The position numbers and the translations under genes are program-made. Below are positions 1 to 64,000 of a stretch of 64,000 nt of DNA, piece by piece (positions within the stretch are counted from its first letter, which is position 1; each line of letters begins with the position of its first letter). The notes beneath the pieces are model-generated. The model saw nothing but the letters and a program-made list of their open reading frames with translations, made no database searches and was not told the origin of the DNA. The stretch lies in contig JAQXWB010000043.1 of assembly GCA_029225225.1 (NCBI GenBank), forward strand, positions 1-64,000, in the 5' to 3' direction. This DNA comes from Bacillota bacterium. GTDB taxonomy: Bacteria; Bacillota; Clostridia; Oscillospirales; Oscillospiraceae.

Positions 1-31
1 CGGGGACATGTCCCCGCCCTACAGGGGCTGC
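1..31. repeat. Palindromic intergenic repeat (CGGGGACATGTCCCCG core), same family as 7764-7783
   Basis: Perfect palindrome cggggacatgtccccg followed by ccctacag; same palindrome recurs at 7764-7783. Confidence 0.7.
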
Positions 32-40
32 TTCATTTAT

Positions 41-2113
41 TTATATCTTTTGTGATGTACACCGATCGTTTATGATCGCCTCTACGATGCCTTCTGCGGA
101 GATCTTTGGCGCAGTCAGAAATGCTTCAGCCGTATCATGGGAGAGCGTTTCCGCCGTAACCTTTCCAATACAGACGCAGCGCGTTCCCGTCGGTATTGCA
201 CCGTAGCGCTCAATGAACCGCTTCACGCCGCCGGAGCTGGAAAAAGTCAGGTAATCCAACGGCAGCAGCGCTTCACACTCCTCCGTTTCCATATCATAAA
301 GGGCGATGTCCCGCACGGAAAAGCCCGCATTACGCAAAGCCTCCGGCAACGCTGGCGTGCCGCTTGCGGAGCGGAGCAGTACGATTGATTCCTCTGGTTT
401 CGCTGCGACAATCAGCGCATCCGCCAGTGCTTCGCAGGTTGCGGTCATAGGGCAAAGCGTTGCGTGTAAGCCATAGCGTTCCAATGCTGCACCGGTCGCA
501 GCGCCGATTACGGCAAGCTTGTGCTTTTGTAAGCAGCGCGAGGTAAACTTTTCCTCCTCCATCCGACGGAAAAAGGTTGCTACGCCGTTAGCAGAGGTAA
601 ATACCAACCATGAAGGCGTATCGCACAAGACTTGAAAACCAAGCTCCGTCGGCAGCCCCTTTATGGCAAACCGCAGCACCCAATTTGCCTCCGCACCGAG
701 TGCGCGCAGGGCAGTCAGCTGTTTTTCCGCAACCTCCCGCGTCCCAGTAACGCCGACCCGCACGCCTTGCAGCTGTGCGGTGAGATGCATTGCCGCCACT
801 TCACCGATGACGATCACGGCAGGCGCGCGCACACCGGCGTCATTTGTCTTCTGCGCAATCTGACACAATGGTGCGCGCACCTGCATTGGGTATGGCGCAT
901 TGCCGCCGGAGAGCACCGCCGCCGGTGTGTTGCCGCTTTTTCCTGCCGCGATCAGTCGGGCAGTGATTGCAGGCAGCTGCCGCAAGCCCATCAAAAAAAC
1001 AAGTGTTCCGGATAGCTTTGCCAAAGTGTCAAGATCTTCGGGCAGTCCGTCCGGCGTGCCTGCGGTATGCGCCGTGACAATATGCACGCTCCGGCTCAGA
1101 CCGCGATGGGTCACGGGAATACCTGCCTCCGCCGGAATCTCGATTGCGGAGGGAATTCCCGGAACCTCCTGACACGGGATTCCCGCAGCGGTCAGAGCTT
1201 GTATTTCCTCGCCGCCTCTTCCGAAAAGATAGGGATCGCCGCCCTTTAAGCGTACCACACGCAAGCCGGAACGCGCCAAGTCAATCAGCCTTTGATTGAT
1301 CTCCTCCTGCGCTGCCGCATGTGCACCGCTCCGCTTACCCATGTAGAATCGCTGCGCGGATTCGGGCACGGCTTCCAATAACGCCGGATCGATCAGATCG
1401 TCGTAGACCACAGCCTGACACTGCCGCAACAGGCGCAGTCCGCGCACCGTAATGAGATCAGCTTTCCCGCAGCCAGCACCCACCAAGGCAACGCTGCCCA
1501 TTGGTAAGCCGCAAATGCAAGCTTCTGCCTCCTCCTGCGTCAGCGGCGCACCCTTTTCCATGCAGGCTTTGAATAAAGCACGGAACACATCCGCGCGTTT
1601 GCGTTGTTCCGGTATCCTGTTTTTCAGTATCGGACGCATGGACTCCAGCCAAGTAAGCATCTCGTCCAAGTTTTCCGGCAGCAGTTCCCGCAATTCTTCC
1701 TTAAAATAAGCGGCTGCGCTCGGACTGGCGCCGCCGGTCGAGATGCCTGCCGAGAACTCGCCCTGCTGCACGAGTGCGGGAAAGAAGAAGCTGCATTGGG
1801 AAGGCTCGTCCGCTACATTCACGGGAATATGCCGTTTTTGGCAGAGCATCGCAACCTCCCTGTTGACTGCCCCGTCATCCGTCGCGGCAATGACCATCGC
1901 AGGGCGAGGGCGAAGATCTGCCGCACGAAAAGCGCGCAGCCGCAACTTTACTTGAGGAAATGCCTCGATCTCCGGCAAAATACTTGGCGCAACCACCGTC
2001 AAGCTTCCGCTGTAAGGCAGCAGCTTTTGCAGCTTACGCAGCGCCACCTTGCCGCCGCCGACGATCAAGACGGGACGGTCCTTCAGCTCTATAAACATCG
2101 GAAAATACGGCAT
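41..2113 (-). CDS. Siroheme/uroporphyrin triple-fusion: precorrin-2 dehydrogenase (CysG-N/Met8p-like) + uroporphyrinogen-III C-methyltransferase (CobA/SUMT) + uroporphyrinogen-III synthase (HemD)
   Basis: N-term MPYFPMFIELKDRPVLIVGGGKVALRK (NAD dehydrogenase of CysG); middle GSVALVGAGCGKADLITVRGLRLL...VVRLKGGDPYLFGRGGEE (SUMT); C-term GVRVGVTGTREVAEKQ...TSANGV...AVIGAATGAALERYG (HemD). Confidence 0.93.
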   Translation of the reverse strand: MPYFPMFIELKDRPVLIVGGGKVALRKLQKLLPYSGSLTVVAPSILPEIEAFPQVKLRLRAFRAADLRPRPAMVIAATDDGAVNREVAMLCQKRHIPVNVADEPSQCSFFFPALVQQGEFSAGISTGGASPSAAAYFKEELRELLPENLDEMLTWLESMRPILKNRIPEQRKRADVFRALFKACMEKGAPLTQEEAEACICGLPMGSVALVGAGCGKADLITVRGLRLLRQCQAVVYDDLIDPALLEAVPESAQRFYMGKRSGAHAAAQEEINQRLIDLARSGLRVVRLKGGDPYLFGRGGEEIQALTAAGIPCQEVPGIPSAIEIPAEAGIPVTHRGLSRSVHIVTAHTAGTPDGLPEDLDTLAKLSGTLVFLMGLRQLPAITARLIAAGKSGNTPAAVLSGGNAPYPMQVRAPLCQIAQKTNDAGVRAPAVIVIGEVAAMHLTAQLQGVRVGVTGTREVAEKQLTALRALGAEANWVLRFAIKGLPTELGFQVLCDTPSWLVFTSANGVATFFRRMEEEKFTSRCLQKHKLAVIGAATGAALERYGLHATLCPMTATCEALADALIVAAKPEESIVLLRSASGTPALPEALRNAGFSVRDIALYDMETEECEALLPLDYLTFSSSGGVKRFIERYGAIPTGTRCVCIGKVTAETLSHDTAEAFLTAPKISAEGIVEAIINDRCTSQKI

Positions 2114-2116
2114 GCT

Positions 2117-2884
2117 CTACACCTCCTTCGCAGTGCAATAATACTGCGCGCCGTGGTGCGTATCGACACGATGGACACCCACGCCGAATACCCGTTCCGT
2201 CACACCGCTTTCGAATACGGCTTCCGGCTTGTCACAGCAAAGCAGAACGCCCTGCTCAAAAACCGCGATACGATCCGCTTCTCGCAGCGCCAGCGGAAGA
2301 TCATGCAGCACCAGCACGACCGCTCTCCCCTCTTTTGCAAGCGTGCGCGCCGTCTGCATGGTTTGGAACCGGCGGTTGATATCTAAATAAGTGGTCGGTT
2401 CGTCCATAAAGACCGTCTGCGTCTCCTGCGCCAGCGCCATTGCCAAATATACGCTCTGCCGCTGACCGCCGCTGAGGCAAGTGACATCGGTATTCTCGTG
2501 CTCTCTGCTTCCCGTCGCGTCCATTGCTCTGCGCGCAATGGCATAGTCCTGCTTGCAGTAGCGTCTCGGATAGGATAGATACGGGAATCTGCCGTGCAGT
2601 ACCATACGCAGCGCTTGAATGGACGGCGTGTTGCGGCTTTGCGTCAGGAACGCCGCCTTTTGCGCGATTTCCTTCCGCTTCATCCGGCGTATTTCCGTCC
2701 CGTCATATAAAACCTCACCTTCCATTGCCTGCAGCAAGCCCAGCGCAGCCTTTAACAGCGTTGACTTTCCGCTGCCGTTGGGGCCGAGGAGCGCCAGCAC
2801 TTCGCCCGGCAGGAAATCCAACGACACATTCTTCACGACAGCTTTTCCGCCATAGCCTGCGGAGAGATTCTTTATTTGAATCAT
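2117..2884 (-). CDS. FecCD-type metallophore/cobalamin ABC transporter, ATP-binding protein
   Basis: Walker A GPNGSGKST, signature LSGGQRQ, Walker B VFMDEPTTYLD; start taken at MIQIKNLSAGYGG. Confidence 0.9.
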   Translation of the reverse strand: MIQIKNLSAGYGGKAVVKNVSLDFLPGEVLALLGPNGSGKSTLLKAALGLLQAMEGEVLYDGTEIRRMKRKEIAQKAAFLTQSRNTPSIQALRMVLHGRFPYLSYPRRYCKQDYAIARRAMDATGSREHENTDVTCLSGGQRQSVYLAMALAQETQTVFMDEPTTYLDINRRFQTMQTARTLAKEGRAVVLVLHDLPLALREADRIAVFEQGVLLCCDKPEAVFESGVTERVFGVGVHRVDTHHGAQYYCTAKEV

Positions 2885-3894
2885 GCGCGTCCTCCTCTCT
2901 GCCGAAACAAAAGCCAAAGGAAAAAGGGCGCGCCCGCGAACGCCAGCACGATGCCGACGGGCAGCTCAAACGGCGCAAACAGCACCCTTGCCAAGAGATC
3001 GCACACCGTAACGAAGAACGCACCGCCCAACGCCGAGGACACAAGCAGCGGCAAACTATCCTCTCCCAAAAAACGCCGCATGGAGTGCGGAACAATCAGA
3101 CCGACAAAGCTCAATAGTCCGGAAAAGCTCACCGCCGCACCTGCCAGCGCCGCAGCTAAGATCAAAAGAAGGATCCGCATCGGCTGAACGGATAGTCCGA
3201 GAGTCTGTGCGGTATCGCTCCCTAATCCAAGACGCTCCAACTGCTGCGACAGGGAGAAGATGATCACCAAACTGACCAAGATCATCCCGACTGCCGGCGC
3301 AAGCTGATTCATCGTGACCCCCGTAAAGCCCCCGATGCGGAAGTCTGAAACACCGTTTAACGCCTCCGGCACCAGTGTGACCACCGCGTCAATGCCTGCG
3401 CTGAACAGGGCGGAAACGGCGACACCCGCAAGCACCACGGTCGTGCGCGCGGCACCGTTGCGGCGTGATAAGCCCGTCACCAGCAGGACACCCGCCAGCG
3501 CGCCTCCGAAAGCCACAAAAGGGGTATATTTCTGTGCCAGCGGCGCAGTGGCGCAAACAACACCCACAGCCAAGCCGGCGCCGGAATTGACACCGATGAT
3601 ACTCGGAGAAGCAAGCGGATTGTTCAGAACCGTCTGGATCACGACGCCGGAGACCGCCAGCGCAGCACCCGCCAACAGTGCCGCGCAGGTGCGAGGCAGG
3701 CGGGTATAAAGCACGATACGCGTAGCAGTCGAACTGCGATCACGTCCGAAAAGCGCGTTCAGCACCTGCATCGGCGACATCTGCACCGACCCAATCCACA
3801 GGCTGAGCACCGCCGCAGCTAGTGTAAAAACGCATAGCCCTGCCAAGAAACAGCCTTTACTGCGCCGGGTAGAGAATATCCGCGAGCTGTTCAT
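2881..3894 (-). CDS. FecCD/BtuC-type ABC transporter permease
   Basis: RLPRTCAALLAGAALAVSGVVIQTVLNNPLASPSIIGVNSGAGLAV and FVGLIVPHSMRRFLG are FecCD family signatures. Confidence 0.92.
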   Translation of the reverse strand: MNSSRIFSTRRSKGCFLAGLCVFTLAAAVLSLWIGSVQMSPMQVLNALFGRDRSSTATRIVLYTRLPRTCAALLAGAALAVSGVVIQTVLNNPLASPSIIGVNSGAGLAVGVVCATAPLAQKYTPFVAFGGALAGVLLVTGLSRRNGAARTTVVLAGVAVSALFSAGIDAVVTLVPEALNGVSDFRIGGFTGVTMNQLAPAVGMILVSLVIIFSLSQQLERLGLGSDTAQTLGLSVQPMRILLLILAAALAGAAVSFSGLLSFVGLIVPHSMRRFLGEDSLPLLVSSALGGAFFVTVCDLLARVLFAPFELPVGIVLAFAGAPFFLWLLFRQRGGRA

Positions 3895-4804
3895 AGGCTT
3901 CCCCCCATCGAGCATTTGGTTTCAGATTATACAGATTCGGATCCATCACATAATAGCGTCCCTCCCGCACGGCGGTCAGGCTCCCCCACGCGGGATTGCA
4001 CAGAAGCGTCGTCTCCAAAACCTCCTGCGCGTCTGACGGATCGGCGCTTTGCAGCACAACGAAGATATCGTCCGGATCGGCAAGCAAAATTTCCTCCATG
4101 CTGAGCTGCTCTAACAAGCTGTTGTCCCTGTCTGCAATATTCTCGCAGTCCAACGCCGCCAGCATTTCCCCTAAAACACTTCCCTCGCTGTTTTTTACCT
4201 TGCAGGAGCTGCCGGTCACGCGGATATACAGCACGCTCGGTCGTGTGCCGTCCGCACGAAGCAGCGCATTCTCCACCTGCATCTGCACAGCGCTTCCGTA
4301 AATCTCATAGTTTTCCGCATTTCCCGTGATCTGTGTGCAAACCTTCAGCATCCGCAGATAATCGTCAAAGCTGTTCACGGAGAAGTAAGCGGCATTGATC
4401 CCCATTTGATCAAAGGTTTCCTCCAGCGCGACATTCCGATCCGTGCCGCAGCTTGCAAGGACAAGATCCGGCTCACAGGCAAGAAGCTGCTCAAGATTCA
4501 ACTCCTTCGCCGCGCCCAAATGCACGACATCTTCCCGCAGCGGCAGGTCATAATAGGTCCATGTAGCATCCGTTGCAGCGACGATCTGCTCCGCGCCGCC
4601 GGCAAGGCACCAGATATCCGCAAAGCTGGCGATCAGACAAGCCATCCGTTGCGGACGGTCAACCGTCACCTGCCGTCCTAAATCGTCCGTAAAGGTCACA
4701 GCAGTTTCCGAGTCCGCTTCCGACGCTGCCTCTAAATTCGTGCTGCCGCAGCCGCTCAGAAGCAGGAGGCAGCATAGTATCAAAATTAAAATCGACTTTT
4801 TCAA
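3857..4804 (-). CDS. Metallophore/cobalamin ABC transporter substrate-binding lipoprotein (periplasmic-binding fold III)
   Basis: Lipobox LLLLSGCGS; FTDDLGRQVTVDRPQRM...; operon with ATPase and permease. Confidence 0.9.
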   Translation of the reverse strand: MKKSILILILCCLLLLSGCGSTNLEAASEADSETAVTFTDDLGRQVTVDRPQRMACLIASFADIWCLAGGAEQIVAATDATWTYYDLPLREDVVHLGAAKELNLEQLLACEPDLVLASCGTDRNVALEETFDQMGINAAYFSVNSFDDYLRMLKVCTQITGNAENYEIYGSAVQMQVENALLRADGTRPSVLYIRVTGSSCKVKNSEGSVLGEMLAALDCENIADRDNSLLEQLSMEEILLADPDDIFVVLQSADPSDAQEVLETTLLCNPAWGSLTAVREGRYYVMDPNLYNLKPNARWGEAYEQLADILYPAQ

Positions 4805-4840
4805 GAGCTCTATCCTTTCTCTTCATAGGCAAAAATAAAG

Positions 4841-4926
4841 ACCGGTCACATGGACAAAAGGGCATACGATTCCTTTCCGGTGAAAAGAGATCGTTTCAAA
4901 GCCCTTCATCGTCCAATGCGATCCGG
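4841..4926 (-). ncRNA. Candidate structured 5' leader RNA of the ABC transporter/siroheme operon
   Basis: Nested complementary arms: accggtcacatggac/gtccaatgcgatccgg, aaagggc/gcccttc, acgat/atcgt; lies directly downstream of a consensus promoter on the minus strand. Confidence 0.45.
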
Positions 4927-4947
4927 CAGATTCATCTTAACGGCATT

Positions 4948-4976
4948 ATTGTAGCAGGAATTCGTGCTTTTGTCAA
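4948..4976 (-). promoter_or_regulatory. Sigma70-type promoter for ABC/siroheme operon
   Basis: TTGACA (4971-4976) - 17 nt - TACAAT (4948-4953) on minus strand. Confidence 0.7.
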
Positions 4977-5120
4977 CGCGGGAGCGGCGGCATTTCCTGC
5001 TTGTACATGCAAAAAAAGGAAAGGATTTTATGTGATTGCTTTTCGTATTGCTGTTGCGTTTCCACGCGACAATTGCTATAATAAAAAAGTAAAATCAGAA
5101 AAAGAAAAGGAGCAGAGGCT

Positions 5121-7679
5121 ATGAATGTCATTGTCATCGGCGGCGTGGCTGCCGGTACAAAGGTCGCAGCAAAGCTAAAGCGTCAGGATCGCAGCGCAAA
5201 GGTCACCGTTTATACCAAAAGCAAGGACATCTCCTACGCCGGTTGCGGGCTTCCCTACTATGTCGGCGGAAGCATCGAGACGCGCGAGGAATTGATCGTC
5301 AACACGCCCGAAAAGTACGCAGGACTGACGGGCGTGGAGGTTCGAACCGAAATGGAGGCTGTCGGCATCGATGCCGCCGCGAAAGCCGTCCGCTTTGCCA
5401 ACGGCGAGACCGTTACATATGACAAGCTCGTTATTGCTACAGGCGCCGTGCCCTTTGTTCCCAATGTCGCGGGCACCGAGCTGCGCGGCGTATTCACCAT
5501 GCGCACGCCGGACGACGCGATCAGCTTGCGTTCCTACATTGACGAAGCGCACTGCCGCAGCGCCGTTGTGGTCGGCGGCGGCTTTATCGGCTTGGAGATC
5601 GCCGAGAATCTGATGGCAAAGGGGCTGAAGGTCACCGTCGTTGATATGGCGGATCAGATCATGCCCAATCTGTTTGACGCAGAGCTGGCGGGATATCTCC
5701 GTCGCCAGCTACAGCGCAGGGGGCTGCGCATCGTCACGGGCGCAAGCTTGGAGGAAGTGCTGGGCAGCGAAAGCGCCACCGGCATCCGCACCAGTGTCGG
5801 CTCCTTTGAGGGCGATTTGGTGGTGCTTGCCATCGGTGTCCGCCCCGCCACCGCATTTTTGGCAGACTCCGGCTTAGAAATGAGCCGCGGCACCATCGTC
5901 GTAGACGAGCATCTGCGGACGAACTTAAATGATGTTTACGCCGTCGGTGATTGCGCACAGGTCTATAACCGTATTACCGGAAAAGCACAATGGTCTGCCA
6001 TGGGCTCCACAGCAAATATCACCGGTCGCTGCCTTGCCAAGAATCTGACCGGAGAGGATGCCGTCTACGGCGGATGTTTGGGCACCGGCGTTGTCAAGCT
6101 GGCAAGCGATCTGAACGCAGGCCGTACCGGTCTGACGGAAGCGCAGGCAAAGGACGCAGGCTTTGACGTCGTCACCGTGACCTGTGTAACGGATGACAAA
6201 GCCCATTACTATCCCGACTCTGCCACCTTTGTTACAAAGCTGGTCGCCGACCGTGGCTCGCATAAGCTGCTCGGCATTCAGGTCGTGGGCGCGGGCGCAG
6301 TTGACAAGATGGTAGACATCGCAGTTACCGGAATTGCCATGGGTGCCAAGGTTGAGGATTTTGACACGCTGGACTTTTCCTATGCTCCTCCCTTCTCCAC
6401 TGCCATTCATCCCTTTGTACAAGCCTGCTATATTTTGGAAAACAAAATGTCCGGCGCGTTTGAGACCTTCACGCCCGCCGAATACGCTGCTGGCAAAGCA
6501 CGAAGCTACCGTGTCCTTGACGCCCATCCCGCGCCCTCCATTCCCGGCGCAAAGTGGGTGGAACTGAGCAAGGTCAATGCACCGCTTGACGGCATCGACA
6601 AGGAGGACAAGCTTCTGCTGGTCTGTGCCAAGGGCAAGCGCGGCTATTTCCTGCAAAACCGTCTGAAAGCACTCGGCTATACCAACACCCGTGTGTTGGA
6701 AGGCGGCGCGTTCGTCAACGAAGTCAAGGTACAGTTCCAAGGCGGCAAGCTGCCTCCCGAGGAGATCAAGCGCGTCAAGGCGCTGGGCTGCTTGCAGGAT
6801 AAGCGCTATCCCGATGTATTCAATGTCCGCGTGATCACCCGCAACGGCAAGATTACCGCCGCAGAGCATCGCACCATCGCCGAAGCCTCCGAACGCTTCG
6901 GCTCCGGTGCAGTCACCATGACGACCCGCCTGACGCTGGAAATTCAGGGCGTAAAGCATGAGAATATCCAACCGCTGATCGACTTCCTGAACGAGCGCGG
7001 TCTGTCCACCGGCGGCACCGGCTCTCTGGTGCGTCCCGTTGTCTCCTGCAAGGGCACTACCTGTCAATACGGTCTGGCGGACACCTACGGTCTTTCAGAG
7101 AAGCTGCACGAGCGTTTCTATGTAGGCTATCACGGCGTGACACTGCCCCATAAGTTCAAAATCGCCGTCGGCGGCTGCCCCAACAACTGCGTCAAGCCCA
7201 ATCTGAACGATTTGGGCATCATCGGTCAGCGCGTACCGATGATCGACTTTACCAAGTGCCGCGGCTGTAAGAAGTGTCAGATCGAAGAGAGCTGCCCCGT
7301 CAAGGTCGCCAAGGTCGTGGACGGCAAGATCCGCATTGATCCGACCGTCTGCAACAACTGCGGACGCTGCAAGGGCAAGTGTCCGTTCGGCGCTTTGGAA
7401 GAGTACAAGGACGGCTTCAAGATCTACATCGGCGGACGCTGGGGCAAGAAGGTCGCCCACGGCATGCCGCTAACTAAGATCTTCACAAGCGAAGATGAAG
7501 TCATGGAGGTCGTTGAAAAAGCGATCCTCCTGTTCCGCGACGAGGGCATCTCCGGCGAACGCTTCGCCGACACAGTCGCCCGTCTCGGCTTCGACTATGT
7601 CAACGAAAAGCTCCTCTCCGGCTCCGTCGATAAGGCAGCCATCCTCCACAAAACCGTAAAAGGCGGCGCTACCTGCTGA
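5121..7679 (+). CDS. CoA-disulfide/NAD(P)H-persulfide reductase - rhodanese - sulfite reductase-like - 2x[4Fe-4S] ferredoxin fusion protein
   Basis: FAD N-term MNVIVIGGVAAGTKVAAKLKR with SYAGCGLPYYVGG; rhodanese segment LLLVCAKGKRGYFLQNRLKALGY; SiR segment VVSCKGTTCQYGL...VGGCPNNCVKPNLNDLGI; ferredoxin CRGCKKCQIEESCP...CNNCGRCKGKCP. Confidence 0.93.
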   Translation: MNVIVIGGVAAGTKVAAKLKRQDRSAKVTVYTKSKDISYAGCGLPYYVGGSIETREELIVNTPEKYAGLTGVEVRTEMEAVGIDAAAKAVRFANGETVTYDKLVIATGAVPFVPNVAGTELRGVFTMRTPDDAISLRSYIDEAHCRSAVVVGGGFIGLEIAENLMAKGLKVTVVDMADQIMPNLFDAELAGYLRRQLQRRGLRIVTGASLEEVLGSESATGIRTSVGSFEGDLVVLAIGVRPATAFLADSGLEMSRGTIVVDEHLRTNLNDVYAVGDCAQVYNRITGKAQWSAMGSTANITGRCLAKNLTGEDAVYGGCLGTGVVKLASDLNAGRTGLTEAQAKDAGFDVVTVTCVTDDKAHYYPDSATFVTKLVADRGSHKLLGIQVVGAGAVDKMVDIAVTGIAMGAKVEDFDTLDFSYAPPFSTAIHPFVQACYILENKMSGAFETFTPAEYAAGKARSYRVLDAHPAPSIPGAKWVELSKVNAPLDGIDKEDKLLLVCAKGKRGYFLQNRLKALGYTNTRVLEGGAFVNEVKVQFQGGKLPPEEIKRVKALGCLQDKRYPDVFNVRVITRNGKITAAEHRTIAEASERFGSGAVTMTTRLTLEIQGVKHENIQPLIDFLNERGLSTGGTGSLVRPVVSCKGTTCQYGLADTYGLSEKLHERFYVGYHGVTLPHKFKIAVGGCPNNCVKPNLNDLGIIGQRVPMIDFTKCRGCKKCQIEESCPVKVAKVVDGKIRIDPTVCNNCGRCKGKCPFGALEEYKDGFKIYIGGRWGKKVAHGMPLTKIFTSEDEVMEVVEKAILLFRDEGISGERFADTVARLGFDYVNEKLLSGSVDKAAILHKTVKGGATC

Positions 7680-7758
7680 CCAAGGTCACAAACATAAGCG
7701 CGAAACGCCCTCTATTGCTCTCATTGCGGAGACGCATCTCACGAAACGAACCAGCCGT

Positions 7759-7880
7759 TGTAAGGCGGGGACATGTCCCCGCCGACCGCGAAGCGGCAGG
7801 CAGCATAGGCGAACAAATCTGTATGCACTCGGTAGTTCCTACACGCGGCTTATGCCATGTCCCTGCCCTACAGAAGACTT
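7759..7880. repeat. Intergenic palindromic repeat copy
   Basis: ggcggggacatgtccccgcc perfect palindrome at 7764-7783, then cggtagttcctacac...ccctgccctacag as in other copies. Confidence 0.6.
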
Positions 7881-7938
7881 CACAGAAATGACATTCGCTG
7901 CTGCACCCATCCTATCATTCATGAAATACACAAATTTT

Positions 7939-7972
7939 GAAGCCCTCACTCGACTATCCGAGTGAGGGCTTC
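7939..7972 (-). terminator. Hairpin overlapping the NUDIX gene 3' end
   Basis: gaagccctcactcg actat ccgagtgagggcttc perfect stem; minus-strand transcript continues into AAAATTTG. Confidence 0.6.
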
Positions 7973-8418
7973 CATTGTTCGATCAGGTCGCGGTGTGTCG
8001 GTGCGATTTCAAGTGCTTTCAATTCTTGCGGAGCAAAAAAGCGCAGCTCGCCGGATTCGCGGCTTTTGACAAGCCGGGGTTCATCTTGCAGCACCGCTTG
8101 AAAGAGGACAATGATCATGCGCCAAACCGTTCCGTCGCGGTAGGCGGCGATGCGGTCGTCGTCGCACACACGCACCTGTGTAAAAGCGTTCTCCGGCAGG
8201 AATATCCCCGTCTCCTCGCGCACCTCCCGCGCGATCCCCTGCGTATAGCGTTCGCCGTTTTTGAGGCGTCCGCCGATCAGTCCCCACGCACCGCAGTCCC
8301 ACCGCCGTTCAAGTAGGAGCTTTCCGTCCCACTCGAGATAGACATTCGTGCCGATGTGCGTCGGGCTGTTCGGCTTCGGCGCGTTTGGATCATTCAGATA
8401 ATAGGTGGCGATTTTCAA
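7954..8418 (-). CDS. NUDIX hydrolase
   Basis: Nudix box GGRLKNGERYTQGIAREVREETGIFL. Confidence 0.92.
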   Translation of the reverse strand: MKIATYYLNDPNAPKPNSPTHIGTNVYLEWDGKLLLERRWDCGAWGLIGGRLKNGERYTQGIAREVREETGIFLPENAFTQVRVCDDDRIAAYRDGTVWRMIIVLFQAVLQDEPRLVKSRESGELRFFAPQELKALEIAPTHRDLIEQWKPSLG

Positions 8419-8449
8419 CAGACCTCTCCCCTTTTCGACGCTATAGCAT

Positions 8450-8580
8450 CCGTAGGGCGCGCCGACTCAGCGCGCCGGTGCAGGAACTACCAACGATGTA
8501 CAAATCCGCTTGTTTTCCATGTCTGCCGCTTCGCGGACGGCACGCCGAGCCGGCGTGCCCTACGAGCTGCCTGCGGTTTC
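8450..8580. repeat. Intergenic palindromic repeat copy
   Basis: cgtagggcgcgccgactcagcgcgccggtgcaggaactacc...ccgcttcgcggacggcacgccgagccggcgtgccctacgag. Confidence 0.75.
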
Positions 8581-8629
8581 AAATGTTGCTTACCCCAAGT
8601 ATAACATTCCGCATTTCTTTTCGCAAGCA

Positions 8630-8912
8630 CTAAAGTCGTGGATCTACCGGCTCGCTTTCAAAGGCTAACACGCCGAACGCACATTGGTGGACTCTGTGCA
8701 GTGGCTCCTTGCTCACAAAACGCTCCAAGGACTCCACTCCCAGCGCGAACTCCCGCAGCACCAACTGCCGTTTCCGATGCAGGCTGCGCTTTTTCAGCCG
8801 CTGCATATGCTCCGCCTGCGTATACTCCGGACTGTAAATAATGCGCAGATATTCCCGCCCTCTGCACTTAACCGCAGGCTGCAACAGCTCGTTGCCCTTC
8901 TCTCTTTTTAGG
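8630..8912 (-). pseudogene. C-terminal remnant of bacterial polynucleotide kinase-phosphatase/ligase (Pnkp)
   Basis: LLQPAVKCRGREYLRIIYSPEYTQAEHMQRLKKRSLHRKRQLVLREFALGVESLERFVSKEPLHRVHQCAFGVLAFESEPVDPRL* resembles only the last ~85 residues of Pnkp; N-terminal remainder absent. Confidence 0.7.
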
Positions 8913-9126
8913 GGTTACAAAGAAATCGGAAATCGACGCAAACCTCACCCCGCACATCCTCCGGCATAGCTACTGCACCCGCCTCTTCGAGCTGGGATTT
9001 GACGTAAAAGAAATCCAGTATCTGATGGGACATAGCACACCGGAAATGACCCTCCGCGTCTACACGCACTACAGCAAAAAGACGCGCTACGCCGATACCG
9101 CCGCCCGCATCCGCTCCGCAATCTGA
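8910..9126 (+). pseudogene. C-terminal remnant of tyrosine recombinase/integrase
   Basis: Frame reads VTKKSEIDANLTPHILRHSYCTRLFELGFDVKEIQYLMGHSTPEMTLRVYTHYSKKTRYADTAARIRSAI*: HxLRH, GHS and Y-nucleophile motifs; catalytic N-part missing. Confidence 0.85.
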
Positions 9127-9265
9127 CCGCGACATAAACAACCATAAACACATAGCGAAACGTTTAATTGAGTACAAACGTGGTACAAACGTTTTCAAGC
9201 AATCAACAAAAAGTTCTAAAAACGCAGAAAAAGACCCAAAATCTTTCGATTTCAGGTCTAAAAAA

Positions 9266-9341
<76 letters not shown>

Positions 9342-9499
9342 ATGCAAATTGTCCTGCACTCAAGTGCATGGGTATTATAGCAAACTCTTTTCGAAAAAGC
9401 AACTATTATTTTTAAAAAAATTGCATTTTTTTGTTTGACGCAAAAGCAAGCCGTGAAGCATCCGCACGCGGTTTACTTTTACATAGCAAAAAGCACGAT

Positions 9500-10180
9500 T
9501 TACGATATTGTTTCCGAAATATGCACGCAGGAAAGTGCGCGAACACGGGTGATAAGATCTGCACGGGTTAAGCCCTTCGAACCCCGGAAGGTTGCAAGGA
9601 AGCAGAGATAATCTCCGTTTGGATTCGTCTCCCGCTCAATCTGCAAATTGGAAACCGCAAGTCCTGCTTCACGGACAGCTTGCAAGAATTCCCCCATTGA
9701 GACTGCCTGTTCCAGTTCGACATACAGCTCTATCGCGCGCAAATGACGACGCATGTAACTATCCCACAAATGCAAAAGCGTCAAAACCACAAAGATCGAC
9801 ACCGCGCCGATCAGCGCAACCTCATAGAAGCCAATGCCAACTGCTAAACCGACACATGCAGAAGCCCACAAGCCCGCCGCAGTCGTTAACCCCTTGATCT
9901 GATTCCTCGATGTGACAATGATCGTCCCCGCTCCGAGAAAGCCGATACCGCTGACGACCTGCGCTGCCATGCGCACCGGATCGCCAACGCCGAACACCTG
10001 CACGGCATATTGATTCGTGATCATCACAATACATGCACCGATGCAGACCAGCATGTAGGTGCGCAGTCCCGCCGGGCGATTTTTCATGCCCCGCTCCATT
10101 CAGATTGCGCCGCCGAGAATAATCGCGGTGAGGATGCGAACAAAAACGGAAAGCAGCGTCAGTTCACGCAGCTAAAATAT
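9500..10180 (-). pseudogene. MgtC/SapB family membrane protein with disrupted 5' end (start ATA, in-frame TAG and TGA); ORF 9500-10099 retains the rest
   Basis: Minus strand AAGGAGGtcatcccATA TTT TAG CTG CGT GAA CTG ACG ... GGC GCA ATC TGA ATG GAG CGG; translation LRELTLLSVFVRILTAIILGGAI*MERGMKNRPAGLRTYMLVCIGACIVMI is collinear with MgtC. Confidence 0.8.
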
Positions 10181-10288
10181 GGGATGACCTCCTTGCTCAG
10201 ATTCCGTGCCGGTTGCAGTGTTATTATCATAGAAAACCAACACTGAAAAAGCAAGCCACGCGTCCATTTCTTTCCTATACTTTTCTGC

Positions 10289-10317
10289 TTGACATATACC
10301 CCATAGGGGTATATAAT
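10289..10317 (+). promoter_or_regulatory. csoR-copA promoter with embedded CsoR-type operator
   Basis: TTGACA-17-TATAAT with palindrome ATATACCCC ATA GGGGTATAT (10294-10314) filling the spacer. Confidence 0.85.
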
Positions 10318-10352
10318 AAGGATGAATAAGAGAAGAAAGGAAGGGAAACGCT

Positions 10353-10655
10353 ATGGAGAAAGAAGCTTGCTGCTGTGCAAAGACCAAAGAACGCACGGCG
10401 GAGGAATACCGCAGCCTGATCCACCGTTTAAATCGTATTGAAGGTCAAGTGCGCGGTATTAAAGGGATGCTGGAGCGCAACGCCTATTGTACGGATATCC
10501 TCGTGCAGTCCTCCGCAATCAGCGCGGCGCTGAATGCTTTTAATCGGGAGCTGCTTGCAAATCATATTCGCACCTGTGTTGTCGATGACGTTCGGGCGGG
10601 AAAAGACGAAGTCATTGACGAGCTGGTTGCAACGCTGCAAAAGCTAATGAAATAG
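10353..10655 (+). CDS. csoR: CsoR-family copper-sensing transcriptional repressor
   Basis: [28 protein letters not shown]...NHIRTCVV: conserved Cys-His-Cys ligands of the CsoR family. Confidence 0.92.
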
Positions 10656-10668
10656 AGGAGGTCAGAAT

Positions 10669-13191
10669 ATGCAACAATACTCTGTCACAGGCATGAGCTG
10701 CGCCGCGTGCAGCGCCCGTGTGGAGAAGGCGGTCCGTGCGGTCGAGGGTGTGACGGACTGTTCCGTCAGTCTGTTGACCAACTCCATGGGCGTGGAGGGC
10801 ACCGCCTCGGAGCATGCCATTATTGCGGCGGTAGAGGCTGCGGGTTACGGCGCCTCCCGAAAGGGTGAGCAAAAAGCTGCGTCACAAGAGGAGGACGCGC
10901 TAAAAGATCGAGAGACTCCCGCGCTGAAACAACGTCTGATCGTCTCGGTCGGTTTTCTTCTCGTGCTGATGTATTTCTCGATGGGGCATATGCTGGGGCT
11001 CCCCTTACCACGCTATTTTGAAGAGAATCATGTTGCCGTCGGACTTGTGCAGCTCCTTTTGTCAGGCATTATCATGGTCATAAATCAGAAGTTCTTCGTT
11101 AGCGGTTTTAAAAGTCTGAGGCATCGCGCGCCGAATATGGATACCTTGGTGGCTCTCGGCTCGATAGCTTCCTTCTTGTGGAGCGTTTACGCCCTCTTTG
11201 CCATGACGGCAGCGCAGGCACACAGCGACATGACTGCGGTCATGGAGTATATGGACGAGTTCTATTTTGAATCCGCCGCCATGATACTCACGCTCATCAC
11301 CGTCGGCAAGCTGCTGGAAGCGCGTGCAAAGGGCAAGACAACGGACGCGCTGAAAAGCCTGATGCAGCTCGCGCCGAAGACTGCCGTAATCCTGAGAGAT
11401 GGGAAAGAAGTCACTGTTCCCATTGAGCAAGTACGCAAGGGAGATCGCTATTTCGTCCGCCCCGGGGAAAGCATTCCCGTAGACGGCATTGTGTTGCACG
11501 GCAGCAGCGCAGTCAATGAAGCGGCGCTGACGGGCGAAAGCCTCCCCGTAGACAAGTCGGAGGGCGACCCTGTCTCCGCCGCGACGGTCAATCAGTCCGG
11601 CTTTTTAGAATGTGAAGCGACCCGCGTCGGAGAGGATACCACGCTCTCGCAGATCATCAAAATGGTCAGCGACGCGGCCGCGACAAAAGCGCCGATTGCG
11701 AAAGTCGCAGATAAGGTCTCAGGCGTTTTCGTTCCCGTCGTGATTGGTATCGCCGTCATTACAACTCTCATTTGGCTTTTGGTCGGAAAAGAGTTCAGCT
11801 TTGCGCTGGCGCGAGGCATCTCCGTGCTGGTCATCAGTTGCCCCTGTGCGCTCGGACTCGCAACCCCTGTTGCGATCATGGTCGGCAACGGCGTCGGCGC
11901 GAAAAACGGCATTCTGTTCAAAACGGCAGTCTCATTGGAGACGACCGGCAAGGTGCAGATCGTCGCGCTGGACAAGACCGGCACGATTACACGCGGCGAA
12001 CCGACCGTCACGGAGCTGGTGCCTGCCGAGGGCTGTACCGAGGAGGAGCTGCTTGCCGCTGCCTTTGCCTTAGAGCAAAAAAGCGAGCATCCTCTGGCAA
12101 AAGCGATAGTGCAGGCAGCGAAGGAACGGAAGCTGAAGGCCGAGGAGGTTGCGGACTTCCGCGCGCTGCCGGGAAACGGTCTGACCGCAAGTCTGAACGG
12201 CACTCCCCTATTCGGCGGAAGCCTTCGCTTTATCAGCAGCCGAGTCTCCGTACCGGAGGCAGTGCGCTTGCAGGCGGAGCGACTGGCAGCGCAGGGCAAA
12301 ACGCCGCTGCTGTTTGCCCGAGGCCCGCGCCTGCTCGGTATCATCGCAGTCGCGGATACCATCAAAGAGGATAGCCCGCAAGCCATCAAGGAGCTTCAGG
12401 ACATGGGAATCCGCGTTGTCATGCTGACGGGAGACAATGAAAAAACCGCCAATGCCATCGGGGCGCAGGCGGGTGTGGACGCGGTGATCGCGGGTGTACT
12501 TCCCGACGGCAAGGAGGTGGTCATTCGCACGCTGCAAAGCTACGGTAAGGTCGCAATGGTCGGCGACGGTATCAACGACGCACCTGCTCTGACCCGTGCA
12601 GACATCGGCATTGCCATCGGCGCAGGCACGGATGTCGCCATTGACGCCGCCGATGTCGTGCTGATGAAAAGCACGCTGCGTGATGTACCCGCCGCAATCC
12701 GTCTGAGCCGCGCGACCCTGCGAAATATCCATGAAAATCTGTTTTGGGCGTTTTTCTATAATGTCATTGGTATCCCGTTGGCAGCAGGCGTATGGTATCC
12801 GCTGTTCGGTTGGAAGCTGAATCCGATGTTCGGCGCAGCCGCCATGAGCTTATCGAGCTTCTGCGTCGTAACAAATGCGCTGCGGTTGAATTTCTTCCGC
12901 TTGCACGATACAAGGCACCGTCGGCGTATTGCGCCTGTTTCGTTAGACGCCGCCTTGTTAAACCGGAACACAAGCACGCGCAAGCTGCTTCAAATCGAAG
13001 GCATGATGTGCGGGCACTGTGAGGCAGCCGTCAAAAAAGCGTTGGAAGCTCTGCCGCAGGTCGAATCCACCGTCGCAGACTATCAAAAAGGAACTGCGAT
13101 TGTCACTCTAAACGCCCCGATCGACGACGGACTTCTTAAAAGCGCCGTTGAGGCGGAGGACTATACCGTGCATTCCGTTACCGCATTGTAA
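10669..13191 (+). CDS. copA: Cu+-exporting P1B-type ATPase with N- and C-terminal HMA domains
   Basis: [52 protein letters not shown]-terminal [15 protein letters not shown]. Confidence 0.95.
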
Positions 13192-13287
13192 GCAAAACCG
13201 ACGCGCCGTACAGAGTGTATACGGCGCCTCGGAATGTATCCGTATTTTGAACGCTCTAAACAATGCGGCTGCGGATTCCGTGGCTTC

Positions 13288-15249
13288 TTAGATAATATCG
13301 TCCGGTTCGCTGCCCCCAGTTTCCGAATTGTCGCTCGGGTCTGCGGGTTGTTCACCGACACCGTCGGGCGGTTCGCGGTTTTCATCGGGACGTCCTCCCA
13401 TATCGCCGGGTTGTTCGCCATTTTCACCGGGACGTCCGCCCATACCACCGCGACCGCCTCCACCGTTGCCGCCGCCCATGCCTCCGGGGCGTCCTCCGAA
13501 GCCGCCCATACCGCCGACATTGCCGTATTGCAGCGAATCCATCGTAAATGTTGTATTCGCGCTTCCCGCTGTGAGCGTGTAAGCCTCTCCCTGCTTCAGC
13601 TCCGGTGTGCTGAGAAGGACGCAGTCATAAGCTTTTTCTGCGGTAAAGGAGACAATCGTCATTCCGCTGCTGTCCGTCAGCGTGACGGTCGTTCCCGCCT
13701 GTTGCGCGCTGACACTGAGCAGAATCGTACCCTGTGTTGAGTCGGTACCGAAGCTCTGCGCCATCCCCGAACTGCCTGCCGCGAGGAAGATGCCGCCCGT
13801 AATCGTCGCATTTCCCGCATAATCCAGCGAGGCATTTCCGTTGTCGCTGGGTCCGAAGACGTAAGTCTCGCCGCCGCTGACGGTCACGCTGCCGTTGGAA
13901 TCCACGCCGTCGCCCGAAGCGGAAATACGCAATGTGCCGCCGCTGATGGAGATATAGGTATTTTCATTCGACGCAAAGCGGTCGCCGCCAAAACCGCCGA
14001 AGCCGCTTTCATCGGTTCCGCCGGCTGCATTCAATCCGTCATCGCTTGCGGTCACGGTGATGCTGCCGCCGGAGATTTCGATTGCTTGCCCTTCTAAGCC
14101 CTCGTAGCTCTGCGTCACGGTAACTGTACCGCCGGAGATCATAAGTCTCCCGTCCGTATGTGCGCCGTCGTCGCCGGTTTGCAAGGTCAGCTCACCGCCG
14201 GAGATTGCAAGGTTTCCGTTACTATGCAGCGCGTCATCCGCCGCGTCAATCCGGAATGTCCCGCCGAGGATACATAGCGTGCTTCCCGCCTTCAAGCCCT
14301 TCGTGCTGGCAGCGTCCTCGTTGCTCGTGCTTTCCGTCGGCGCGCCGAATCTGCCGAAGCCCATATCCGTCTTCGCCGTGGCGTTCGCGCTGCCGCCGCC
14401 GGAGGTCAGTTGATAGTCTCCGTTTTCAATCTGCAAAACCGTTCCGGCACTCATTGCATCGCCCTGCGCCGTAATTTGTAAGCTGCCGTCGGTAATATAA
14501 ACGCCGCCCAAGGTGGCATCCTCCGCATTCTCCGCGTGGATTCCGTCTTTGCCGCTGACAACGGTGAAGCTGCCGCCTGCAATCGCCACACTGTCCTTAC
14601 CGCATAAGCCGTGGCTTGCGGCTGTGACGGTATACCTCCCGCTCGTCACGGTCAGTTCATCCTTTGAGACGATCCCGTGTCCTGCCGCTGCATTGACGGT
14701 CAGGCTTCCCTCGCCGTTCAACGTCAGATCATCCTTCGAGAAAATCGCCGCGTCAATGTTATTCTCATCGACTTCAATATATTCTCCGCCGTTTTCAAGC
14801 GTATTTTCGCTGCCCACTGCCGTGGTAAGGAACACCTTATCCGCCGAGCGAATGTAAAGCGCCGCAGAAGTGCTGCTTTTGACCGTCACGCCGTCTAAAA
14901 TCAACTGTATCTTATCCGTTTTTTCCGCATCAATGATGATGCTCCCATCGTTGAGCGTGCCGCTGAGCAGATAGCTTCCCTCCTCTGTGATCGTGATCAC
15001 ATTGTCCGCGATCCTCACCGCGTCCGAACTGCCGGTCGCGCCGTCGCCGGTCAGCGTGATGCGCACGCACTCATTTTCGTCATATCCAACTTCATAATCT
15101 CGGTCGCTGAAGAATGCAGAAAGCGTCTCCGGCGATACGATAGCAGTCGGCTGCGTGCTCTCCGAGGTTGGGGCTGCATCTCCGCTGTCGGCGCAGGCGG
15201 TAAGCAGCAGTAATGCGGTAAGAAGCGGTAGTAATTTCACTTTTTTCAT
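13288..15249 (-). CDS. Lipoprotein of the Cthe_2159/carbohydrate-binding beta-helix type with Gly/Met/Pro-rich tail
   Basis: Lipobox LLLTACADS; repeated ISGGxLxI/VTASDDGLNAAGG motifs; tail GGMGGFGGRPGGMGGGNGGGGRGGMGGRPGENGEQPG. Confidence 0.75.
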   Translation of the reverse strand: MKKVKLLPLLTALLLLTACADSGDAAPTSESTQPTAIVSPETLSAFFSDRDYEVGYDENECVRITLTGDGATGSSDAVRIADNVITITEEGSYLLSGTLNDGSIIIDAEKTDKIQLILDGVTVKSSTSAALYIRSADKVFLTTAVGSENTLENGGEYIEVDENNIDAAIFSKDDLTLNGEGSLTVNAAAGHGIVSKDELTVTSGRYTVTAASHGLCGKDSVAIAGGSFTVVSGKDGIHAENAEDATLGGVYITDGSLQITAQGDAMSAGTVLQIENGDYQLTSGGGSANATAKTDMGFGRFGAPTESTSNEDAASTKGLKAGSTLCILGGTFRIDAADDALHSNGNLAISGGELTLQTGDDGAHTDGRLMISGGTVTVTQSYEGLEGQAIEISGGSITVTASDDGLNAAGGTDESGFGGFGGDRFASNENTYISISGGTLRISASGDGVDSNGSVTVSGGETYVFGPSDNGNASLDYAGNATITGGIFLAAGSSGMAQSFGTDSTQGTILLSVSAQQAGTTVTLTDSSGMTIVSFTAEKAYDCVLLSTPELKQGEAYTLTAGSANTTFTMDSLQYGNVGGMGGFGGRPGGMGGGNGGGGRGGMGGRPGENGEQPGDMGGRPDENREPPDGVGEQPADPSDNSETGGSEPDDII

Positions 15250-15282
15250 CGTAGTTCACCCCATTTTCCTTTCCGAATCACA

Positions 15283-15972
15283 TTACAGCTCCGCTACCGT
15301 TGTCTCCTGCGCTGAGACACTGATTTCGAGATTTCCGTTGCGGCAGCGCAGCTTGTCGATCATTTCCTTCTCACAATTCGGGCGCCGCAGCGTCATGTCG
15401 TAAGTCAGGCGGAACAAGCTTCCCATATTGGTTGTCTTTACCTGCGTCAGCTCATGTTTTGTCGTGTATTCTTCAAAAATATCGTCGAATACACCCGTAT
15501 AATCCAGATCCTCAGGGATGGTAAGATGCATGGTCCTGTGCAAGCCGCGGTGAATCCCGAAGCTGAAACGCGTTCAGAGCATCAACGCAGCGCACATCAG
15601 GAGGGAAAACAGCAGTGCATAGGCAAGGTAGCCCATTCCGCAGATCAAGCCCGCTCCCATCGCAATAAAGATTGCGCAGATTTCTCTTGCCGTACCCTGC
15701 GCGGAACGGAAGCGCACTAAGCCGAACGCGCCTGCAACCGCTACACCGGTGCCGATATTCCCGTTGACCATCATGATAATCACGCAGACGACCGTTGGCA
15801 GAAGTGCCAGCGTGACGGCAAAGCTCTTTGAGCTGCGTGTACGGTAGAGATATGCCCCTGTCAAGAGAACGCCTGCCGCCAGCGCGCAGGCAATGCAAAG
15901 CAAAAAGTCCGTCACCGATATGACCCTCGTGATATCCGTGTCAAAGAGTCCTTGAAAGATCTTATCCAACAT
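15283..15972 (-). pseudogene. DUF4956 membrane protein gene split by in-frame TGA (15574-15576)
   Basis: N-part MLDKIFQGLFDTDITRV...VRFRSAQGTAREICAIFIAMGAGLICGMGYL...LMCAALML* then same-frame TRFSFGIHRGLHRTMHLTIPEDLDYTGVFDDIFEEYT... Confidence 0.8.
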
Positions 15973-16723
15973 TGCTAATTCTTCCTTTCTTTGGACGAAA
16001 CAGCATATCTGTATATGCCGCGCCGTATTTTGAAAATGTTGTCTTGAAGATTTTTTCACTGCTGAGGCATTGCGTCAGCCAAAGCGGAATGGCTTCCGAG
16101 GTTTTGATCTCCATCAGCGTTCCGCCCTTCGGCAAAAGCGGCGTACCGTAAACCGGTGCGGCTAAAGAAAGCGCCTCGCGGCGATAGAGAATGTTTTCAT
16201 CCATGGTTACGCGAAGCTCGCCGCCCTCCGCTGCGTAATACGCCTCCCGCTCATAGGAGAGGAATACCTTTGGTGCGAGCGGCTGATAATAGCGCCGAAA
16301 ATAGTTGATCTCATTAGCGATTTGACTCTCTATCGGTAGGTCGATTCCCTTACTCAGGCACTCAATCGCACTGCTTTGGCGCAATAAGAGTCTACGCTTG
16401 TAAACGACATCCTGATACTTTTTCTTCAATTCAACAAACACGGGCTCGTCAGCCTCCGCCGGTCGATAGCTCCGTATTCGCAGTTTTTCCTTGTACACAG
16501 GCCGCTCCAACGAACGTCGGATTAAGCGATAGCTGTCCGTGTCAAAATAAAGATTTCGTATGGTCGTCCGCCCGTATTGATCGAGCTGCATATGCCCCCG
16601 CATCGCAGCAAGCACAGCTTTCTTCTGCTGCGGCGTCAGCAGGAATTTTAACTCATACCGTTTGAAAACCGTCTGCATTTTACCAGCACCGTTTTGCCTT
16701 TCGTTCCGTATTTGTACAGTCAT
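15962..16723 (-). CDS. Polyphosphate polymerase (VTC) domain-containing protein
   Basis: FKRYELKFLLTPQQK...IRNLYFDTDSYRLIRRSLERPVYKEKLRIRSY...VFVELKKKYQDVVYKRR; internal start MQTVFKRYELKF (16678) is also plausible. Confidence 0.88.
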   Translation of the reverse strand: MTVQIRNERQNGAGKMQTVFKRYELKFLLTPQQKKAVLAAMRGHMQLDQYGRTTIRNLYFDTDSYRLIRRSLERPVYKEKLRIRSYRPAEADEPVFVELKKKYQDVVYKRRLLLRQSSAIECLSKGIDLPIESQIANEINYFRRYYQPLAPKVFLSYEREAYYAAEGGELRVTMDENILYRREALSLAAPVYGTPLLPKGGTLMEIKTSEAIPLWLTQCLSSEKIFKTTFSKYGAAYTDMLFRPKKGRISNVG

Positions 16724-16740
16724 TCTATCGCTGCTACCTT

Positions 16741-16806
16741 AGGCAAACTTAAAACAGCCGACTTTTTCTGCCTCGGCAACGCTTAAACTCCGTTTAATGT
16801 TTGCCG
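16741..16806. promoter_or_regulatory. Candidate operator between VTC operon and RR/HK genes
   Basis: TTAAAC TCC GTTTAA perfect inverted repeat (16783-16797) nested in GGCAA...TTGCC; half copy GGCAAACTTAAAAC at 16742. Confidence 0.4.
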
Positions 16807-16831
16807 ATTAGATTATATAGAGGTGAAGCTT

Positions 16832-17506
16832 ATGAAACTCCTACTTGCGGAAGATGAGCGTTCTCTTTCCAAGGCGCTCACCGTGATTTTGGAAAAAAAC
16901 AACTATCTCGTGGATGCCGTTTACGACGGAGCCGAGGCGTCGGAATATCTCCGCACCGACCGTTATGATGGCGTGATCCTTGATATTATGATGCCGAAAG
17001 CGGACGGGATCACCGTCTTGAAGACACTCCGCGCACGCGGCGACCGCACTCCAGTGCTGCTTTTGACGGCGAAAGCAGAGGTAGACGATAAGGTCTTAGG
17101 GCTGGACAGCGGCGCAAATGACTATTTAACAAAGCCCTTCGCAACCAAAGAGCTGCTTGCGAGAATCCGCGCCATGACGCGTGCGCCAGCCGTACAAACC
17201 GCCTCAGAGCTGACCTTCGGAAACATCACGCTGAACTGCGCCACCTTCCTGCTCTCCTCCCCTTACGGCAACTTCCGCTTGACCGGGAAGGAATTTCAAA
17301 TGATGGAACTGATGCTGCGCGATCCGCAGCAATTGATCTCCACAGAGCGTTTCTACGAGCGCATTTGGGGCTATGACAATGATGCCGAGTTGAGCGTCGT
17401 CTGGGTCTACATCTCCTATCTACGAAAAAAGCTGACCGCCCTGCAAGCAAACGTGCAGATCAAGGCGACCAGAAACGCAGGGTACATATTGGAGGAAAAG
17501 AAATGA
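16832..17506 (+). CDS. OmpR-family response regulator
   Basis: LLLAEDERSLSKALTVILEKNNY...DGVILDIMMPKADG...LLLTAKAE...winged helix LTGKEFQMMELML. Confidence 0.93.
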   Translation: MKLLLAEDERSLSKALTVILEKNNYLVDAVYDGAEASEYLRTDRYDGVILDIMMPKADGITVLKTLRARGDRTPVLLLTAKAEVDDKVLGLDSGANDYLTKPFATKELLARIRAMTRAPAVQTASELTFGNITLNCATFLLSSPYGNFRLTGKEFQMMELMLRDPQQLISTERFYERIWGYDNDAELSVVWVYISYLRKKLTALQANVQIKATRNAGYILEEKK

Positions 17507-18732
17507 TTCGAAAACTGCGCATCAAATTCATTGCTCTTTCGATGCTCTCCCTTTTTCTCGTCCTGCTGCTCATTATGGGAACGGTCAATCTTCTGAATTA
17601 TCGGGATATCCTCACGACAGCAGACGAAACACTTGCGCTATTATCGGAGAATCACGGGAAATTCCCGCAGTTTGACGGTAAGCCGCGGCCGCAGGATTCT
17701 TCGAAACCGCGTGATATGTCTCCTGAGCTTCCGTATGAATCCCGCTACTTCTCCATTCTTCTCAATGGGGATGGACAGACCGTCTCCGTTGATACCGGCA
17801 GGATCGCCGCGATTGACTCCGGCACGGCCATTGCCTACGCGCAGCAAGTATTTCAGCGCGGGCAAACGAAAGGCTTTCTGCATGATTATCGCTATCTCTA
17901 CGTCGCGGAGGCAAACGGCACGCGCATCATCTTTTTGGACTGCGGAAGAAATCTCTCTACCTTTCACAGCTTTCTTTGGGCAAGCTGCGCCATTTCGCTT
18001 TTCGGGCTTTTGGCGGTTTTCCTGCTGATGCTGCTGTTCTCCGGCAGGATCGTGAAGCCGGTTTCAATCAGCTACGAAAAGCAAAAACAGTTCATTACCG
18101 ACGCAGGACATGAATTGAAAACACCTATTTCGATCATCGACGCGGACGCAGAGGTCTTGGGCATGGAGCTGGGCGAAAACGAATGGTTGCAAGACATCCG
18201 CCGCCAAACGGAACGCCTTGCAGCCCTGACAGGCGACCTGATCTCACTGTCGCGTATGGAAGAACAAGCACCGCTTCAAATGCTCACCTTCCCATTTTCC
18301 GACATGGTCGAGGAGACGGCGCGTTCCTTCCTTGCCCCCGCGAAGCAGCAGAACAAGACGCTGTTGTTCTCCGTTGAGCCGATGCTTTCCCTCTGCGGAG
18401 ATGAAAAAGCGCTGTCGCAGTTGGTCACAATCTTGCTGGACAACGCGCTGAAATATTCCGACGACGGCGGTCATATCACCCTGCGCCTTTCGCATAGCGG
18501 GAAGAGCATTCGTTTGACGGTAGAGAATTCCTCTGCTCCCATTGATGAGGTGCAGCTATCGCAGTTTTTCGACCGTTTTTATCGTGGCGACCGTTCCCGC
18601 AGCTCGCAAAGCGGCGGCTACGGTCTTGGCTTGTCCATTGCAAAAGCAATTGTGCAGGCGCATAGAGGAAAAATTACCGTCTCCAGCCGCGACGGGCATT
18701 CCGTTCTGATCACGGTAACGCTTCCGCGCTGA
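17503..18732 (+). CDS. Sensor histidine kinase
   Basis: H-box QFITDAGHELKTPISIIDADAE; N/G boxes LLDNALKYSDDGGHI, GGYGLGLSIAKAI. Confidence 0.93.
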   Translation: MIRKLRIKFIALSMLSLFLVLLLIMGTVNLLNYRDILTTADETLALLSENHGKFPQFDGKPRPQDSSKPRDMSPELPYESRYFSILLNGDGQTVSVDTGRIAAIDSGTAIAYAQQVFQRGQTKGFLHDYRYLYVAEANGTRIIFLDCGRNLSTFHSFLWASCAISLFGLLAVFLLMLLFSGRIVKPVSISYEKQKQFITDAGHELKTPISIIDADAEVLGMELGENEWLQDIRRQTERLAALTGDLISLSRMEEQAPLQMLTFPFSDMVEETARSFLAPAKQQNKTLLFSVEPMLSLCGDEKALSQLVTILLDNALKYSDDGGHITLRLSHSGKSIRLTVENSSAPIDEVQLSQFFDRFYRGDRSRSSQSGGYGLGLSIAKAIVQAHRGKITVSSRDGHSVLITVTLPR

Positions 18733-18789
18733 GCGCAAAAACCGGAATGCTGTCTCGCCTTCTGCACATACTATCCCCGAGGTGATCGT

Positions 18790-18996
18790 ATGAAAGAAAA
18801 GGAACTACCCTTGGGCTTCGGGATGGCTTTAGCGCAAAATGAGCTAGCCATGAAAAAGTTCGAATCTCTGACGGAAACGGAAAAGCAATCCGTTTTGGAG
18901 CAAGCGCACCATGTCCATTCGAAACGCGAAATGCAGCAATTGGTCAACGGCATCGCCGCGCAGGGCATATCTGGCGGGATTCACGGGATAAGCTGA
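18790..18996 (+). CDS. Small hypothetical protein
   Basis: 68 aa, ggtg-like RBS upstream, acidic/hydrophilic coding character. Confidence 0.6.
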   Translation: MKEKELPLGFGMALAQNELAMKKFESLTETEKQSVLEQAHHVHSKREMQQLVNGIAAQGISGGIHGIS

Positions 18997-19011
18997 GACG
19001 GAGGTGTTGTT

Positions 19012-19284
19012 ATGGCAAAGCAAGGTATGAAGCGCCCTGAAATCAGCAGTCAAAAGCAGAAAAACACCTCCCCGCCCGTGCCGGAGCTTCAGGGAAAGGC
19101 AAAGCACAGCAAGAAGCCGGCACGACCGATCATTGCGGGCACGGAAGCGCCCTCACAGAAGGTCTATCATTCCACCCCGCATAGCGAAAAGCCGATCTCC
19201 CCTGCCTATCCCGTGATCGACAACGATCTTGCGCGCGACAATTTAGAAAACGGCATCCCTGCCGCAGACCTGAACGATTTGTAA
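19012..19284 (+). CDS. Small hypothetical protein
   Basis: 90 aa, ggaggtgttgttATG RBS/start, follows previous ORF closely. Confidence 0.5.
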   Translation: MAKQGMKRPEISSQKQKNTSPPVPELQGKAKHSKKPARPIIAGTEAPSQKVYHSTPHSEKPISPAYPVIDNDLARDNLENGIPAADLNDL

Positions 19285-19506
19285 AACCGGCGCTTTACAA
19301 AAAGACGTATGTAAGCAAAAGCATCCCGCTTTTAAGCGAATGCAGAATACTGTATCAATTTCATGAATCAATAGACAGATTTCTGATGCAATAATCAATA
19401 TTTCTCAGATTAAGATACCTGTCCACGAAGTCGTAAAGAACGAATACAACTCCTTGAAAAAGTAAGAAAATCCCGCATTCCGAATGAATGCGGGATTTTT
19501 TGCAGA

Positions 19507-19598
19507 TGGCGGAGTGAGAGAGATTTGAACTCTCGCGCGCTTTTTACACGCCTACTCCCTTAGCAGGGGAGCCCCTTCGGCCTCTTGGGTATCACTCC
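19507..19598 (-). tRNA. tRNA-Ser (anticodon GCT)
   Basis: GGAGTGATACCCAAGAGGCCGAAGGGGCTCCCCTGCTAAGGGAGTAGGCGTG...TCACTCCGCCA with long variable arm. Confidence 0.93.
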
Positions 19599-19626
19599 GA
19601 ATCAAGAAACGATATATAGAAGAGAA

Positions 19627-19715
19627 TGGCGGAGAGAGTGGGATTCGAACCCACGGCGCATTGCTGCGTCACCGGTTTTCAAGACCGGCTCCTTAAACCG
19701 CTCGGACATCTCTCC
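19627..19715 (-). tRNA. tRNA-Ser (anticodon TGA)
   Basis: GGAGAGATGTCCGAGCGGTTTAAGGAGCCGGTCTTGAAAACCGGTGACG...TCTCTCCGCCA. Confidence 0.93.
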
Positions 19716-19718
19716 GAA

Positions 19719-20339
19719 TCATAGCTTGATTATATTAGCACGGATCTTCTCTTTTGTCAACTCCTTATATCTATTTTTTTCGGGTAAAATTGTTCCCGAA
19801 ACGCGCAGGAGCAGGCATCCGCACACAAGCACGGGCCATAGACCCGCGTGCCAGACACAGGTCAGATAGCAGGAAAAAGCGATCAACAGCAGGAGGCAAA
19901 CCGCCGCAATGCCGCGTTCCAATGCGCGTGCCATACGGTCGCTCAGAAGAAGGTGCAGCAATGCGCGCAGAATTCGTCCGCCGTCCAGCGGATAAAACGG
20001 CAGAAGATTGTAGGCAAGCAGGCAAAGATTTACGAGCGCAAATAAGGGGGCTTTTTTTGAAAGCAGCAGAAGCGCAATCCCATTGACCGACGGTCCTGCC
20101 ACGGCGACCGTGATCTCCTTCCGATAAGGCAGCAGGTCCGTCTCAATCACTGCCCCACTCACTGCCAGACGCAGCTTATGTACCCGCACACGCAGCAATC
20201 GTAGCATAAGCAGATGCCCTGCTTCGTGAAGCGTTACAGCTGCAAGAAAAGGCGCAAAGGTGTGCGCGGGGTCAAAATAGTAATATGCGCAGAGAAACAC
20301 CGCAAAAGCGGGCGTAATGTCAAGGCTGCATCTCTTCAC
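19719..20339 (-). CDS. SpoIVFB-like site-2 protease (M50 family)
   Basis: HEAGHLLMLRLL zinc motif and LLPFYPLDGGRILRALL. Confidence 0.85.
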   Translation of the reverse strand: MKRCSLDITPAFAVFLCAYYYFDPAHTFAPFLAAVTLHEAGHLLMLRLLRVRVHKLRLAVSGAVIETDLLPYRKEITVAVAGPSVNGIALLLLSKKAPLFALVNLCLLAYNLLPFYPLDGGRILRALLHLLLSDRMARALERGIAAVCLLLLIAFSCYLTCVWHAGLWPVLVCGCLLLRVSGTILPEKNRYKELTKEKIRANIIKL

Positions 20340-20559
20340 GAAATACCTCCACAGCCTCCCTAATCCCCTCTCCGTCGGAAAGCGTGGAGATCATAGAAGA
20401 TACTGCCTGCGCAACACGACTGTCCCCCATTCCCGAAATCCAACCGCCCACGCGCTCGGCAACGGCAGGATACGCCTGCTTCAACATAACCGTTAAGGCA
20501 ACCAAAAGCAGGAGCACACCGATTTTTTTCCGCACCCATCGAAAGAGCATTTCCCTCAC
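20320..20559 (-). CDS. Small single-TM protein upstream of and overlapping SpoIVFB-like gene; possible SpoIVFA-like partner
   Basis: 79 aa, one N-terminal TM (IGVLLLLVALTVMLKQAYP), operonic overlap. Confidence 0.55.
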   Translation of the reverse strand: MREMLFRWVRKKIGVLLLLVALTVMLKQAYPAVAERVGGWISGMGDSRVAQAVSSMISTLSDGEGIREAVEVFREEMQP

Positions 20560-20644
20560 CCCGAAAATATTTTATGGAGATTTTACCAAATTATACTTTA
20601 GGGCTTGACAAATCGAAAATAAATGCATATAATATCTTTGCTTT

Positions 20645-20721
20645 CGGGGTGTGGCGAAGTTTGGTATCGCGCTTGGTTCGGGACCAAGAGGCCTCGGGTT
20701 CAAATCCCGACACTCCGACCA
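20645..20721 (+). tRNA. tRNA-Pro (anticodon CGG)
   Basis: CGGGGTGTGGCGAAGTTTGGTATCGCGCTTGGTTCGGGACCAAGAGGCCTCGGGTTCAAATCCCGACACTCCGACCA. Confidence 0.95.
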
Positions 20722-20944
20722 CAATCGGACGCCAATTTTGATACAATGCGTATCACGATCGGTGTCCGATCTTTTTATGCTTCTATGCAACCGCGCAAGG
20801 CAAACCGGCAGTATGCGTATTTTCGGCGGTCAGGTCTCTGTTTTGTTAAATCTGGTCTTATTAATAATTACAGAATTGGATATTTTAAAAATGCCAGAAT
20901 GTGATAGAATCTTTGCATTATCGAAAAAACATTGGAGGATCAAC

Positions 20945-21820
20945 ATGGAAAAGACAAGATACGACCTGAATAAGGAATTGGCGCAGATGCTCAAGGGCGG
21001 CGTCATTATGGATGTTACCACCCCGGAGCAGGCGAAGATCGCTGAGGCGGCAGGCGCTTGCGCAGTTATGGCTTTGGAGCGCATTCCTGCGGACATCCGC
21101 GCAGCAGGCGGCGTTTCCCGCATGAGCGACCCGAAGATGATCCGCGGCATTCAGGAGGCGGTTTCTATCCCGGTCATGGCAAAGTGCCGCATCGGTCACT
21201 TTGTGGAGGCGCAGGTGCTGGAGGCAATTGAGATCGACTATATCGACGAGAGCGAGGTTCTCTCCCCCGCCGACGATGTGTATCACATTGATAAGAAGCA
21301 GTTCAAGGTTCCCTTTGTCTGCGGCGCGAGAGATTTGGGAGAGGCGCTGCGCCGTATTAACGAGGGCGCGGCGATGATCCGCACCAAGGGTGAACCCGGT
21401 ACGGGTGATGTGGTGCAGGCGGTGCGCCATATGCGGGCGATGAACGCCGAGATTCGCCGCGTGCAGAATCTGCGTGAGGACGAGCTGTACGAGGCCGCAA
21501 AGCAGCTTCAGGTGCCGACGGAGCTGCTGCGCTATGTCCATGATAACGGGCGTCTCCCGGTCGTCAACTTTGCCGCAGGCGGCGTCGCAACGCCTGCCGA
21601 TGCCGCATTGATGATGCACCTCGGCGCAGAGGGTGTGTTTGTCGGCTCCGGCATCTTTAAATCCGGCGATCCCGCAAAACGCGCTGCCGCAATCGTGCAG
21701 GCTGTGACCAACTACACCGACGCAAAGCTGATCGCGGAGCTGTCCACCGATTTAGGCGAGGCTATGGTCGGCATCAACGAGAATGAAATCGCCCTGCTGA
21801 TGGCAGAGCGGGGGAAATAA
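20945..21820 (+). CDS. pdxS: Pyridoxal 5'-phosphate synthase lyase subunit
   Basis: [63 protein letters not shown]; upstream extension in the ORF track crosses the tRNA and is not coding. Confidence 0.97.
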
Positions 21821-21821
21821 A

Positions 21822-22397
21822 ATGACGGTTGCCATTTTAGCCCTACAGGGAGCGTTTGTGGAGCACGCTGCCATGCTTGAGCGGCTGGGTGCAGCGCATT
21901 TTGAGATCCGCCAAGCGCGCGATTTGGAGCGCCCTTTTGACGGGTTAATCCTCCCCGGCGGTGAAAGCACGGTGATGCGAAAGCTCCTGCACGATCTTGA
22001 ACTGTTTGAACCGCTGCGGGAGCGGATTGCAGACGGCATGCCGGTGTTCGGTACCTGCGCAGGACTGATCCTGCTTGCAAAATCCGTAGACGGCGGCGTT
22101 CCCTGCTTTGCGACGATGGACATTGCCGTCAAGCGCAACGCTTACGGCCGCCAGTTGGGCAGCTTCTATGCGGAGGCGGAATGCAAGGACATTGGCGTGA
22201 TCCCCATGACCTTTATCCGCGCACCGTATATCGAGCGCGTCTCCGGCGATGCCGAGATCATGGCAACCGTAGACGGCAATATTGTAGCGGCGCGGCAGGG
22301 GAATCAGCTTGTGACTGCATTCCATCCGGAGCTGTGCGAGGATCTGTCGATTCACCGCAGCTTTTTAGAGATGATCGAAGAACGGAAAAGGAGTTAA
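21822..22397 (+). CDS. pdxT: Pyridoxal 5'-phosphate synthase glutaminase subunit
   Basis: VAILALQGAFVEHAAMLERLGA...LILPGGESTVMRKL...GTCAGLILLA...FHPEL. Confidence 0.97.
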   Translation: MTVAILALQGAFVEHAAMLERLGAAHFEIRQARDLERPFDGLILPGGESTVMRKLLHDLELFEPLRERIADGMPVFGTCAGLILLAKSVDGGVPCFATMDIAVKRNAYGRQLGSFYAEAECKDIGVIPMTFIRAPYIERVSGDAEIMATVDGNIVAARQGNQLVTAFHPELCEDLSIHRSFLEMIEERKRS

Positions 22398-22402
22398 AAA
22401 CA

Positions 22403-22960
22403 ATGATACCGACACCGGAAGAAGCGTGGGCTTTGCTCTGCGAATATAATCAGGGAGAGTTTCATCGGAAGCACGGGCGCATTGTGGGCGATGTGCTTCG
22501 CTGGTACGCCGACGAGCTGGGCTACGGCGAGGAAGCGGATTTTTGGGAGGCCGTCGGACTCCTGCACGACCTCGACTTTGAGCAATGGCCGGAGCAGCAC
22601 TGCATCAAAGAGCAGGAGCTTCTGCGCCAGCGCGGCGTTGACGAGCGTTTGATTCACGCCGTGGCAAGCCATGGGTATGGGCTGACCGTGGATATTGCGC
22701 CGGAGCACGAGATGGAGAAGGTTCTCTACGCGGCAGACGAGCTGACCGGTCTGATCGGCGCCGCAGCGCTGATGCGTCCTTCCAAAAGCGTCAGTGATTT
22801 GGAAGTCAAGTCCGTCAAGAAAAAGTATAAGGACAAAAAATTTGCCGCCGGCTGCTCGCGGGAAGTGATCGAACGCGGCGCAGCCATGTTAGGCTGGGAA
22901 TTGGATACACTGATGGAAAGGACCATTCAGGCAATGCGCGCAAGCAATGCCGTCGATTGA
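22403..22960 (+). CDS. HD-domain hydrolase
   Basis: VGLLHDLDFEQWPEQH...HAVASHGYG...YAADELTGLIGAAALMRPSKSVSDLEVKSVKKKYKDKKFAAG. Confidence 0.85.
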   Translation: MIPTPEEAWALLCEYNQGEFHRKHGRIVGDVLRWYADELGYGEEADFWEAVGLLHDLDFEQWPEQHCIKEQELLRQRGVDERLIHAVASHGYGLTVDIAPEHEMEKVLYAADELTGLIGAAALMRPSKSVSDLEVKSVKKKYKDKKFAAGCSREVIERGAAMLGWELDTLMERTIQAMRASNAVD

Positions 22961-22977
22961 AAATCAGTCGTCTTTTG

Positions 22978-23016
22978 AAATTGCGAACCCGTGTGTGCAC
23001 AGGGTTCGCAATTTCA
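22978..23016. terminator. Perfect-stem hairpin after HD gene (terminator or dispersed palindrome)
   Basis: tgaaattgcgaaccc gtgtgtgcaca gggttcgcaatttca. Confidence 0.5.
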
Positions 23017-23390
23017 GTGATAGAGGGTGTATGGAAAGCGGTCTGGCAGAATCCTTTCTTCTTCTGCGCAATCGGTACAGCCATCCGAATCTATGGAATC
23101 CATATTTCTGCCGCAAGCACAAAACAGAGCAAACGATGTATTTCCTAAAATTTTTGAAAAACCATGGAACTAACCGCCGCTTTTACCGTCTATAGGTCGG
23201 TGAGCATATGAATCACATACATTCTGCGCCTGTTTTGCAATAGATTTCTGTCTCGGTATGTACATGACTTCACGCAGTGGTTTCGGAAACATCTGTCACA
23301 CAGCATTGCTTGACAAAGCGGATGTTATGGGGTAGAATATGCGCCATGCGGCGTTTGCCGCTAATATCTTAACGATTTAAGGAGAAAACT

Positions 23391-23966
23391 ATGAAAAAGA
23401 TCATTGCTCTGCTGCTGGCAGCGATTTTGATGCTCAGCCTCGCCGCCTGCGCCGAAAGCAAACCCGAAGCAACAGAAGACACTTCCTCCTCCGCGACGAC
23501 CGCACCCACGGAGACCACGACTGAGGAGCCGACCGAGGCTACTACAGAGCCTTCCGTCAGCACGGACGGCGAAACGCTCGGTCAGACGCTGCGCGCGGCT
23601 TTCCTCGATGCGATGGATACGAACCCCGAAGCGACCACCCTTGAAATCGCCGAAACGCTGATCGGCAATCCGGCGATTCAGTTTATGCCTGTCACCGAAC
23701 CGATTGTTCCCGGCTATCTGTCCGGCTTCACTGCGGATATCGACGGTTTTGCCGAGGGCACGATGTTCGCCCCGATGATCGGCTCCATTGCCTTTGTCGG
23801 CTACATCTTCCGTCTGGACGAGGGCGCAGATGTGGACGCATTCATGCAGACGCTCACCGGCAGTGCCGATCCCGCTTGGAATATTTGCGTCACCGCAGAG
23901 GAGACCGTGGTCGATCATGTCGGCAACACCGTCTTCTTCGTGATGTGCCCCGGTGAAGCTGCTTAA
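23391..23966 (+). CDS. Hypothetical lipoprotein
   Basis: Lipobox LSLAACAES, Thr/Glu-rich linker, promoter TTGACA-17-TAGAAT upstream. Confidence 0.75.
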   Translation: MKKIIALLLAAILMLSLAACAESKPEATEDTSSSATTAPTETTTEEPTEATTEPSVSTDGETLGQTLRAAFLDAMDTNPEATTLEIAETLIGNPAIQFMPVTEPIVPGYLSGFTADIDGFAEGTMFAPMIGSIAFVGYIFRLDEGADVDAFMQTLTGSADPAWNICVTAEETVVDHVGNTVFFVMCPGEAA

Positions 23967-23980
23967 TATACGCTTTCATG

Positions 23981-24014
23981 AAAACGGACGCGGCAACCAC
24001 CGCGTCCGTTTTTT
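23981..24014 (+). terminator. Rho-independent terminator
   Basis: aaaacggacgcgg caacca ccgcgtccgtttttt. Confidence 0.85.
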
Positions 24015-24042
24015 AAGGTAAAGGAAAGGATGGTGAAACGAA

Positions 24043-25443
24043 GTGCTTTTCTCAAGCATCCCGTTTCTCTACTATTTTCTCCCCTGTGTTCTGCTGCTCT
24101 ATTTTCTCGCACCGAAACGACTCAAAAACGCGGTGCTGCTGCTTGCAAGCCTTGTATTCTACGCATGGGGCGAGCCAATCTACGTCCTGCTGATGGCAGG
24201 GTCTATCGCATCCGGCTATGTGCTCGGGCTGCTGATCGAAAAATTTCGCGGGAAACCGCTCGGAAAGCTCTTTTTAATCGTCTCTGCCGCGATCAGTCTC
24301 GGACTGCTCGGTTATTTTAAATACGCGGACTTTTTCATTTCGAACTTCAATGCCGTCTTTGGTCTGTCCGTTCCGCTTCTCAGAATCGCGCTTCCCATCG
24401 GCATCAGCTTTTACACCTTCCAGCTTTTGAGCTATACGATTGATGTCTATCGCGGCACCGTCGCGGCGCAGCGGAATTTTATCACACTGGCTGCCTATAT
24501 CGCCATGTTCCCGCAGCTCATCGCAGGTCCTATCGTGCGCTATTCCGATGTTGCGGCACAGTTGAAGAGCAGGACACACAGCTTTGAGAAGATCGCCCTC
24601 GGCATTCGGCGCTTTATCCTCGGTTTGGCGAAAAAGATTTTAATTGCCAACGCACTGGGCGAGCTGTGCGATATATTCCGCGTCTCGGGCGATCAATCCG
24701 TCCTCTTTTACTGGCTGTATGCCATTGCCTTTACCCTGCACATCTACTTCGATTTCTCAGGCTACAGCGATATGGCGATCGGGCTCGGCAAGGTTTTCGG
24801 CTTTGACTTTCCGGAGAACTTTCGTTTTCCGTATATTTCCGCAAGCATCACGGAATTTTGGCGGCGTTGGCATATCTCTCTTGGCTCATGGTTCCGCGAC
24901 TATGTGTATATTCCGCTCGGCGGCAACCGCGTCGGCAAGGCAAAATGGCTGCGAAATATCCTCGTTGTTTGGCTGTTGACCGGCTTTTGGCACGGCGCGG
25001 CTTGGAATTTCATCGTTTGGGGTCTGCTGTTTGCTGTCCTCTTGGTCGTTGAAAAGCTTTGGCTGCAAAAGCCGCTGCAAAAGACAAAGCTCCTCAAGCA
25101 CCTCTATGTGCTGTTCTTTGTCGTCCTCAGCTTTGTTATTTTCAATGCCGCTGATATGAAGCAGGCACTTTCTGACCTCGGCGCGATGTTCGGTATGGGG
25201 AAGCTGCCGTTCTACTCCACGGAATGGAGCTACTATCTGCGCAGCTATGGCGTGATCCTCATGCTTGCGGTTATTGGCGCAACGCCGCTGCCCCAGAAGC
25301 TGATTGCAGCCATGCGACGGAGCAAAACGGGAGACAAGCTTATAAGCGTTGCGGAGCCGTTGGTGCTTGCGGCGCTGCTGCTGATCATGACCGCTTATCT
25401 CGTGGACGGTTCTTTCAATCCGTTTCTCTATTTCCGTTTTTAG
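24043..25443 (+). CDS. MBOAT-family O-acyltransferase (AlgI/DltB-like)
   Basis: FYAWGEPIYVLLM...LPIGISFYTFQLLSYTIDVYRG...YFDFSGYSDMAIGLGKVFGFDFPENFRFPY...FWRRWHISLGSWFRDYVYIPLGGNRVG. Confidence 0.95.
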   Translation: MLFSSIPFLYYFLPCVLLLYFLAPKRLKNAVLLLASLVFYAWGEPIYVLLMAGSIASGYVLGLLIEKFRGKPLGKLFLIVSAAISLGLLGYFKYADFFISNFNAVFGLSVPLLRIALPIGISFYTFQLLSYTIDVYRGTVAAQRNFITLAAYIAMFPQLIAGPIVRYSDVAAQLKSRTHSFEKIALGIRRFILGLAKKILIANALGELCDIFRVSGDQSVLFYWLYAIAFTLHIYFDFSGYSDMAIGLGKVFGFDFPENFRFPYISASITEFWRRWHISLGSWFRDYVYIPLGGNRVGKAKWLRNILVVWLLTGFWHGAAWNFIVWGLLFAVLLVVEKLWLQKPLQKTKLLKHLYVLFFVVLSFVIFNAADMKQALSDLGAMFGMGKLPFYSTEWSYYLRSYGVILMLAVIGATPLPQKLIAAMRRSKTGDKLISVAEPLVLAALLLIMTAYLVDGSFNPFLYFRF

Positions 25444-25453
25444 GAGGTGCCGC

Positions 25454-26560
25454 ATGAACGAAAAGCATCGGAGCATTTTCCTGACCGTCGTGATGGCGGC
25501 AGTGCTGTTTGGGCTTTCCTTTTGGGCGTGGCTGAAGCCCGCAGACCGTTTTTCCGAGAGTGAGCGCCGTGTTTTGCAGTCTTTTCCGGAGTTGAACGCA
25601 GATACCCTCCGCACGGGCAAATTCATGGAGGAATTTGAAAGCTATACGCTCGATCAATTCCCCTGCCGCGACGGTTTCCGCTCCCTCAAGGCGCTCTCGG
25701 TCCTTCATCTGTTCCAGCAGAAAGACAACAATGACCTGTTCATCGAAGACGGCTATGTCTCAAAGCTCAACTACCCCCTGCGAGAGGAGATGCTTGAGCA
25801 CGCCGCCGACCGTTTTCAATCTCTCTACGACAACTATCTTGCCGGAACGGACACAAAGCTCTATTTCTCCATCGTGCCGGATAAGAGCTATTTCCTTGCA
25901 GGCGAAAACGGCTATCTCAGCCTTGATTATGAAGAACTGATCGCAAAAATGCGCGAAAAAACACCCTATTTGGAGTATATTGATATCTTTGACAAATTGA
26001 GTCTGCAAAACTACTACCGTACCGATACACACTGGCGGCAGGAAACGCTGCTGCCCGTTGCAAATAAGCTTGCGTCGGCGATGGGCGTCAGTCTCTCAGC
26101 GGAATATGAGACGCAGACGCTTTCCGAACCATTTTACGGCGTCTACACCGGGCAGTCCGCGCTTCCGCTTCGGCCAGACACGTTCTCCTATCTGACAAAC
26201 GATATTTTGGAGGGCTGCACCGTCACAAGCTATGACACCGGCGCACCGCAGCCCGCCGAAATGTACGACCTCTCCGCCGCAGCAAGTGCCGACCCCTATG
26301 AGCTGTTCCTCAACGGCGCGGATGCCCTCTTGGTCATCGAAAATCCTGCTGCCAAGACCGACCGTGAGCTGGTCGTATTCCGCGATTCCTTCGGCAGCTC
26401 CCTTGTCCCGCTGCTCGTTGAGGGCTATTCCAAAGTTACACTTGTCGATATCCGCTATCTCAACTCCGCCTATCTCGGAAGCTTTGTGGAATTCGACAAT
26501 CAAGACGTGCTTTTCCTTTACAGCACGCTCTTGCTGAATGACAGTCTCGCGCTGAAATAA
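25454..26560 (+). CDS. AlgX/DHHW-type SGNH-like partner of MBOAT acyltransferase
   Basis: YYRTDTHWRQETLLPVANKLA...VVFRDSFGSSLVPLLVEGYSKV; immediately downstream of MBOAT gene. Confidence 0.85.
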   Translation: MNEKHRSIFLTVVMAAVLFGLSFWAWLKPADRFSESERRVLQSFPELNADTLRTGKFMEEFESYTLDQFPCRDGFRSLKALSVLHLFQQKDNNDLFIEDGYVSKLNYPLREEMLEHAADRFQSLYDNYLAGTDTKLYFSIVPDKSYFLAGENGYLSLDYEELIAKMREKTPYLEYIDIFDKLSLQNYYRTDTHWRQETLLPVANKLASAMGVSLSAEYETQTLSEPFYGVYTGQSALPLRPDTFSYLTNDILEGCTVTSYDTGAPQPAEMYDLSAAASADPYELFLNGADALLVIENPAAKTDRELVVFRDSFGSSLVPLLVEGYSKVTLVDIRYLNSAYLGSFVEFDNQDVLFLYSTLLLNDSLALK

Positions 26561-26603
26561 TCGTGTAGGAGGCTGACGATGATTGCGTCAGCCTCCTACA
26601 CGA
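26561..26603. terminator. Strong bidirectional terminator hairpin
   Basis: tcgtgtaggaggctgacg atgattg cgtcagcctcctacacga; convergent genes on both sides. Confidence 0.85.
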
Positions 26604-26626
26604 TCTTATTGTTCCAAAATTTCTTC

Positions 26627-28087
26627 TCAATTACCGAAGCCGAAGCCCCAAGGGAAGTAGCCCTGTGATTCTGTTGTGTTCTCCTGCTCGTCCGTATTGC
26701 CGGTTGCGGATTGCACCTGCTCGCCGACTGTTACGGTCAGTTCCAGCGTCTCGCCCTGACGATAGACCGTCAGCTTCAGCTTATCGCCGACAGCGGCCGC
26801 CTTGATATACTGCACCAGATCATTCTGACCGCTGATCTCCTCGCCGTTCACAGCAGTGATGATATCATTGGTCTTCAAGCCCGCTTCCTCTGCGGGGCTG
26901 TCTTCCACGACGCTTCTAATCGCGGCACCCTTCGGTAAACCGTAGCTCTGCATCTCATCGGTCACATTGGTCACCGTCACGCCGATATATGGCTTTGCGA
27001 TATAACCGTTTTCAATGATACTCTCTACGATGGAACGCACGGAATTGATCGGAATCGCAAAGCCGATATTGTCAATGGATGCCTCAGACATCGCGTTGGA
27101 AGAATACTTTGCGTTGGTAATGCCGACAACTTCACCGTAAAGATTGAACAGCGCGCCGCCGGAGTTACCGGAGTTGATCGCGCAATCCGTTTGGATCAGG
27201 TTCATTGTCGTGCCGCTGGACAGCGTGACCTCGCGGTCGAGCGCGCTGACGGCACCCTGCGTCAGGGAGAAGGTCAACTCGCCCAACGGATTGCCGATGG
27301 CGACGACGGGATCGCCGACATTCATTTTATCGGAGTCGCCCAGCACAACCGGGGTCAAGCCCTGTGCGTCGATTTTCAAAACCGCGATGTCATTGCTTGC
27401 ATCGTAGCCGATCAGCGTGGCGTCATAGGCAGTACCGTCATACATCGTTGCCTTAATGGAATTAGAACCTTCCACGACATGATAGTTTGTCAGCAAATAG
27501 CCATCCTCCGTCAGAATGAAGCCGGAGCCGGACGCTGCCGAGGTGGTCTGATAGCCCCAATAGTTCGTGGTGATGGAGGTCGTAATGCCCACCGTTGAAT
27601 TGACATTTTCGGCATAGACCTCCGCCGCGGTCTTCATTTCGTTTGTATCAACACGCACCGTGTTAATGACATTCGTCTCACGCTCGCCTTCATAGACAAC
27701 GGACGTATTTCCCTTACCGGTCGTTTTCTCGTCAGCGGCAAGGTGATTGCCCAGCAATGCGCCGCCGAAGCCCATCGCGCCGCCGATGATCGCGCAGCAC
27801 AGCCCCAGCGCAACGGCCTTGCCTGCACCGAAGCCCTTCTTCTCCTTTTTTGGCTTTTGCGGCGCGGGAGGGGTCGGCTGCGACCAACCGTTGTTCTGCG
27901 CATAGCCGCTGTAATTCGGTGTGTATGTCTGATAGGTCGGCTGGCTGTAGCCCTGATAGCCGCCTGCATTGTAAGACAGATAGGATTGCTGTTCCTCCGT
28001 CGTAGGATTCGACGGCTGTTCCTGCGGCTGCGGCGCTTCCTCTTCAGGTGCTGCCTGCTGCTCATCGAAATCAAAGTTTTCAGACAT
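26627..28087 (-). CDS. HtrA/DegP-like PDZ serine protease
   Basis: LLTNYHVVEG, NDIAVLKID, TDCAINSGNSGGALFNLYGEVVGI, PDZ AIRSVVEDSPAEEAGLKTNDIITAVNG. Confidence 0.95.
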   Translation of the reverse strand: MSENFDFDEQQAAPEEEAPQPQEQPSNPTTEEQQSYLSYNAGGYQGYSQPTYQTYTPNYSGYAQNNGWSQPTPPAPQKPKKEKKGFGAGKAVALGLCCAIIGGAMGFGGALLGNHLAADEKTTGKGNTSVVYEGERETNVINTVRVDTNEMKTAAEVYAENVNSTVGITTSITTNYWGYQTTSAASGSGFILTEDGYLLTNYHVVEGSNSIKATMYDGTAYDATLIGYDASNDIAVLKIDAQGLTPVVLGDSDKMNVGDPVVAIGNPLGELTFSLTQGAVSALDREVTLSSGTTMNLIQTDCAINSGNSGGALFNLYGEVVGITNAKYSSNAMSEASIDNIGFAIPINSVRSIVESIIENGYIAKPYIGVTVTNVTDEMQSYGLPKGAAIRSVVEDSPAEEAGLKTNDIITAVNGEEISGQNDLVQYIKAAAVGDKLKLTVYRQGETLELTVTVGEQVQSATGNTDEQENTTESQGYFPWGFGFGN

Positions 28088-28138
28088 TTTTATCGCTCCT
28101 TTGTTTTTTTGTTTATGCCAAAATTATACGCACGAAAG

Positions 28139-28155
28139 CTGAAGCAAAGCTGAAA
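28139..28155 (-). promoter_or_regulatory. Direct-repeat box upstream of htrA-like gene (TTTCAG-N5-CTTCAG)
   Basis: Plus-strand ctgaagcaaagctgaaa, 11-bp period; minus-strand TATAAT at 28123-28128. Confidence 0.55.
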
Positions 28156-28260
28156 AATACGGAAACAATTTGTGAACATTGCGGTTCGCCTCCGTTTGTT
28201 ATACGCATCTTAACACACAAAACTTAAAACGAACTGAAAAACTTACGATAAGAAATAAAA

Positions 28261-28277
28261 TTTCAGCTTCATTTCAG
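28261..28277 (+). promoter_or_regulatory. Direct-repeat box upstream of RR/HK genes (TTTCAG-N5-TTTCAG)
   Basis: tttcagcttcatttcag, 11-bp period; TATAAT at 28291-28296. Confidence 0.55.
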
Positions 28278-28326
28278 TTGAACAAAGTATTATAATGTAC
28301 AGTATACCACATCGGAGGTGATTTTC

Positions 28327-29004
28327 ATGAAAATTTTGATCATCGAGGACGAAAAACTTTTGGCGGACTCCCTCAAAGTCCTGTTGGAAAGCAAGGGCTT
28401 TACGGTAGAAGCGGTCTATGACGGTGAAAGCGGCGAAGCCTACGCCGAAACCGGCGTTTACGATCTTCTCATTCTCGATGTGATGATGCCGAAAATGGAT
28501 GGCTATGCGGTGGCACGGCAGGTGCGCGCGCACCGATGCAGCACACCGATCTTGATGCTGACCGCAAGATCCGAGTTAGAAGACCGCATCGCCGGACTGA
28601 ACGCGGGCGCAGACTACTATTTGACAAAGCCCTTTGACACCCGCGAGTTGCTGGCGTGCATCAACGCCCTCTTGCGCAGGCAGGGGAACGAAGTGAACGA
28701 GCTGTCCTTCGGGAATACCGCGCTGGATCTCTCCTCTTCGACGCTGGTCTGCGGAGAGAACGAGGTGCGCCTTTCCGCGCGGGAATTTGACGTCATGCGC
28801 CTGCTTTTACAGACAAAGAGCGGCAATCTCTCCAAAGAAGTCATTTTGTCCCGCGTATGGGGCTTTGACTCTAACGCGGTCGAAAATCATGTTGAGGTCT
28901 ATGTCGGCTTCCTGCGCAAAAAGCTGGAGAGTATCGGCTCAAATGTCCGTATTGTCTCCGTCCGCAGGCTTGGCTACCATCTGGAGGTGGCAGAAAAATG
29001 TTAA
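28327..29004 (+). CDS. OmpR-family response regulator
   Basis: MKILIIEDEKLLADSLKVLLESKGF...DLLILDVMMPKMDG...LTARSELEDRIAGLNAGADYYLTKPFDTREL. Confidence 0.95.
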   Translation: MKILIIEDEKLLADSLKVLLESKGFTVEAVYDGESGEAYAETGVYDLLILDVMMPKMDGYAVARQVRAHRCSTPILMLTARSELEDRIAGLNAGADYYLTKPFDTRELLACINALLRRQGNEVNELSFGNTALDLSSSTLVCGENEVRLSAREFDVMRLLLQTKSGNLSKEVILSRVWGFDSNAVENHVEVYVGFLRKKLESIGSNVRIVSVRRLGYHLEVAEKC

Positions 29005-30203
29005 AAAAGCTCCGGCTCAAGTTTATCTGCATCAATATGGTGATCGTCACCGTAATGCTGTGCGTCATACTTTCTCTTGTGCTGCATTCCACCCGCACGA
29101 ACCTGAAAAATGAGAGTCTGCGCGCCATGCAGAGCATTGCAGCCTCTCCGGATACGCTGATCTTCGGGCAGCCGGGAGAAGACGAGAGTGTGCGACTCCC
29201 CTATTTCATGCTTCTCATGAAGAATAACCATATCACCATCATCGGCGGAGATTATTACGACCTCTCGGACGAGCGGATGCTGCGCGAGATTTTGCAGGCG
29301 GCGACTGACGCAAGCGAGGAGACCGGCATACTGGAAAACTACAGCCTGCGCTATTACCGCACCACTTCTTCCCTCGGCGACGTCTGCGTCTTTGCCGATG
29401 CCAGCGGTGAGCTTGCCACGATGCAGAGCTTGCGCACCACCTGCATCTTCATCGGCGCGGTCAGCTTTTTCGTATTTCTCGCACTGAGTTTTATCCTTGC
29501 AAAATGGGCAATCAAGCCGGTCGAGCAAGCGTGGCAGCAGCAGCGCCAATTTGTCTCCGACGCCTCGCACGAGCTGAAAACGCCGCTCACCGTGATCCTG
29601 ACAAACGCAGAGCTGCTGCAATCGCCGGAGCAAAGCGAAGAACGCCGCGCGCAGTTTGCGGAGAACATTCTCACCATGTCCCGACAAATGCGCGGCTTGA
29701 CGGAGGAGCTATTACAGCTTGCCCGTGTGGATAACACGCAGAATTCCGTTCCGATGGAACCGCTGGAGCTCAGCAAGCTGATTTCAGACGCTGTACTCCC
29801 CTTCGAACCGCTGTTTTTTGAAAAAGGGATGCCCTTCACGGCGACGATCGAACCGAATCTCACAATCAAGGGCAGCGCCGCATATCTGCGTCAGCTCCCG
29901 GAGATTTTACTGGATAACGCCCAAAAATACGCCTATCCGAGTACGCCGGTCACCCTGACGCTGTGCAGACGGGGCTATTCACACTGCACGCTGACGGTCT
30001 CTAACTATGGCGACCCGCTTTCTCCGGAGGAGCTGAAAAACATTTTTAAACGCTTCTACCGCGCGGACAAGGCCCGTGCCATGAATCACAGCTACGGGCT
30101 TGGGCTTCCAATCGCGGAAAGCATCGCCGCCATGCACCACGGCACCATCCACGCCCAAAGCGCAAACGGTATGAACAGCTTCATCGTCGAGCTGCCGTTA
30201 TAA
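28998..30203 (+). CDS. Sensor histidine kinase
   Basis: QFVSDASHELKTPLTVILTNAELL; LLDNAQKYAYP; SYGLGLPIAESI. Confidence 0.94.
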   Translation: MLKKLRLKFICINMVIVTVMLCVILSLVLHSTRTNLKNESLRAMQSIAASPDTLIFGQPGEDESVRLPYFMLLMKNNHITIIGGDYYDLSDERMLREILQAATDASEETGILENYSLRYYRTTSSLGDVCVFADASGELATMQSLRTTCIFIGAVSFFVFLALSFILAKWAIKPVEQAWQQQRQFVSDASHELKTPLTVILTNAELLQSPEQSEERRAQFAENILTMSRQMRGLTEELLQLARVDNTQNSVPMEPLELSKLISDAVLPFEPLFFEKGMPFTATIEPNLTIKGSAAYLRQLPEILLDNAQKYAYPSTPVTLTLCRRGYSHCTLTVSNYGDPLSPEELKNIFKRFYRADKARAMNHSYGLGLPIAESIAAMHHGTIHAQSANGMNSFIVELPL

Positions 30204-30205
30204 TG

Positions 30206-30450
30206 CATAAGCCGCTTCGCGGACGGCAAGCCGAGTTTTCGTGCCCTACGATCCTCGACCGCACCCCCGAAGTAGCGGCGGATGCCTCTGTCCGCCGGTG
30301 TAGGAACTACCGGCTGCATACAAACCTGTTCGTCCGTACCATATGCCGCTTCGCGGAGGGCTCGCCGAGTCGCTAGCGCAGCCGTTGGCGACAAAGGAGC
30401 TTTACGGATGCGGTGTACACCTTGCGGGTGCGTGCCCTACAAACCACCTA
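30206..30450. repeat. Intergenic palindromic repeat copy (compound)
   Basis: gccgcttcgcggacggcaagccgag..., ggcggatgcctctgtccgccggtgtaggaactaccggctgcatacaaacct, gtgccctacaaacc. Confidence 0.75.
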
Positions 30451-30543
30451 TGAAGCTTTTTTATAAAGTTTTAGCTTTAGCAGCATACCCGTTTCTTTGG
30501 AGAAAAGCACCGCACAGGAGCCGAAACGCCTGTGCGGTGCTTT

Positions 30544-31398
30544 TCATAGTTCTTCGTCCTCCAGCAGATCGTCGGCGGTTTTTTTGCGGCGTTTGCGCGA
30601 CTTTTCCGCCTGAAGGCGGCGGGCGTTTTCTTCGCGTTTGGCAAACTCCTGCGGATCGACGCTCTCCCGATAGGCATCCAAGCGGTGATACTGCGTATAG
30701 AGTGACCACTCGCTCGGACTGTAGTAAAACAGCGCGTTCAGCAGAGAGAACGCTTTAAACAGCGCGGCATAGACCCAAAAGAGGACGAAAAGGCACACCA
30801 AAAGCGCAAGGCAACCGATGGCGATCTCCAGCACAGCGGGAGACTCTCCTTTGGCAAAGGCAATGCAGGTATAAACGATAGGGATCGCAGTGAGCGCCGT
30901 CAGGATGCTCGTCTCGGTAAAGATCGACCACTGCGGAATCTGCTTGCGAAGCTCATATACCGTTTCCGCCTGATAAACAAGCGCCTTGGCGCATTCCGCT
31001 TCGCTGCCGCGCAACGGTTCGACCTTATCGCCGTATTTTTTACGGTCGAGGAAGTAGAACACAGCAGTGATCGCGCCGCAGATCGCAAGCGGGATAAGAT
31101 AGGAAAAGCAGAGCGTAAAGGCAAGCACGCCGCCGAAGCTGCCGCGTGGAAAAGGTTCTACCATCGCAGGCAGGAGCGGCATTTTGGTAAAATACTCCTC
31201 AATCAGCGTCCCGCCGAGATATAACGCAAAATTCGCGGTGCAAAGCAGCAGATTGAACAGGAAAATGACCGACCCTACCGGCTGAAGGATACGACAAAGC
31301 AGCTTATTCCGTTTCAGTCTGCGCTCCAGCCGGATCAGCTCCTGCCATGTCGGCTGCACCCGTGCAGTACTCATCGCCGTTTTCGGTTTCTTAAACAT
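30544..31398 (-). CDS. Hypothetical multi-TM membrane protein
   Basis: Start taken at MFKKPKTAMSTARVQP; hydrophobic segments; basic C-terminus RLQAEKSRKRRKKTADDLLEDEEL. Confidence 0.75.
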   Translation of the reverse strand: MFKKPKTAMSTARVQPTWQELIRLERRLKRNKLLCRILQPVGSVIFLFNLLLCTANFALYLGGTLIEEYFTKMPLLPAMVEPFPRGSFGGVLAFTLCFSYLIPLAICGAITAVFYFLDRKKYGDKVEPLRGSEAECAKALVYQAETVYELRKQIPQWSIFTETSILTALTAIPIVYTCIAFAKGESPAVLEIAIGCLALLVCLFVLFWVYAALFKAFSLLNALFYYSPSEWSLYTQYHRLDAYRESVDPQEFAKREENARRLQAEKSRKRRKKTADDLLEDEEL

Positions 31399-31420
31399 CG
31401 TAGGCTCCCCTTTCTCTGTA

Positions 31421-31903
31421 TCAGCAATTGTTTGTTTCCTCAAGCAAGCAGACTGCATGGCAGGCAATGCCCTCGCCGCTGCCGGTGAAGCCAAGCCCCT
31501 CCTCCGTCGTCGCTTTGATATTTACCCGCCCGAGCGGAATACGCAGGGCTTCTGCAAGCTTCTCGCACATCTGCGGAATATAGTCTTTGAGCTTCGGGCG
31601 CTGGGCAAGCACGGTCACATCGACATTACCGACACGGTATCCCTGTTCTGTCAGCCGATCCATGACCGTTTGCAGCAAAAGCATGCTCGAAATGCCGCGA
31701 TATCGCTCATCATTATCGGGGAACAGAACGCCGATGTCCCGCATTGCGGCAGCGCCTAAAAGCGCGTCCATGACTGCGTGGATGAGCACATCCGCGTCGG
31801 AGTGCCCGTCCAAGCCGCGTTCAAACGGTATCTCCACGCCGCCGAGGATGAGCTTTCTTCCCTCCGTTAGACGGTGGACATCATAGCCGTGTCCGATCCT
31901 CAT
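31421..31903 (-). CDS. ispF: 2-C-methyl-D-erythritol 2,4-cyclodiphosphate synthase
   Basis: [52 protein letters not shown]...[13 protein letters not shown]. Confidence 0.97.
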
Positions 31904-32583
31904 GGGTTTTCCCTCCGTTTCAGAATAGCCTCCGCCAGAATCAAATCGGACGGCACGGTGATTTTCAGGTTTTCTTCCTCTCCTGCCGTCAAATGCACGG
32001 GATATCCCGCTGCCTCCATGGCAGAGCAATCGTCCGTCAGCGGAAGGTTCTTCTCCAAAGCCGCCCGCAATGCTGTCCGGATCGCCTCCGTCCGAAACAC
32101 CTGCGGTGTCTGCACGGCAAAAAGCGTGCTGCGGTCGGGCGTCTGCGCGACGATCCCATTTTGCGCGACCTTGATCGTGTCATGCACCGGTATCGCAGGC
32201 GCGGCTGCGCCGTATTTCTCTGCGGCAGCGATGACTTCCTCTATGACACGCATCGAAACCAGCGGGCGCGCTCCGTCGTGGATAGCGACCAGTTCGGTAC
32301 GAACCGCCTCCAAACCGCGCAGCACCGATTCGGCACGGCTGCTTCCGCCTGCCACGACAGCGCAGATTCTTTTGGCGTCTTGCTCGCAAAGCTCCCTTGC
32401 CTCCTGCACCAGCTCTTTGCGGGTGACGATGATAATGTCAGTGATTTTCTCGCTTGCAGCAAGAGCGCGCACCGTGCGCAGCAACAGCGGAACGCCGCGG
32501 AGCTTGGTCATCATTTTATCAATACCGCACATTCGCTGCGCCGTTCCGGCGGCGACGATTACAGCAGTACAGCCTTTTCCCAT
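31900..32583 (-). CDS. ispD: 2-C-methyl-D-erythritol 4-phosphate cytidylyltransferase
   Basis: [27 protein letters not shown]...HDGARPLVS...[14 protein letters not shown]...[27 protein letters not shown]. Confidence 0.95.
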
Positions 32584-32585
32584 AT

Positions 32586-33947
32586 TTACAGCTCCATTAC
32601 CGTTTTTTTGAATTCCGCGCCGCGCACCATAAAATTCTTGAATTTGTCAAACGCAGCGCTAGCGGGAGAGAGCAGCACGATGTCGCCGCGCTCCGCTCTG
32701 TTCGCCGCCGCACGCACCGCGTCATAAAAATCGTCGATCTCCAGAATCTCGGGGCAGCCCGCGCTTGCCCGCGCCGCCTCTGCGATCTTGCCGCCTGTCG
32801 CGCCGGTACAGACAAGGAGCTTGACATGCGCGGCGATCTCCGGCCCGAGAACGTCATACGGAATATGCTTGTCATAGCCGCCGGCAATGAGAATGACCTT
32901 TTGCGGAAAGCTGCGCAGTCCGGCAATCGTGCGGCTCGGAGATGAAGCGATGGAGTCATTATAAAATGACACGCCGTCCTTCACACGAACCAGCTCAATG
33001 CGATGCTCCACGCCGCCGAAGCTTTTTGCAACCGCGCGCACATCCTCGTCCGTTACAAGTCCCTCCGTGGCAAGGATCGCAGCCATGTAGTTTTCAACGT
33101 TATGCAGCCCGGGGATCAGAATATCGCTCTGCCGCAAAATCACATCATCTCCGCGACGGATTGCGCCGTCTTGGAAATAGACGCCGTTCTCGACGCGCTC
33201 CTGCCTTGAAAAGCGCTTGACGGTTCCCCGTGCCTCTGCGGCAAAGGTCTCGGTAATGGCATTGTCATGGTTGACGATCAGTACATCCGACGCGCCCTGA
33301 TAATGGAAGATATTCTTTTTCGCGCTCACATATTCGTCCATGTCGCGGTGCATATCCAAATGATTCGGCGCGAGATTCGTTACGACCGCGATATGGCAGC
33401 TGTGGTGCAGATCCATGAGCTGAAAGGAGCTTAGCTCCAAAACAACCTTATCCGTCTCAAGCATTTGCTCCGCCTTATCCAGCAGCGGCGTGCCGATATT
33501 GCCGCCGAGCCAAACGTGATGTCCCGCATGGCGCAAAAGCTCGGCAATCAAAGTCGCCGTGGTGGTCTTTCCGTCGGAACCGGTCACGCCGATGATGGGG
33601 CAAGGGCAAACCCCAAAAAACGCCTCCATCTCGCTGGTAATCTGCGTACCTGCCGCCCGCAGCGCACACAGCTCCGGTTTGTCGGGATGAAGCCCGGGCG
33701 TGCGGAAGGCAATGTCTCCGCTGATATTTTCCAAATAGCCGTCGCCTAGATGCAGCTTTGCCCCCATGCGCTCCAGCGATAACATCTCCTCGTCCAGCTT
33801 CTCGCGCGGCGTGCGGTCACAGCCCGTTACGTCGATCCCGTGCTCCAGCAAAAGCCGTACAAGCGGGCGGTTGCTCACGCCGAGTCCGAGAACGAGCACC
33901 TTCTTTTTTTTCAGACGGTTCAAATACGCGTTCAGTTCCAAAAACAA
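32586..33947 (-). CDS. murD: UDP-N-acetylmuramoyl-L-alanine--D-glutamate ligase
   Basis: VLVLGLGVSNRPLVRLLLEHG...GVTGSDGKTTTATLIAELL...VLELSSFQL...NLAPNHLDMHRDMDEY...FYNDSIASSPSRTIAGL. Confidence 0.96.
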   Translation of the reverse strand: MFLELNAYLNRLKKKKVLVLGLGVSNRPLVRLLLEHGIDVTGCDRTPREKLDEEMLSLERMGAKLHLGDGYLENISGDIAFRTPGLHPDKPELCALRAAGTQITSEMEAFFGVCPCPIIGVTGSDGKTTTATLIAELLRHAGHHVWLGGNIGTPLLDKAEQMLETDKVVLELSSFQLMDLHHSCHIAVVTNLAPNHLDMHRDMDEYVSAKKNIFHYQGASDVLIVNHDNAITETFAAEARGTVKRFSRQERVENGVYFQDGAIRRGDDVILRQSDILIPGLHNVENYMAAILATEGLVTDEDVRAVAKSFGGVEHRIELVRVKDGVSFYNDSIASSPSRTIAGLRSFPQKVILIAGGYDKHIPYDVLGPEIAAHVKLLVCTGATGGKIAEAARASAGCPEILEIDDFYDAVRAAANRAERGDIVLLSPASAAFDKFKNFMVRGAEFKKTVMEL

Positions 33948-34017
33948 CGCCTCTTTTCCGCAGTTTGTCGATTTCTCTCTTCTATTATAGCCGACAAAAA
34001 GAAATTTTGCAATCCGT

Positions 34018-34046
34018 TTGACAAAGGAAGAAAAATAAAGTACAAT
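34018..34046 (+). promoter_or_regulatory. rnpB promoter
   Basis: TTGACA (34018-34023) - 17 nt - TACAAT (34041-34046). Confidence 0.75.
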
Positions 34047-34051
34047 ATACC

Positions 34052-34495
34052 GGTGACCGGAACGGACAGCCGCGTGAATTTGCCGAAAGGCGCTTTCATG
34101 AGGAAAGTCCGGGCTCCGCAGGGCAAGGATAACGGGTAACGCCCGCCGAAGGCGACTTCAGGAAAAGTGCAACAGAGATATACCGCCTCGTCAAGGATTC
34201 CAACGAAACCCGGCAAAGCGGTTTCGTTGGAAGGAGGAGGCGCAGCGGAATGACCAAGCTTTGCCGCTTGCGGCGAAGCGCGGGATATGCAGCTTGTGCC
34301 GACGAGGTAAGGGTGGAAAGGCGAGGTAAGAGCTCACCCGCCGCATGGGAACATCGCGGCGCTGTAAACTCTATCCGGAGCAACACCGTGGAGGAGACGC
34401 ATGGTCTGCCCGACCGTCTCCGAGGAGGTGGCTTGAGCGTACCGGCAACGATACGTCGAGATAGATGGCTGTCGATCACAGAACCCGGCTTATAG
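34052..34495 (+). ncRNA. rnpB: RNase P RNA (class A)
   Basis: gaggaaagtccgggctccgcagggcaaggataacgggtaacgcccg...gaggtaagagctcacccgccgcatgggaacatcgcggc...gtaaactc...gatagatggctgtcgatcacagaacccggcttatag. Confidence 0.95.
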
Positions 34496-34505
34496 TTCCG
34501 ATCAT

Positions 34506-34541
34506 AAAAAATCAGAGCGCCGAAAAGCGCTCTGATTTTTT
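34506..34541. terminator. Terminator between rnpB and tcdA
   Basis: aaaaaatcagagcgc cgaaaa gcgctctgatttttt. Confidence 0.85.
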
Positions 34542-35253
34542 ATGTGATGTCGGCAAGCTGCTGCACAACATAGCCTGCGAGCATCAGTCCCGCGCAGGAC
34601 GGAACCCACGAGACGGAGGCGGGAATGCTTCTTCTGCCCGGAGGCGGTGTTTCTAAGTCAGCAGGCGTTTTCGGCAGTTCCTCGCTGTAAAGCACGGTAT
34701 GGTGCAAAATGCCTCGGTTTCGCAGCTCTCTGCGCATCACACGGGCTAAATGGCAGCCGCTCGTCTTCGAGATATCGGTAATGCGGAAGCGCGTCGGGTC
34801 GAGCTTATTCCCTGTTCCCATCGCGCTGACAATGGGGATTCCGCGCTCGATTGCCGTTTGGATCAGGCTCAGCTTGCAGGAGACTAAGTCGATTGCATCT
34901 ACGATATAATCATAGCGCTCTTGAAAAAAAACTTCCTTCGTATCTTCACGATAGAGCGTCGGCATAGAGGTCACGCGGCAAAGCGGATTAATGTCTCTGA
35001 TTCGCGCCGCCATAACATCGGACTTATACTGCCCGAGGGTCGAGTGAAGCGCGCAGAGCTGTCGATTCAGATTTGAGAGGCCGATGGTATCGCTGTCCAC
35101 CAATGTCAGCGCGCCGACACCCGCGCGTGCCAAGCCCTCAGCAACATAGCTTCCGACGCCGCCGATGCCGAAAACGATCACATGCGCCTGACGCAGCCGC
35201 TGCATAGCCTCCGCGCCAAGCAGCATTTCCTGCCGAATAAAGGGATTTTCCAT
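34540..35253 (-). CDS. tcdA: tRNA threonylcarbamoyladenosine dehydratase (TcdA/CsdL, ThiF/E1-like)
   Basis: HVIVFGIGGVGSYVAEGLARAGVGALTLVDSDTIGLSNLNRQLCALHSTLGQYKSDVMAARI...PPGRRSIPASVSWVPSCAGL. Confidence 0.9.
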   Translation of the reverse strand: MENPFIRQEMLLGAEAMQRLRQAHVIVFGIGGVGSYVAEGLARAGVGALTLVDSDTIGLSNLNRQLCALHSTLGQYKSDVMAARIRDINPLCRVTSMPTLYREDTKEVFFQERYDYIVDAIDLVSCKLSLIQTAIERGIPIVSAMGTGNKLDPTRFRITDISKTSGCHLARVMRRELRNRGILHHTVLYSEELPKTPADLETPPPGRRSIPASVSWVPSCAGLMLAGYVVQQLADIT

Positions 35254-35271
35254 TTTTGTATCCTCATATAA

Positions 35272-35299
35272 TTTAGGGCGCCGAAAACGGCGCCCTAAA
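35272..35299. terminator. Hairpin terminator
   Basis: tttagggcgccg aaaa cggcgccctaaa. Confidence 0.8.
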
Positions 35300-35302
35300 A
35301 GA

Positions 35303-36823
35303 TTAATTCGTTTTCAGAATGAGGTCGACATTTCCGCCCATGGCGGCATCCTCATCGTAACCGCAATTGGCGTTCGCCGTCTCGGTAATGCTATTGTACC
35401 ACTCATTCGTGATCTTATTCGAGACGCTGACTGCCTGATGGGTCTTACCGGAGCCGGTAATGTAGAGGAAGATCGTACCGCTGCTCGTCTCAAAGGAAGC
35501 AAAGTCTCCTGCCTTGCGCTCCTCCAAACCCCAGTTGAACATTTCCTTGCTTACACCGGCCATGGAATTGCGCATCAGATTTTCGACTGTGCCGTCAGAG
35601 TCCTCGCCGACATATTCCTGAACCAGCGCACGGAAGTTCTCTTCAGAGCCGTCTTCCTCCAGAGAAGCCTCAATCGCAGCAATCTTCTCTGCCGCAGTCG
35701 TTTCTCCCTCTTCCAGTTCCTCGGAATCGGCGGCAACATACAGTTCTACTGCATGATAGGACGTATAGTCGCCCTTCGCCGCGAGCTTCAGAACATAATA
35801 GACATCGTCCTTCTCAAAGAGCTTGACATTCTCGCCGTTGACGGAAGCGGTGTCAAAGATCCACGCCGCGGCCTCCTCGCCGTAGGAGCTTGTCACGGAA
35901 GCCTTCGTGTAGTCTGCGCAGACTGTGACCTTTTCATCGTCGATCTTAAATTCTTTTGCCATTTCCTCTGCGTCAGCCTTTGCCGCCGCCTTGTTTTCCT
36001 CGGTCGGCTCGGCCGTCGTGCCGTCCTCATTCGTCTCGGCATAATCGGAAGCCTTGGCGGAGTAGAGATAGAAGGAAACAACATCAAAGTCTTCCGGGCT
36101 CTGCTCATAGCGCGCGGCAATCTCCGCGTCGGTATAGCTCAGGCTGTCCGGATAGTGCGAAGCGGTATGGACGACAACCATGTAGTTACGGTAGCCCTCT
36201 TCATCACAGCCGTTGCCGAACACACGGGCATAAAGCTCATCCGGCTTCTCGCCCTGAGAAGTTGCGATTCCCTCGATCTCCGCGATCTCGGAGTCGATCT
36301 CCGCAAGGTCCTCCGCATCGAGCGTATAGCCCGCGGCGACAGCCTCGTTGTAAACCGCATAAGTGTCAACAATGGTGTCCTTCGTCGCAGAAGCAAAGAG
36401 CTGCGCCCAAGTCACATCCTCATAAACGCCTTCGTCGTTCGCCTGATAGTCAGACAGGTACGAGGTGTCCACGCCGAAAATCGACAGATAGGTCATCGCA
36501 TTGGACGTGACGTTCTGCTTATCCAGCGTTGTTGAAGTGTCGATTCCCAAATAGCTTGCATAGTTCGTAAAGGAGCTGACGGTGCTGTTATAGAAGAAGT
36601 TAAACTCGGGAACCTTGACCTCGTGGGTGCCGACAGTGAGCACGGTACGGCTGCGCTGATAGGCACGGAAGCCGAAAATGCCTCCGAATACCAAAGCCAC
36701 GATCAGCACGATGCTGATTGCAAGAATCCAGCCTTCCGACAGCTTCTTCTTTGCTTTCTTCTGGGGCACGGATGCGGATACGTTGCTATCCTGCCGCTTT
36801 TTTCTTTCACGGGAAGCGCTCAT
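35303..36823 (-). CDS. Membrane-anchored SurA/PrsA-like foldase, parvulin-type (divergent)
   Basis: N-terminal TM after basic stretch; VGTHEVKVPEFNFFYNSTVSSF N-domain; ALVQEYVGEDSDGTVENLMRN parvulin-like tail. Confidence 0.7.
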   Translation of the reverse strand: MSASRERKKRQDSNVSASVPQKKAKKKLSEGWILAISIVLIVALVFGGIFGFRAYQRSRTVLTVGTHEVKVPEFNFFYNSTVSSFTNYASYLGIDTSTTLDKQNVTSNAMTYLSIFGVDTSYLSDYQANDEGVYEDVTWAQLFASATKDTIVDTYAVYNEAVAAGYTLDAEDLAEIDSEIAEIEGIATSQGEKPDELYARVFGNGCDEEGYRNYMVVVHTASHYPDSLSYTDAEIAARYEQSPEDFDVVSFYLYSAKASDYAETNEDGTTAEPTEENKAAAKADAEEMAKEFKIDDEKVTVCADYTKASVTSSYGEEAAAWIFDTASVNGENVKLFEKDDVYYVLKLAAKGDYTSYHAVELYVAADSEELEEGETTAAEKIAAIEASLEEDGSEENFRALVQEYVGEDSDGTVENLMRNSMAGVSKEMFNWGLEERKAGDFASFETSSGTIFLYITGSGKTHQAVSVSNKITNEWYNSITETANANCGYDEDAAMGGNVDLILKTN

Positions 36824-37004
36824 AATTAATTACCTCTCATTCGTGGAAATCTTCGAGCGTAACCGCTCGAATATACAACAATAGACATTATAACTTCATT
36901 TTCCGTTTCTTGCAAGTAGAAAGTGCAAAATCCGCAAAAAGTTTTGAAAAAAATTTCATCGTGCTCTGAAACAGCACCTTCACAGCGTATGTACAGCCAA
37001 TGAA

Positions 37005-37225
37005 AAAGGCGGCTTGCGCCGCCTATAACCCCGCTTTGGCCGTGTAGCTCCGATTATAACCTGCACAATAAGGCAGGTGGGTTGTCTCTCCGCGTCTTAG
37101 CTGCTTCCAACATCCATTCACGGTCGAAGCCGGAACGGGAGGCCTGCAATCCGAGGCGGAAGTCCGACATCCCTTAAATTTGATGTGGGTTTAAAGGGAG
37201 CTATCACGCACCAAGCAGGGAACTA
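37005..37225 (-). ncRNA. ssrS: Probable 6S RNA
   Basis: Minus strand ends pair: CCCTGCTTGGTGCGTGATAGCTCC with GGAGCTACACGGCCAAAGCGGGG; central hairpin ACCTGCCTTATTGTGCAGGT; followed by GGCGGCGCAAGCCGCCTTTTT terminator. Confidence 0.6.
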
Positions 37226-37255
37226 TATTTGAATTTGAACGTCAAAAGCGCAGGG

Positions 37256-37564
37256 TTAATCCTCGTCTGCCTCGTCTGTCTCGTCTGTCTCTACTTCGTC
37301 ATCAAACAGGGATTGCATCAAAAGATCATAGACGGCATTCAGTTCATTCTCGTCCTCCACGGCAATCAGAATCGGATCTCCGTTTTCCGTGACGGATTTC
37401 AAAATGCTGACCTCCAGCTCCTCCGCGTTCTCATCGGCATCGGCAGGCGTGAGCGCAAGATATTCCGCACCGCGATAGGTCACGGAAGACAAAACCTCAA
37501 GCTCGTATTCCACACCGTCTTCATCGGTAATAGAAATAATGTTTGCGCCATAGTCTTGCTCCAT
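37256..37564 (-). CDS. DUF1292 domain protein
   Basis: MEQDYGANIISITDEDGVEYELEVLSSVTYRGAEYLALTPAD...AVEDENELNAVYDLLMQ. Confidence 0.85.
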   Translation of the reverse strand: MEQDYGANIISITDEDGVEYELEVLSSVTYRGAEYLALTPADADENAEELEVSILKSVTENGDPILIAVEDENELNAVYDLLMQSLFDDEVETDETDEADED

Positions 37565-38059
37565 AAGGAAGTACCTCCTGTGTTTCTCTGCTTTTATTCT
37601 ACTCCGCTTTGCGCAGAAAATCAAGAGGAAATCGGGCGAAACCTTTGCACAAAACATTTTTCCTGCGCCGGATGCATTTTTCCCCGCGGTTCACGCGCCG
37701 CTTTTCTTCCACCTGAGAAAATAGAGGAATTCGGGAAAAGCGCACGGGAAGCGATCTTGCCGAAAAAACCAAACAACCTTTTCCCCGTTTGTTCTTAGTT
37801 TCTCAAAAAGTCGGAAAAATATCAAACAAAAAAAGCACTAATACAGATTTGACAAGCGTGATATAATTATAAAGATAGTGATAATGGGTTTTGTTTGCTG
37901 TCTTATGCGGGACGTATGATGAAGCCATGCATACGGCGCGCCGGCAGAGCAAATAAAAAGCCGCAGCCAAGCATGCCGCGTTTCATGCGCCGATTTCCGC
38001 TCTATATATTGAATGTATCATAGATCAAATGCTGATATTTCAGAAAGTGAGGGTTTCCT

Positions 38060-40705
38060 ATGGCAAAGAATCCGCAGATGCCCGCAAAGCAACCGCATAT
38101 TGCATGGCGTATCACCCGCGTCGTTTTGCATATCTTCGGTAAAATCCTTCTTTGGGCAATGATTGTTGCCGGTACGGTCGCACTGATTGCCGCAATCGCA
38201 GGCACGATTTTTATGACAAAATTCTCCGATTATCTCAAGCAGGACGTCATTCCCAAGAGCAGAGAATACGCAGAGTCCCTTGAGCTGGACAATAATTCGC
38301 TGGCGCAGACCTCCATCATTTATTATTTGGATTCGGGCAGCGGTGAGTATCGCGAATTGCAGCAGCTCTATGCTACGCAGAACCGTATTTGGGTCTCTTA
38401 TGATGAGATCCCGTTGGATCTGGTGCATGCCGCAATCGCCATCGAGGATAAGCGCTACTTGGAGCATGACGGCGTTGACTGGCTGCGTACGCTGTCCGCC
38501 GTGCGCAACTTCATCGGCGGCGATTCCTCTTTCGGCGCTTCGACGATCACGCAGCAGCTTATCAAGAATCTCTCGCAGGAGGACGATATCACCGTCAACC
38601 GCAAGGTGCAGGAGATCTTCAGAGCTCTTGCCGTTGAGGAGCGCTACACAAAAACCGAGATCATGGAATGGTATCTCAACACCATCTATCTCGGCGAGGG
38701 GTGCTACGGTGTGCAGAGCGCGGCAGAGGTTTATTTCGGCAAAGATGTCGGCGAGTTGACCGCCGCTGAGTGCGCGAGCCTCATCGCCATCACAAACAAC
38801 CCCTCCCTTTACGATCCGTATATCAACCCGGAGGGGAACCGCCACCGTCAGGTCATCATTCTTGACGAGATGTACGCCCAAGGCTATATCGAAACAGAGA
38901 CGGGGTTAGAGGCTGCAAAGGCGCAGGAGATGGTCTTCCATAACGGTCGTTACGACGAAGAGACCTATGTCTGCGGCAATTGCGGATTCGAAGGTCCTCG
39001 CAGCGAATATATCGAGCAGGAGGAGGACGCCTATTTCTGCCCGAATTGCAATACGCAAAACTATGCCGTAGACGACAACAACGCATATTCCTATTTCGTG
39101 GACACAGTCTACCGAGATGTGGTCAACGATCTGTGCGACAAATACGATCTGAGTGAGCAGGCTGCGGTACAGAAGCTTCTGACCGGCGGCTACCGCATTT
39201 ACTCGACCTATGATCCCAAAGCGCAGGAGCTGATCGACCGTGTGTACGAGAACCCTGACAATGTGCCGAACACCGTCAGCACGCAGCAGCTCCAATCCGC
39301 CGTCGTTCTGATTGATAACGAGACAGGCGACATTATCGCCATGTCCGGCGGTGTGGGAGAGAAGGAAGGCAGCCTTTCGCTCAACCGCGCAACACAAAGC
39401 AAGCTGCCGACCGGTTCCTCTATTAAGCCGATTTCCGTGTACGCCCCTGCGCTTGACGCGGGCATCATCACCCCGGCAACCGCTTTTGAAGACTCGCCGT
39501 TCTATGATGACACCTCGTGGCCGAAAAACAGCGGCGGCAGCTATAGCGGTCCCTGCCTTGTTCTGCGCGGTGTCACCAGCTCTCTGAACACCATCTCCGT
39601 CAAAACACTGGATGCCCTCGGCACGCAGAACAGCTATGATTTCCTCACCCAAAATATGGGAATCACCACGCTGGTTGACTCGCTCGAACGCGGCGGTCAG
39701 CATTACACCGACATTGCCTATGCGCCTTTGGCGCTGGGCGAGCTGACCTACGGCTTGACCGTGCGAGAAATGACGCAGGCCTACGCCGTGTTCGCAAACA
39801 GCGGCGTGTTCCGCGAGGCACGCACCTATACGCTGGTCGTCGATCCCGAAGGCAACACCGTTTTGGAGAATACGCAGGAGAGTCACACCGCCATCAGTGA
39901 AAAGGCAAACTACTATATGACCTATATGTTGGAAAGCGCCGTCGCCTACGGCACTGGCACGCCGGCATCTATGAACAATATGGCAGTTGCCGGTAAGACG
40001 GGCACCTCCAATAACAACCAAACCCGCTGGTTTGCAGGCTACACACCCTATTACACCGCAGTAGTCTGGTGCGGCTACGACGAGCCGGAAGAGGTCATTC
40101 TCTCCGATTCTTGGACGAATCCCGCCATCGTAATGTGGAATCAGGTCATGAAGCCGCTGCATGAAAATCTGGAATACCGCTCCTTCCCGCAGCCCGACGG
40201 CGTAGGTTACTACTCCGTCTGCTCCGACTGCGGCATGCTTGCCACCGAAGCATGCGAGAAGGATGTCCGCAGCAACGGGCAAAACCGTGTAACGACCGTG
40301 CGTCTGTTCTGGCAGGATGCTCCGGCCAAGAAATGCACCTGTCATACGATGGTCAAGATATGTCAGACCTCCGGTAAGATCGCAAACGAATATTGCGAGC
40401 ATGTGGAGGGCAACACCGTTACCGAACAAGGCATGCTGATCTACAACAATTATTGGAAGGTCAACAAGGACGCACCGTATGTCTACAACGAGAAGAATAA
40501 GGACTCGTTCTGCACCCTGCATACTTCAGACTCCACGCGTCCTTCGACCGAGACTCCCACAGAACCAAGTACGGATCCAACCGAGGCTCCCACAGAACCA
40601 AGTACGAATCCAACCGAGGCGCCGCAGCCATCCACCGACCCCGCCGCTGCACTCCCGCCGAATGAAGATCCGTGGTATGCCAAGCGTAGGATCCAAACCG
40701 CATAA
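38060..40705 (+). CDS. Class A penicillin-binding protein (PBP1A-like) with extracytoplasmic zinc-ribbon insertion and Pro/Thr-rich tail
   Basis: GT51 AIAIEDKRYLEHDGVDWLRT...GASTITQQLIKNL; TP KLPTGSSIKPISVYAPAL..., AGKTGTSNNNQTRWFAGYTP; insertion YVCGNCGFEGPRSEYIEQEEDAYFCPNCN. Confidence 0.95.
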   Translation: MAKNPQMPAKQPHIAWRITRVVLHIFGKILLWAMIVAGTVALIAAIAGTIFMTKFSDYLKQDVIPKSREYAESLELDNNSLAQTSIIYYLDSGSGEYRELQQLYATQNRIWVSYDEIPLDLVHAAIAIEDKRYLEHDGVDWLRTLSAVRNFIGGDSSFGASTITQQLIKNLSQEDDITVNRKVQEIFRALAVEERYTKTEIMEWYLNTIYLGEGCYGVQSAAEVYFGKDVGELTAAECASLIAITNNPSLYDPYINPEGNRHRQVIILDEMYAQGYIETETGLEAAKAQEMVFHNGRYDEETYVCGNCGFEGPRSEYIEQEEDAYFCPNCNTQNYAVDDNNAYSYFVDTVYRDVVNDLCDKYDLSEQAAVQKLLTGGYRIYSTYDPKAQELIDRVYENPDNVPNTVSTQQLQSAVVLIDNETGDIIAMSGGVGEKEGSLSLNRATQSKLPTGSSIKPISVYAPALDAGIITPATAFEDSPFYDDTSWPKNSGGSYSGPCLVLRGVTSSLNTISVKTLDALGTQNSYDFLTQNMGITTLVDSLERGGQHYTDIAYAPLALGELTYGLTVREMTQAYAVFANSGVFREARTYTLVVDPEGNTVLENTQESHTAISEKANYYMTYMLESAVAYGTGTPASMNNMAVAGKTGTSNNNQTRWFAGYTPYYTAVVWCGYDEPEEVILSDSWTNPAIVMWNQVMKPLHENLEYRSFPQPDGVGYYSVCSDCGMLATEACEKDVRSNGQNRVTTVRLFWQDAPAKKCTCHTMVKICQTSGKIANEYCEHVEGNTVTEQGMLIYNNYWKVNKDAPYVYNEKNKDSFCTLHTSDSTRPSTETPTEPSTDPTEAPTEPSTNPTEAPQPSTDPAAALPPNEDPWYAKRRIQTA
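40551..40625 (+). repeat. In-frame tandem repeat encoding TPTEPSTDPTEA/PTEPSTNPTEA
   Basis: ctcccacagaaccaagtacg[g/a]atccaaccgagg repeated twice. Confidence 0.85.
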
Positions 40706-40747
40706 ACCAATAGATTATTATAGATTATAGACGCAGGAGAAGCCCCC

Positions 40748-41626
40748 ATGTGGATTGCAAAGCATTGGAAGGACTATGAAGTCCTTGACACCTCCGACGG
40801 AGAGAAACTCGAACGTTGGGGAAAATACTATCTGGTTCGCCCTGACCCGCAGGTCATATGGGCAACACCCAAGCAGCATGCGCGCTGGCGCAGCTATGAC
40901 GCCCGCTACGCCCGTTCGAACAGCGGAGGCGGTCAGTGGTCGCAGCATAGGCTTCCCGAACGCTGGCAGATTCGCTACCGCGATCTGACCTTCAATGTGA
41001 AGCCGATGAATTTCAAGCACACGGGAGTCTTCCCGGAGCAAGCGGTGAACTGGGATTTCATTGACACGCAGATTCGCTCTGCGGGTCGTCCCGTCAGCGT
41101 TTTGAATCTCTTTGCCTACACCGGCGGCGCAACGCTTGCAGCGGCAAAAGCAGGCGCGTCCGTGTGCCATGTAGACGCGGCAAAGGGTATGGTCGCATGG
41201 GCGCGGGAAAACGCCGCCTCCTCCGGTCTGTCCGAAGCGCCGATCCGTTGGATCATTGACGATTGTGCAAAATTTGTCGAGCGTGAGATCAAACGCGGCA
41301 GACGTTATGATGCCGTGGTCATGGATCCCCCCTCCTACGGTCGGGGACCTTCCGGTGAAATTTGGAAGCTGGAAAAGGACCTTTATCCGTTTCTGAAGCT
41401 GGTTGCGGGCGTACTGTCGGACAAGCCGCTCTTTTTCATCATCAATTCCTACACGACCGGGCTTGCACCGTCCGTGCTGACCTGTCTTTTGGACACCATT
41501 CTCACGCCGCGTTTCGGAGGGCAGACTGTCTCGGAAGAATTGGGACTACCTGTGACAGAGTCCGGCATCGTGCTTCCCTGCGGCGCTTCCGCGCACTGGA
41601 CGTCGGAGAGGAGGGACGGCAGATGA
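40748..41626 (+). CDS. Class I SAM-dependent (RlmI-like) methyltransferase
   Basis: VLNLFAYTGGATLAAAKAGASVCHVDAAKGMVAWARENA...YDAVVMDPPSYGRGPSGEIWKLEKDLYP. Confidence 0.88.
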   Translation: MWIAKHWKDYEVLDTSDGEKLERWGKYYLVRPDPQVIWATPKQHARWRSYDARYARSNSGGGQWSQHRLPERWQIRYRDLTFNVKPMNFKHTGVFPEQAVNWDFIDTQIRSAGRPVSVLNLFAYTGGATLAAAKAGASVCHVDAAKGMVAWARENAASSGLSEAPIRWIIDDCAKFVEREIKRGRRYDAVVMDPPSYGRGPSGEIWKLEKDLYPFLKLVAGVLSDKPLFFIINSYTTGLAPSVLTCLLDTILTPRFGGQTVSEELGLPVTESGIVLPCGASAHWTSERRDGR

Positions 41627-42471
41627 GCGTGGCTGTCAAGATTGCCGATTTGCACTTTTCCTACGCCGCGCAGACGGAGGGAAAGCCTCTAAAGGTTTTC
41701 GATGGGCTTGACCTTACGATTGCGGCGGGCAGCTTCGTGGCTGTGTTAGGACATAACGGCTGTGGGAAATCGACGTTAGCCAAGCATCTGAACGCCATTT
41801 TGCTGCCGGAAGGCGGCAGCGTCAGCGTTTTCGGCATGGATACCAAGGACGAGGCACTCCTGCTGAATATCCGCCGCACCGTCGGCATGGTATTTCAAAA
41901 TCCCGACAATCAAATGGTCGCCAATGTTGTCGAGGAGGATGTCGCCTTCGCCCCGGAAAACCTCGGCGTTCCGTCGGAGGAAATCCGCCAGCGGGTCGAT
42001 GATGCGCTGAAAGCCGTCGGCATGTATGAATACCGCAAGCATGCGCCCCACCTGCTCTCCGGCGGGCAAAAGCAGCGCGTTGCCATCGCGGGCGTGATCG
42101 CCATGCAGCCGCAGTGCATCGTCCTTGACGAGCCGACAGCGATGCTGGATCCCCATGGGCGCGAGGAGGTCATTCGCACCATTGAACGCCTGAACAAAGA
42201 AAAAGGCATTACCGTTGTGCTGATCACCCATCATATGACCGAAGCGATCCGCGCCGACCGTGTGATCGTCATGGATGAGGGTAAGATTCTGATCGACGGC
42301 ACCCCGAAAGAGGTGTTTACGCAGGTGGAGCTGCTGCGCGGCGCGGGCTTAAGCGTTCCGGCAACAACGCAGCTCCTTTATGAGCTAAACAAGGCCGGCT
42401 GCAAGCTGCCGCCGGACGCGCTTTCAACAGAAGAATGTGCGCAGGCACTTTACGCGATGCTAAAGGCTTGA
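41623..42471 (+). CDS. ecfA1: ECF transporter ATPase EcfA1
   Basis: GHNGCGKSTLAKHLNAILLP, VGMVFQNPDNQMVANVVEEDVAFAPENLG, LSGGQKQRVAIAG; start at MSVAVKIADLHFSY. Confidence 0.93.
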   Translation: MSVAVKIADLHFSYAAQTEGKPLKVFDGLDLTIAAGSFVAVLGHNGCGKSTLAKHLNAILLPEGGSVSVFGMDTKDEALLLNIRRTVGMVFQNPDNQMVANVVEEDVAFAPENLGVPSEEIRQRVDDALKAVGMYEYRKHAPHLLSGGQKQRVAIAGVIAMQPQCIVLDEPTAMLDPHGREEVIRTIERLNKEKGITVVLITHHMTEAIRADRVIVMDEGKILIDGTPKEVFTQVELLRGAGLSVPATTQLLYELNKAGCKLPPDALSTEECAQALYAMLKA

Positions 42472-42490
42472 CCACAAGGAGGAACCACAT

Positions 42491-43357
42491 TTGTCTGCAA
42501 TCATCGAGGTGCAAAACCTCTGCCATACCTACAGCGTCGGCACACCCTTTGAGCACGCCGCTGTGAAGCATATCTCCTTTTCCGTGGAGAAGGGTGAGTT
42601 TCTGGGGCTGATCGGGCACACAGGCTCCGGAAAATCCACACTGATCCAGCATTTGAACGGCCTGCTCAAGCCGACCGAGGGCGATATTCTCCTTGGCGGC
42701 GAGAGCATTTGGAAGGACAAAGAGACGACCCGCGCGGCGCGTTTTCGCGTCGGGCTGGTCTTTCAATATCCGGAATATCAGCTATTTGAGGAGACGGTGT
42801 ATAAGGATGTCGCCTTCGGCCCGAAAAACATGGGGCTGAAGGAGGAGGAAATCCGAGACCGTGTTCTGCGCGCCATTGGTTTTGTCGGGCTGGATGCGTC
42901 CGTTTTGGACAAGTCTCCCTTTGATCTTTCCGGCGGTCAGAAGCGGCGCGTTGCCATTGCGGGCGTAATCGCCATGGAGCCGGAGATTGTGATCTTTGAC
43001 GAGCCGACAGCCGGTCTTGACCCTGCCGGCTGCGCTTCCCTGTTGGAAAACATCCGTGCCTATCAAGCCTCTACGCAGGCGACCGTGATCATGGTCAGCC
43101 ATTCGATGGACGAGGTCGCCGCACTTGCGGATCGTCTGCTCGTAATGAACGAGGGCAGCGTCGAAATGCTCGGCACGCCGAAGGAGGTCTTTTCTCATGC
43201 GGAGCGCCTGTGTGAAATCGGTCTTGCCGTCCCGCAGATCACGTCCCTGTTTTTACGCCTGCGGGAGCTGGGAATCCCTGTCGATCCTGCGACCTATACC
43301 GTTGCGGATGCCTTGCGTCAGCTTCTTCTCCTGAAGGGAGGCAAAGCCGATGCTTAA
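42491..43357 (+). CDS. ecfA2: ECF transporter ATPase EcfA2
   Basis: GHTGSGKSTLIQHLNGLLKP, FQYPEYQLFEETVYKDVAFGPKNMG, LSGGQKRRVAIAGVIAMEPEIVIFDEP. Confidence 0.94.
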   Translation: MSAIIEVQNLCHTYSVGTPFEHAAVKHISFSVEKGEFLGLIGHTGSGKSTLIQHLNGLLKPTEGDILLGGESIWKDKETTRAARFRVGLVFQYPEYQLFEETVYKDVAFGPKNMGLKEEEIRDRVLRAIGFVGLDASVLDKSPFDLSGGQKRRVAIAGVIAMEPEIVIFDEPTAGLDPAGCASLLENIRAYQASTQATVIMVSHSMDEVAALADRLLVMNEGSVEMLGTPKEVFSHAERLCEIGLAVPQITSLFLRLRELGIPVDPATYTVADALRQLLLLKGGKADA

Positions 43358-44153
43358 AGACATTACCCTCGGGCAGTATTTCCCGGGAGATACCGTAATT
43401 CATCGTCTTGACCCGCGCACAAAGCTCTTGATGGTCATAATTTATATTGTTGCGCTCTTTCTGTGCAAATGGTTTGTCTCGTATGCCGTCGCGCTCCTCT
43501 TTTTGGTAACTGCTGTCGCACTGTCCAAGATTCGACCGAAAGCGCTGTTTAAGGGCTTGAAGCCGCTGCTCATTATCATCATTTTTACGGCTGTCTTAAA
43601 TCTTTTCTACACCGACGGTACGGTGTTGGTAAAATTTTGGATCTTTCAGATCACCCGCGAGGGTATCATCAACGCCGTTTTCCTCGTGCTGCGTATTATG
43701 CTGCTGGTCATGGGCACCTTTTTGCTCACCTATACGACCTCTCCCATCGCACTGACGGACGGCTTGGAATCGCTCCTCTCTCCATTGAAAAAGCTGCATT
43801 TTCCCGTGCATGAGCTTGCAATGATGATGAGCATTGCGCTGCGCTTCATCCCGACCTTGATTGAAGAGACGGACAAGATCATCTCCGCGCAAAAAGCACG
43901 CGGCGCGGATTTTGAAACGGGCAACATTTTCCGCCGTGCCAAAGCGCTGATTCCGATTCTCGTGCCGCTGTTTGTCAGCGCCTTTCGTCGGGCGGACGAG
44001 CTGGCAACGGCGATGGAATGCCGCTGCTATCATGGCGGCAAGGGACGTACCAAGCTCAAACAGCTCCGTTACCGCAGGCGCGATGTGCTTACGCTCCTGC
44101 TCGGTGCCGCTCTGCTGTCCGGCGTGATTGTAATGCGCCACTTCGGTCTTTAA
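43350..44153 (+). CDS. ecfT: ECF transporter transmembrane protein EcfT
   Basis: GQYFPGDTVIHRLDPRTKLLMVIIYIV; SAQKARGADFETGNIFRRAKALIPILVPLFVSAFRRADELATAMECRCYHG. Confidence 0.94.
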   Translation: MLKDITLGQYFPGDTVIHRLDPRTKLLMVIIYIVALFLCKWFVSYAVALLFLVTAVALSKIRPKALFKGLKPLLIIIIFTAVLNLFYTDGTVLVKFWIFQITREGIINAVFLVLRIMLLVMGTFLLTYTTSPIALTDGLESLLSPLKKLHFPVHELAMMMSIALRFIPTLIEETDKIISAQKARGADFETGNIFRRAKALIPILVPLFVSAFRRADELATAMECRCYHGGKGRTKLKQLRYRRRDVLTLLLGAALLSGVIVMRHFGL

Positions 44154-44175
44154 AGAAACTTCGGGAGGGATTTCC

Positions 44176-44940
44176 GTGCGGAATATCGCCTTATTCTTGA
44201 AATACGACGGCACCGCCTATCACGGCTGGCAGGTGCAGAAGAACGCCCGCTCCGTGGCACAGACGCTGGAAGAAGCGACCGCTGCGGTGGTCGGGCACAA
44301 GGTGCATCTGACCGGCTGCGGCCGCACCGACGCAGGCGTCCATGCCCGCGTCTATGTGGCAAATTTTCGCACGGAGGCGCGGATCCCGACCGACCGTCTC
44401 CCCTACGCGCTCAACACCCATCTGCCGGACGACATTGTAGTCTATGACGCGCGCGAGGTGCCGGACGGCTTTAATGCCATCGGTTCCTGCGTCCGTAAGG
44501 AGTATACTTATCAAATTTATAATTCCCACATTCGCGATCCCTTCTATGTGAACCGTGCTTGGTTTTATCCTAAGCACTTAGACGAACGCGTGATGCAGGC
44601 GGCGGCGGCGCAGTTCGTCGGCACGCACGATTTCGCCGCCGTGCGCTCCGTCGGGACGGAGGTTCGTTCCACGGTGCGCACCGTGCATCATTTTGAGGTT
44701 GAACGTAAAGGCGACCTGCTTTTCTTCCGCGTGTGTGCCAACGGCTTCCTATACAATATGGCGCGCGCGATGGTCGGCACGGTGGTCTACGCTGCCGAGG
44801 GCAAGCTCGCCCCGACAGACATAGGTAAGATTCTTTCAGACGGCAACCGCACCGCCGCGGGGCCTACCGTTCCCGCAGGAGGTTTATACATGACGCAGCT
44901 TTGGTATGATGACGGGGAGGTGAAGTTCCATGTCCGATAA
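44176..44940 (+). CDS. truA: tRNA pseudouridine(38-40) synthase
   Basis: YDGTAYHGWQVQKNARSVAQTLEEA...GCGRTDAGVHARVYVANFRT...FVGTHDFAAVRS. Confidence 0.95.
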   Translation: MRNIALFLKYDGTAYHGWQVQKNARSVAQTLEEATAAVVGHKVHLTGCGRTDAGVHARVYVANFRTEARIPTDRLPYALNTHLPDDIVVYDAREVPDGFNAIGSCVRKEYTYQIYNSHIRDPFYVNRAWFYPKHLDERVMQAAAAQFVGTHDFAAVRSVGTEVRSTVRTVHHFEVERKGDLLFFRVCANGFLYNMARAMVGTVVYAAEGKLAPTDIGKILSDGNRTAAGPTVPAGGLYMTQLWYDDGEVKFHVR

Positions 44941-46102
44941 AACGGAGATCCAATTTGTCGAAGAAACGCCGGAAGAAAACAAGCCCTCTTCAAAAAAGCG
45001 CTGGCTGATTTTTGTCGGTGTTTTTCTGCTGATTCTCCTTCTACTGGCGTGGTTTTTGCTTTCGAACAGCACCTCGCTCGACGGCGTGAAGCGTTTTTTC
45101 CGCTATCTCGGCAAGGATGAAACACAATACGGCAGGCTGCAATTTGAGAGCTACGGCACTTGCAGCTATGCTTTGGCAGACGGCCGCTTCGCCGTAGCGA
45201 CGCAGGGCGGCGCGACACTCTTTGCCGAGGACGGCAGCGCGTTATGCCGCGTACAGGGGAGCTTTTCTAACCCCGCCATGAAAAGCGCGGACCGCTTTTT
45301 GCTGCTCTATGACATCGGCGGAACCCGTCTCGTTTTGCTCAACAGCGAGGGCGACACGCTCCTTGACACCACAGCCGCAGGCGAGATTTATGACGCTGAG
45401 CTGTCTCCCGAAGGCTATATCAGCGTGCTTTGCGAGGGCACGGATTCCCGCGCTTCCCTAACGGTGTATACCAAAAACGGCGCTACGCCCTATATTCGAA
45501 CTTCAAAGAATCATTATCTCAACACCTGTGCCGTCTCTCCCGACGGGAAATACGCCGCCGTATCCACGCTGGGTCAGCAGGAAATCTCCTTTACCGGGAC
45601 GGTACAGCTTTTGCAAACCGATCAAGAGGAGATCGCAGCAGAGCTATCCCTCGGCGCGCAAATGATTTACGATCTGCGTTTCTTAACGAACAAACGCCTG
45701 TGCGCCATCGGAGAGCAGCGCATTGTATTCTTTGAGGCGGACGGCACCGTCCTTTCAGAATATGAAGAGGACGACGGCGTGCTCACCGGCTACAGCTTTG
45801 ACGGAGATGGCTTTCTCACCCTCGTCTATGACTTATACGATACCGAAGGCGGCAGCCGCCTTGTCACTCTCGATGACACTGGGAAAGAGATCGCCGCCGT
45901 CCGCTTGTCGCGCTCCCCTACCCATATCAGCGCCTACGGCGGCTATGTTTGCATCCTGAATGAGCAGGAGCTTCTGATCTATGACCGCTCCCTGACGCTG
46001 AAAAATAAAACAGAAAACGCAGGCTATCTTGCCGCTTTGGTCCGCTCGGACGGCACCGCAATGTGTGTATCCTCCGGCGAAGCGGTGCTCTATATTCCCT
46101 GA
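44930..46102 (+). CDS. DUF5711-like membrane-anchored beta-propeller protein
   Basis: Single TM after basic stretch, repeated beta-propeller-like LLNSEGDTLLDTT/ AVSPDGKYAAVST. Confidence 0.75.
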   Translation: MSDKTEIQFVEETPEENKPSSKKRWLIFVGVFLLILLLLAWFLLSNSTSLDGVKRFFRYLGKDETQYGRLQFESYGTCSYALADGRFAVATQGGATLFAEDGSALCRVQGSFSNPAMKSADRFLLLYDIGGTRLVLLNSEGDTLLDTTAAGEIYDAELSPEGYISVLCEGTDSRASLTVYTKNGATPYIRTSKNHYLNTCAVSPDGKYAAVSTLGQQEISFTGTVQLLQTDQEEIAAELSLGAQMIYDLRFLTNKRLCAIGEQRIVFFEADGTVLSEYEEDDGVLTGYSFDGDGFLTLVYDLYDTEGGSRLVTLDDTGKEIAAVRLSRSPTHISAYGGYVCILNEQELLIYDRSLTLKNKTENAGYLAALVRSDGTAMCVSSGEAVLYIP

Positions 46103-46128
46103 CGCTTCATTCCACAAGGAGGAATTCT

Positions 46129-48402
46129 ATGAAACCCACACTATGCAGCAGATGCAAAAAGAATGTTGCTGTGATCTTTATCACCAAGGTTGAAAACGGC
46201 AAAAGCACGAACGAAGGACTCTGCCTGAAATGCGCAAAGGAGCTCGGTATCAAGCAGGTCGATGAGATCGTCGAGCGCATGGGCATCACCGACGAAGATC
46301 TTGAAAGCCTGAACGGTGAGATGATGTCTCTGATGCAGCCGGACGACGAAGAGGACGAGGACGATATCGGCAGCCGTACCGCAACCTTCCCGCACATGAA
46401 CCGTCTGTTCGGAAACGCGGGCGAACTGGTGCCCAAGGAGGAGCAGAAGGAAAAAACCAAAGAGCAGCAGTCCGATAAGCCCAAGAGCAAAAAGCATAAA
46501 TTTTTAGACACCTACTGTCTCAGTCTGACGGGGAAGGCGCGCGCCAACGCGATGGATCAGATCATCGGGCGCGAGGTCGAGACGGAGCGCGTCGTGCAGA
46601 TCCTTAACCGCCGTCAAAAGAACAACCCCTGTCTGATCGGCGAGCCGGGCGTCGGCAAGACTGCCATCGCAGAAGGGCTTGCCCAGCGTATTGTCGCCGG
46701 CAATGTTCCCTTTAAGCTCCGAGACAAGGAGGTTTATCTGCTCGATCTGACCTCTATGGTTGCAGGCACGCAGTTCCGCGGGCAGTTTGAAAGCCGTATG
46801 AAGAGCCTCATATCCGAGGTTAAAGCCTGCGGAAACATCATTCTCGTCATTGATGAGGTGCATAACCTTGTCGGCGCAGGCGATGCGGAAGGTGCTATGA
46901 GCGCCGCGAACATTCTGAAGCCCGCCCTCTCGCGCGGCGAAATTCAGGTCATCGGCGCGACGACCTTCGCCGAATACCGTAAGTATATTGAAAAGGACGC
47001 CGCCTTGGAGCGCCGCTTCCAGCCCGTAACCGTGGCGGAGCCGACAATTGAGGAAGCCGTCGCCATCATCCGCGGCATCTCGCATTATTACGAGCTGTAC
47101 CACGGTGTCAAGGTCACGCCAGAAATCGCAAGGCAGGCGGTCATTCTCTCCGAGCGCTATATCACCGACCGTTTTCTCCCCGACAAAGCCATCGACCTGC
47201 TCGATGAAGCCTGCTCCGATCTCAATCTGCACACCAAAGAGATCTCCGACCTCGCCGAAAAACGCAAGGAACGGGACGATTATAACCTTGAAATCAAAAT
47301 GCTCACCGAGGATACGGAGCACGAAAATTTTGAGCGTCTTGCACTGCTGCGCAGCAATGTGCTGCGCTTGGATCAGGAGGTCGCCGCACTGGAGGCAAAG
47401 CCCGCGCCTGTATTGACGATGGAAAATCTCGCCCGTGTGATCGAGATGTGGACGAAAATCCCCGCAAGCAAGATCCGCGCGCAGGAATACGAGCAGCTCC
47501 GCACCTTGGAGGAGCGTCTGAAAAAACGCATTGTCGGGCAGGACGAAGCCATTCACGCCGTCTCTTCCGCGATCCGCCGCAACCGCGTCGGCATTGCGAC
47601 GAAAAAGCATCCCGTCTCGTTTATCTTTGTCGGTTCCACGGGCGTCGGTAAGACGGAGCTGGTCAAAACACTTGCTGATGAGCTGTTTGACTCCGTGGAT
47701 TCGCTCGTCCGGCTGGATATGTCGGAGTATATGGAGCGTCACTCCGTCTCGAAGCTGATCGGTTCGCCTCCCGGCTATGTCGGCTACGACGAGGCAGGAC
47801 AGTTAACGGAGAAGATTCGCCGCAAGCCTTACAGCGTCATTTTGTTTGACGAGCTGGAAAAGGCGCACCCTGATGTACTCAATGTACTTCTGCAAATTCT
47901 CGACGACGGACGCATCACCGACGCGCAGGGCAGAGTGGTCAACTTTGAAAATACCGTCATCGTCATGACCTCAAACGCAGGCTCTGACCGCAAGGACGGC
48001 TCCGTCGGCTTTGCCCGCAGCATGTCTGAGCAGAGCAAGGAGAAGGCCATGAAGGCGCTCCGCGAGTTCCTGCGTCCCGAATTCATCAACCGCGTTGATG
48101 AGATTGTCTGCTTCAACAAGCTGACAGAGGAGAATTTCCGCGGCATTGCGGCGATTATGCTCGGCGAGCTGCGTGAGAATTTAGACGAGCACGGCATCCA
48201 CCTGACATGGGACGACAGTATTCTCGACTATCTCGTCAAAAAGTCCTATTCCCTCACCTACGGCGCGCGGAATCTCCGCCGCACCATCCAGCGCGAGCTG
48301 GAGGACGCAATCGCGGAGAAGATCATTGACAGCTATGAGCATCCCATCACGCAGATCAAGCTGACAGCAGAGGGGGAAGAGGTCAGCATTCTGTCTCTGT
48401 AA
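46129..48402 (+). CDS. ClpE/ClpC-like AAA+ ATPase with N-terminal zinc finger
   Basis: [36 protein letters not shown] zinc finger; [37 protein letters not shown]. Confidence 0.93.
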
Positions 48403-48430
48403 ACTATGTAACAGAAAGAGAGGAACAACC

Positions 48431-49222
48431 GTGAAGCATCCAATCAAAGCGGCGTTCTTTGACATCGACGGGACGCTCGTCTCGCTGAAATCAAAGGTCT
48501 ATCCGCCCTCGACTGCCGTTGCCTTAAAGCGCCTGCACGAGAACGGCGTTTTGCTGTTTGTCGCAACGGGTCGTTCGCGGTTTGAGATTGAAAGCGAGCA
48601 TCTGCTCGACGGGCTGGAATTTGACGGCTACCTGACCAATAACGGGCAGGACGCCTATGACGCCGAGGGTAAGCTTCTCTACGGCAAGCCCATTGCACCG
48701 AAGGAAGCCGCCGCCATTCTGGATTGGGCTGAGGAAAACGGGCACGCCTGTTGGATGGTCAGCTCCGAAAAAAGCTGTATGAACCGCTGCAATGCGCGTG
48801 TTCTTGAGGCAATGGAGGCAATCCATACCAGACCTCCCGAGCTCTGTGATCTGCACGAAATGCTGCAAGCGCCGATCTTCAAGATCGTCCTTTTCCTGAC
48901 GCAGGAGGAAATGAGCATTCCGATGTCTCTCGCACCAAGCTGCCGCACAACGCAGTGGTTCGAGCTTGGTCACGATGTCATCTCCATAGACGGCGGCAAG
49001 GAAAACGCAATGGCTGACATTCTCGCGCGCTACGGCATTCCGCAGAATGAGAGCATCGCCTTCGGCGATTCGGAAAACGACATTGCCATGCTCCGCGCCG
49101 CAGGGATCGGCGTTGCTATGGGAAACGCCACCAAAGAGGCCATGGAGGCCGCCGATTACGTCACTAACGACTGCGACGACGACGGACTTCTGCATGCATT
49201 GGAGCATTTTTCACTCATCTAA
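48431..49222 (+). CDS. HAD-superfamily (Cof-type) phosphatase
   Basis: FFDIDGTLVSLKSKVYP...ATGRSRFEIE...IAFGDSENDIAMLRAAGIGVAMGNATKEAMEAADYVTNDCDDDG. Confidence 0.94.
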   Translation: MKHPIKAAFFDIDGTLVSLKSKVYPPSTAVALKRLHENGVLLFVATGRSRFEIESEHLLDGLEFDGYLTNNGQDAYDAEGKLLYGKPIAPKEAAAILDWAEENGHACWMVSSEKSCMNRCNARVLEAMEAIHTRPPELCDLHEMLQAPIFKIVLFLTQEEMSIPMSLAPSCRTTQWFELGHDVISIDGGKENAMADILARYGIPQNESIAFGDSENDIAMLRAAGIGVAMGNATKEAMEAADYVTNDCDDDGLLHALEHFSLI

Positions 49223-49224
49223 TC

Positions 49225-49257
49225 AAAAACGCACGGGCAGCCGCCCGTGCGTTTTTT
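49225..49257. terminator. Terminator between convergent genes
   Basis: aaaaacgcacgggc agc cgcccgtgcgtttttt. Confidence 0.85.
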
Positions 49258-49305
49258 AGATAGATGGGAATGCTATGGTGCGTGATCCCGCCGCCGCGTG
49301 CAAGG

Positions 49306-50259
49306 TCACATGAGGACGGAATAGATCAGATATGCGACATACCCGCCGACCATGATAACGCCCTGTACTCTGTGAAATTTTTTGAAGAGCAGGGTCGGAA
49401 GCAGCGCAATTGCCGCAATGGCAAGGCAGACGGGCATGTCCAGCGCAATGCTGGCGCTCGGAACCGTCAGCGTCCCGCCGGAGATAAACGAGCAGATGGG
49501 CAGGATCATTGTAATATCAATGATATTCGCGCCGATGATGTTGCCTACGGACATACTCCCCTGTTTTTTGACCAAGGAGGTAATCGCCGTGACCAGCTCC
49601 GGCAGCGATGTGCCAATGGCAATGAGGGTGATGGCAATAATACGCTCCGGCACGCCGATCAGCTTTGCAAGATATTTGCCGTTATCCACAAGCAGGTTCG
49701 AGCCGATGGCCAGCGCAGCCGCGCCAAGGACAAATTTGAGAAGGTTGATCAGCAGGATCTTTTTCGTCACCTGCGGGCGCTCATCCTTCTCCTTCTGCTT
49801 GGAAGCAGAATAGACGTTCTCTACGATAAAGGCAACAAACAGCGCAAACAGCAGTATGGAGTCCCAGATCGTCACCGCGCCGTCCAAGCAGACCATCAGC
49901 AGCGTAAAGATACTCATGAGCATCATAGCGGACTTCATGCCGATCTGCGCGCGTTTGATTGCCATCGGTAAAAAGATGACAGACACGCCCATGATCAAGC
50001 CGGTGTTTGCCGTGACGGAGCCAATCGCGTTGCCTACGGCGATTTCGGTGCTTCCACCCGCTGCGGCAATGGACGAGGCAAAAACCTCCGGCAGCGTCGT
50101 TGCAATCGAGACGACCGTCGCGCCGACAATAAACTTCGGAATGCCGGACGCCTCTGCCATCCATGTTGCCGCGTCAACAAAGACGTCGCCGCCCTTGATG
50201 ATCAGCCCAAGACCGAGTAAAAACAGTAATATTGCGGAAACCGTTTCCCAAGACATCAA
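49306..50259 (-). CDS. CaCA-family calcium/sodium antiporter (YrbG-like)
   Basis: FIVGATVVSIATTLPEVFASSIAAAGGSTEIAVGNAIGSVTANTGLIMG and ITLIAIGTSLPELVTAITSLVKKQGSMSVGNIIGANIIDI repeats. Confidence 0.94.
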   Translation of the reverse strand: MMSWETVSAILLFLLGLGLIIKGGDVFVDAATWMAEASGIPKFIVGATVVSIATTLPEVFASSIAAAGGSTEIAVGNAIGSVTANTGLIMGVSVIFLPMAIKRAQIGMKSAMMLMSIFTLLMVCLDGAVTIWDSILLFALFVAFIVENVYSASKQKEKDERPQVTKKILLINLLKFVLGAAALAIGSNLLVDNGKYLAKLIGVPERIIAITLIAIGTSLPELVTAITSLVKKQGSMSVGNIIGANIIDITMILPICSFISGGTLTVPSASIALDMPVCLAIAAIALLPTLLFKKFHRVQGVIMVGGYVAYLIYSVLM

Positions 50260-50299
50260 ATGATCCTCCTAACGTTATCTTTCTTGAGAACAAAAAAAG

Positions 50300-50410
50300 A
50301 CCTTCGGCGCAATGCCAAAAGTCTCGTTCCTAACCGAAGTAAGGCGCATGACCACCGAAAAAATTCGGGCGGTTGTTGACCATGCGATTTTAACTACTCC
50401 CTCTTAACGG
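50300..50410 (-). promoter_or_regulatory. Probable yybP-ykoY (Mn2+) riboswitch upstream of CaCA antiporter
   Basis: Minus strand TTAAGAGGGAGTAG...GGTCAAC...GGAACGAGACTTTTGGCATTGCGCCGAAGGTCTTTTTTT: GGGAGUAG and ACGAGAC motifs, terminator expression platform. Confidence 0.7.
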
Positions 50411-50470
50411 GAAGATTATAGCAGTTATTTTCCATTTTGTCAAGCATGACCTTTGCAAGCACGCAAAATT

Positions 50471-50639
50471 CTAGGGAAGCTCTGAATAAATCTGCAAGAG
50501 CGATCAGCGAGTGATTTTGCTGCAAATTGAGGTTTGAAAACCGCAGGAATACTTTGTGTATTTCAAGGTTTTCGACCCGAAAATTTGCGGCAAAAGATCC
50601 GCTGAGCGCCGCAGCCGATTTGTTCAGAGGTTCCCTAGC
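50471..50639. mobile_element. Non-coding MITE-like element with IS5-type CTAG ends
   Basis: CTAGGGAAGCTCTGAATAAATC ... GATTTGTTCAGAGGTTCCCTAG, 22-nt terminal inverted repeats with 2 mismatches. Confidence 0.7.
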
Positions 50640-50670
50640 AGTTTGTAACATATAAAAGTTGCACATCATC

Positions 50671-50890
50671 GTCCGTAGGGGCGGACGACTCTGTCCGCCC
50701 GTGCAGGAACTACCGACTGCGCACAAACCTCCCACTGTGTCATTGCGAACCCAGTGCGCACACTGGGTGTGGCAATCTCGTGCAGGAGCTACCCACTGCC
50801 TACAAACTCGTTCATGCCGACCGCCAGCCGCTTCGCGGACGGCACGCCGAGTCGGCGTGCCCTACGAGCCGCCTACAGTTTTAAGTGTTA
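50671..50890. repeat. Intergenic palindromic repeat copy (compound)
   Basis: cgtaggggcggacgactctgtccgcccgtgcaggaactaccgactgc..., cgcttcgcggacggcacgccgagtcggcgtgccctacgag. Confidence 0.8.
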
Positions 50891-51062
50891 CAAACTACTA
50901 GTAGAACGAATAAAAAGTATCTATCTAAAAATAATATCTATAATCGTTGAAATAGCAGGATTTATATGAAATAAAATAGCTAGGAACTTAGTATCTTTTA
51001 TACTAGTATAAAAACTTCGTGCCGGAGAGTTCTCTCCGGCACGAAATCGTTGCTTGCTGATT

Positions 51063-54000
51063 TCAACGCTGATCGGGTTGTTGTACCTTTACAATGTTCT
51101 CAATTAAGCGCATGAGGATTGTCGCGACCTGCGCTCTCGTGGCGTTTCCTTGCGGGAGGAGCTTGCCATCCGAACCGTTGATGATGCCTTCCGCAACCAC
51201 CCATTGCATAGCGTCTCTTGCCCAGCTTTGGACTTTTTCGCCGTCCGGGAAGCCGCCGAGATCATCGCGTTTGCTTGTATTCAATCCCTTCTTCTCTGCA
51301 TAACGGTGCAGAATCGTCGCCATCTGCTCTCGGGTAATGCTCCCCTCGGGATCAAATCTTCCGTTTCCGACACCGCCGACAATTCCGTTCGCCGCTGCCC
51401 ATGCAACCGCGTCCGTGTACCATTGCCCGTTCGGCACGTCGGAGAAGATGTTGCTTCCCTCTATCGGCGCGCCCTCATATCGCCACAGGACGGTGACCAG
51501 CATGGCCCTTGTCATTGCGCCCTCCGGATCAAACTTGCCGCCACCGACGCCGTTCATTAATCCGTTCCGAACGGCATATGTAACCGCCTCCGCGTACCAT
51601 GCGGTCTTCGGAGCATCTACGAACTCTACCGGCTGCGCGTTCGGGTCTTCCTCCCCGCACCGCACGCATATGCCGTTTTCATACGCATGTCCTAGCGCGG
51701 GAATCACCTCTTGCGCAAGTAAGACGGTGTTGCAGGCAGAGCAATGCTTCCCTTCCGTCATGCCTGCTGCGGTGCAGGTAGCCACCACCGCTGCGTCGAT
51801 GACCACAGTATGTTCCTTCACCGCGATTTCTCTTGTCTCGGCTTCATCGCAGCGTGAGCAGTTACGCTTCTCCTCACCCTTCTCGGTGCAAGTCGGCGCT
51901 TTTGTCTGCGTCCATACGCCGAAATCATGCCCAAGTGCGGGAGTGGTCTCTTGCTCAATAAAAACGGTATTGCAGACGGAACAGTGCTTTCCTTCGGTCT
52001 TACCCGTCTCGGTACAAGTCGCCGCAACCGCCTCGTCGAGAACCTCGGTATGCCCCTTGGCGGGAATTGCTCTCTCTTTAATTGCGTCGCAGCGTGAGCA
52101 CACGCTTATCTCATAACCTTCCTCCGTACAGGTTGCTGCCAGCGTTTCGATCCATTCGCAGAAATCATGTCCCAGCGCCTCTACATAACCATCCGTATAC
52201 CTGTCACCGCAGATTTTGCAGATATGTGTGGTATAGCCACTTGACTCGCAAGTGGGCGCAACCACGCTCTCCTCATAGGAGTGCACATGCTGAATGCTTT
52301 CACCGTCCCACGTTGCAGTCGGATAACCGTTCCATGTCGGACTTGTCCAGCCGGACTTTCCTTCAATATAGTACAGCACCAAATCAGGGATACGGTCACT
52401 CATGCCGATCCCGCCGTTATAGGTCTTAAATGCCTCTTCTCCCAGCTCCGGTGCGTCTCCCATAAAGCACACCGCTTTCAAGTCTCCACAGCCGTAGAAA
52501 GCCGAGTAACCGATGCTCGTTACACTTTCCGGGATTATTACCCTTGCCAAGCTGCCACAGTTATAGAACGCGCATTCGTCAATGTCCCTCACGCTTTCCG
52601 GAAGGGTAACGCTCGTCAAGCTAAAACAATTGCTAAACGCCGAATCGCCGATACTCTGCACACCCTCGCAAATCGTTACGTCCGTCAGGTTGACGCACCA
52701 GAAAAAGGTCTCGTGACCAATCCGTTGCACACCGCTGGGAATCGTAATGCTTATCAGACTGTCACAACAGCTAAACGCCGAATCACCGATGCTCGTTACA
52801 TCATTCGGAATCGTCGCATTCGTCAGACTAAAGCAGTTGGCGAACGCCGAATATCCAATACTTGTGACACTTTCCGGAATCGTTACGCTTGTCAAATGCT
52901 CACAATGCGCGAATGTATAGTCACCGATACTTGTCACACCGTCAGGGATTGTCATTTCCGTCAGGCTTCTGCAACCGTAGAACGCCGCGTCGCCGATGCT
53001 CGTCACGCCGGTCGGAAGCTCCATGTCCGCCAAGCGTGTGCACTGGGAAAACGCCTGCGGTCCAATCATCTCCAAGCCGTCGGGCAAAGTCAAAGCTTCC
53101 AAACGGTTGCAATTCCAAAAGGCGCCCTCGCCAATTGCAGTCACCGTCGAGGGGATATCAATTTCCGTCAGATTCACGCAGTTTTCAAATGCCCAACTGC
53201 CAATGTTGGTCAGTCCTTCCGGCATAATAACCTGTGTGACAAACTGATTATAGGAATCCCACGGCGGGATGCAAGCATACTCGTCCATTGCGCCCGTACC
53301 GGTGAAGGTCAATACACCGGTATCCATATCCATCGACCACGTCAGATTCTCGCCGCAGCTTCCCTGATAAACCAGAGGCGTTACTCCGCAGATCGTGCAG
53401 ACGCCGTCTGCAAATTCGTGCGTGGTAAAGGGATTGCCAAACTCTTCCGTATAGCTTTGCGCGGTAGAATTCAGATAGCCATGAACCACAGTCGTTTCAA
53501 AGTACCCGAGCGTTTCATAGCCCCACTCTATGTAACACATCGGATTCAATACCGTTATGATTGACAGATTGCCGCAATTGAAAAACGCCGAAGCAGCGAT
53601 GCTTGTCACAGTGGAAGGGATTGTTATGGCCGTCAAGCTTCCGCAGCCGAAGAACGCCCTCGCGCCGATTCTCGTCACACCTTCCGGAATCGTCACGCTC
53701 GTCAGACTGCTGCAATCGGCAAACGCATCGTTGGAAATGCTTCTCACCGCGACACCTTCAATCTCAGCGGGAATATCCGCCGCGGTCACGCTTTCATCAC
53801 AATCGTAAATTTCTCCGGTCGATCTTCTGAAATAAAGGCTGCCGCCCTCGACAGGATATGTAATCTCATCCACGGGAGGCTCAGGCACATTCACACCATC
53901 CCAAGTCGCAGTCGGATAGCCATTCCACCGAGGCCAAGTCCAACCCGCTTTCCCCTCGATATAGAACATCGTCATGTCATCGCTGATGGCAAATTTCCAT

Positions 54001-54974
54001 GGAGTGTCTGAGACACAAGAGTAGAACGATCCCTCGCCGATCTCAGGCGCGTCTCCCATGAAGTATACCTCAATCCAACTGTCGCACGCGTAAAATACAT
54101 GCATTCCCAGATTTTTCAGGCTCTCGGGGAAGACAACGCTTTTTACGTTTCCGCACCCGTAAAATGCCGAAGTGCCGACGGTCTCCAGTCCTTCCGGAAA
54201 AGAGACAGACTGCAGCGCCGTATGTCCGAAACAAACATTATCTGCGATATGCTTTGTTCCCTCGGCAATTTGCAGCTCTGTCTGCTCCGACTCTTTTACG
54301 TCAAGCAGCCAGCCGTCCAAATACAGCGCGTTGCCGTTCCAGTTGCTTTCATTGTTATAATAGCCTGTTTCGTAAAACGCCGAAACACCGATCTCCGTCA
54401 CACCCGACGGGATATGCAGAGCCGTAAGAGCGGTGCAGCCAAAAAACGCCTCGCTGCCGATCAGCAGCACACCCTCAGGAATGATGATCTCCTGCAAGCT
54501 TTCGCATTGGTTGAAAGCATCGTAGTCAATCTGTTTTAATCCATCCGGCAAAACAATTCTCGTTAAGCTCAGGCAGCGGTTGAAGCATTCATAACCGATC
54601 TCCGTCACACCCGCAGGAATGTTGACTTCCTCTAAAGCTGCGCAATAGCGGAAGGTCTCCGTACCAAGATCCGTTACCGTCTCCGGCAAAACGACACGCT
54701 TTAAGGTTAAGTTGTCCCCATCATAGCTCCCGAAGGCACCTATGCCTAAAGCAGTCACCGTGACGCCCTCGATTTGCTCCGGAATTACCGCAGCCGTGAC
54801 GGAGTCGTCACATCCGGTAACCGTTCCCGTCATCTTATCAAAATAGATATTGCCGCCATCTACAGGATATGCAACATCCGTCTCGGAATAGGCATTCGCG
54901 AACAAAGCCCCCTGCGGCAGCAAGCCGATCAAGAGCGCCGCAAGCACCAGCCATGAGACCAATTTTTGTTTCAT
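51063..54974 (-). CDS. Large BspA-like leucine-rich-repeat cell-surface protein with CxxC repeats and C-terminal SLH domains
   Basis: Signal peptide MKQKLVSWLVLAALLIGLLPQGALFANA; many LxxxxIPxxVTSIGxxAFxxCxSL repeats; C-term SLH FSDVPNGQWYTDAVAWAAANGIVGGVGNGRFDPEGSITREQMATILHRYAE. Confidence 0.93.
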   Translation of the reverse strand: MKQKLVSWLVLAALLIGLLPQGALFANAYSETDVAYPVDGGNIYFDKMTGTVTGCDDSVTAAVIPEQIEGVTVTALGIGAFGSYDGDNLTLKRVVLPETVTDLGTETFRYCAALEEVNIPAGVTEIGYECFNRCLSLTRIVLPDGLKQIDYDAFNQCESLQEIIIPEGVLLIGSEAFFGCTALTALHIPSGVTEIGVSAFYETGYYNNESNWNGNALYLDGWLLDVKESEQTELQIAEGTKHIADNVCFGHTALQSVSFPEGLETVGTSAFYGCGNVKSVVFPESLKNLGMHVFYACDSWIEVYFMGDAPEIGEGSFYSCVSDTPWKFAISDDMTMFYIEGKAGWTWPRWNGYPTATWDGVNVPEPPVDEITYPVEGGSLYFRRSTGEIYDCDESVTAADIPAEIEGVAVRSISNDAFADCSSLTSVTIPEGVTRIGARAFFGCGSLTAITIPSTVTSIAASAFFNCGNLSIITVLNPMCYIEWGYETLGYFETTVVHGYLNSTAQSYTEEFGNPFTTHEFADGVCTICGVTPLVYQGSCGENLTWSMDMDTGVLTFTGTGAMDEYACIPPWDSYNQFVTQVIMPEGLTNIGSWAFENCVNLTEIDIPSTVTAIGEGAFWNCNRLEALTLPDGLEMIGPQAFSQCTRLADMELPTGVTSIGDAAFYGCRSLTEMTIPDGVTSIGDYTFAHCEHLTSVTIPESVTSIGYSAFANCFSLTNATIPNDVTSIGDSAFSCCDSLISITIPSGVQRIGHETFFWCVNLTDVTICEGVQSIGDSAFSNCFSLTSVTLPESVRDIDECAFYNCGSLARVIIPESVTSIGYSAFYGCGDLKAVCFMGDAPELGEEAFKTYNGGIGMSDRIPDLVLYYIEGKSGWTSPTWNGYPTATWDGESIQHVHSYEESVVAPTCESSGYTTHICKICGDRYTDGYVEALGHDFCEWIETLAATCTEEGYEISVCSRCDAIKERAIPAKGHTEVLDEAVAATCTETGKTEGKHCSVCNTVFIEQETTPALGHDFGVWTQTKAPTCTEKGEEKRNCSRCDEAETREIAVKEHTVVIDAAVVATCTAAGMTEGKHCSACNTVLLAQEVIPALGHAYENGICVRCGEEDPNAQPVEFVDAPKTAWYAEAVTYAVRNGLMNGVGGGKFDPEGAMTRAMLVTVLWRYEGAPIEGSNIFSDVPNGQWYTDAVAWAAANGIVGGVGNGRFDPEGSITREQMATILHRYAEKKGLNTSKRDDLGGFPDGEKVQSWARDAMQWVVAEGIINGSDGKLLPQGNATRAQVATILMRLIENIVKVQQPDQR

Positions 54975-55153
54975 GAACCATACCTCCCTTTTGCATCTAT
55001 TTCTATTATAATGTGAGCATTCCAAAATGTCGATATTTCCCGTAACAGAATGATTTGGAGCAAAAAAACATCCTCATCCCAATATATATGTCGCCTCAGC
55101 GTACCTCCTGCTTTCCGCTCTTTTTCGATCAATCTACAACAGCATCCTTGCTT

Positions 55154-55176
55154 CTCCGAAAAGAATTTGCTATAAT
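55154..55176 (+). promoter_or_regulatory. Promoter core (spacer/-10 region) of ABC exporter operon
   Basis: ttgctt ctccgaaaagaatttgc TATAAT, nearly identical to the tRNA-Ala promoter. Confidence 0.6.
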
Positions 55177-55243
55177 ATCCATGTTTATCATGCACGGAAT
55201 TTTGCTTTTTGCCGTGATAAATTCCGCTAAGGAGGCGTTTTCC

Positions 55244-57061
55244 ATCAAACAAAAGAAGAAAGCGAGACTTTTCCGTCATCTTGGGAAGTGTCTCGGAAGC
55301 TACAAGCGCTGGACGATTGCGGCAGCGATCTTCGGCAGCGTCGAGGTTATATTGGAGATATTGATTCCTATTTTAATGTCCGTGATCGTAGACGGCGGTC
55401 TGTATCGGGAGGAGGACTTTATTCTGCGCTCTCTCTTTCCCGACGCACTGGTTGCGAATCGCAATCGCTTTGTCCTCGTTGTCGGCGCAGGGATGGTCTT
55501 TGTCGCCTGCCTTTCGATGCTCTGCGGGCTGTTGAGCGCCCGCTGCTCCGCAGTTGCCAGTCAAGGCTTCGCGAAAAATCTGCGGAGCAACCTACTGCAA
55601 AAGATTCAAGGCTTTTCCTTTTCCAACATCGACAGGTTCTCTACACCGAGCCTGATCACCCGTGGGACGACCGACGTCAATACCGTCCGTACCTCCATGC
55701 ACCAGCTTCTGCGCACGCTCTCCCGCTCCCCGATCATGCTGGTCATGGCAACCGTGATGGCATTCACCATAGCGCCGCGCCTCGCACTGATCTTTTTGTT
55801 CTCCATTCCGTTGCTGGCGGGCGTACTGATCATATTGATGAAGATCGGCCAGCCGCGTTTCAAGCGGATGCTGCGAAAGACGGATGCCATGAACCGCGCC
55901 GTGCAGGAAAACCTTGTCAGCAGCCGCGTCGTCAAAGCATACGTCCGCGGTGACTACGAATCCGAGCGCTTCCGTGACACCGCCGAGGAGCTGCGTCAGG
56001 CAACGCTCTCCTCCTCCCGCCTGTTCACGCTGACCGGTCCGATCCAAATGCTCATCATGTGGGGCTGCACCATTCTTCTGCTCCTGTTCGGCGGCAGAGA
56101 GATCATCTTCCACACCACAGGGCTTCTGACAGGCGAGCTTGTCAGCCTCGTTTCTTACGCAACACAGGCGGTCAACTCTCTGACCGCGATCTCGTGGCTC
56201 ATCATGTCCATGTCCCGCGCGCAGGCTTCACTTGTGCGAATCAACGAGGTCTTCGACGAATCGCAGGATATTGCCGACGGCCCCTGTGGCGAGCCGGTAA
56301 AGGATGGCAGCGTCGATTTTGAGGATGTCTGCTTCAGCTATACCAAGAATGCGGACAAGCCCACCCTCAATCATATCACCGTCCATATTCGCAGCGGTGA
56401 GACGCTCGGGGTCATCGGCGGCACGGGCGAGGGAAAATCCACATTTGTCAACCTGATCCCACGCTTTTATGACACACTTTCCGGAACCGTTCGCGTAGGC
56501 GGGCGCGATGTCAAGGACTATACACTGCAAGTGCTGCGTGACGGCGTGTCGATGGTGCTGCAAAACGGCACGCTCTTTTCCGGCACAATTGCCGATAATC
56601 TCCGTTGGGGCAAGCCGGATGCAACCCTTGCGGAAATGCGGGAGGCGTGTGCCATCGCCTGCGCGGACGAATTTATCGACCGGTTTGCCGACGGCTATGA
56701 AACGATGCTCGAGCAAAATGCCGCCAACCTATCCGGCGGTCAAAAGCAACGTCTGCGCATCGCCCGCGCCGTCATAAAGCATCCGAAAATTCTGATTCTT
56801 GACGATTCCACCAGCGCCGTAGACATGACGACCGACGAGCACATCCGCAGCGCGCTGCGCACCGCTCTGCCGGGCACAACAAAGATCATCATCGCGCAGC
56901 GCATCGCCTCTATCATGGCGTGCGACCGTATCCTCGTTTTGGACGAGGGAAAGCTTTCGGATATCGGAACGCACGAGGAGCTGATGTCGCGCAGCCATAT
57001 CTATCGTGATGTCTATCAAAGCCAAATGCGAGAGGAGGCGGCTGCACATGGCAAAGGTTGA
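55244..57061 (+). CDS. ABC exporter half-transporter (TM-NBD fusion), first gene
   Basis: TM domain plus GGTGEGKSTFVNLIPRFYDTLSG, LSGGQKQRLRIARAVIKHPKILILDD; good RBS precedes ATC codon at 55244, so start is uncertain. Confidence 0.9.
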   Translation: MKQKKKARLFRHLGKCLGSYKRWTIAAAIFGSVEVILEILIPILMSVIVDGGLYREEDFILRSLFPDALVANRNRFVLVVGAGMVFVACLSMLCGLLSARCSAVASQGFAKNLRSNLLQKIQGFSFSNIDRFSTPSLITRGTTDVNTVRTSMHQLLRTLSRSPIMLVMATVMAFTIAPRLALIFLFSIPLLAGVLIILMKIGQPRFKRMLRKTDAMNRAVQENLVSSRVVKAYVRGDYESERFRDTAEELRQATLSSSRLFTLTGPIQMLIMWGCTILLLLFGGREIIFHTTGLLTGELVSLVSYATQAVNSLTAISWLIMSMSRAQASLVRINEVFDESQDIADGPCGEPVKDGSVDFEDVCFSYTKNADKPTLNHITVHIRSGETLGVIGGTGEGKSTFVNLIPRFYDTLSGTVRVGGRDVKDYTLQVLRDGVSMVLQNGTLFSGTIADNLRWGKPDATLAEMREACAIACADEFIDRFADGYETMLEQNAANLSGGQKQRLRIARAVIKHPKILILDDSTSAVDMTTDEHIRSALRTALPGTTKIIIAQRIASIMACDRILVLDEGKLSDIGTHEELMSRSHIYRDVYQSQMREEAAAHGKG

Positions 57062-58871
57062 ACTGCGGAATTACCGCAAGGCACGCACGCCGTTCCGTAC
57101 CCTCCTACGTCTGTTCCGTTATTTTAAGCACTGCCGCCCCATTTTGATCTGCGCGCTTCTTTCGATCCTTGTCTATGCCGTCGCAACGGTTGCTGCCTCT
57201 TATTGCATGCGGCCTCTGGTCAATCTGTTGGAGGGCAGCGGTATTACCCCGAGTGAGACGCAGGCAAAGTACCTTGCTCTATTGCTTGGTCTGGCGGGGC
57301 TTTACCTGTTGAGCGCGGTGACAAATTATCTGCTGAACCGTCTGATGCTGGAATGCAGCACGGTCATCATGCGCGAGCTGCGCACGGAGCTTTTTGCGAA
57401 AATGCAGCGGCTTCCCATCAGCTATTTTGACGAACATACCAACGGCAGCCTCATGAGCTATTTCACAAACGATATTGAAGCAACCAACGAGCTTTTACAG
57501 CACAGCATCACGCAGCTTTTGATCTCCGTGATCTCTCTGGTCGGTACGATTGCCATGATGCTTGTGTTAAGCATGAAGCTCTTTGCCATCATGGTCGTTC
57601 TCGGCGCGATTATTGCCGTTATTGTGCGCGTCACGACGAAGATCAGCGCCCGCAGTTACCGTGCGCAGCAGAAAAACGCCGCAGAGGTCAACGGCTATAT
57701 CGAGGAGATGATCGCCGGGCAGCGCGATATCAAGGTCTTTACGCACGAAGCGGAGGTCATGCGGGACTTCGCCGTCATCAACGAGGCGCTGTATTCCTCG
57801 GCAACTACGGCAACCACCGTCACCTCCATGGTCGGCCCCATTTTAAACAACCTCTCGCATATTTTCTACGCCCTCACCTGCGCCATCGGCGTCGTATGGC
57901 TTACGGGCGAGGGTACGGGCGGCATCCTTATCACCTTCCTGCAATATATCCGCAATTTTGCCGAGCGCGTCAGTCAAATCTCCGAGCAATTCAATTCCAT
58001 CATGCTCGCCCTTGCAGGCGGAGAGCGCATCTTTGATGTGCTGGATATGCCGGACGAGCTCGACGAGGGCAGTGTCCGTTTAGAGCGGCGCGGCAGAGAA
58101 TACGATTGGGTGTGCGCCGACGGAACAACGGTTCCTTTACAGGGCGACGTCCGCTTCCACAATGTCGATTTCTCCTATATTTCGGGAAAGCCCGTCCTGC
58201 AAAAGCTCTCGCTTTATGCAAAGCCGGGGCAAAAAATCGCCTTTGTCGGCTCAACGGGTGCGGGTAAAACCACGATCACCAACCTCATCAACCGATTCTA
58301 CGATATTCAGGGCGGTCAGATCACCTATGACGGCATTGATGTCCGTGAGATTCAAAAGGATGACCTGCGCCGCTCCCTTGGTATTGTTTTGCAAGACACC
58401 CATCTGTTTACCGGCACGGTCATGGAGAATATTCGTTACGGCAAGTTGGACGCGACGGACGAGGATTGCATTCGTGCGGCAAAGATCGCCAATGCGCACT
58501 ACTTTATTTCACATCTGCCCGATGGCTATGAAACGGTGCTGCATTCCGACGGTGCAAATCTGAGTCAGGGGCAGCGGCAATTGATCGCTATTGCTCGCGC
58601 AGCCGTCTCCGAAGCCCCCGTACTCATTCTGGACGAAGCGACCTCTTCCGTCGATACGCGCACGGAAAAGCTGATCGAACGCGGCTTAGACGGTCTGATG
58701 CGTGGCCGCACGGTGTTCGTGATCGCGCACCGTCTGTCTACCGTCCGAAACGCCGATGCCATTCTCGTGTTGGAAAATGGAAAGGTCATTGAGCGCGGCA
58801 GCCATGCAGACCTTTTGAAGCAGAAGGGACAGTATTACCGCCTGTATACAAACATGACGGAGCTTTCCTGA
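57048..58871 (+). CDS. ABC exporter half-transporter (TM-NBD fusion), second gene
   Basis: GSTGAGKTTITNLINRFYDIQGG, LSQGQRQLIAIARAAVSEAPVLILDEATSSVDTRTE. Confidence 0.95.
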   Translation: MAKVELRNYRKARTPFRTLLRLFRYFKHCRPILICALLSILVYAVATVAASYCMRPLVNLLEGSGITPSETQAKYLALLLGLAGLYLLSAVTNYLLNRLMLECSTVIMRELRTELFAKMQRLPISYFDEHTNGSLMSYFTNDIEATNELLQHSITQLLISVISLVGTIAMMLVLSMKLFAIMVVLGAIIAVIVRVTTKISARSYRAQQKNAAEVNGYIEEMIAGQRDIKVFTHEAEVMRDFAVINEALYSSATTATTVTSMVGPILNNLSHIFYALTCAIGVVWLTGEGTGGILITFLQYIRNFAERVSQISEQFNSIMLALAGGERIFDVLDMPDELDEGSVRLERRGREYDWVCADGTTVPLQGDVRFHNVDFSYISGKPVLQKLSLYAKPGQKIAFVGSTGAGKTTITNLINRFYDIQGGQITYDGIDVREIQKDDLRRSLGIVLQDTHLFTGTVMENIRYGKLDATDEDCIRAAKIANAHYFISHLPDGYETVLHSDGANLSQGQRQLIAIARAAVSEAPVLILDEATSSVDTRTEKLIERGLDGLMRGRTVFVIAHRLSTVRNADAILVLENGKVIERGSHADLLKQKGQYYRLYTNMTELS

Positions 58872-58990
58872 TGCACTTGACGCAATAATACGCAGGCAAG
58901 CAACAAAGAACTCCCGGACGCGTCCGCCACTCCCCCGGCACTACATATTTATCAGTACATCAAAAAACTCCGCGATTTACAATAATATTC

Positions 58991-59034
58991 AAAAAACATC
59001 GGAGTCAGGTACAGCGCCTGACTCCGATGCTTTT
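58991..59034. terminator. Strong bidirectional hairpin
   Basis: aaaaaacatcggagtcagg tacagcg cctgactccgatgctttt. Confidence 0.85.
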
Positions 59035-59226
59035 ATAAAATCTTTAGTAAGACGAGGAGATATTCCCGTCATATATCGGCTGTTCCCTTTGTCGCGGTAA
59101 GTTTTCGCGTGTAGATCGTAAGGCGTGCTTTCCGATCATCCATACCGCAATCCTTCTCCGAAATACGCCGAGTTCCATGTCATCAAGACTCATCTCCATC
59201 GCGTGTTCCACAGGCGCAGCAGCAGC

Positions 59227-60054
59227 TTACTTGTTTGTCTTTTTATAGGTGACCTCAAGACCCTTATCCGGGTGATATTTCCACGAAACGGTGATTCCGA
59301 GTTCCTCGAAGGTCTCTGTCTGCTTACCATCCGCTCCGGTCGTCTCGCCCATTTCACTGAACAGGGAATCCGGCAGACCCAAAGCGTTGTTCACGTCCTC
59401 AACGGCATAATAAGCGGAGGGATACGCCAAGCCGTTATCATCCTCGTCATAGGGATTGGTATCTATGCTCAGATAGCTGCCGTCGGAGCCAACCTTCGCC
59501 CAAACGGGGTTGCAATACTCATCATAAAGCTTTTCAAAATCAGGGCCCTTGCTCCCGCCGAGAGATACAATCAAAACAACGGCAATGATAATCACTGCTG
59601 CCGCGGCAATGCCGATTATCAGCGGAAGCGTTTTCTTTTTACTGCCGGTCTTTTGGATGCCCGCGTTATATTGGTTGATCGAGGAAGCTACCGCAGCGTC
59701 AACGGCAAGCCCTACCTTTTGACCGCATCTGTGGCAGAATTCCTGTCCGTCCTGCAGCTCTGCGCCACAATACGCGCAATGATTCACCTGCTTCCTGACT
59801 CTGGGCGTTCCGCATTTCGGGCAAAACTCCTGCCCGTCTTCAAATGTATTTCCGCAGGTTGCGCACACCGCCGTCGGACGAGGGGGCTGCGCGGCAGAGC
59901 GCTGCTCTTGACAGCCGAAGGTCGTACACCCTCCGTTTTCTCTCCAGCAGCTTTCGTGATGCACAATGCCGCAGGAAGGACACACAATAACAGCGTCCCC
60001 CTCTTTCAGCACCGTTTTGCAAAATGGGCACACCTTGCCGACATAGCTTTCCAT
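59227..60054 (-). CDS. Membrane protein with N-terminal prokaryotic RING-like/zinc-ribbon modules
   Basis: VCPFCKTVLKEGDAVIVCPSCGIVHHESCWRENGGCTTFGC, then CATCGNTFEDGQEFCPKCG and CAYCGAELQDGQEFCHRCG; TM LPLIIGIAAAAVIIIAVVLIVSL. Confidence 0.85.
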   Translation of the reverse strand: MESYVGKVCPFCKTVLKEGDAVIVCPSCGIVHHESCWRENGGCTTFGCQEQRSAAQPPRPTAVCATCGNTFEDGQEFCPKCGTPRVRKQVNHCAYCGAELQDGQEFCHRCGQKVGLAVDAAVASSINQYNAGIQKTGSKKKTLPLIIGIAAAAVIIIAVVLIVSLGGSKGPDFEKLYDEYCNPVWAKVGSDGSYLSIDTNPYDEDDNGLAYPSAYYAVEDVNNALGLPDSLFSEMGETTGADGKQTETFEELGITVSWKYHPDKGLEVTYKKTNK

Positions 60055-60314
60055 TCGCAGCTCCTCCTTTTCAGACAATTGTTTTAAATTATGACCGAAT
60101 CTTTCCGGCAAAAGAAGCAGGGCCTTTACATGGATTGTACATTGGGTCATTCAATTTGTCAAGGTATTCTCAAGTATTTTGTCAAGTATCGCCGCATAGT
60201 CACATGTACCCTCCTTTTTTGATAAAGGAAACCACTTCCCTCCTATCTTCGGAAGAAAGTGGTTCTGTCTGTGCTTTATAGGGTTGGCAGCTTTCGTCTG
60301 TCAAAGCGCAAGGC

Positions 60315-61136
60315 TCACTTCACGGAAGAATTGTTTTTCCGCATTTCATCCACCGTTTGTCCGGTAAGCGGATGTCGCTTCCATGGCGCGATTTGCGACA
60401 GGGGGATAAGCACAAAGTCTCGCAGATGCATTTCCGCATGGGGAATATGCAGTGTCGGCGTATCCACTACCAAATCGTCATACAAAAGAATGTCTAGATC
60501 CAGTGTTCGCGGGCCCCAGCGAAGCTCCCTGACGCGGTTCGCCTCCTGTTCAATGCCGTGAAGCACCTCCAACAGCTCCTCCGGCTCCAACATGGTACGC
60601 AGTTCCAGTGCGCCGTTGAGGAAATCGTCCTGCTTCACGCCGCCGTAAGGCGCGGTCACCAGATAATCGGAAACCTGCTTCACCTGACAGTCCTGCCGTT
60701 CCTGCAAACGCCTTACCGCCATGTCGAGATAGCCTTTTTTGTCCCCCATATTGGAGCCAAGGGCAATATACGCCGTATGCCAGCCGCGCGTGATCTCCAC
60801 GGAAACCGTCTCCAAGGGAAGACCGATAGGCGCCCACGGCTTTTCAAGCTTCAGCTCCACCTGCTCGATCAGCGGGAATTCCAGCAGCAACGCACAGGCA
60901 AGCTGCTCTGCGACGCTTTCCAGCAGTTTCCGGGTATGCGCAGTGACAAACGTCTGAATAAAGTGGCTGACTTTCCCGTAATCAATCGAAAAAGCAAGCT
61001 CATCCGTCAGTCCCGCTTTTCTGGTATGGGTATGCAGAACGGCGGAGATCACAAATTTTTGCCCGAGCGTATTTTCCTCCGGATAAACGCCGTGCTTCGC
61101 GAACACTTCCAACCGATGTATGGTAATCTTATCCAT
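60315..61136 (-). CDS. folBK: Bifunctional dihydroneopterin aldolase / HPPK
   Basis: FolB MDKITIHRLEVFAKHGVYPEENTLGQKFVIS...; FolK TAYIALGSNMGDKKGYLDMAV...ELRWGPRTLDLDILLYDDLVVDTPTLHIPH. Confidence 0.95.
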   Translation of the reverse strand: MDKITIHRLEVFAKHGVYPEENTLGQKFVISAVLHTHTRKAGLTDELAFSIDYGKVSHFIQTFVTAHTRKLLESVAEQLACALLLEFPLIEQVELKLEKPWAPIGLPLETVSVEITRGWHTAYIALGSNMGDKKGYLDMAVRRLQERQDCQVKQVSDYLVTAPYGGVKQDDFLNGALELRTMLEPEELLEVLHGIEQEANRVRELRWGPRTLDLDILLYDDLVVDTPTLHIPHAEMHLRDFVLIPLSQIAPWKRHPLTGQTVDEMRKNNSSVK

Positions 61137-61144
61137 CGTATCCT

Positions 61145-61951
61145 TTACCCACCCAAAATTGCCTCAGTCATCTGAATGACCCGTTTGTTTTCCTTCACAT
61201 CATGCACGCGGACAAAGGCGCAGCCCTTCATCACGCCGATCACCGTCGTCGCAAGCGTTCCTTCGACGCGCTGATCCGTCGGAAGGTCAAGCGTCAGACC
61301 GATCACGGATTTGCGGGAGGTTCCGAGCAGGATCGGAAAGCCAAGGGTGTGCAGTATGTCCACATGGTGGATCGCGCTCAGATTCATCTCATAGGTTTTT
61401 CCGAACCCGACACCCGGATCCAAAATGATCTTGTCGTCCGCAACGCCCGCGTCTCTTGCAATCCGAACGCAGAGTTCCATATCCTTTACCATGTCTTCCA
61501 AGAAATTCTGATAGACCGGTTCCTTGCGGTTATGCATCAGGCAGCAGGCAGCGCCGTATTGCGCCGTCAGCTCCGCTACCCTGCCGTCATGGCGGAAGCC
61601 CCAAATATCGTTCACCAAATCTGCCCCCGCTTGCAGCGCCGCCTCCGCAACCTTGCTCTTGTAGGTATCGATGGAAACGGGCACATCAAAACGCGTTTTA
61701 ACTGCTTCGATCACAGGAACCACGCGGGCGATCTCCTCCTCGTCCGAGATCACCGTATGTCCCGGGCGGGTGGATTCCCCGCCGATGTCTATGATATCCG
61801 CGCCGTCTCGAATCATCTCCTCCGCATGTCGCAGCGCGGCATCCATTTGGTGATACCTTCCTCCGTCCGAAAAGGAATCCGGCGTCACATTGAGGATTCC
61901 CATAATGTAGGTTTTGTGCTTTACATCAAATTCTCTTTTTCCGATTTTCAT
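61145..61951 (-). CDS. folP: Dihydropteroate synthase
   Basis: YIMGILNVTPDSFSDGGRY...IIDIGGESTRPG...ILDPGVGFGKTYEMNL. Confidence 0.97.
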   Translation of the reverse strand: MKIGKREFDVKHKTYIMGILNVTPDSFSDGGRYHQMDAALRHAEEMIRDGADIIDIGGESTRPGHTVISDEEEIARVVPVIEAVKTRFDVPVSIDTYKSKVAEAALQAGADLVNDIWGFRHDGRVAELTAQYGAACCLMHNRKEPVYQNFLEDMVKDMELCVRIARDAGVADDKIILDPGVGFGKTYEMNLSAIHHVDILHTLGFPILLGTSRKSVIGLTLDLPTDQRVEGTLATTVIGVMKGCAFVRVHDVKENKRVIQMTEAILGG

Positions 61952-61972
61952 AGTCGTCTCCTGTGATGTTCG

Positions 61973-62479
61973 TCAGTATTCAATCCAAACATTTTTCGTT
62001 TCCTCCGACCAATTGCACGCCTCCCGCATCGGGCACACGAAACAGGGTCGGGATTGTTTATCCGCGCGGTAAAGATAGGCGCTCAGGGTTTCCTTCCCTG
62101 CCGCACCGTCTCGTTTTCTATGCTCTGAGATAGCACCTTGCACGGACTGTATTTCTTCAGAAGTGAAGCCGCAGTCCTGCATAATCTCTCCCGCCAGCCG
62201 CGCGCCCGCAATGTCGTGCGGCGTTCCGCTGACAAGCTGCTCATACCTTCCGATATCGTGCAGCAGCGCAGCCGCGTAGATCACATCTTTTCGAAGCTTC
62301 GCGCCGTCCTCCAAAGCGTAAATATACATCAGCCTCGCCACGTCCAAAAAATGTTCCATCGTGTGGCGGCAAAAAGCACGGTTTTCCTCTGCTTCTTGCA
62401 GGTTTTTCCACAAGGTCTGAAACTGCGGGTGGCTCTGTATGCGGTGAACGCGCTCCATATCTCTTATCCAATGCTTCAT
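61973..62479 (-). CDS. HD-domain phosphohydrolase
   Basis: HTMEHFLDVARLMYIYALE...YAAALLHDIGRYEQL...GARLAGEIMQDCGF. Confidence 0.88.
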   Translation of the reverse strand: MKHWIRDMERVHRIQSHPQFQTLWKNLQEAEENRAFCRHTMEHFLDVARLMYIYALEDGAKLRKDVIYAAALLHDIGRYEQLVSGTPHDIAGARLAGEIMQDCGFTSEEIQSVQGAISEHRKRDGAAGKETLSAYLYRADKQSRPCFVCPMREACNWSEETKNVWIEY

Positions 62480-62482
62480 GTT

Positions 62483-63040
62483 TCAGCAATGCACCATCTG
62501 CAAGAAGGTCTGCTGTAATGAATAGTCCTCCGCGAAGACGCCCCGCACAATCGTGGTCACCGTCTTGCTTCCCGGCTTCTGCACACCTCGCATGGTCATG
62601 CACATATGCTCCGCTTCGAGCATCACCATGACCCCCTTCGGCTTCAGATATTTCTCCAAAGCGTCTGCGATCTGCGCCGTCATATTTTCCTGAATCTGCG
62701 GGCGTCTGGCAAACACCTCCACGGTGCGCGCGAGCTTACTCAAGCCGGCAACGCGTCCGTCCGGGATATACGCCACATGCGCCTTGCCGTAAAACGGAAG
62801 CAGATGATGCTCGCATACGGAATAAAAGGTGATGTCCTTTTCCAAAACGATATTATTGTTGACCGCCTGAAATTGCTTGTTCAGATGCGTTGCAGGATCC
62901 TCATAAAGCCCTCCGTAAATCTGCTCACACATCCGCGCAATCCGCTCCGGCGTTTCCAACAGTCCTTCCCGCTCGACGTCCTCGCCGATTCCCTCTAACA
63001 TCAGCCGAACGCCCTGTTTGATTTTTTCATGATCCATCAT
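62483..63040 (-). CDS. folE: GTP cyclohydrolase I
   Basis: [18 protein letters not shown]...[60 protein letters not shown]. Confidence 0.97.
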
Positions 63041-63065
63041 GTCCCATACCACCTTAAAATCGTTT

Positions 63066-63121
63066 CGGGATGTCGGCATTTGGGCAAACAAAAAACATCC
63101 CGTTGTGAATCCGTTCGGGAT
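63066..63121 (-). promoter_or_regulatory. Candidate transcription attenuator in folE leader
   Basis: CATCCCG (63096-63102) can pair either with CGGGAT (63116-63121; terminator with U6) or CGGGATG (63066-63072; antiterminator). Confidence 0.4.
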
Positions 63122-63518
63122 AAATAATAGTATATCCCTTCACAATCGAGATGTCATTCATCTGTGTGTTGCAACGGGTGCGAATTCCATATCGTAAGAC
63201 GAGCTTTTCGTTTCCGCGGCAACTCCCCATCCACCGAACACTTGACGCATGGAATCCTATTTTGCATATTATTTATCTGCCGCTATTATACTATGGTCCC
63301 TCAAAGAATTCAACCCATTTTTACGCCGCAAGCAGAAAAAGCGCCAAAATCATCAAAGGATGGCAAGAAAATAAGTGTTCGCCGCCGACCGTCCGACGCT
63401 AAGCTCACGCAAGATCTTTTTTAATTTCTGATAAAAAAGACGGAATATGAAAAATTTCGCTTGCTTTTTTTCAAAATTGTGCTATAATAAACGCCGTAAG
63501 TTCCGCAGCACGAAATAC

Positions 63519-63595
63519 GGAGGCTTAGCTCAGCTGGTTAGAGCGCCTGCTTCACACGCAGGAGGTCGATGGTTCGAGTCCATTAGTCTCCACCA
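63519..63595 (+). tRNA. tRNA-Val (anticodon CAC)
   Basis: GGAGGCTTAGCTCAGCTGGTTAGAGCGCCTGCTTCACACGCAGGAGGTCGATGGTTCGAGTCCATTAGTCTCCACCA. Confidence 0.95.
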
Positions 63596-63600
63596 CAAAG

Positions 63601-63632
63601 AATACCTGATGCTTTGCATCAGGTATTTTTTA
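63601..63632 (+). terminator. tRNA-Val terminator
   Basis: aatacctgatgc ttt gcatcaggtattttttat. Confidence 0.85.
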
Positions 63633-63690
63633 TATTCACTTTAGAGTGATATTGTGCATTTGGGGCATACTGAACGGGAGGTGATACGGA

Positions 63691-64000
63691 ATGTGGGATG
63701 TACTCATTCTCGGCGGCGGGCCTGCCGGGATGGCGGCGGCGCTTTATTGTGCGCGGGCAGGGCTTTCCGTTGCCGTGCTGGAAAAGGCGATTGTCGGCGG
63801 GCAGATGGCGCTCGCGGAGAAGATCGAAAACTACCCTGCCGCGCGGCAGGATGGGATTGCGCTTTCCCTCGCAATGCAGAAGCAGGCGGAGGATTTCGGC
63901 GCGAGCTTCTTATATACGGAGATTGTCTCCGCAGACCTGACGGCACAGCCAAAGGTGCTTCGCAGTGCGAAAGAATGCTACGAAGCGCCCTGTGTGATTC
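63691..64000 (+). CDS. Thioredoxin reductase-like FAD oxidoreductase (truncated by window end)
   Basis: MWDVLILGGGPAGMAAALYCARAGLSVAVLEKAIVGGQMALAEKIENYPA. Confidence 0.88.
   Translation, partial: MWDVLILGGGPAGMAAALYCARAGLSVAVLEKAIVGGQMALAEKIENYPAARQDGIALSLAMQKQAEDFGASFLYTEIVSADLTAQPKVLRSAKECYEAPCVI

Follow-up and report, generated by a model that had tools for sequence, protein, structure and literature searches.

The locus considered here raises a simple question: when a flavoprotein reductase, a rhodanese and a siroheme-type reductase are encoded as one polypeptide, what passes between them? The window (the whole stretch of DNA analysed, 64,000 nt of a contig from a member of the Oscillospiraceae) contains, at 5121-7679 on the forward strand, a single ORF of 852 aa with an ATG start and no internal stop; the start fits alignments of homologues, in which M1 is invariant. 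A Pfam search of the product returned six domains, all exceeding their curated cut-offs: Pyr_redox_2 (residues 1-283, 2e-62), Pyr_redox_dim (329-429, 3.5e-18), Rhodanese (470-529, 1.1e-6), NIR_SIR_ferr (PF03460; 565-625, 1.3e-12, 47.7 bits against a cut-off of 24), NIR_SIR (PF01077; 634-831, 3.7e-29, 101.7 bits against a cut-off of 27) and Fer4_10 (707-755, 3e-6). These bear out, in order, the domains assigned in an earlier sequence-only reading (CoADR-type reductase, rhodanese, siroheme reductase and ferredoxin), and the active-site and cluster motifs that it named were all found in the ORF (SYAGC42GLPYY, C502AKGKRG, SC643KGTTC648, GGC686PNNC690 and two ferredoxin motifs). The same reading had counted four modules. 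All of the named domains are present, but both Pfam and the alignment with the F420-dependent sulfite reductase (Fsr) place the ferredoxin within the sulfite-reductase fold, as in Fsr; we therefore do not count it as a fourth module, and the protein appears to comprise three functional modules plus a C-terminal tail. AlphaFold modelled the whole protein with a mean pLDDT of 84.6 and low confidence at the tail, and the C-terminal 312 residues with a mean pLDDT of 81.1. The features of the gene are as follows.

5121-7679 (+): whole fused gene, 852 aa plus stop (ORF, Pfam, homologues)
5121-6440 (+): CoADR/persulfide-reductase-type FAD/NAD(P)H module, residues 1-440; C42 codon at 5244-5246 (Pfam, Foldseek 8a56/6pfz, invariant C42 and Y363, SYAGC signature)
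6468-6740 (+): rhodanese domain, about residues 450-540; C502 codon at 6624-6626; basic loop C-A-K-G-K-R (Pfam, invariant C502, loop comparison)
6756-7625 (+): predicted siroheme sulfite-reductase module of the Fsr-C/group III Dsr-LP type, residues 546-835 (PF03460, PF01077, Fsr 7np8/7npa, conserved residues)
7233-7400 (+): inserted 2x[4Fe-4S] ferredoxin, residues 705-760 (Pfam; eight Cys in 114/114 homologues)
7626-7661 (+): variable linker preceding the C-terminal motif (alignment of C-termini)
7662-7676 (+): C-terminal motif GGATC, residues 848-852, with C852 as the last residue (95/97 fused proteins; the tail tracks a CoADR-rhodanese partner)

In order to collect relatives, a pattern scan of genome contigs was used, which yielded 413 stretches encoding them. 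The best 80 of these 413 come from independent genomes and match all or nearly all of the length at 72-88% identity, so that chance, a frameshift or an assembly artefact can be rejected as the origin of the fusion. In total, 97 full or near-full-length fused homologues were collected (53-88% identity), mostly from gut Clostridia; the related stretches belong to Lachnospiraceae, Oscillospiraceae and other Clostridia, many of them from animal gut samples. Cultured isolates are among the carriers, namely Parablautia intestinalis (L067), Ructibacterium gallinarum (L131) and Flavonifractor sp. An100 (L141). At the level of the order, the sulfite-reductase module was found in 103 of 394 genomes, and in ∼24 of the 394 it lies in an open frame long enough for the fusion; a frame of fused size was also seen in one genome of another class. 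The fused gene was absent from the 16 genus mates searched and its distribution is thus patchy, a pattern that gene transfer or repeated loss would produce, whilst the homologues exclude a fusion unique to the source genome. One divergent member, locus L158 (5708-8239, 53% identity), has no cysteine tail and carries the altered sequences SRAACG and KPGYWP and the rhodanese sequence CNRGKG, as if its sulfur-transfer part were decaying. Literature searches confined to open-licence papers returned no description of the four-part fusion or of its tail.

Turning to the C-terminal half, its domains PF03460 and PF01077 place it in a redox family, and the last 297 residues match the F420-dependent sulfite reductase structures 7np8/7npa (E ~1e-38). 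Foldseek with the C-terminal model likewise gave 7npa (E=3.5e-21) and 7np8 as the nearest structures, followed by DsrAB. In the enzyme MjFsr, sulfite is bound by Arg355, Arg423, Lys460 and Lys462, and Arg388 is an assimilatory-type residue that is replaced by Thr in DsrA (PMC10229431). The first four align with R570, R638, K678 and K680 of the fused protein and the last, the assimilatory trait, with R603; all five residues are kept in 114 of 114 homologues, as are the siroheme-cluster cysteines 643, 648, 686 and 690. The cluster motif, C-x4-C...C-x3-C (CKGTTC, window 7047-7064), is one residue under the canonical C-x5-C of CX5CXnCX3C, a spacing common to the whole subfamily, with all four cysteines retained. 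The eight ferredoxin cysteines, which belong to the peripheral and additional [4Fe-4S] clusters, are likewise retained by 114 of 114 homologues, irrespective of a CoADR module; in 61 close relatives that have neither the tail nor an adjacent CoADR of the subfamily, these eight and all catalytic residues are intact. The siroheme domain, previously read as being of the nitrite/sulfite-reductase type, can therefore be narrowed by its Arg/Lys set, Pfam and the Fsr match to a sulfite-type site, and by residue criteria the predicted centre is assimilatory-like. The case for a predicted sulfite reductase is strong, and this is the only PF01077 protein in its own genome. Separately, the relative L247 (918-1853, +) has an in-frame TGA, with the remaining protein and the tail intact. 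Selenocysteine was rejected as an explanation, as the TGA replaces the codon of the sulfite-binding R638; the gene is either broken or wrongly sequenced at this codon.

Over its first 530 residues the protein matches the solved persulfide reductases 6pfz, 8a56 and 3icr, and the top Foldseek hits of the whole-protein model were 8a56 (CoAPR), 6pfz (NPSR) and 3ict (CoADR-RHD), in agreement with the likeness to NADH-dependent persulfide reductases that had been suggested for this half. An alignment of 49 fused proteins showed no variation at C42, Y363, Y421, C502 or any of the 12 cluster cysteines, and a preference of the FAD module for NADH is inferred from D175. The CoADR-rhodaneses linked to these sulfite reductases form a recognizable subfamily. 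Nearly all of them have SYAGC, where generic members have S[YF]ANC; their helix reads GVAAGTKxAAKLKR rather than GVAGGA[ST]AAAR[IL]RRLD; and their rhodanese loop is the basic C-x-[KR]-G-[KR]-R, as opposed to mostly C-[QH]-S-G-[LV]-R in generic members. These features are common to the linked proteins whether fused or separate. A C-terminal carboxylate or a sulfur oxyanion is a possible ligand of this basic loop. In the CoAPR of Enterococcus faecalis, the two cysteines lie 26.6 Å apart across protomers, and the CoA arm has been proposed as a persulfide shuttle (PMC9405070); by analogy, a C-terminal cysteine arm could extend such shuttling to the siroheme.

Such an arm is suggested by the C-terminus itself. 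The exact ending GGA[TS]C is found in 95 of the 97 fused proteins (one exception runs off its contig and the other is the divergent L158), behind a linker that varies in both length and sequence. Standalone sulfite-reductase proteins of ∼310 aa occur both with and without this tail, and in three operons (L181, L183 and L184) the tailed standalone enzyme adjoins a separate CoADR-rhodanese with 52-55% identity to the fused module. With neighbourhoods of further relatives gathered at order and class level, a partner CoADR-rhodanese of this subfamily, either fused or adjacent on the same strand, accompanied 38 of 44 tailed enzymes versus 3 of 70 tailless ones (Fisher p=2e-20 with fused proteins counted, a value that overstates independence, as both traits cluster strongly on the tree). 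Some first-round loci had been picked with the fusion or the tail in mind; the class-level top hits, taken regardless of tail, gave the same pattern. The three tailless enzymes with a partner are L247, whose tail lies behind the in-frame TGA, L252, which is fragmented at a contig edge, and L158. Of the six tailed enzymes with no adjacent subfamily partner, four are encoded no more than 3.2 kb from a generic CoADR-rhodanese gene; the other two have no such neighbour. Mapped onto a core-domain tree, the tail requires 15 changes and the partner 11, and on supported branches the two changed in the same direction in about three of five independent pairs and were never opposed; a sign test on these five pairs was not significant. 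Sequence and comparison thus establish the modules, their residues, the tail and its co-occurrence with the partner, and the habit of the cysteine tail of accompanying CoADR-rhodanese points to a putative sulfur (thiol) relay. An additional case is L226, on the reverse strand near a contig start: close to the fused L143, this standalone enzyme has GGAASL as its C-terminus in place of GGATC, and there is no CoADR gene within 6 kb, as if tail and partner had recently been lost together.

The genes upstream of the fused gene bear on cofactor and substrate supply, and are listed below.

41-2113 (-): siroheme synthase fused to uroporphyrinogen-III synthase (precorrin-2 dehydrogenase, SUMT, HemD; NF007922 CysG above cut-off, HEM4 E=8.6e-40)
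2117-2917 (-): ABC ATPase of the same importer as the next two genes, true start probably nearer 2884 (Pfam, related loci)
2881-3915 (-): FecCD permease (Pfam, related loci)
3857-4804 (-): substrate-binding lipoprotein, Peripla_BP_2, iron/heme/cobalamin type (Pfam; homologue beside the fused gene in 25/80 related loci, the best 80 of 413)
4805-5120: probable shared control region, an intergenic stretch with the divergent transporter genes on one side and the fused gene on the other (position only)

The siroheme synthase-HemD gene is thus divergent and lies upstream of the fused gene, beyond the importer; 11 related loci have a siroheme synthase in the vicinity of the fused gene. In about 21 related loci the substrate-binding protein-FecCD-ABC importer lies downstream of the fused gene, whereas in the window importer and siroheme synthase are divergent instead. 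Of 114 contexts of the sulfite-reductase subfamily, fused and standalone alike, 53 contained such an importer (in the window at 2117-4804, -). As it also follows many tailless standalone enzymes, it belongs with the siroheme module rather than with the fusion. Further along the window, at 10353-13191 (+), a CsoR-like small regulator is followed by a P-type heavy-metal ATPase, as judged from sequence only.

Other neighbours concern the source of the sulfur. A LysR regulator is the divergent upstream neighbour in 43 related loci; its identity as a YeiE orthologue was not established, the similarity being to LysR proteins in general. Of 45 tailed genes, 8 have yeiH nearby, as against none of 69 tailless ones, and for five fused genes the distance to yeiH is 44-92 bp; in Salmonella, yeiH makes cells resistant to sulfite (PMC12880088). 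CysK or O-acetylhomoserine sulfhydrylase was found near six tailless genes, four of them from a distant outgroup, and near no tailed gene. The genome from which the window derives encodes CysK and two Cys/Met-metabolism PLP enzymes; neither ATP sulfurylase (PF01747) nor the CysD/CysH family (PF01507) was found in it at 95% completeness, and sulfate assimilation was rejected as the sulfite source on these grounds. Taken together, yeiH, the CysK/sulfhydrylase context and the lack of sulfate-activation genes suggest sulfite that enters the cell from outside, or arises from organic sulfur or another inorganic form, to be detoxified or used, rather than sulfite from sulfate assimilation. The link to sulfite drawn in the sequence-only reading is supported.

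How, then, might the units be coupled? We propose, with confidence slightly short of even, a one-polypeptide sulfite-to-sulfide enzyme in which two catalytic units are joined by a sulfur relay. Reduced ferredoxin clusters would pass electrons to the siroheme-[4Fe-4S] centre, where sulfite would be reduced to zero-valent sulfur or sulfide; C852, on its flexible C-terminal arm, would take the sulfur as a persulfide and pass it to rhodanese C502 or directly to C42; and the FAD module would reduce the persulfide with NADH, releasing H2S. The free carboxylate of the arm could be met by the basic rhodanese loop, and the arm would be a built-in counterpart of DsrC for DsrAB, or of the CoA arm in CoA-persulfide reductases. 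The likely role would be the removal or use of sulfite not derived from sulfate. Zero-valent sulfur is reported to be the first product released by assimilatory sulfite reductases (PMC13188885), which would give the persulfide reductase a substrate. Against a relay, R603 suggests a full six-electron reduction to sulfide at the siroheme, for which no carrier would be required, and the tail, on which C852 would have to reach C502 or C42, is of low confidence in the AlphaFold model. The reactions, their direction and the passage through C852 are what we infer here. In its most specific form the proposal, which we put forward tentatively, is of a sulfite reductase with an encoded swinging arm, the -GGATC peptide of which would collect siroheme S0 and deliver it to the fused persulfide reductase.

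The same parts had been taken previously for a self-contained path bringing NAD(P)H electrons to siroheme by way of flavin and ferredoxin, and as stated this is not supported, given the intact residues of the 61 relatives without an adjacent subfamily CoADR. A direct electron wire from NADH through FAD and the ferredoxin clusters to siroheme, with the rhodanese and C42 as remnants or side activities, does have precedents in NirB and Fsr for the fusion of a flavoprotein to a siroheme module; the C-terminal half is most like Fsr, and the module has the additional [4Fe-4S] cluster that is the proposed flavin link in that enzyme (PMC3448663). Both clusters are, however, equally conserved in the 61 enzymes that have no reductase, whose electrons can therefore enter without it; C42, C502 and C852, which a wire would not need, are kept almost without exception; and no BFD-type [2Fe-2S] or rubredoxin-like domain linking the modules was found in the Pfam search of the fused protein. 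We consider such a wire doubtful, and the flavoprotein more likely to be coupled through sulfur than to act as an obligatory electron donor.

Conservation of all three catalytic sites would also suit a one-piece thiosulfate reductase, in which C502 would take the sulfane sulfur, C42, FAD and NADH would convert it to H2S, and the siroheme would turn the freed sulfite into a second H2S. This would account for the fusion of a persulfide reductase with a sulfite reductase, and is in keeping with the basic rhodanese loop C-A-K-G-K-R and with the failure to find sulfate activation in the genome. The tail, however, is not directly explained by it, the yeiH and LysR neighbours point to sulfite, and no thiosulfate transporter was seen beside the gene, making this reading improbable. 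Equally, the protein might be an ordinary sulfite reductase serving cysteine synthesis or detoxification, joined to a stock CoADR-rhodanese that clears persulfides, with the tail as a docking or assembly signal. Tailless relatives can indeed adjoin CysK and O-acetylhomoserine sulfhydrylase (L161), R603 is of the assimilatory type, and the genome has its CysK and two PLP enzymes; yet a docking tag would not require a near-invariant terminal cysteine, and the partner CoADR-rhodanese, far from being stock, belongs to a subfamily of its own, set apart by its altered active site and rhodanese loop, so that we regard this as quite unlikely. If the sulfur relay through C852 is true, a task for which Dsr-type systems need DsrC and a membrane complex, and persulfide reductases need CoA, would be accomplished within one soluble protein common in gut Clostridia. 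The tail also offers a way of testing whether what leaves siroheme enzymes is sulfide or zero-valent sulfur passed on to a carrier.

Surveys of gut hydrogen sulfide production target dsrAB and asrABC (PMC9016944). As the fused family scores far below the corresponding models, it would probably go uncounted, and we regard the enzyme as a candidate source of gut hydrogen sulfide. If active, it would convert sulfite to sulfide by a route that has been overlooked, does not draw on sulfate and is common in gut Clostridia.

By tests of membership (cut-offs, domains and motifs) the fused protein is not an AsrC, Dsr, Fsr, NirB or CoADR proper, although it shares traits with each. Like NirB, it combines a siroheme module with a pyridine-nucleotide flavoprotein at the N-terminus, but it lacks the BFD [2Fe-2S] domain, possesses C42, a dimerization domain and a rhodanese, and scores 243.6 bits against a cut-off of 578.35. 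The group III architecture is that of AsrC (PMC3448663), whereas the score is 94.8 bits against the TIGR02912 cut-off of 324.1 and neither AsrA nor AsrB is among the annotated neighbours. DsrAB has a related fold, and the idea of a mobile C-terminal cysteine taking sulfur from siroheme may be carried over from DsrC by analogy; here, however, one chain stands in place of DsrAB and a separate DsrC, R603 is assimilatory-type, the cluster motif is not CXnCCX3C, and the NCBIfam cut-offs for DsrA (89.8 vs 392.85 bits) and DsrB (91.1 vs 341.5 bits) are missed. The closest counterparts lie on either side of the fusion. The siroheme module, the inserted 2x[4Fe-4S] ferredoxin, the sulfite-binding Arg/Lys set and the assimilatory-type Arg are those of the C-terminal half of Fsr and of group III Dsr-like proteins; in contrast to Fsr, there is no FrhB/F420 domain (the N-terminal half being a pyridine-nucleotide flavoprotein), the spacing is C-x4-C and not C-x5-C, and a cysteine tail is present. 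The N-terminal 540 residues share fold and order with the CoADR-RHD, NPSR and CoAPR enzymes (Bacillus anthracis 3ict, Archaeoglobus fulgidus 6pfz and E. faecalis 8a56; TMt 0.88-0.92), including C42, the rhodanese cysteine in the same chain and the active-site Tyr residues, but the fused protein adds a sulfite reductase and the cysteine tail, differs in SYAGC, the helix and the basic loop, and misses the CoA-disulfide reductase cut-offs (381.7 bits vs 458 for PRK09564; 377.4 vs 578.8 for TIGR03385). The most fitting description is that of a group III Dsr-like sulfite reductase to which a specialised persulfide reductase has been joined.
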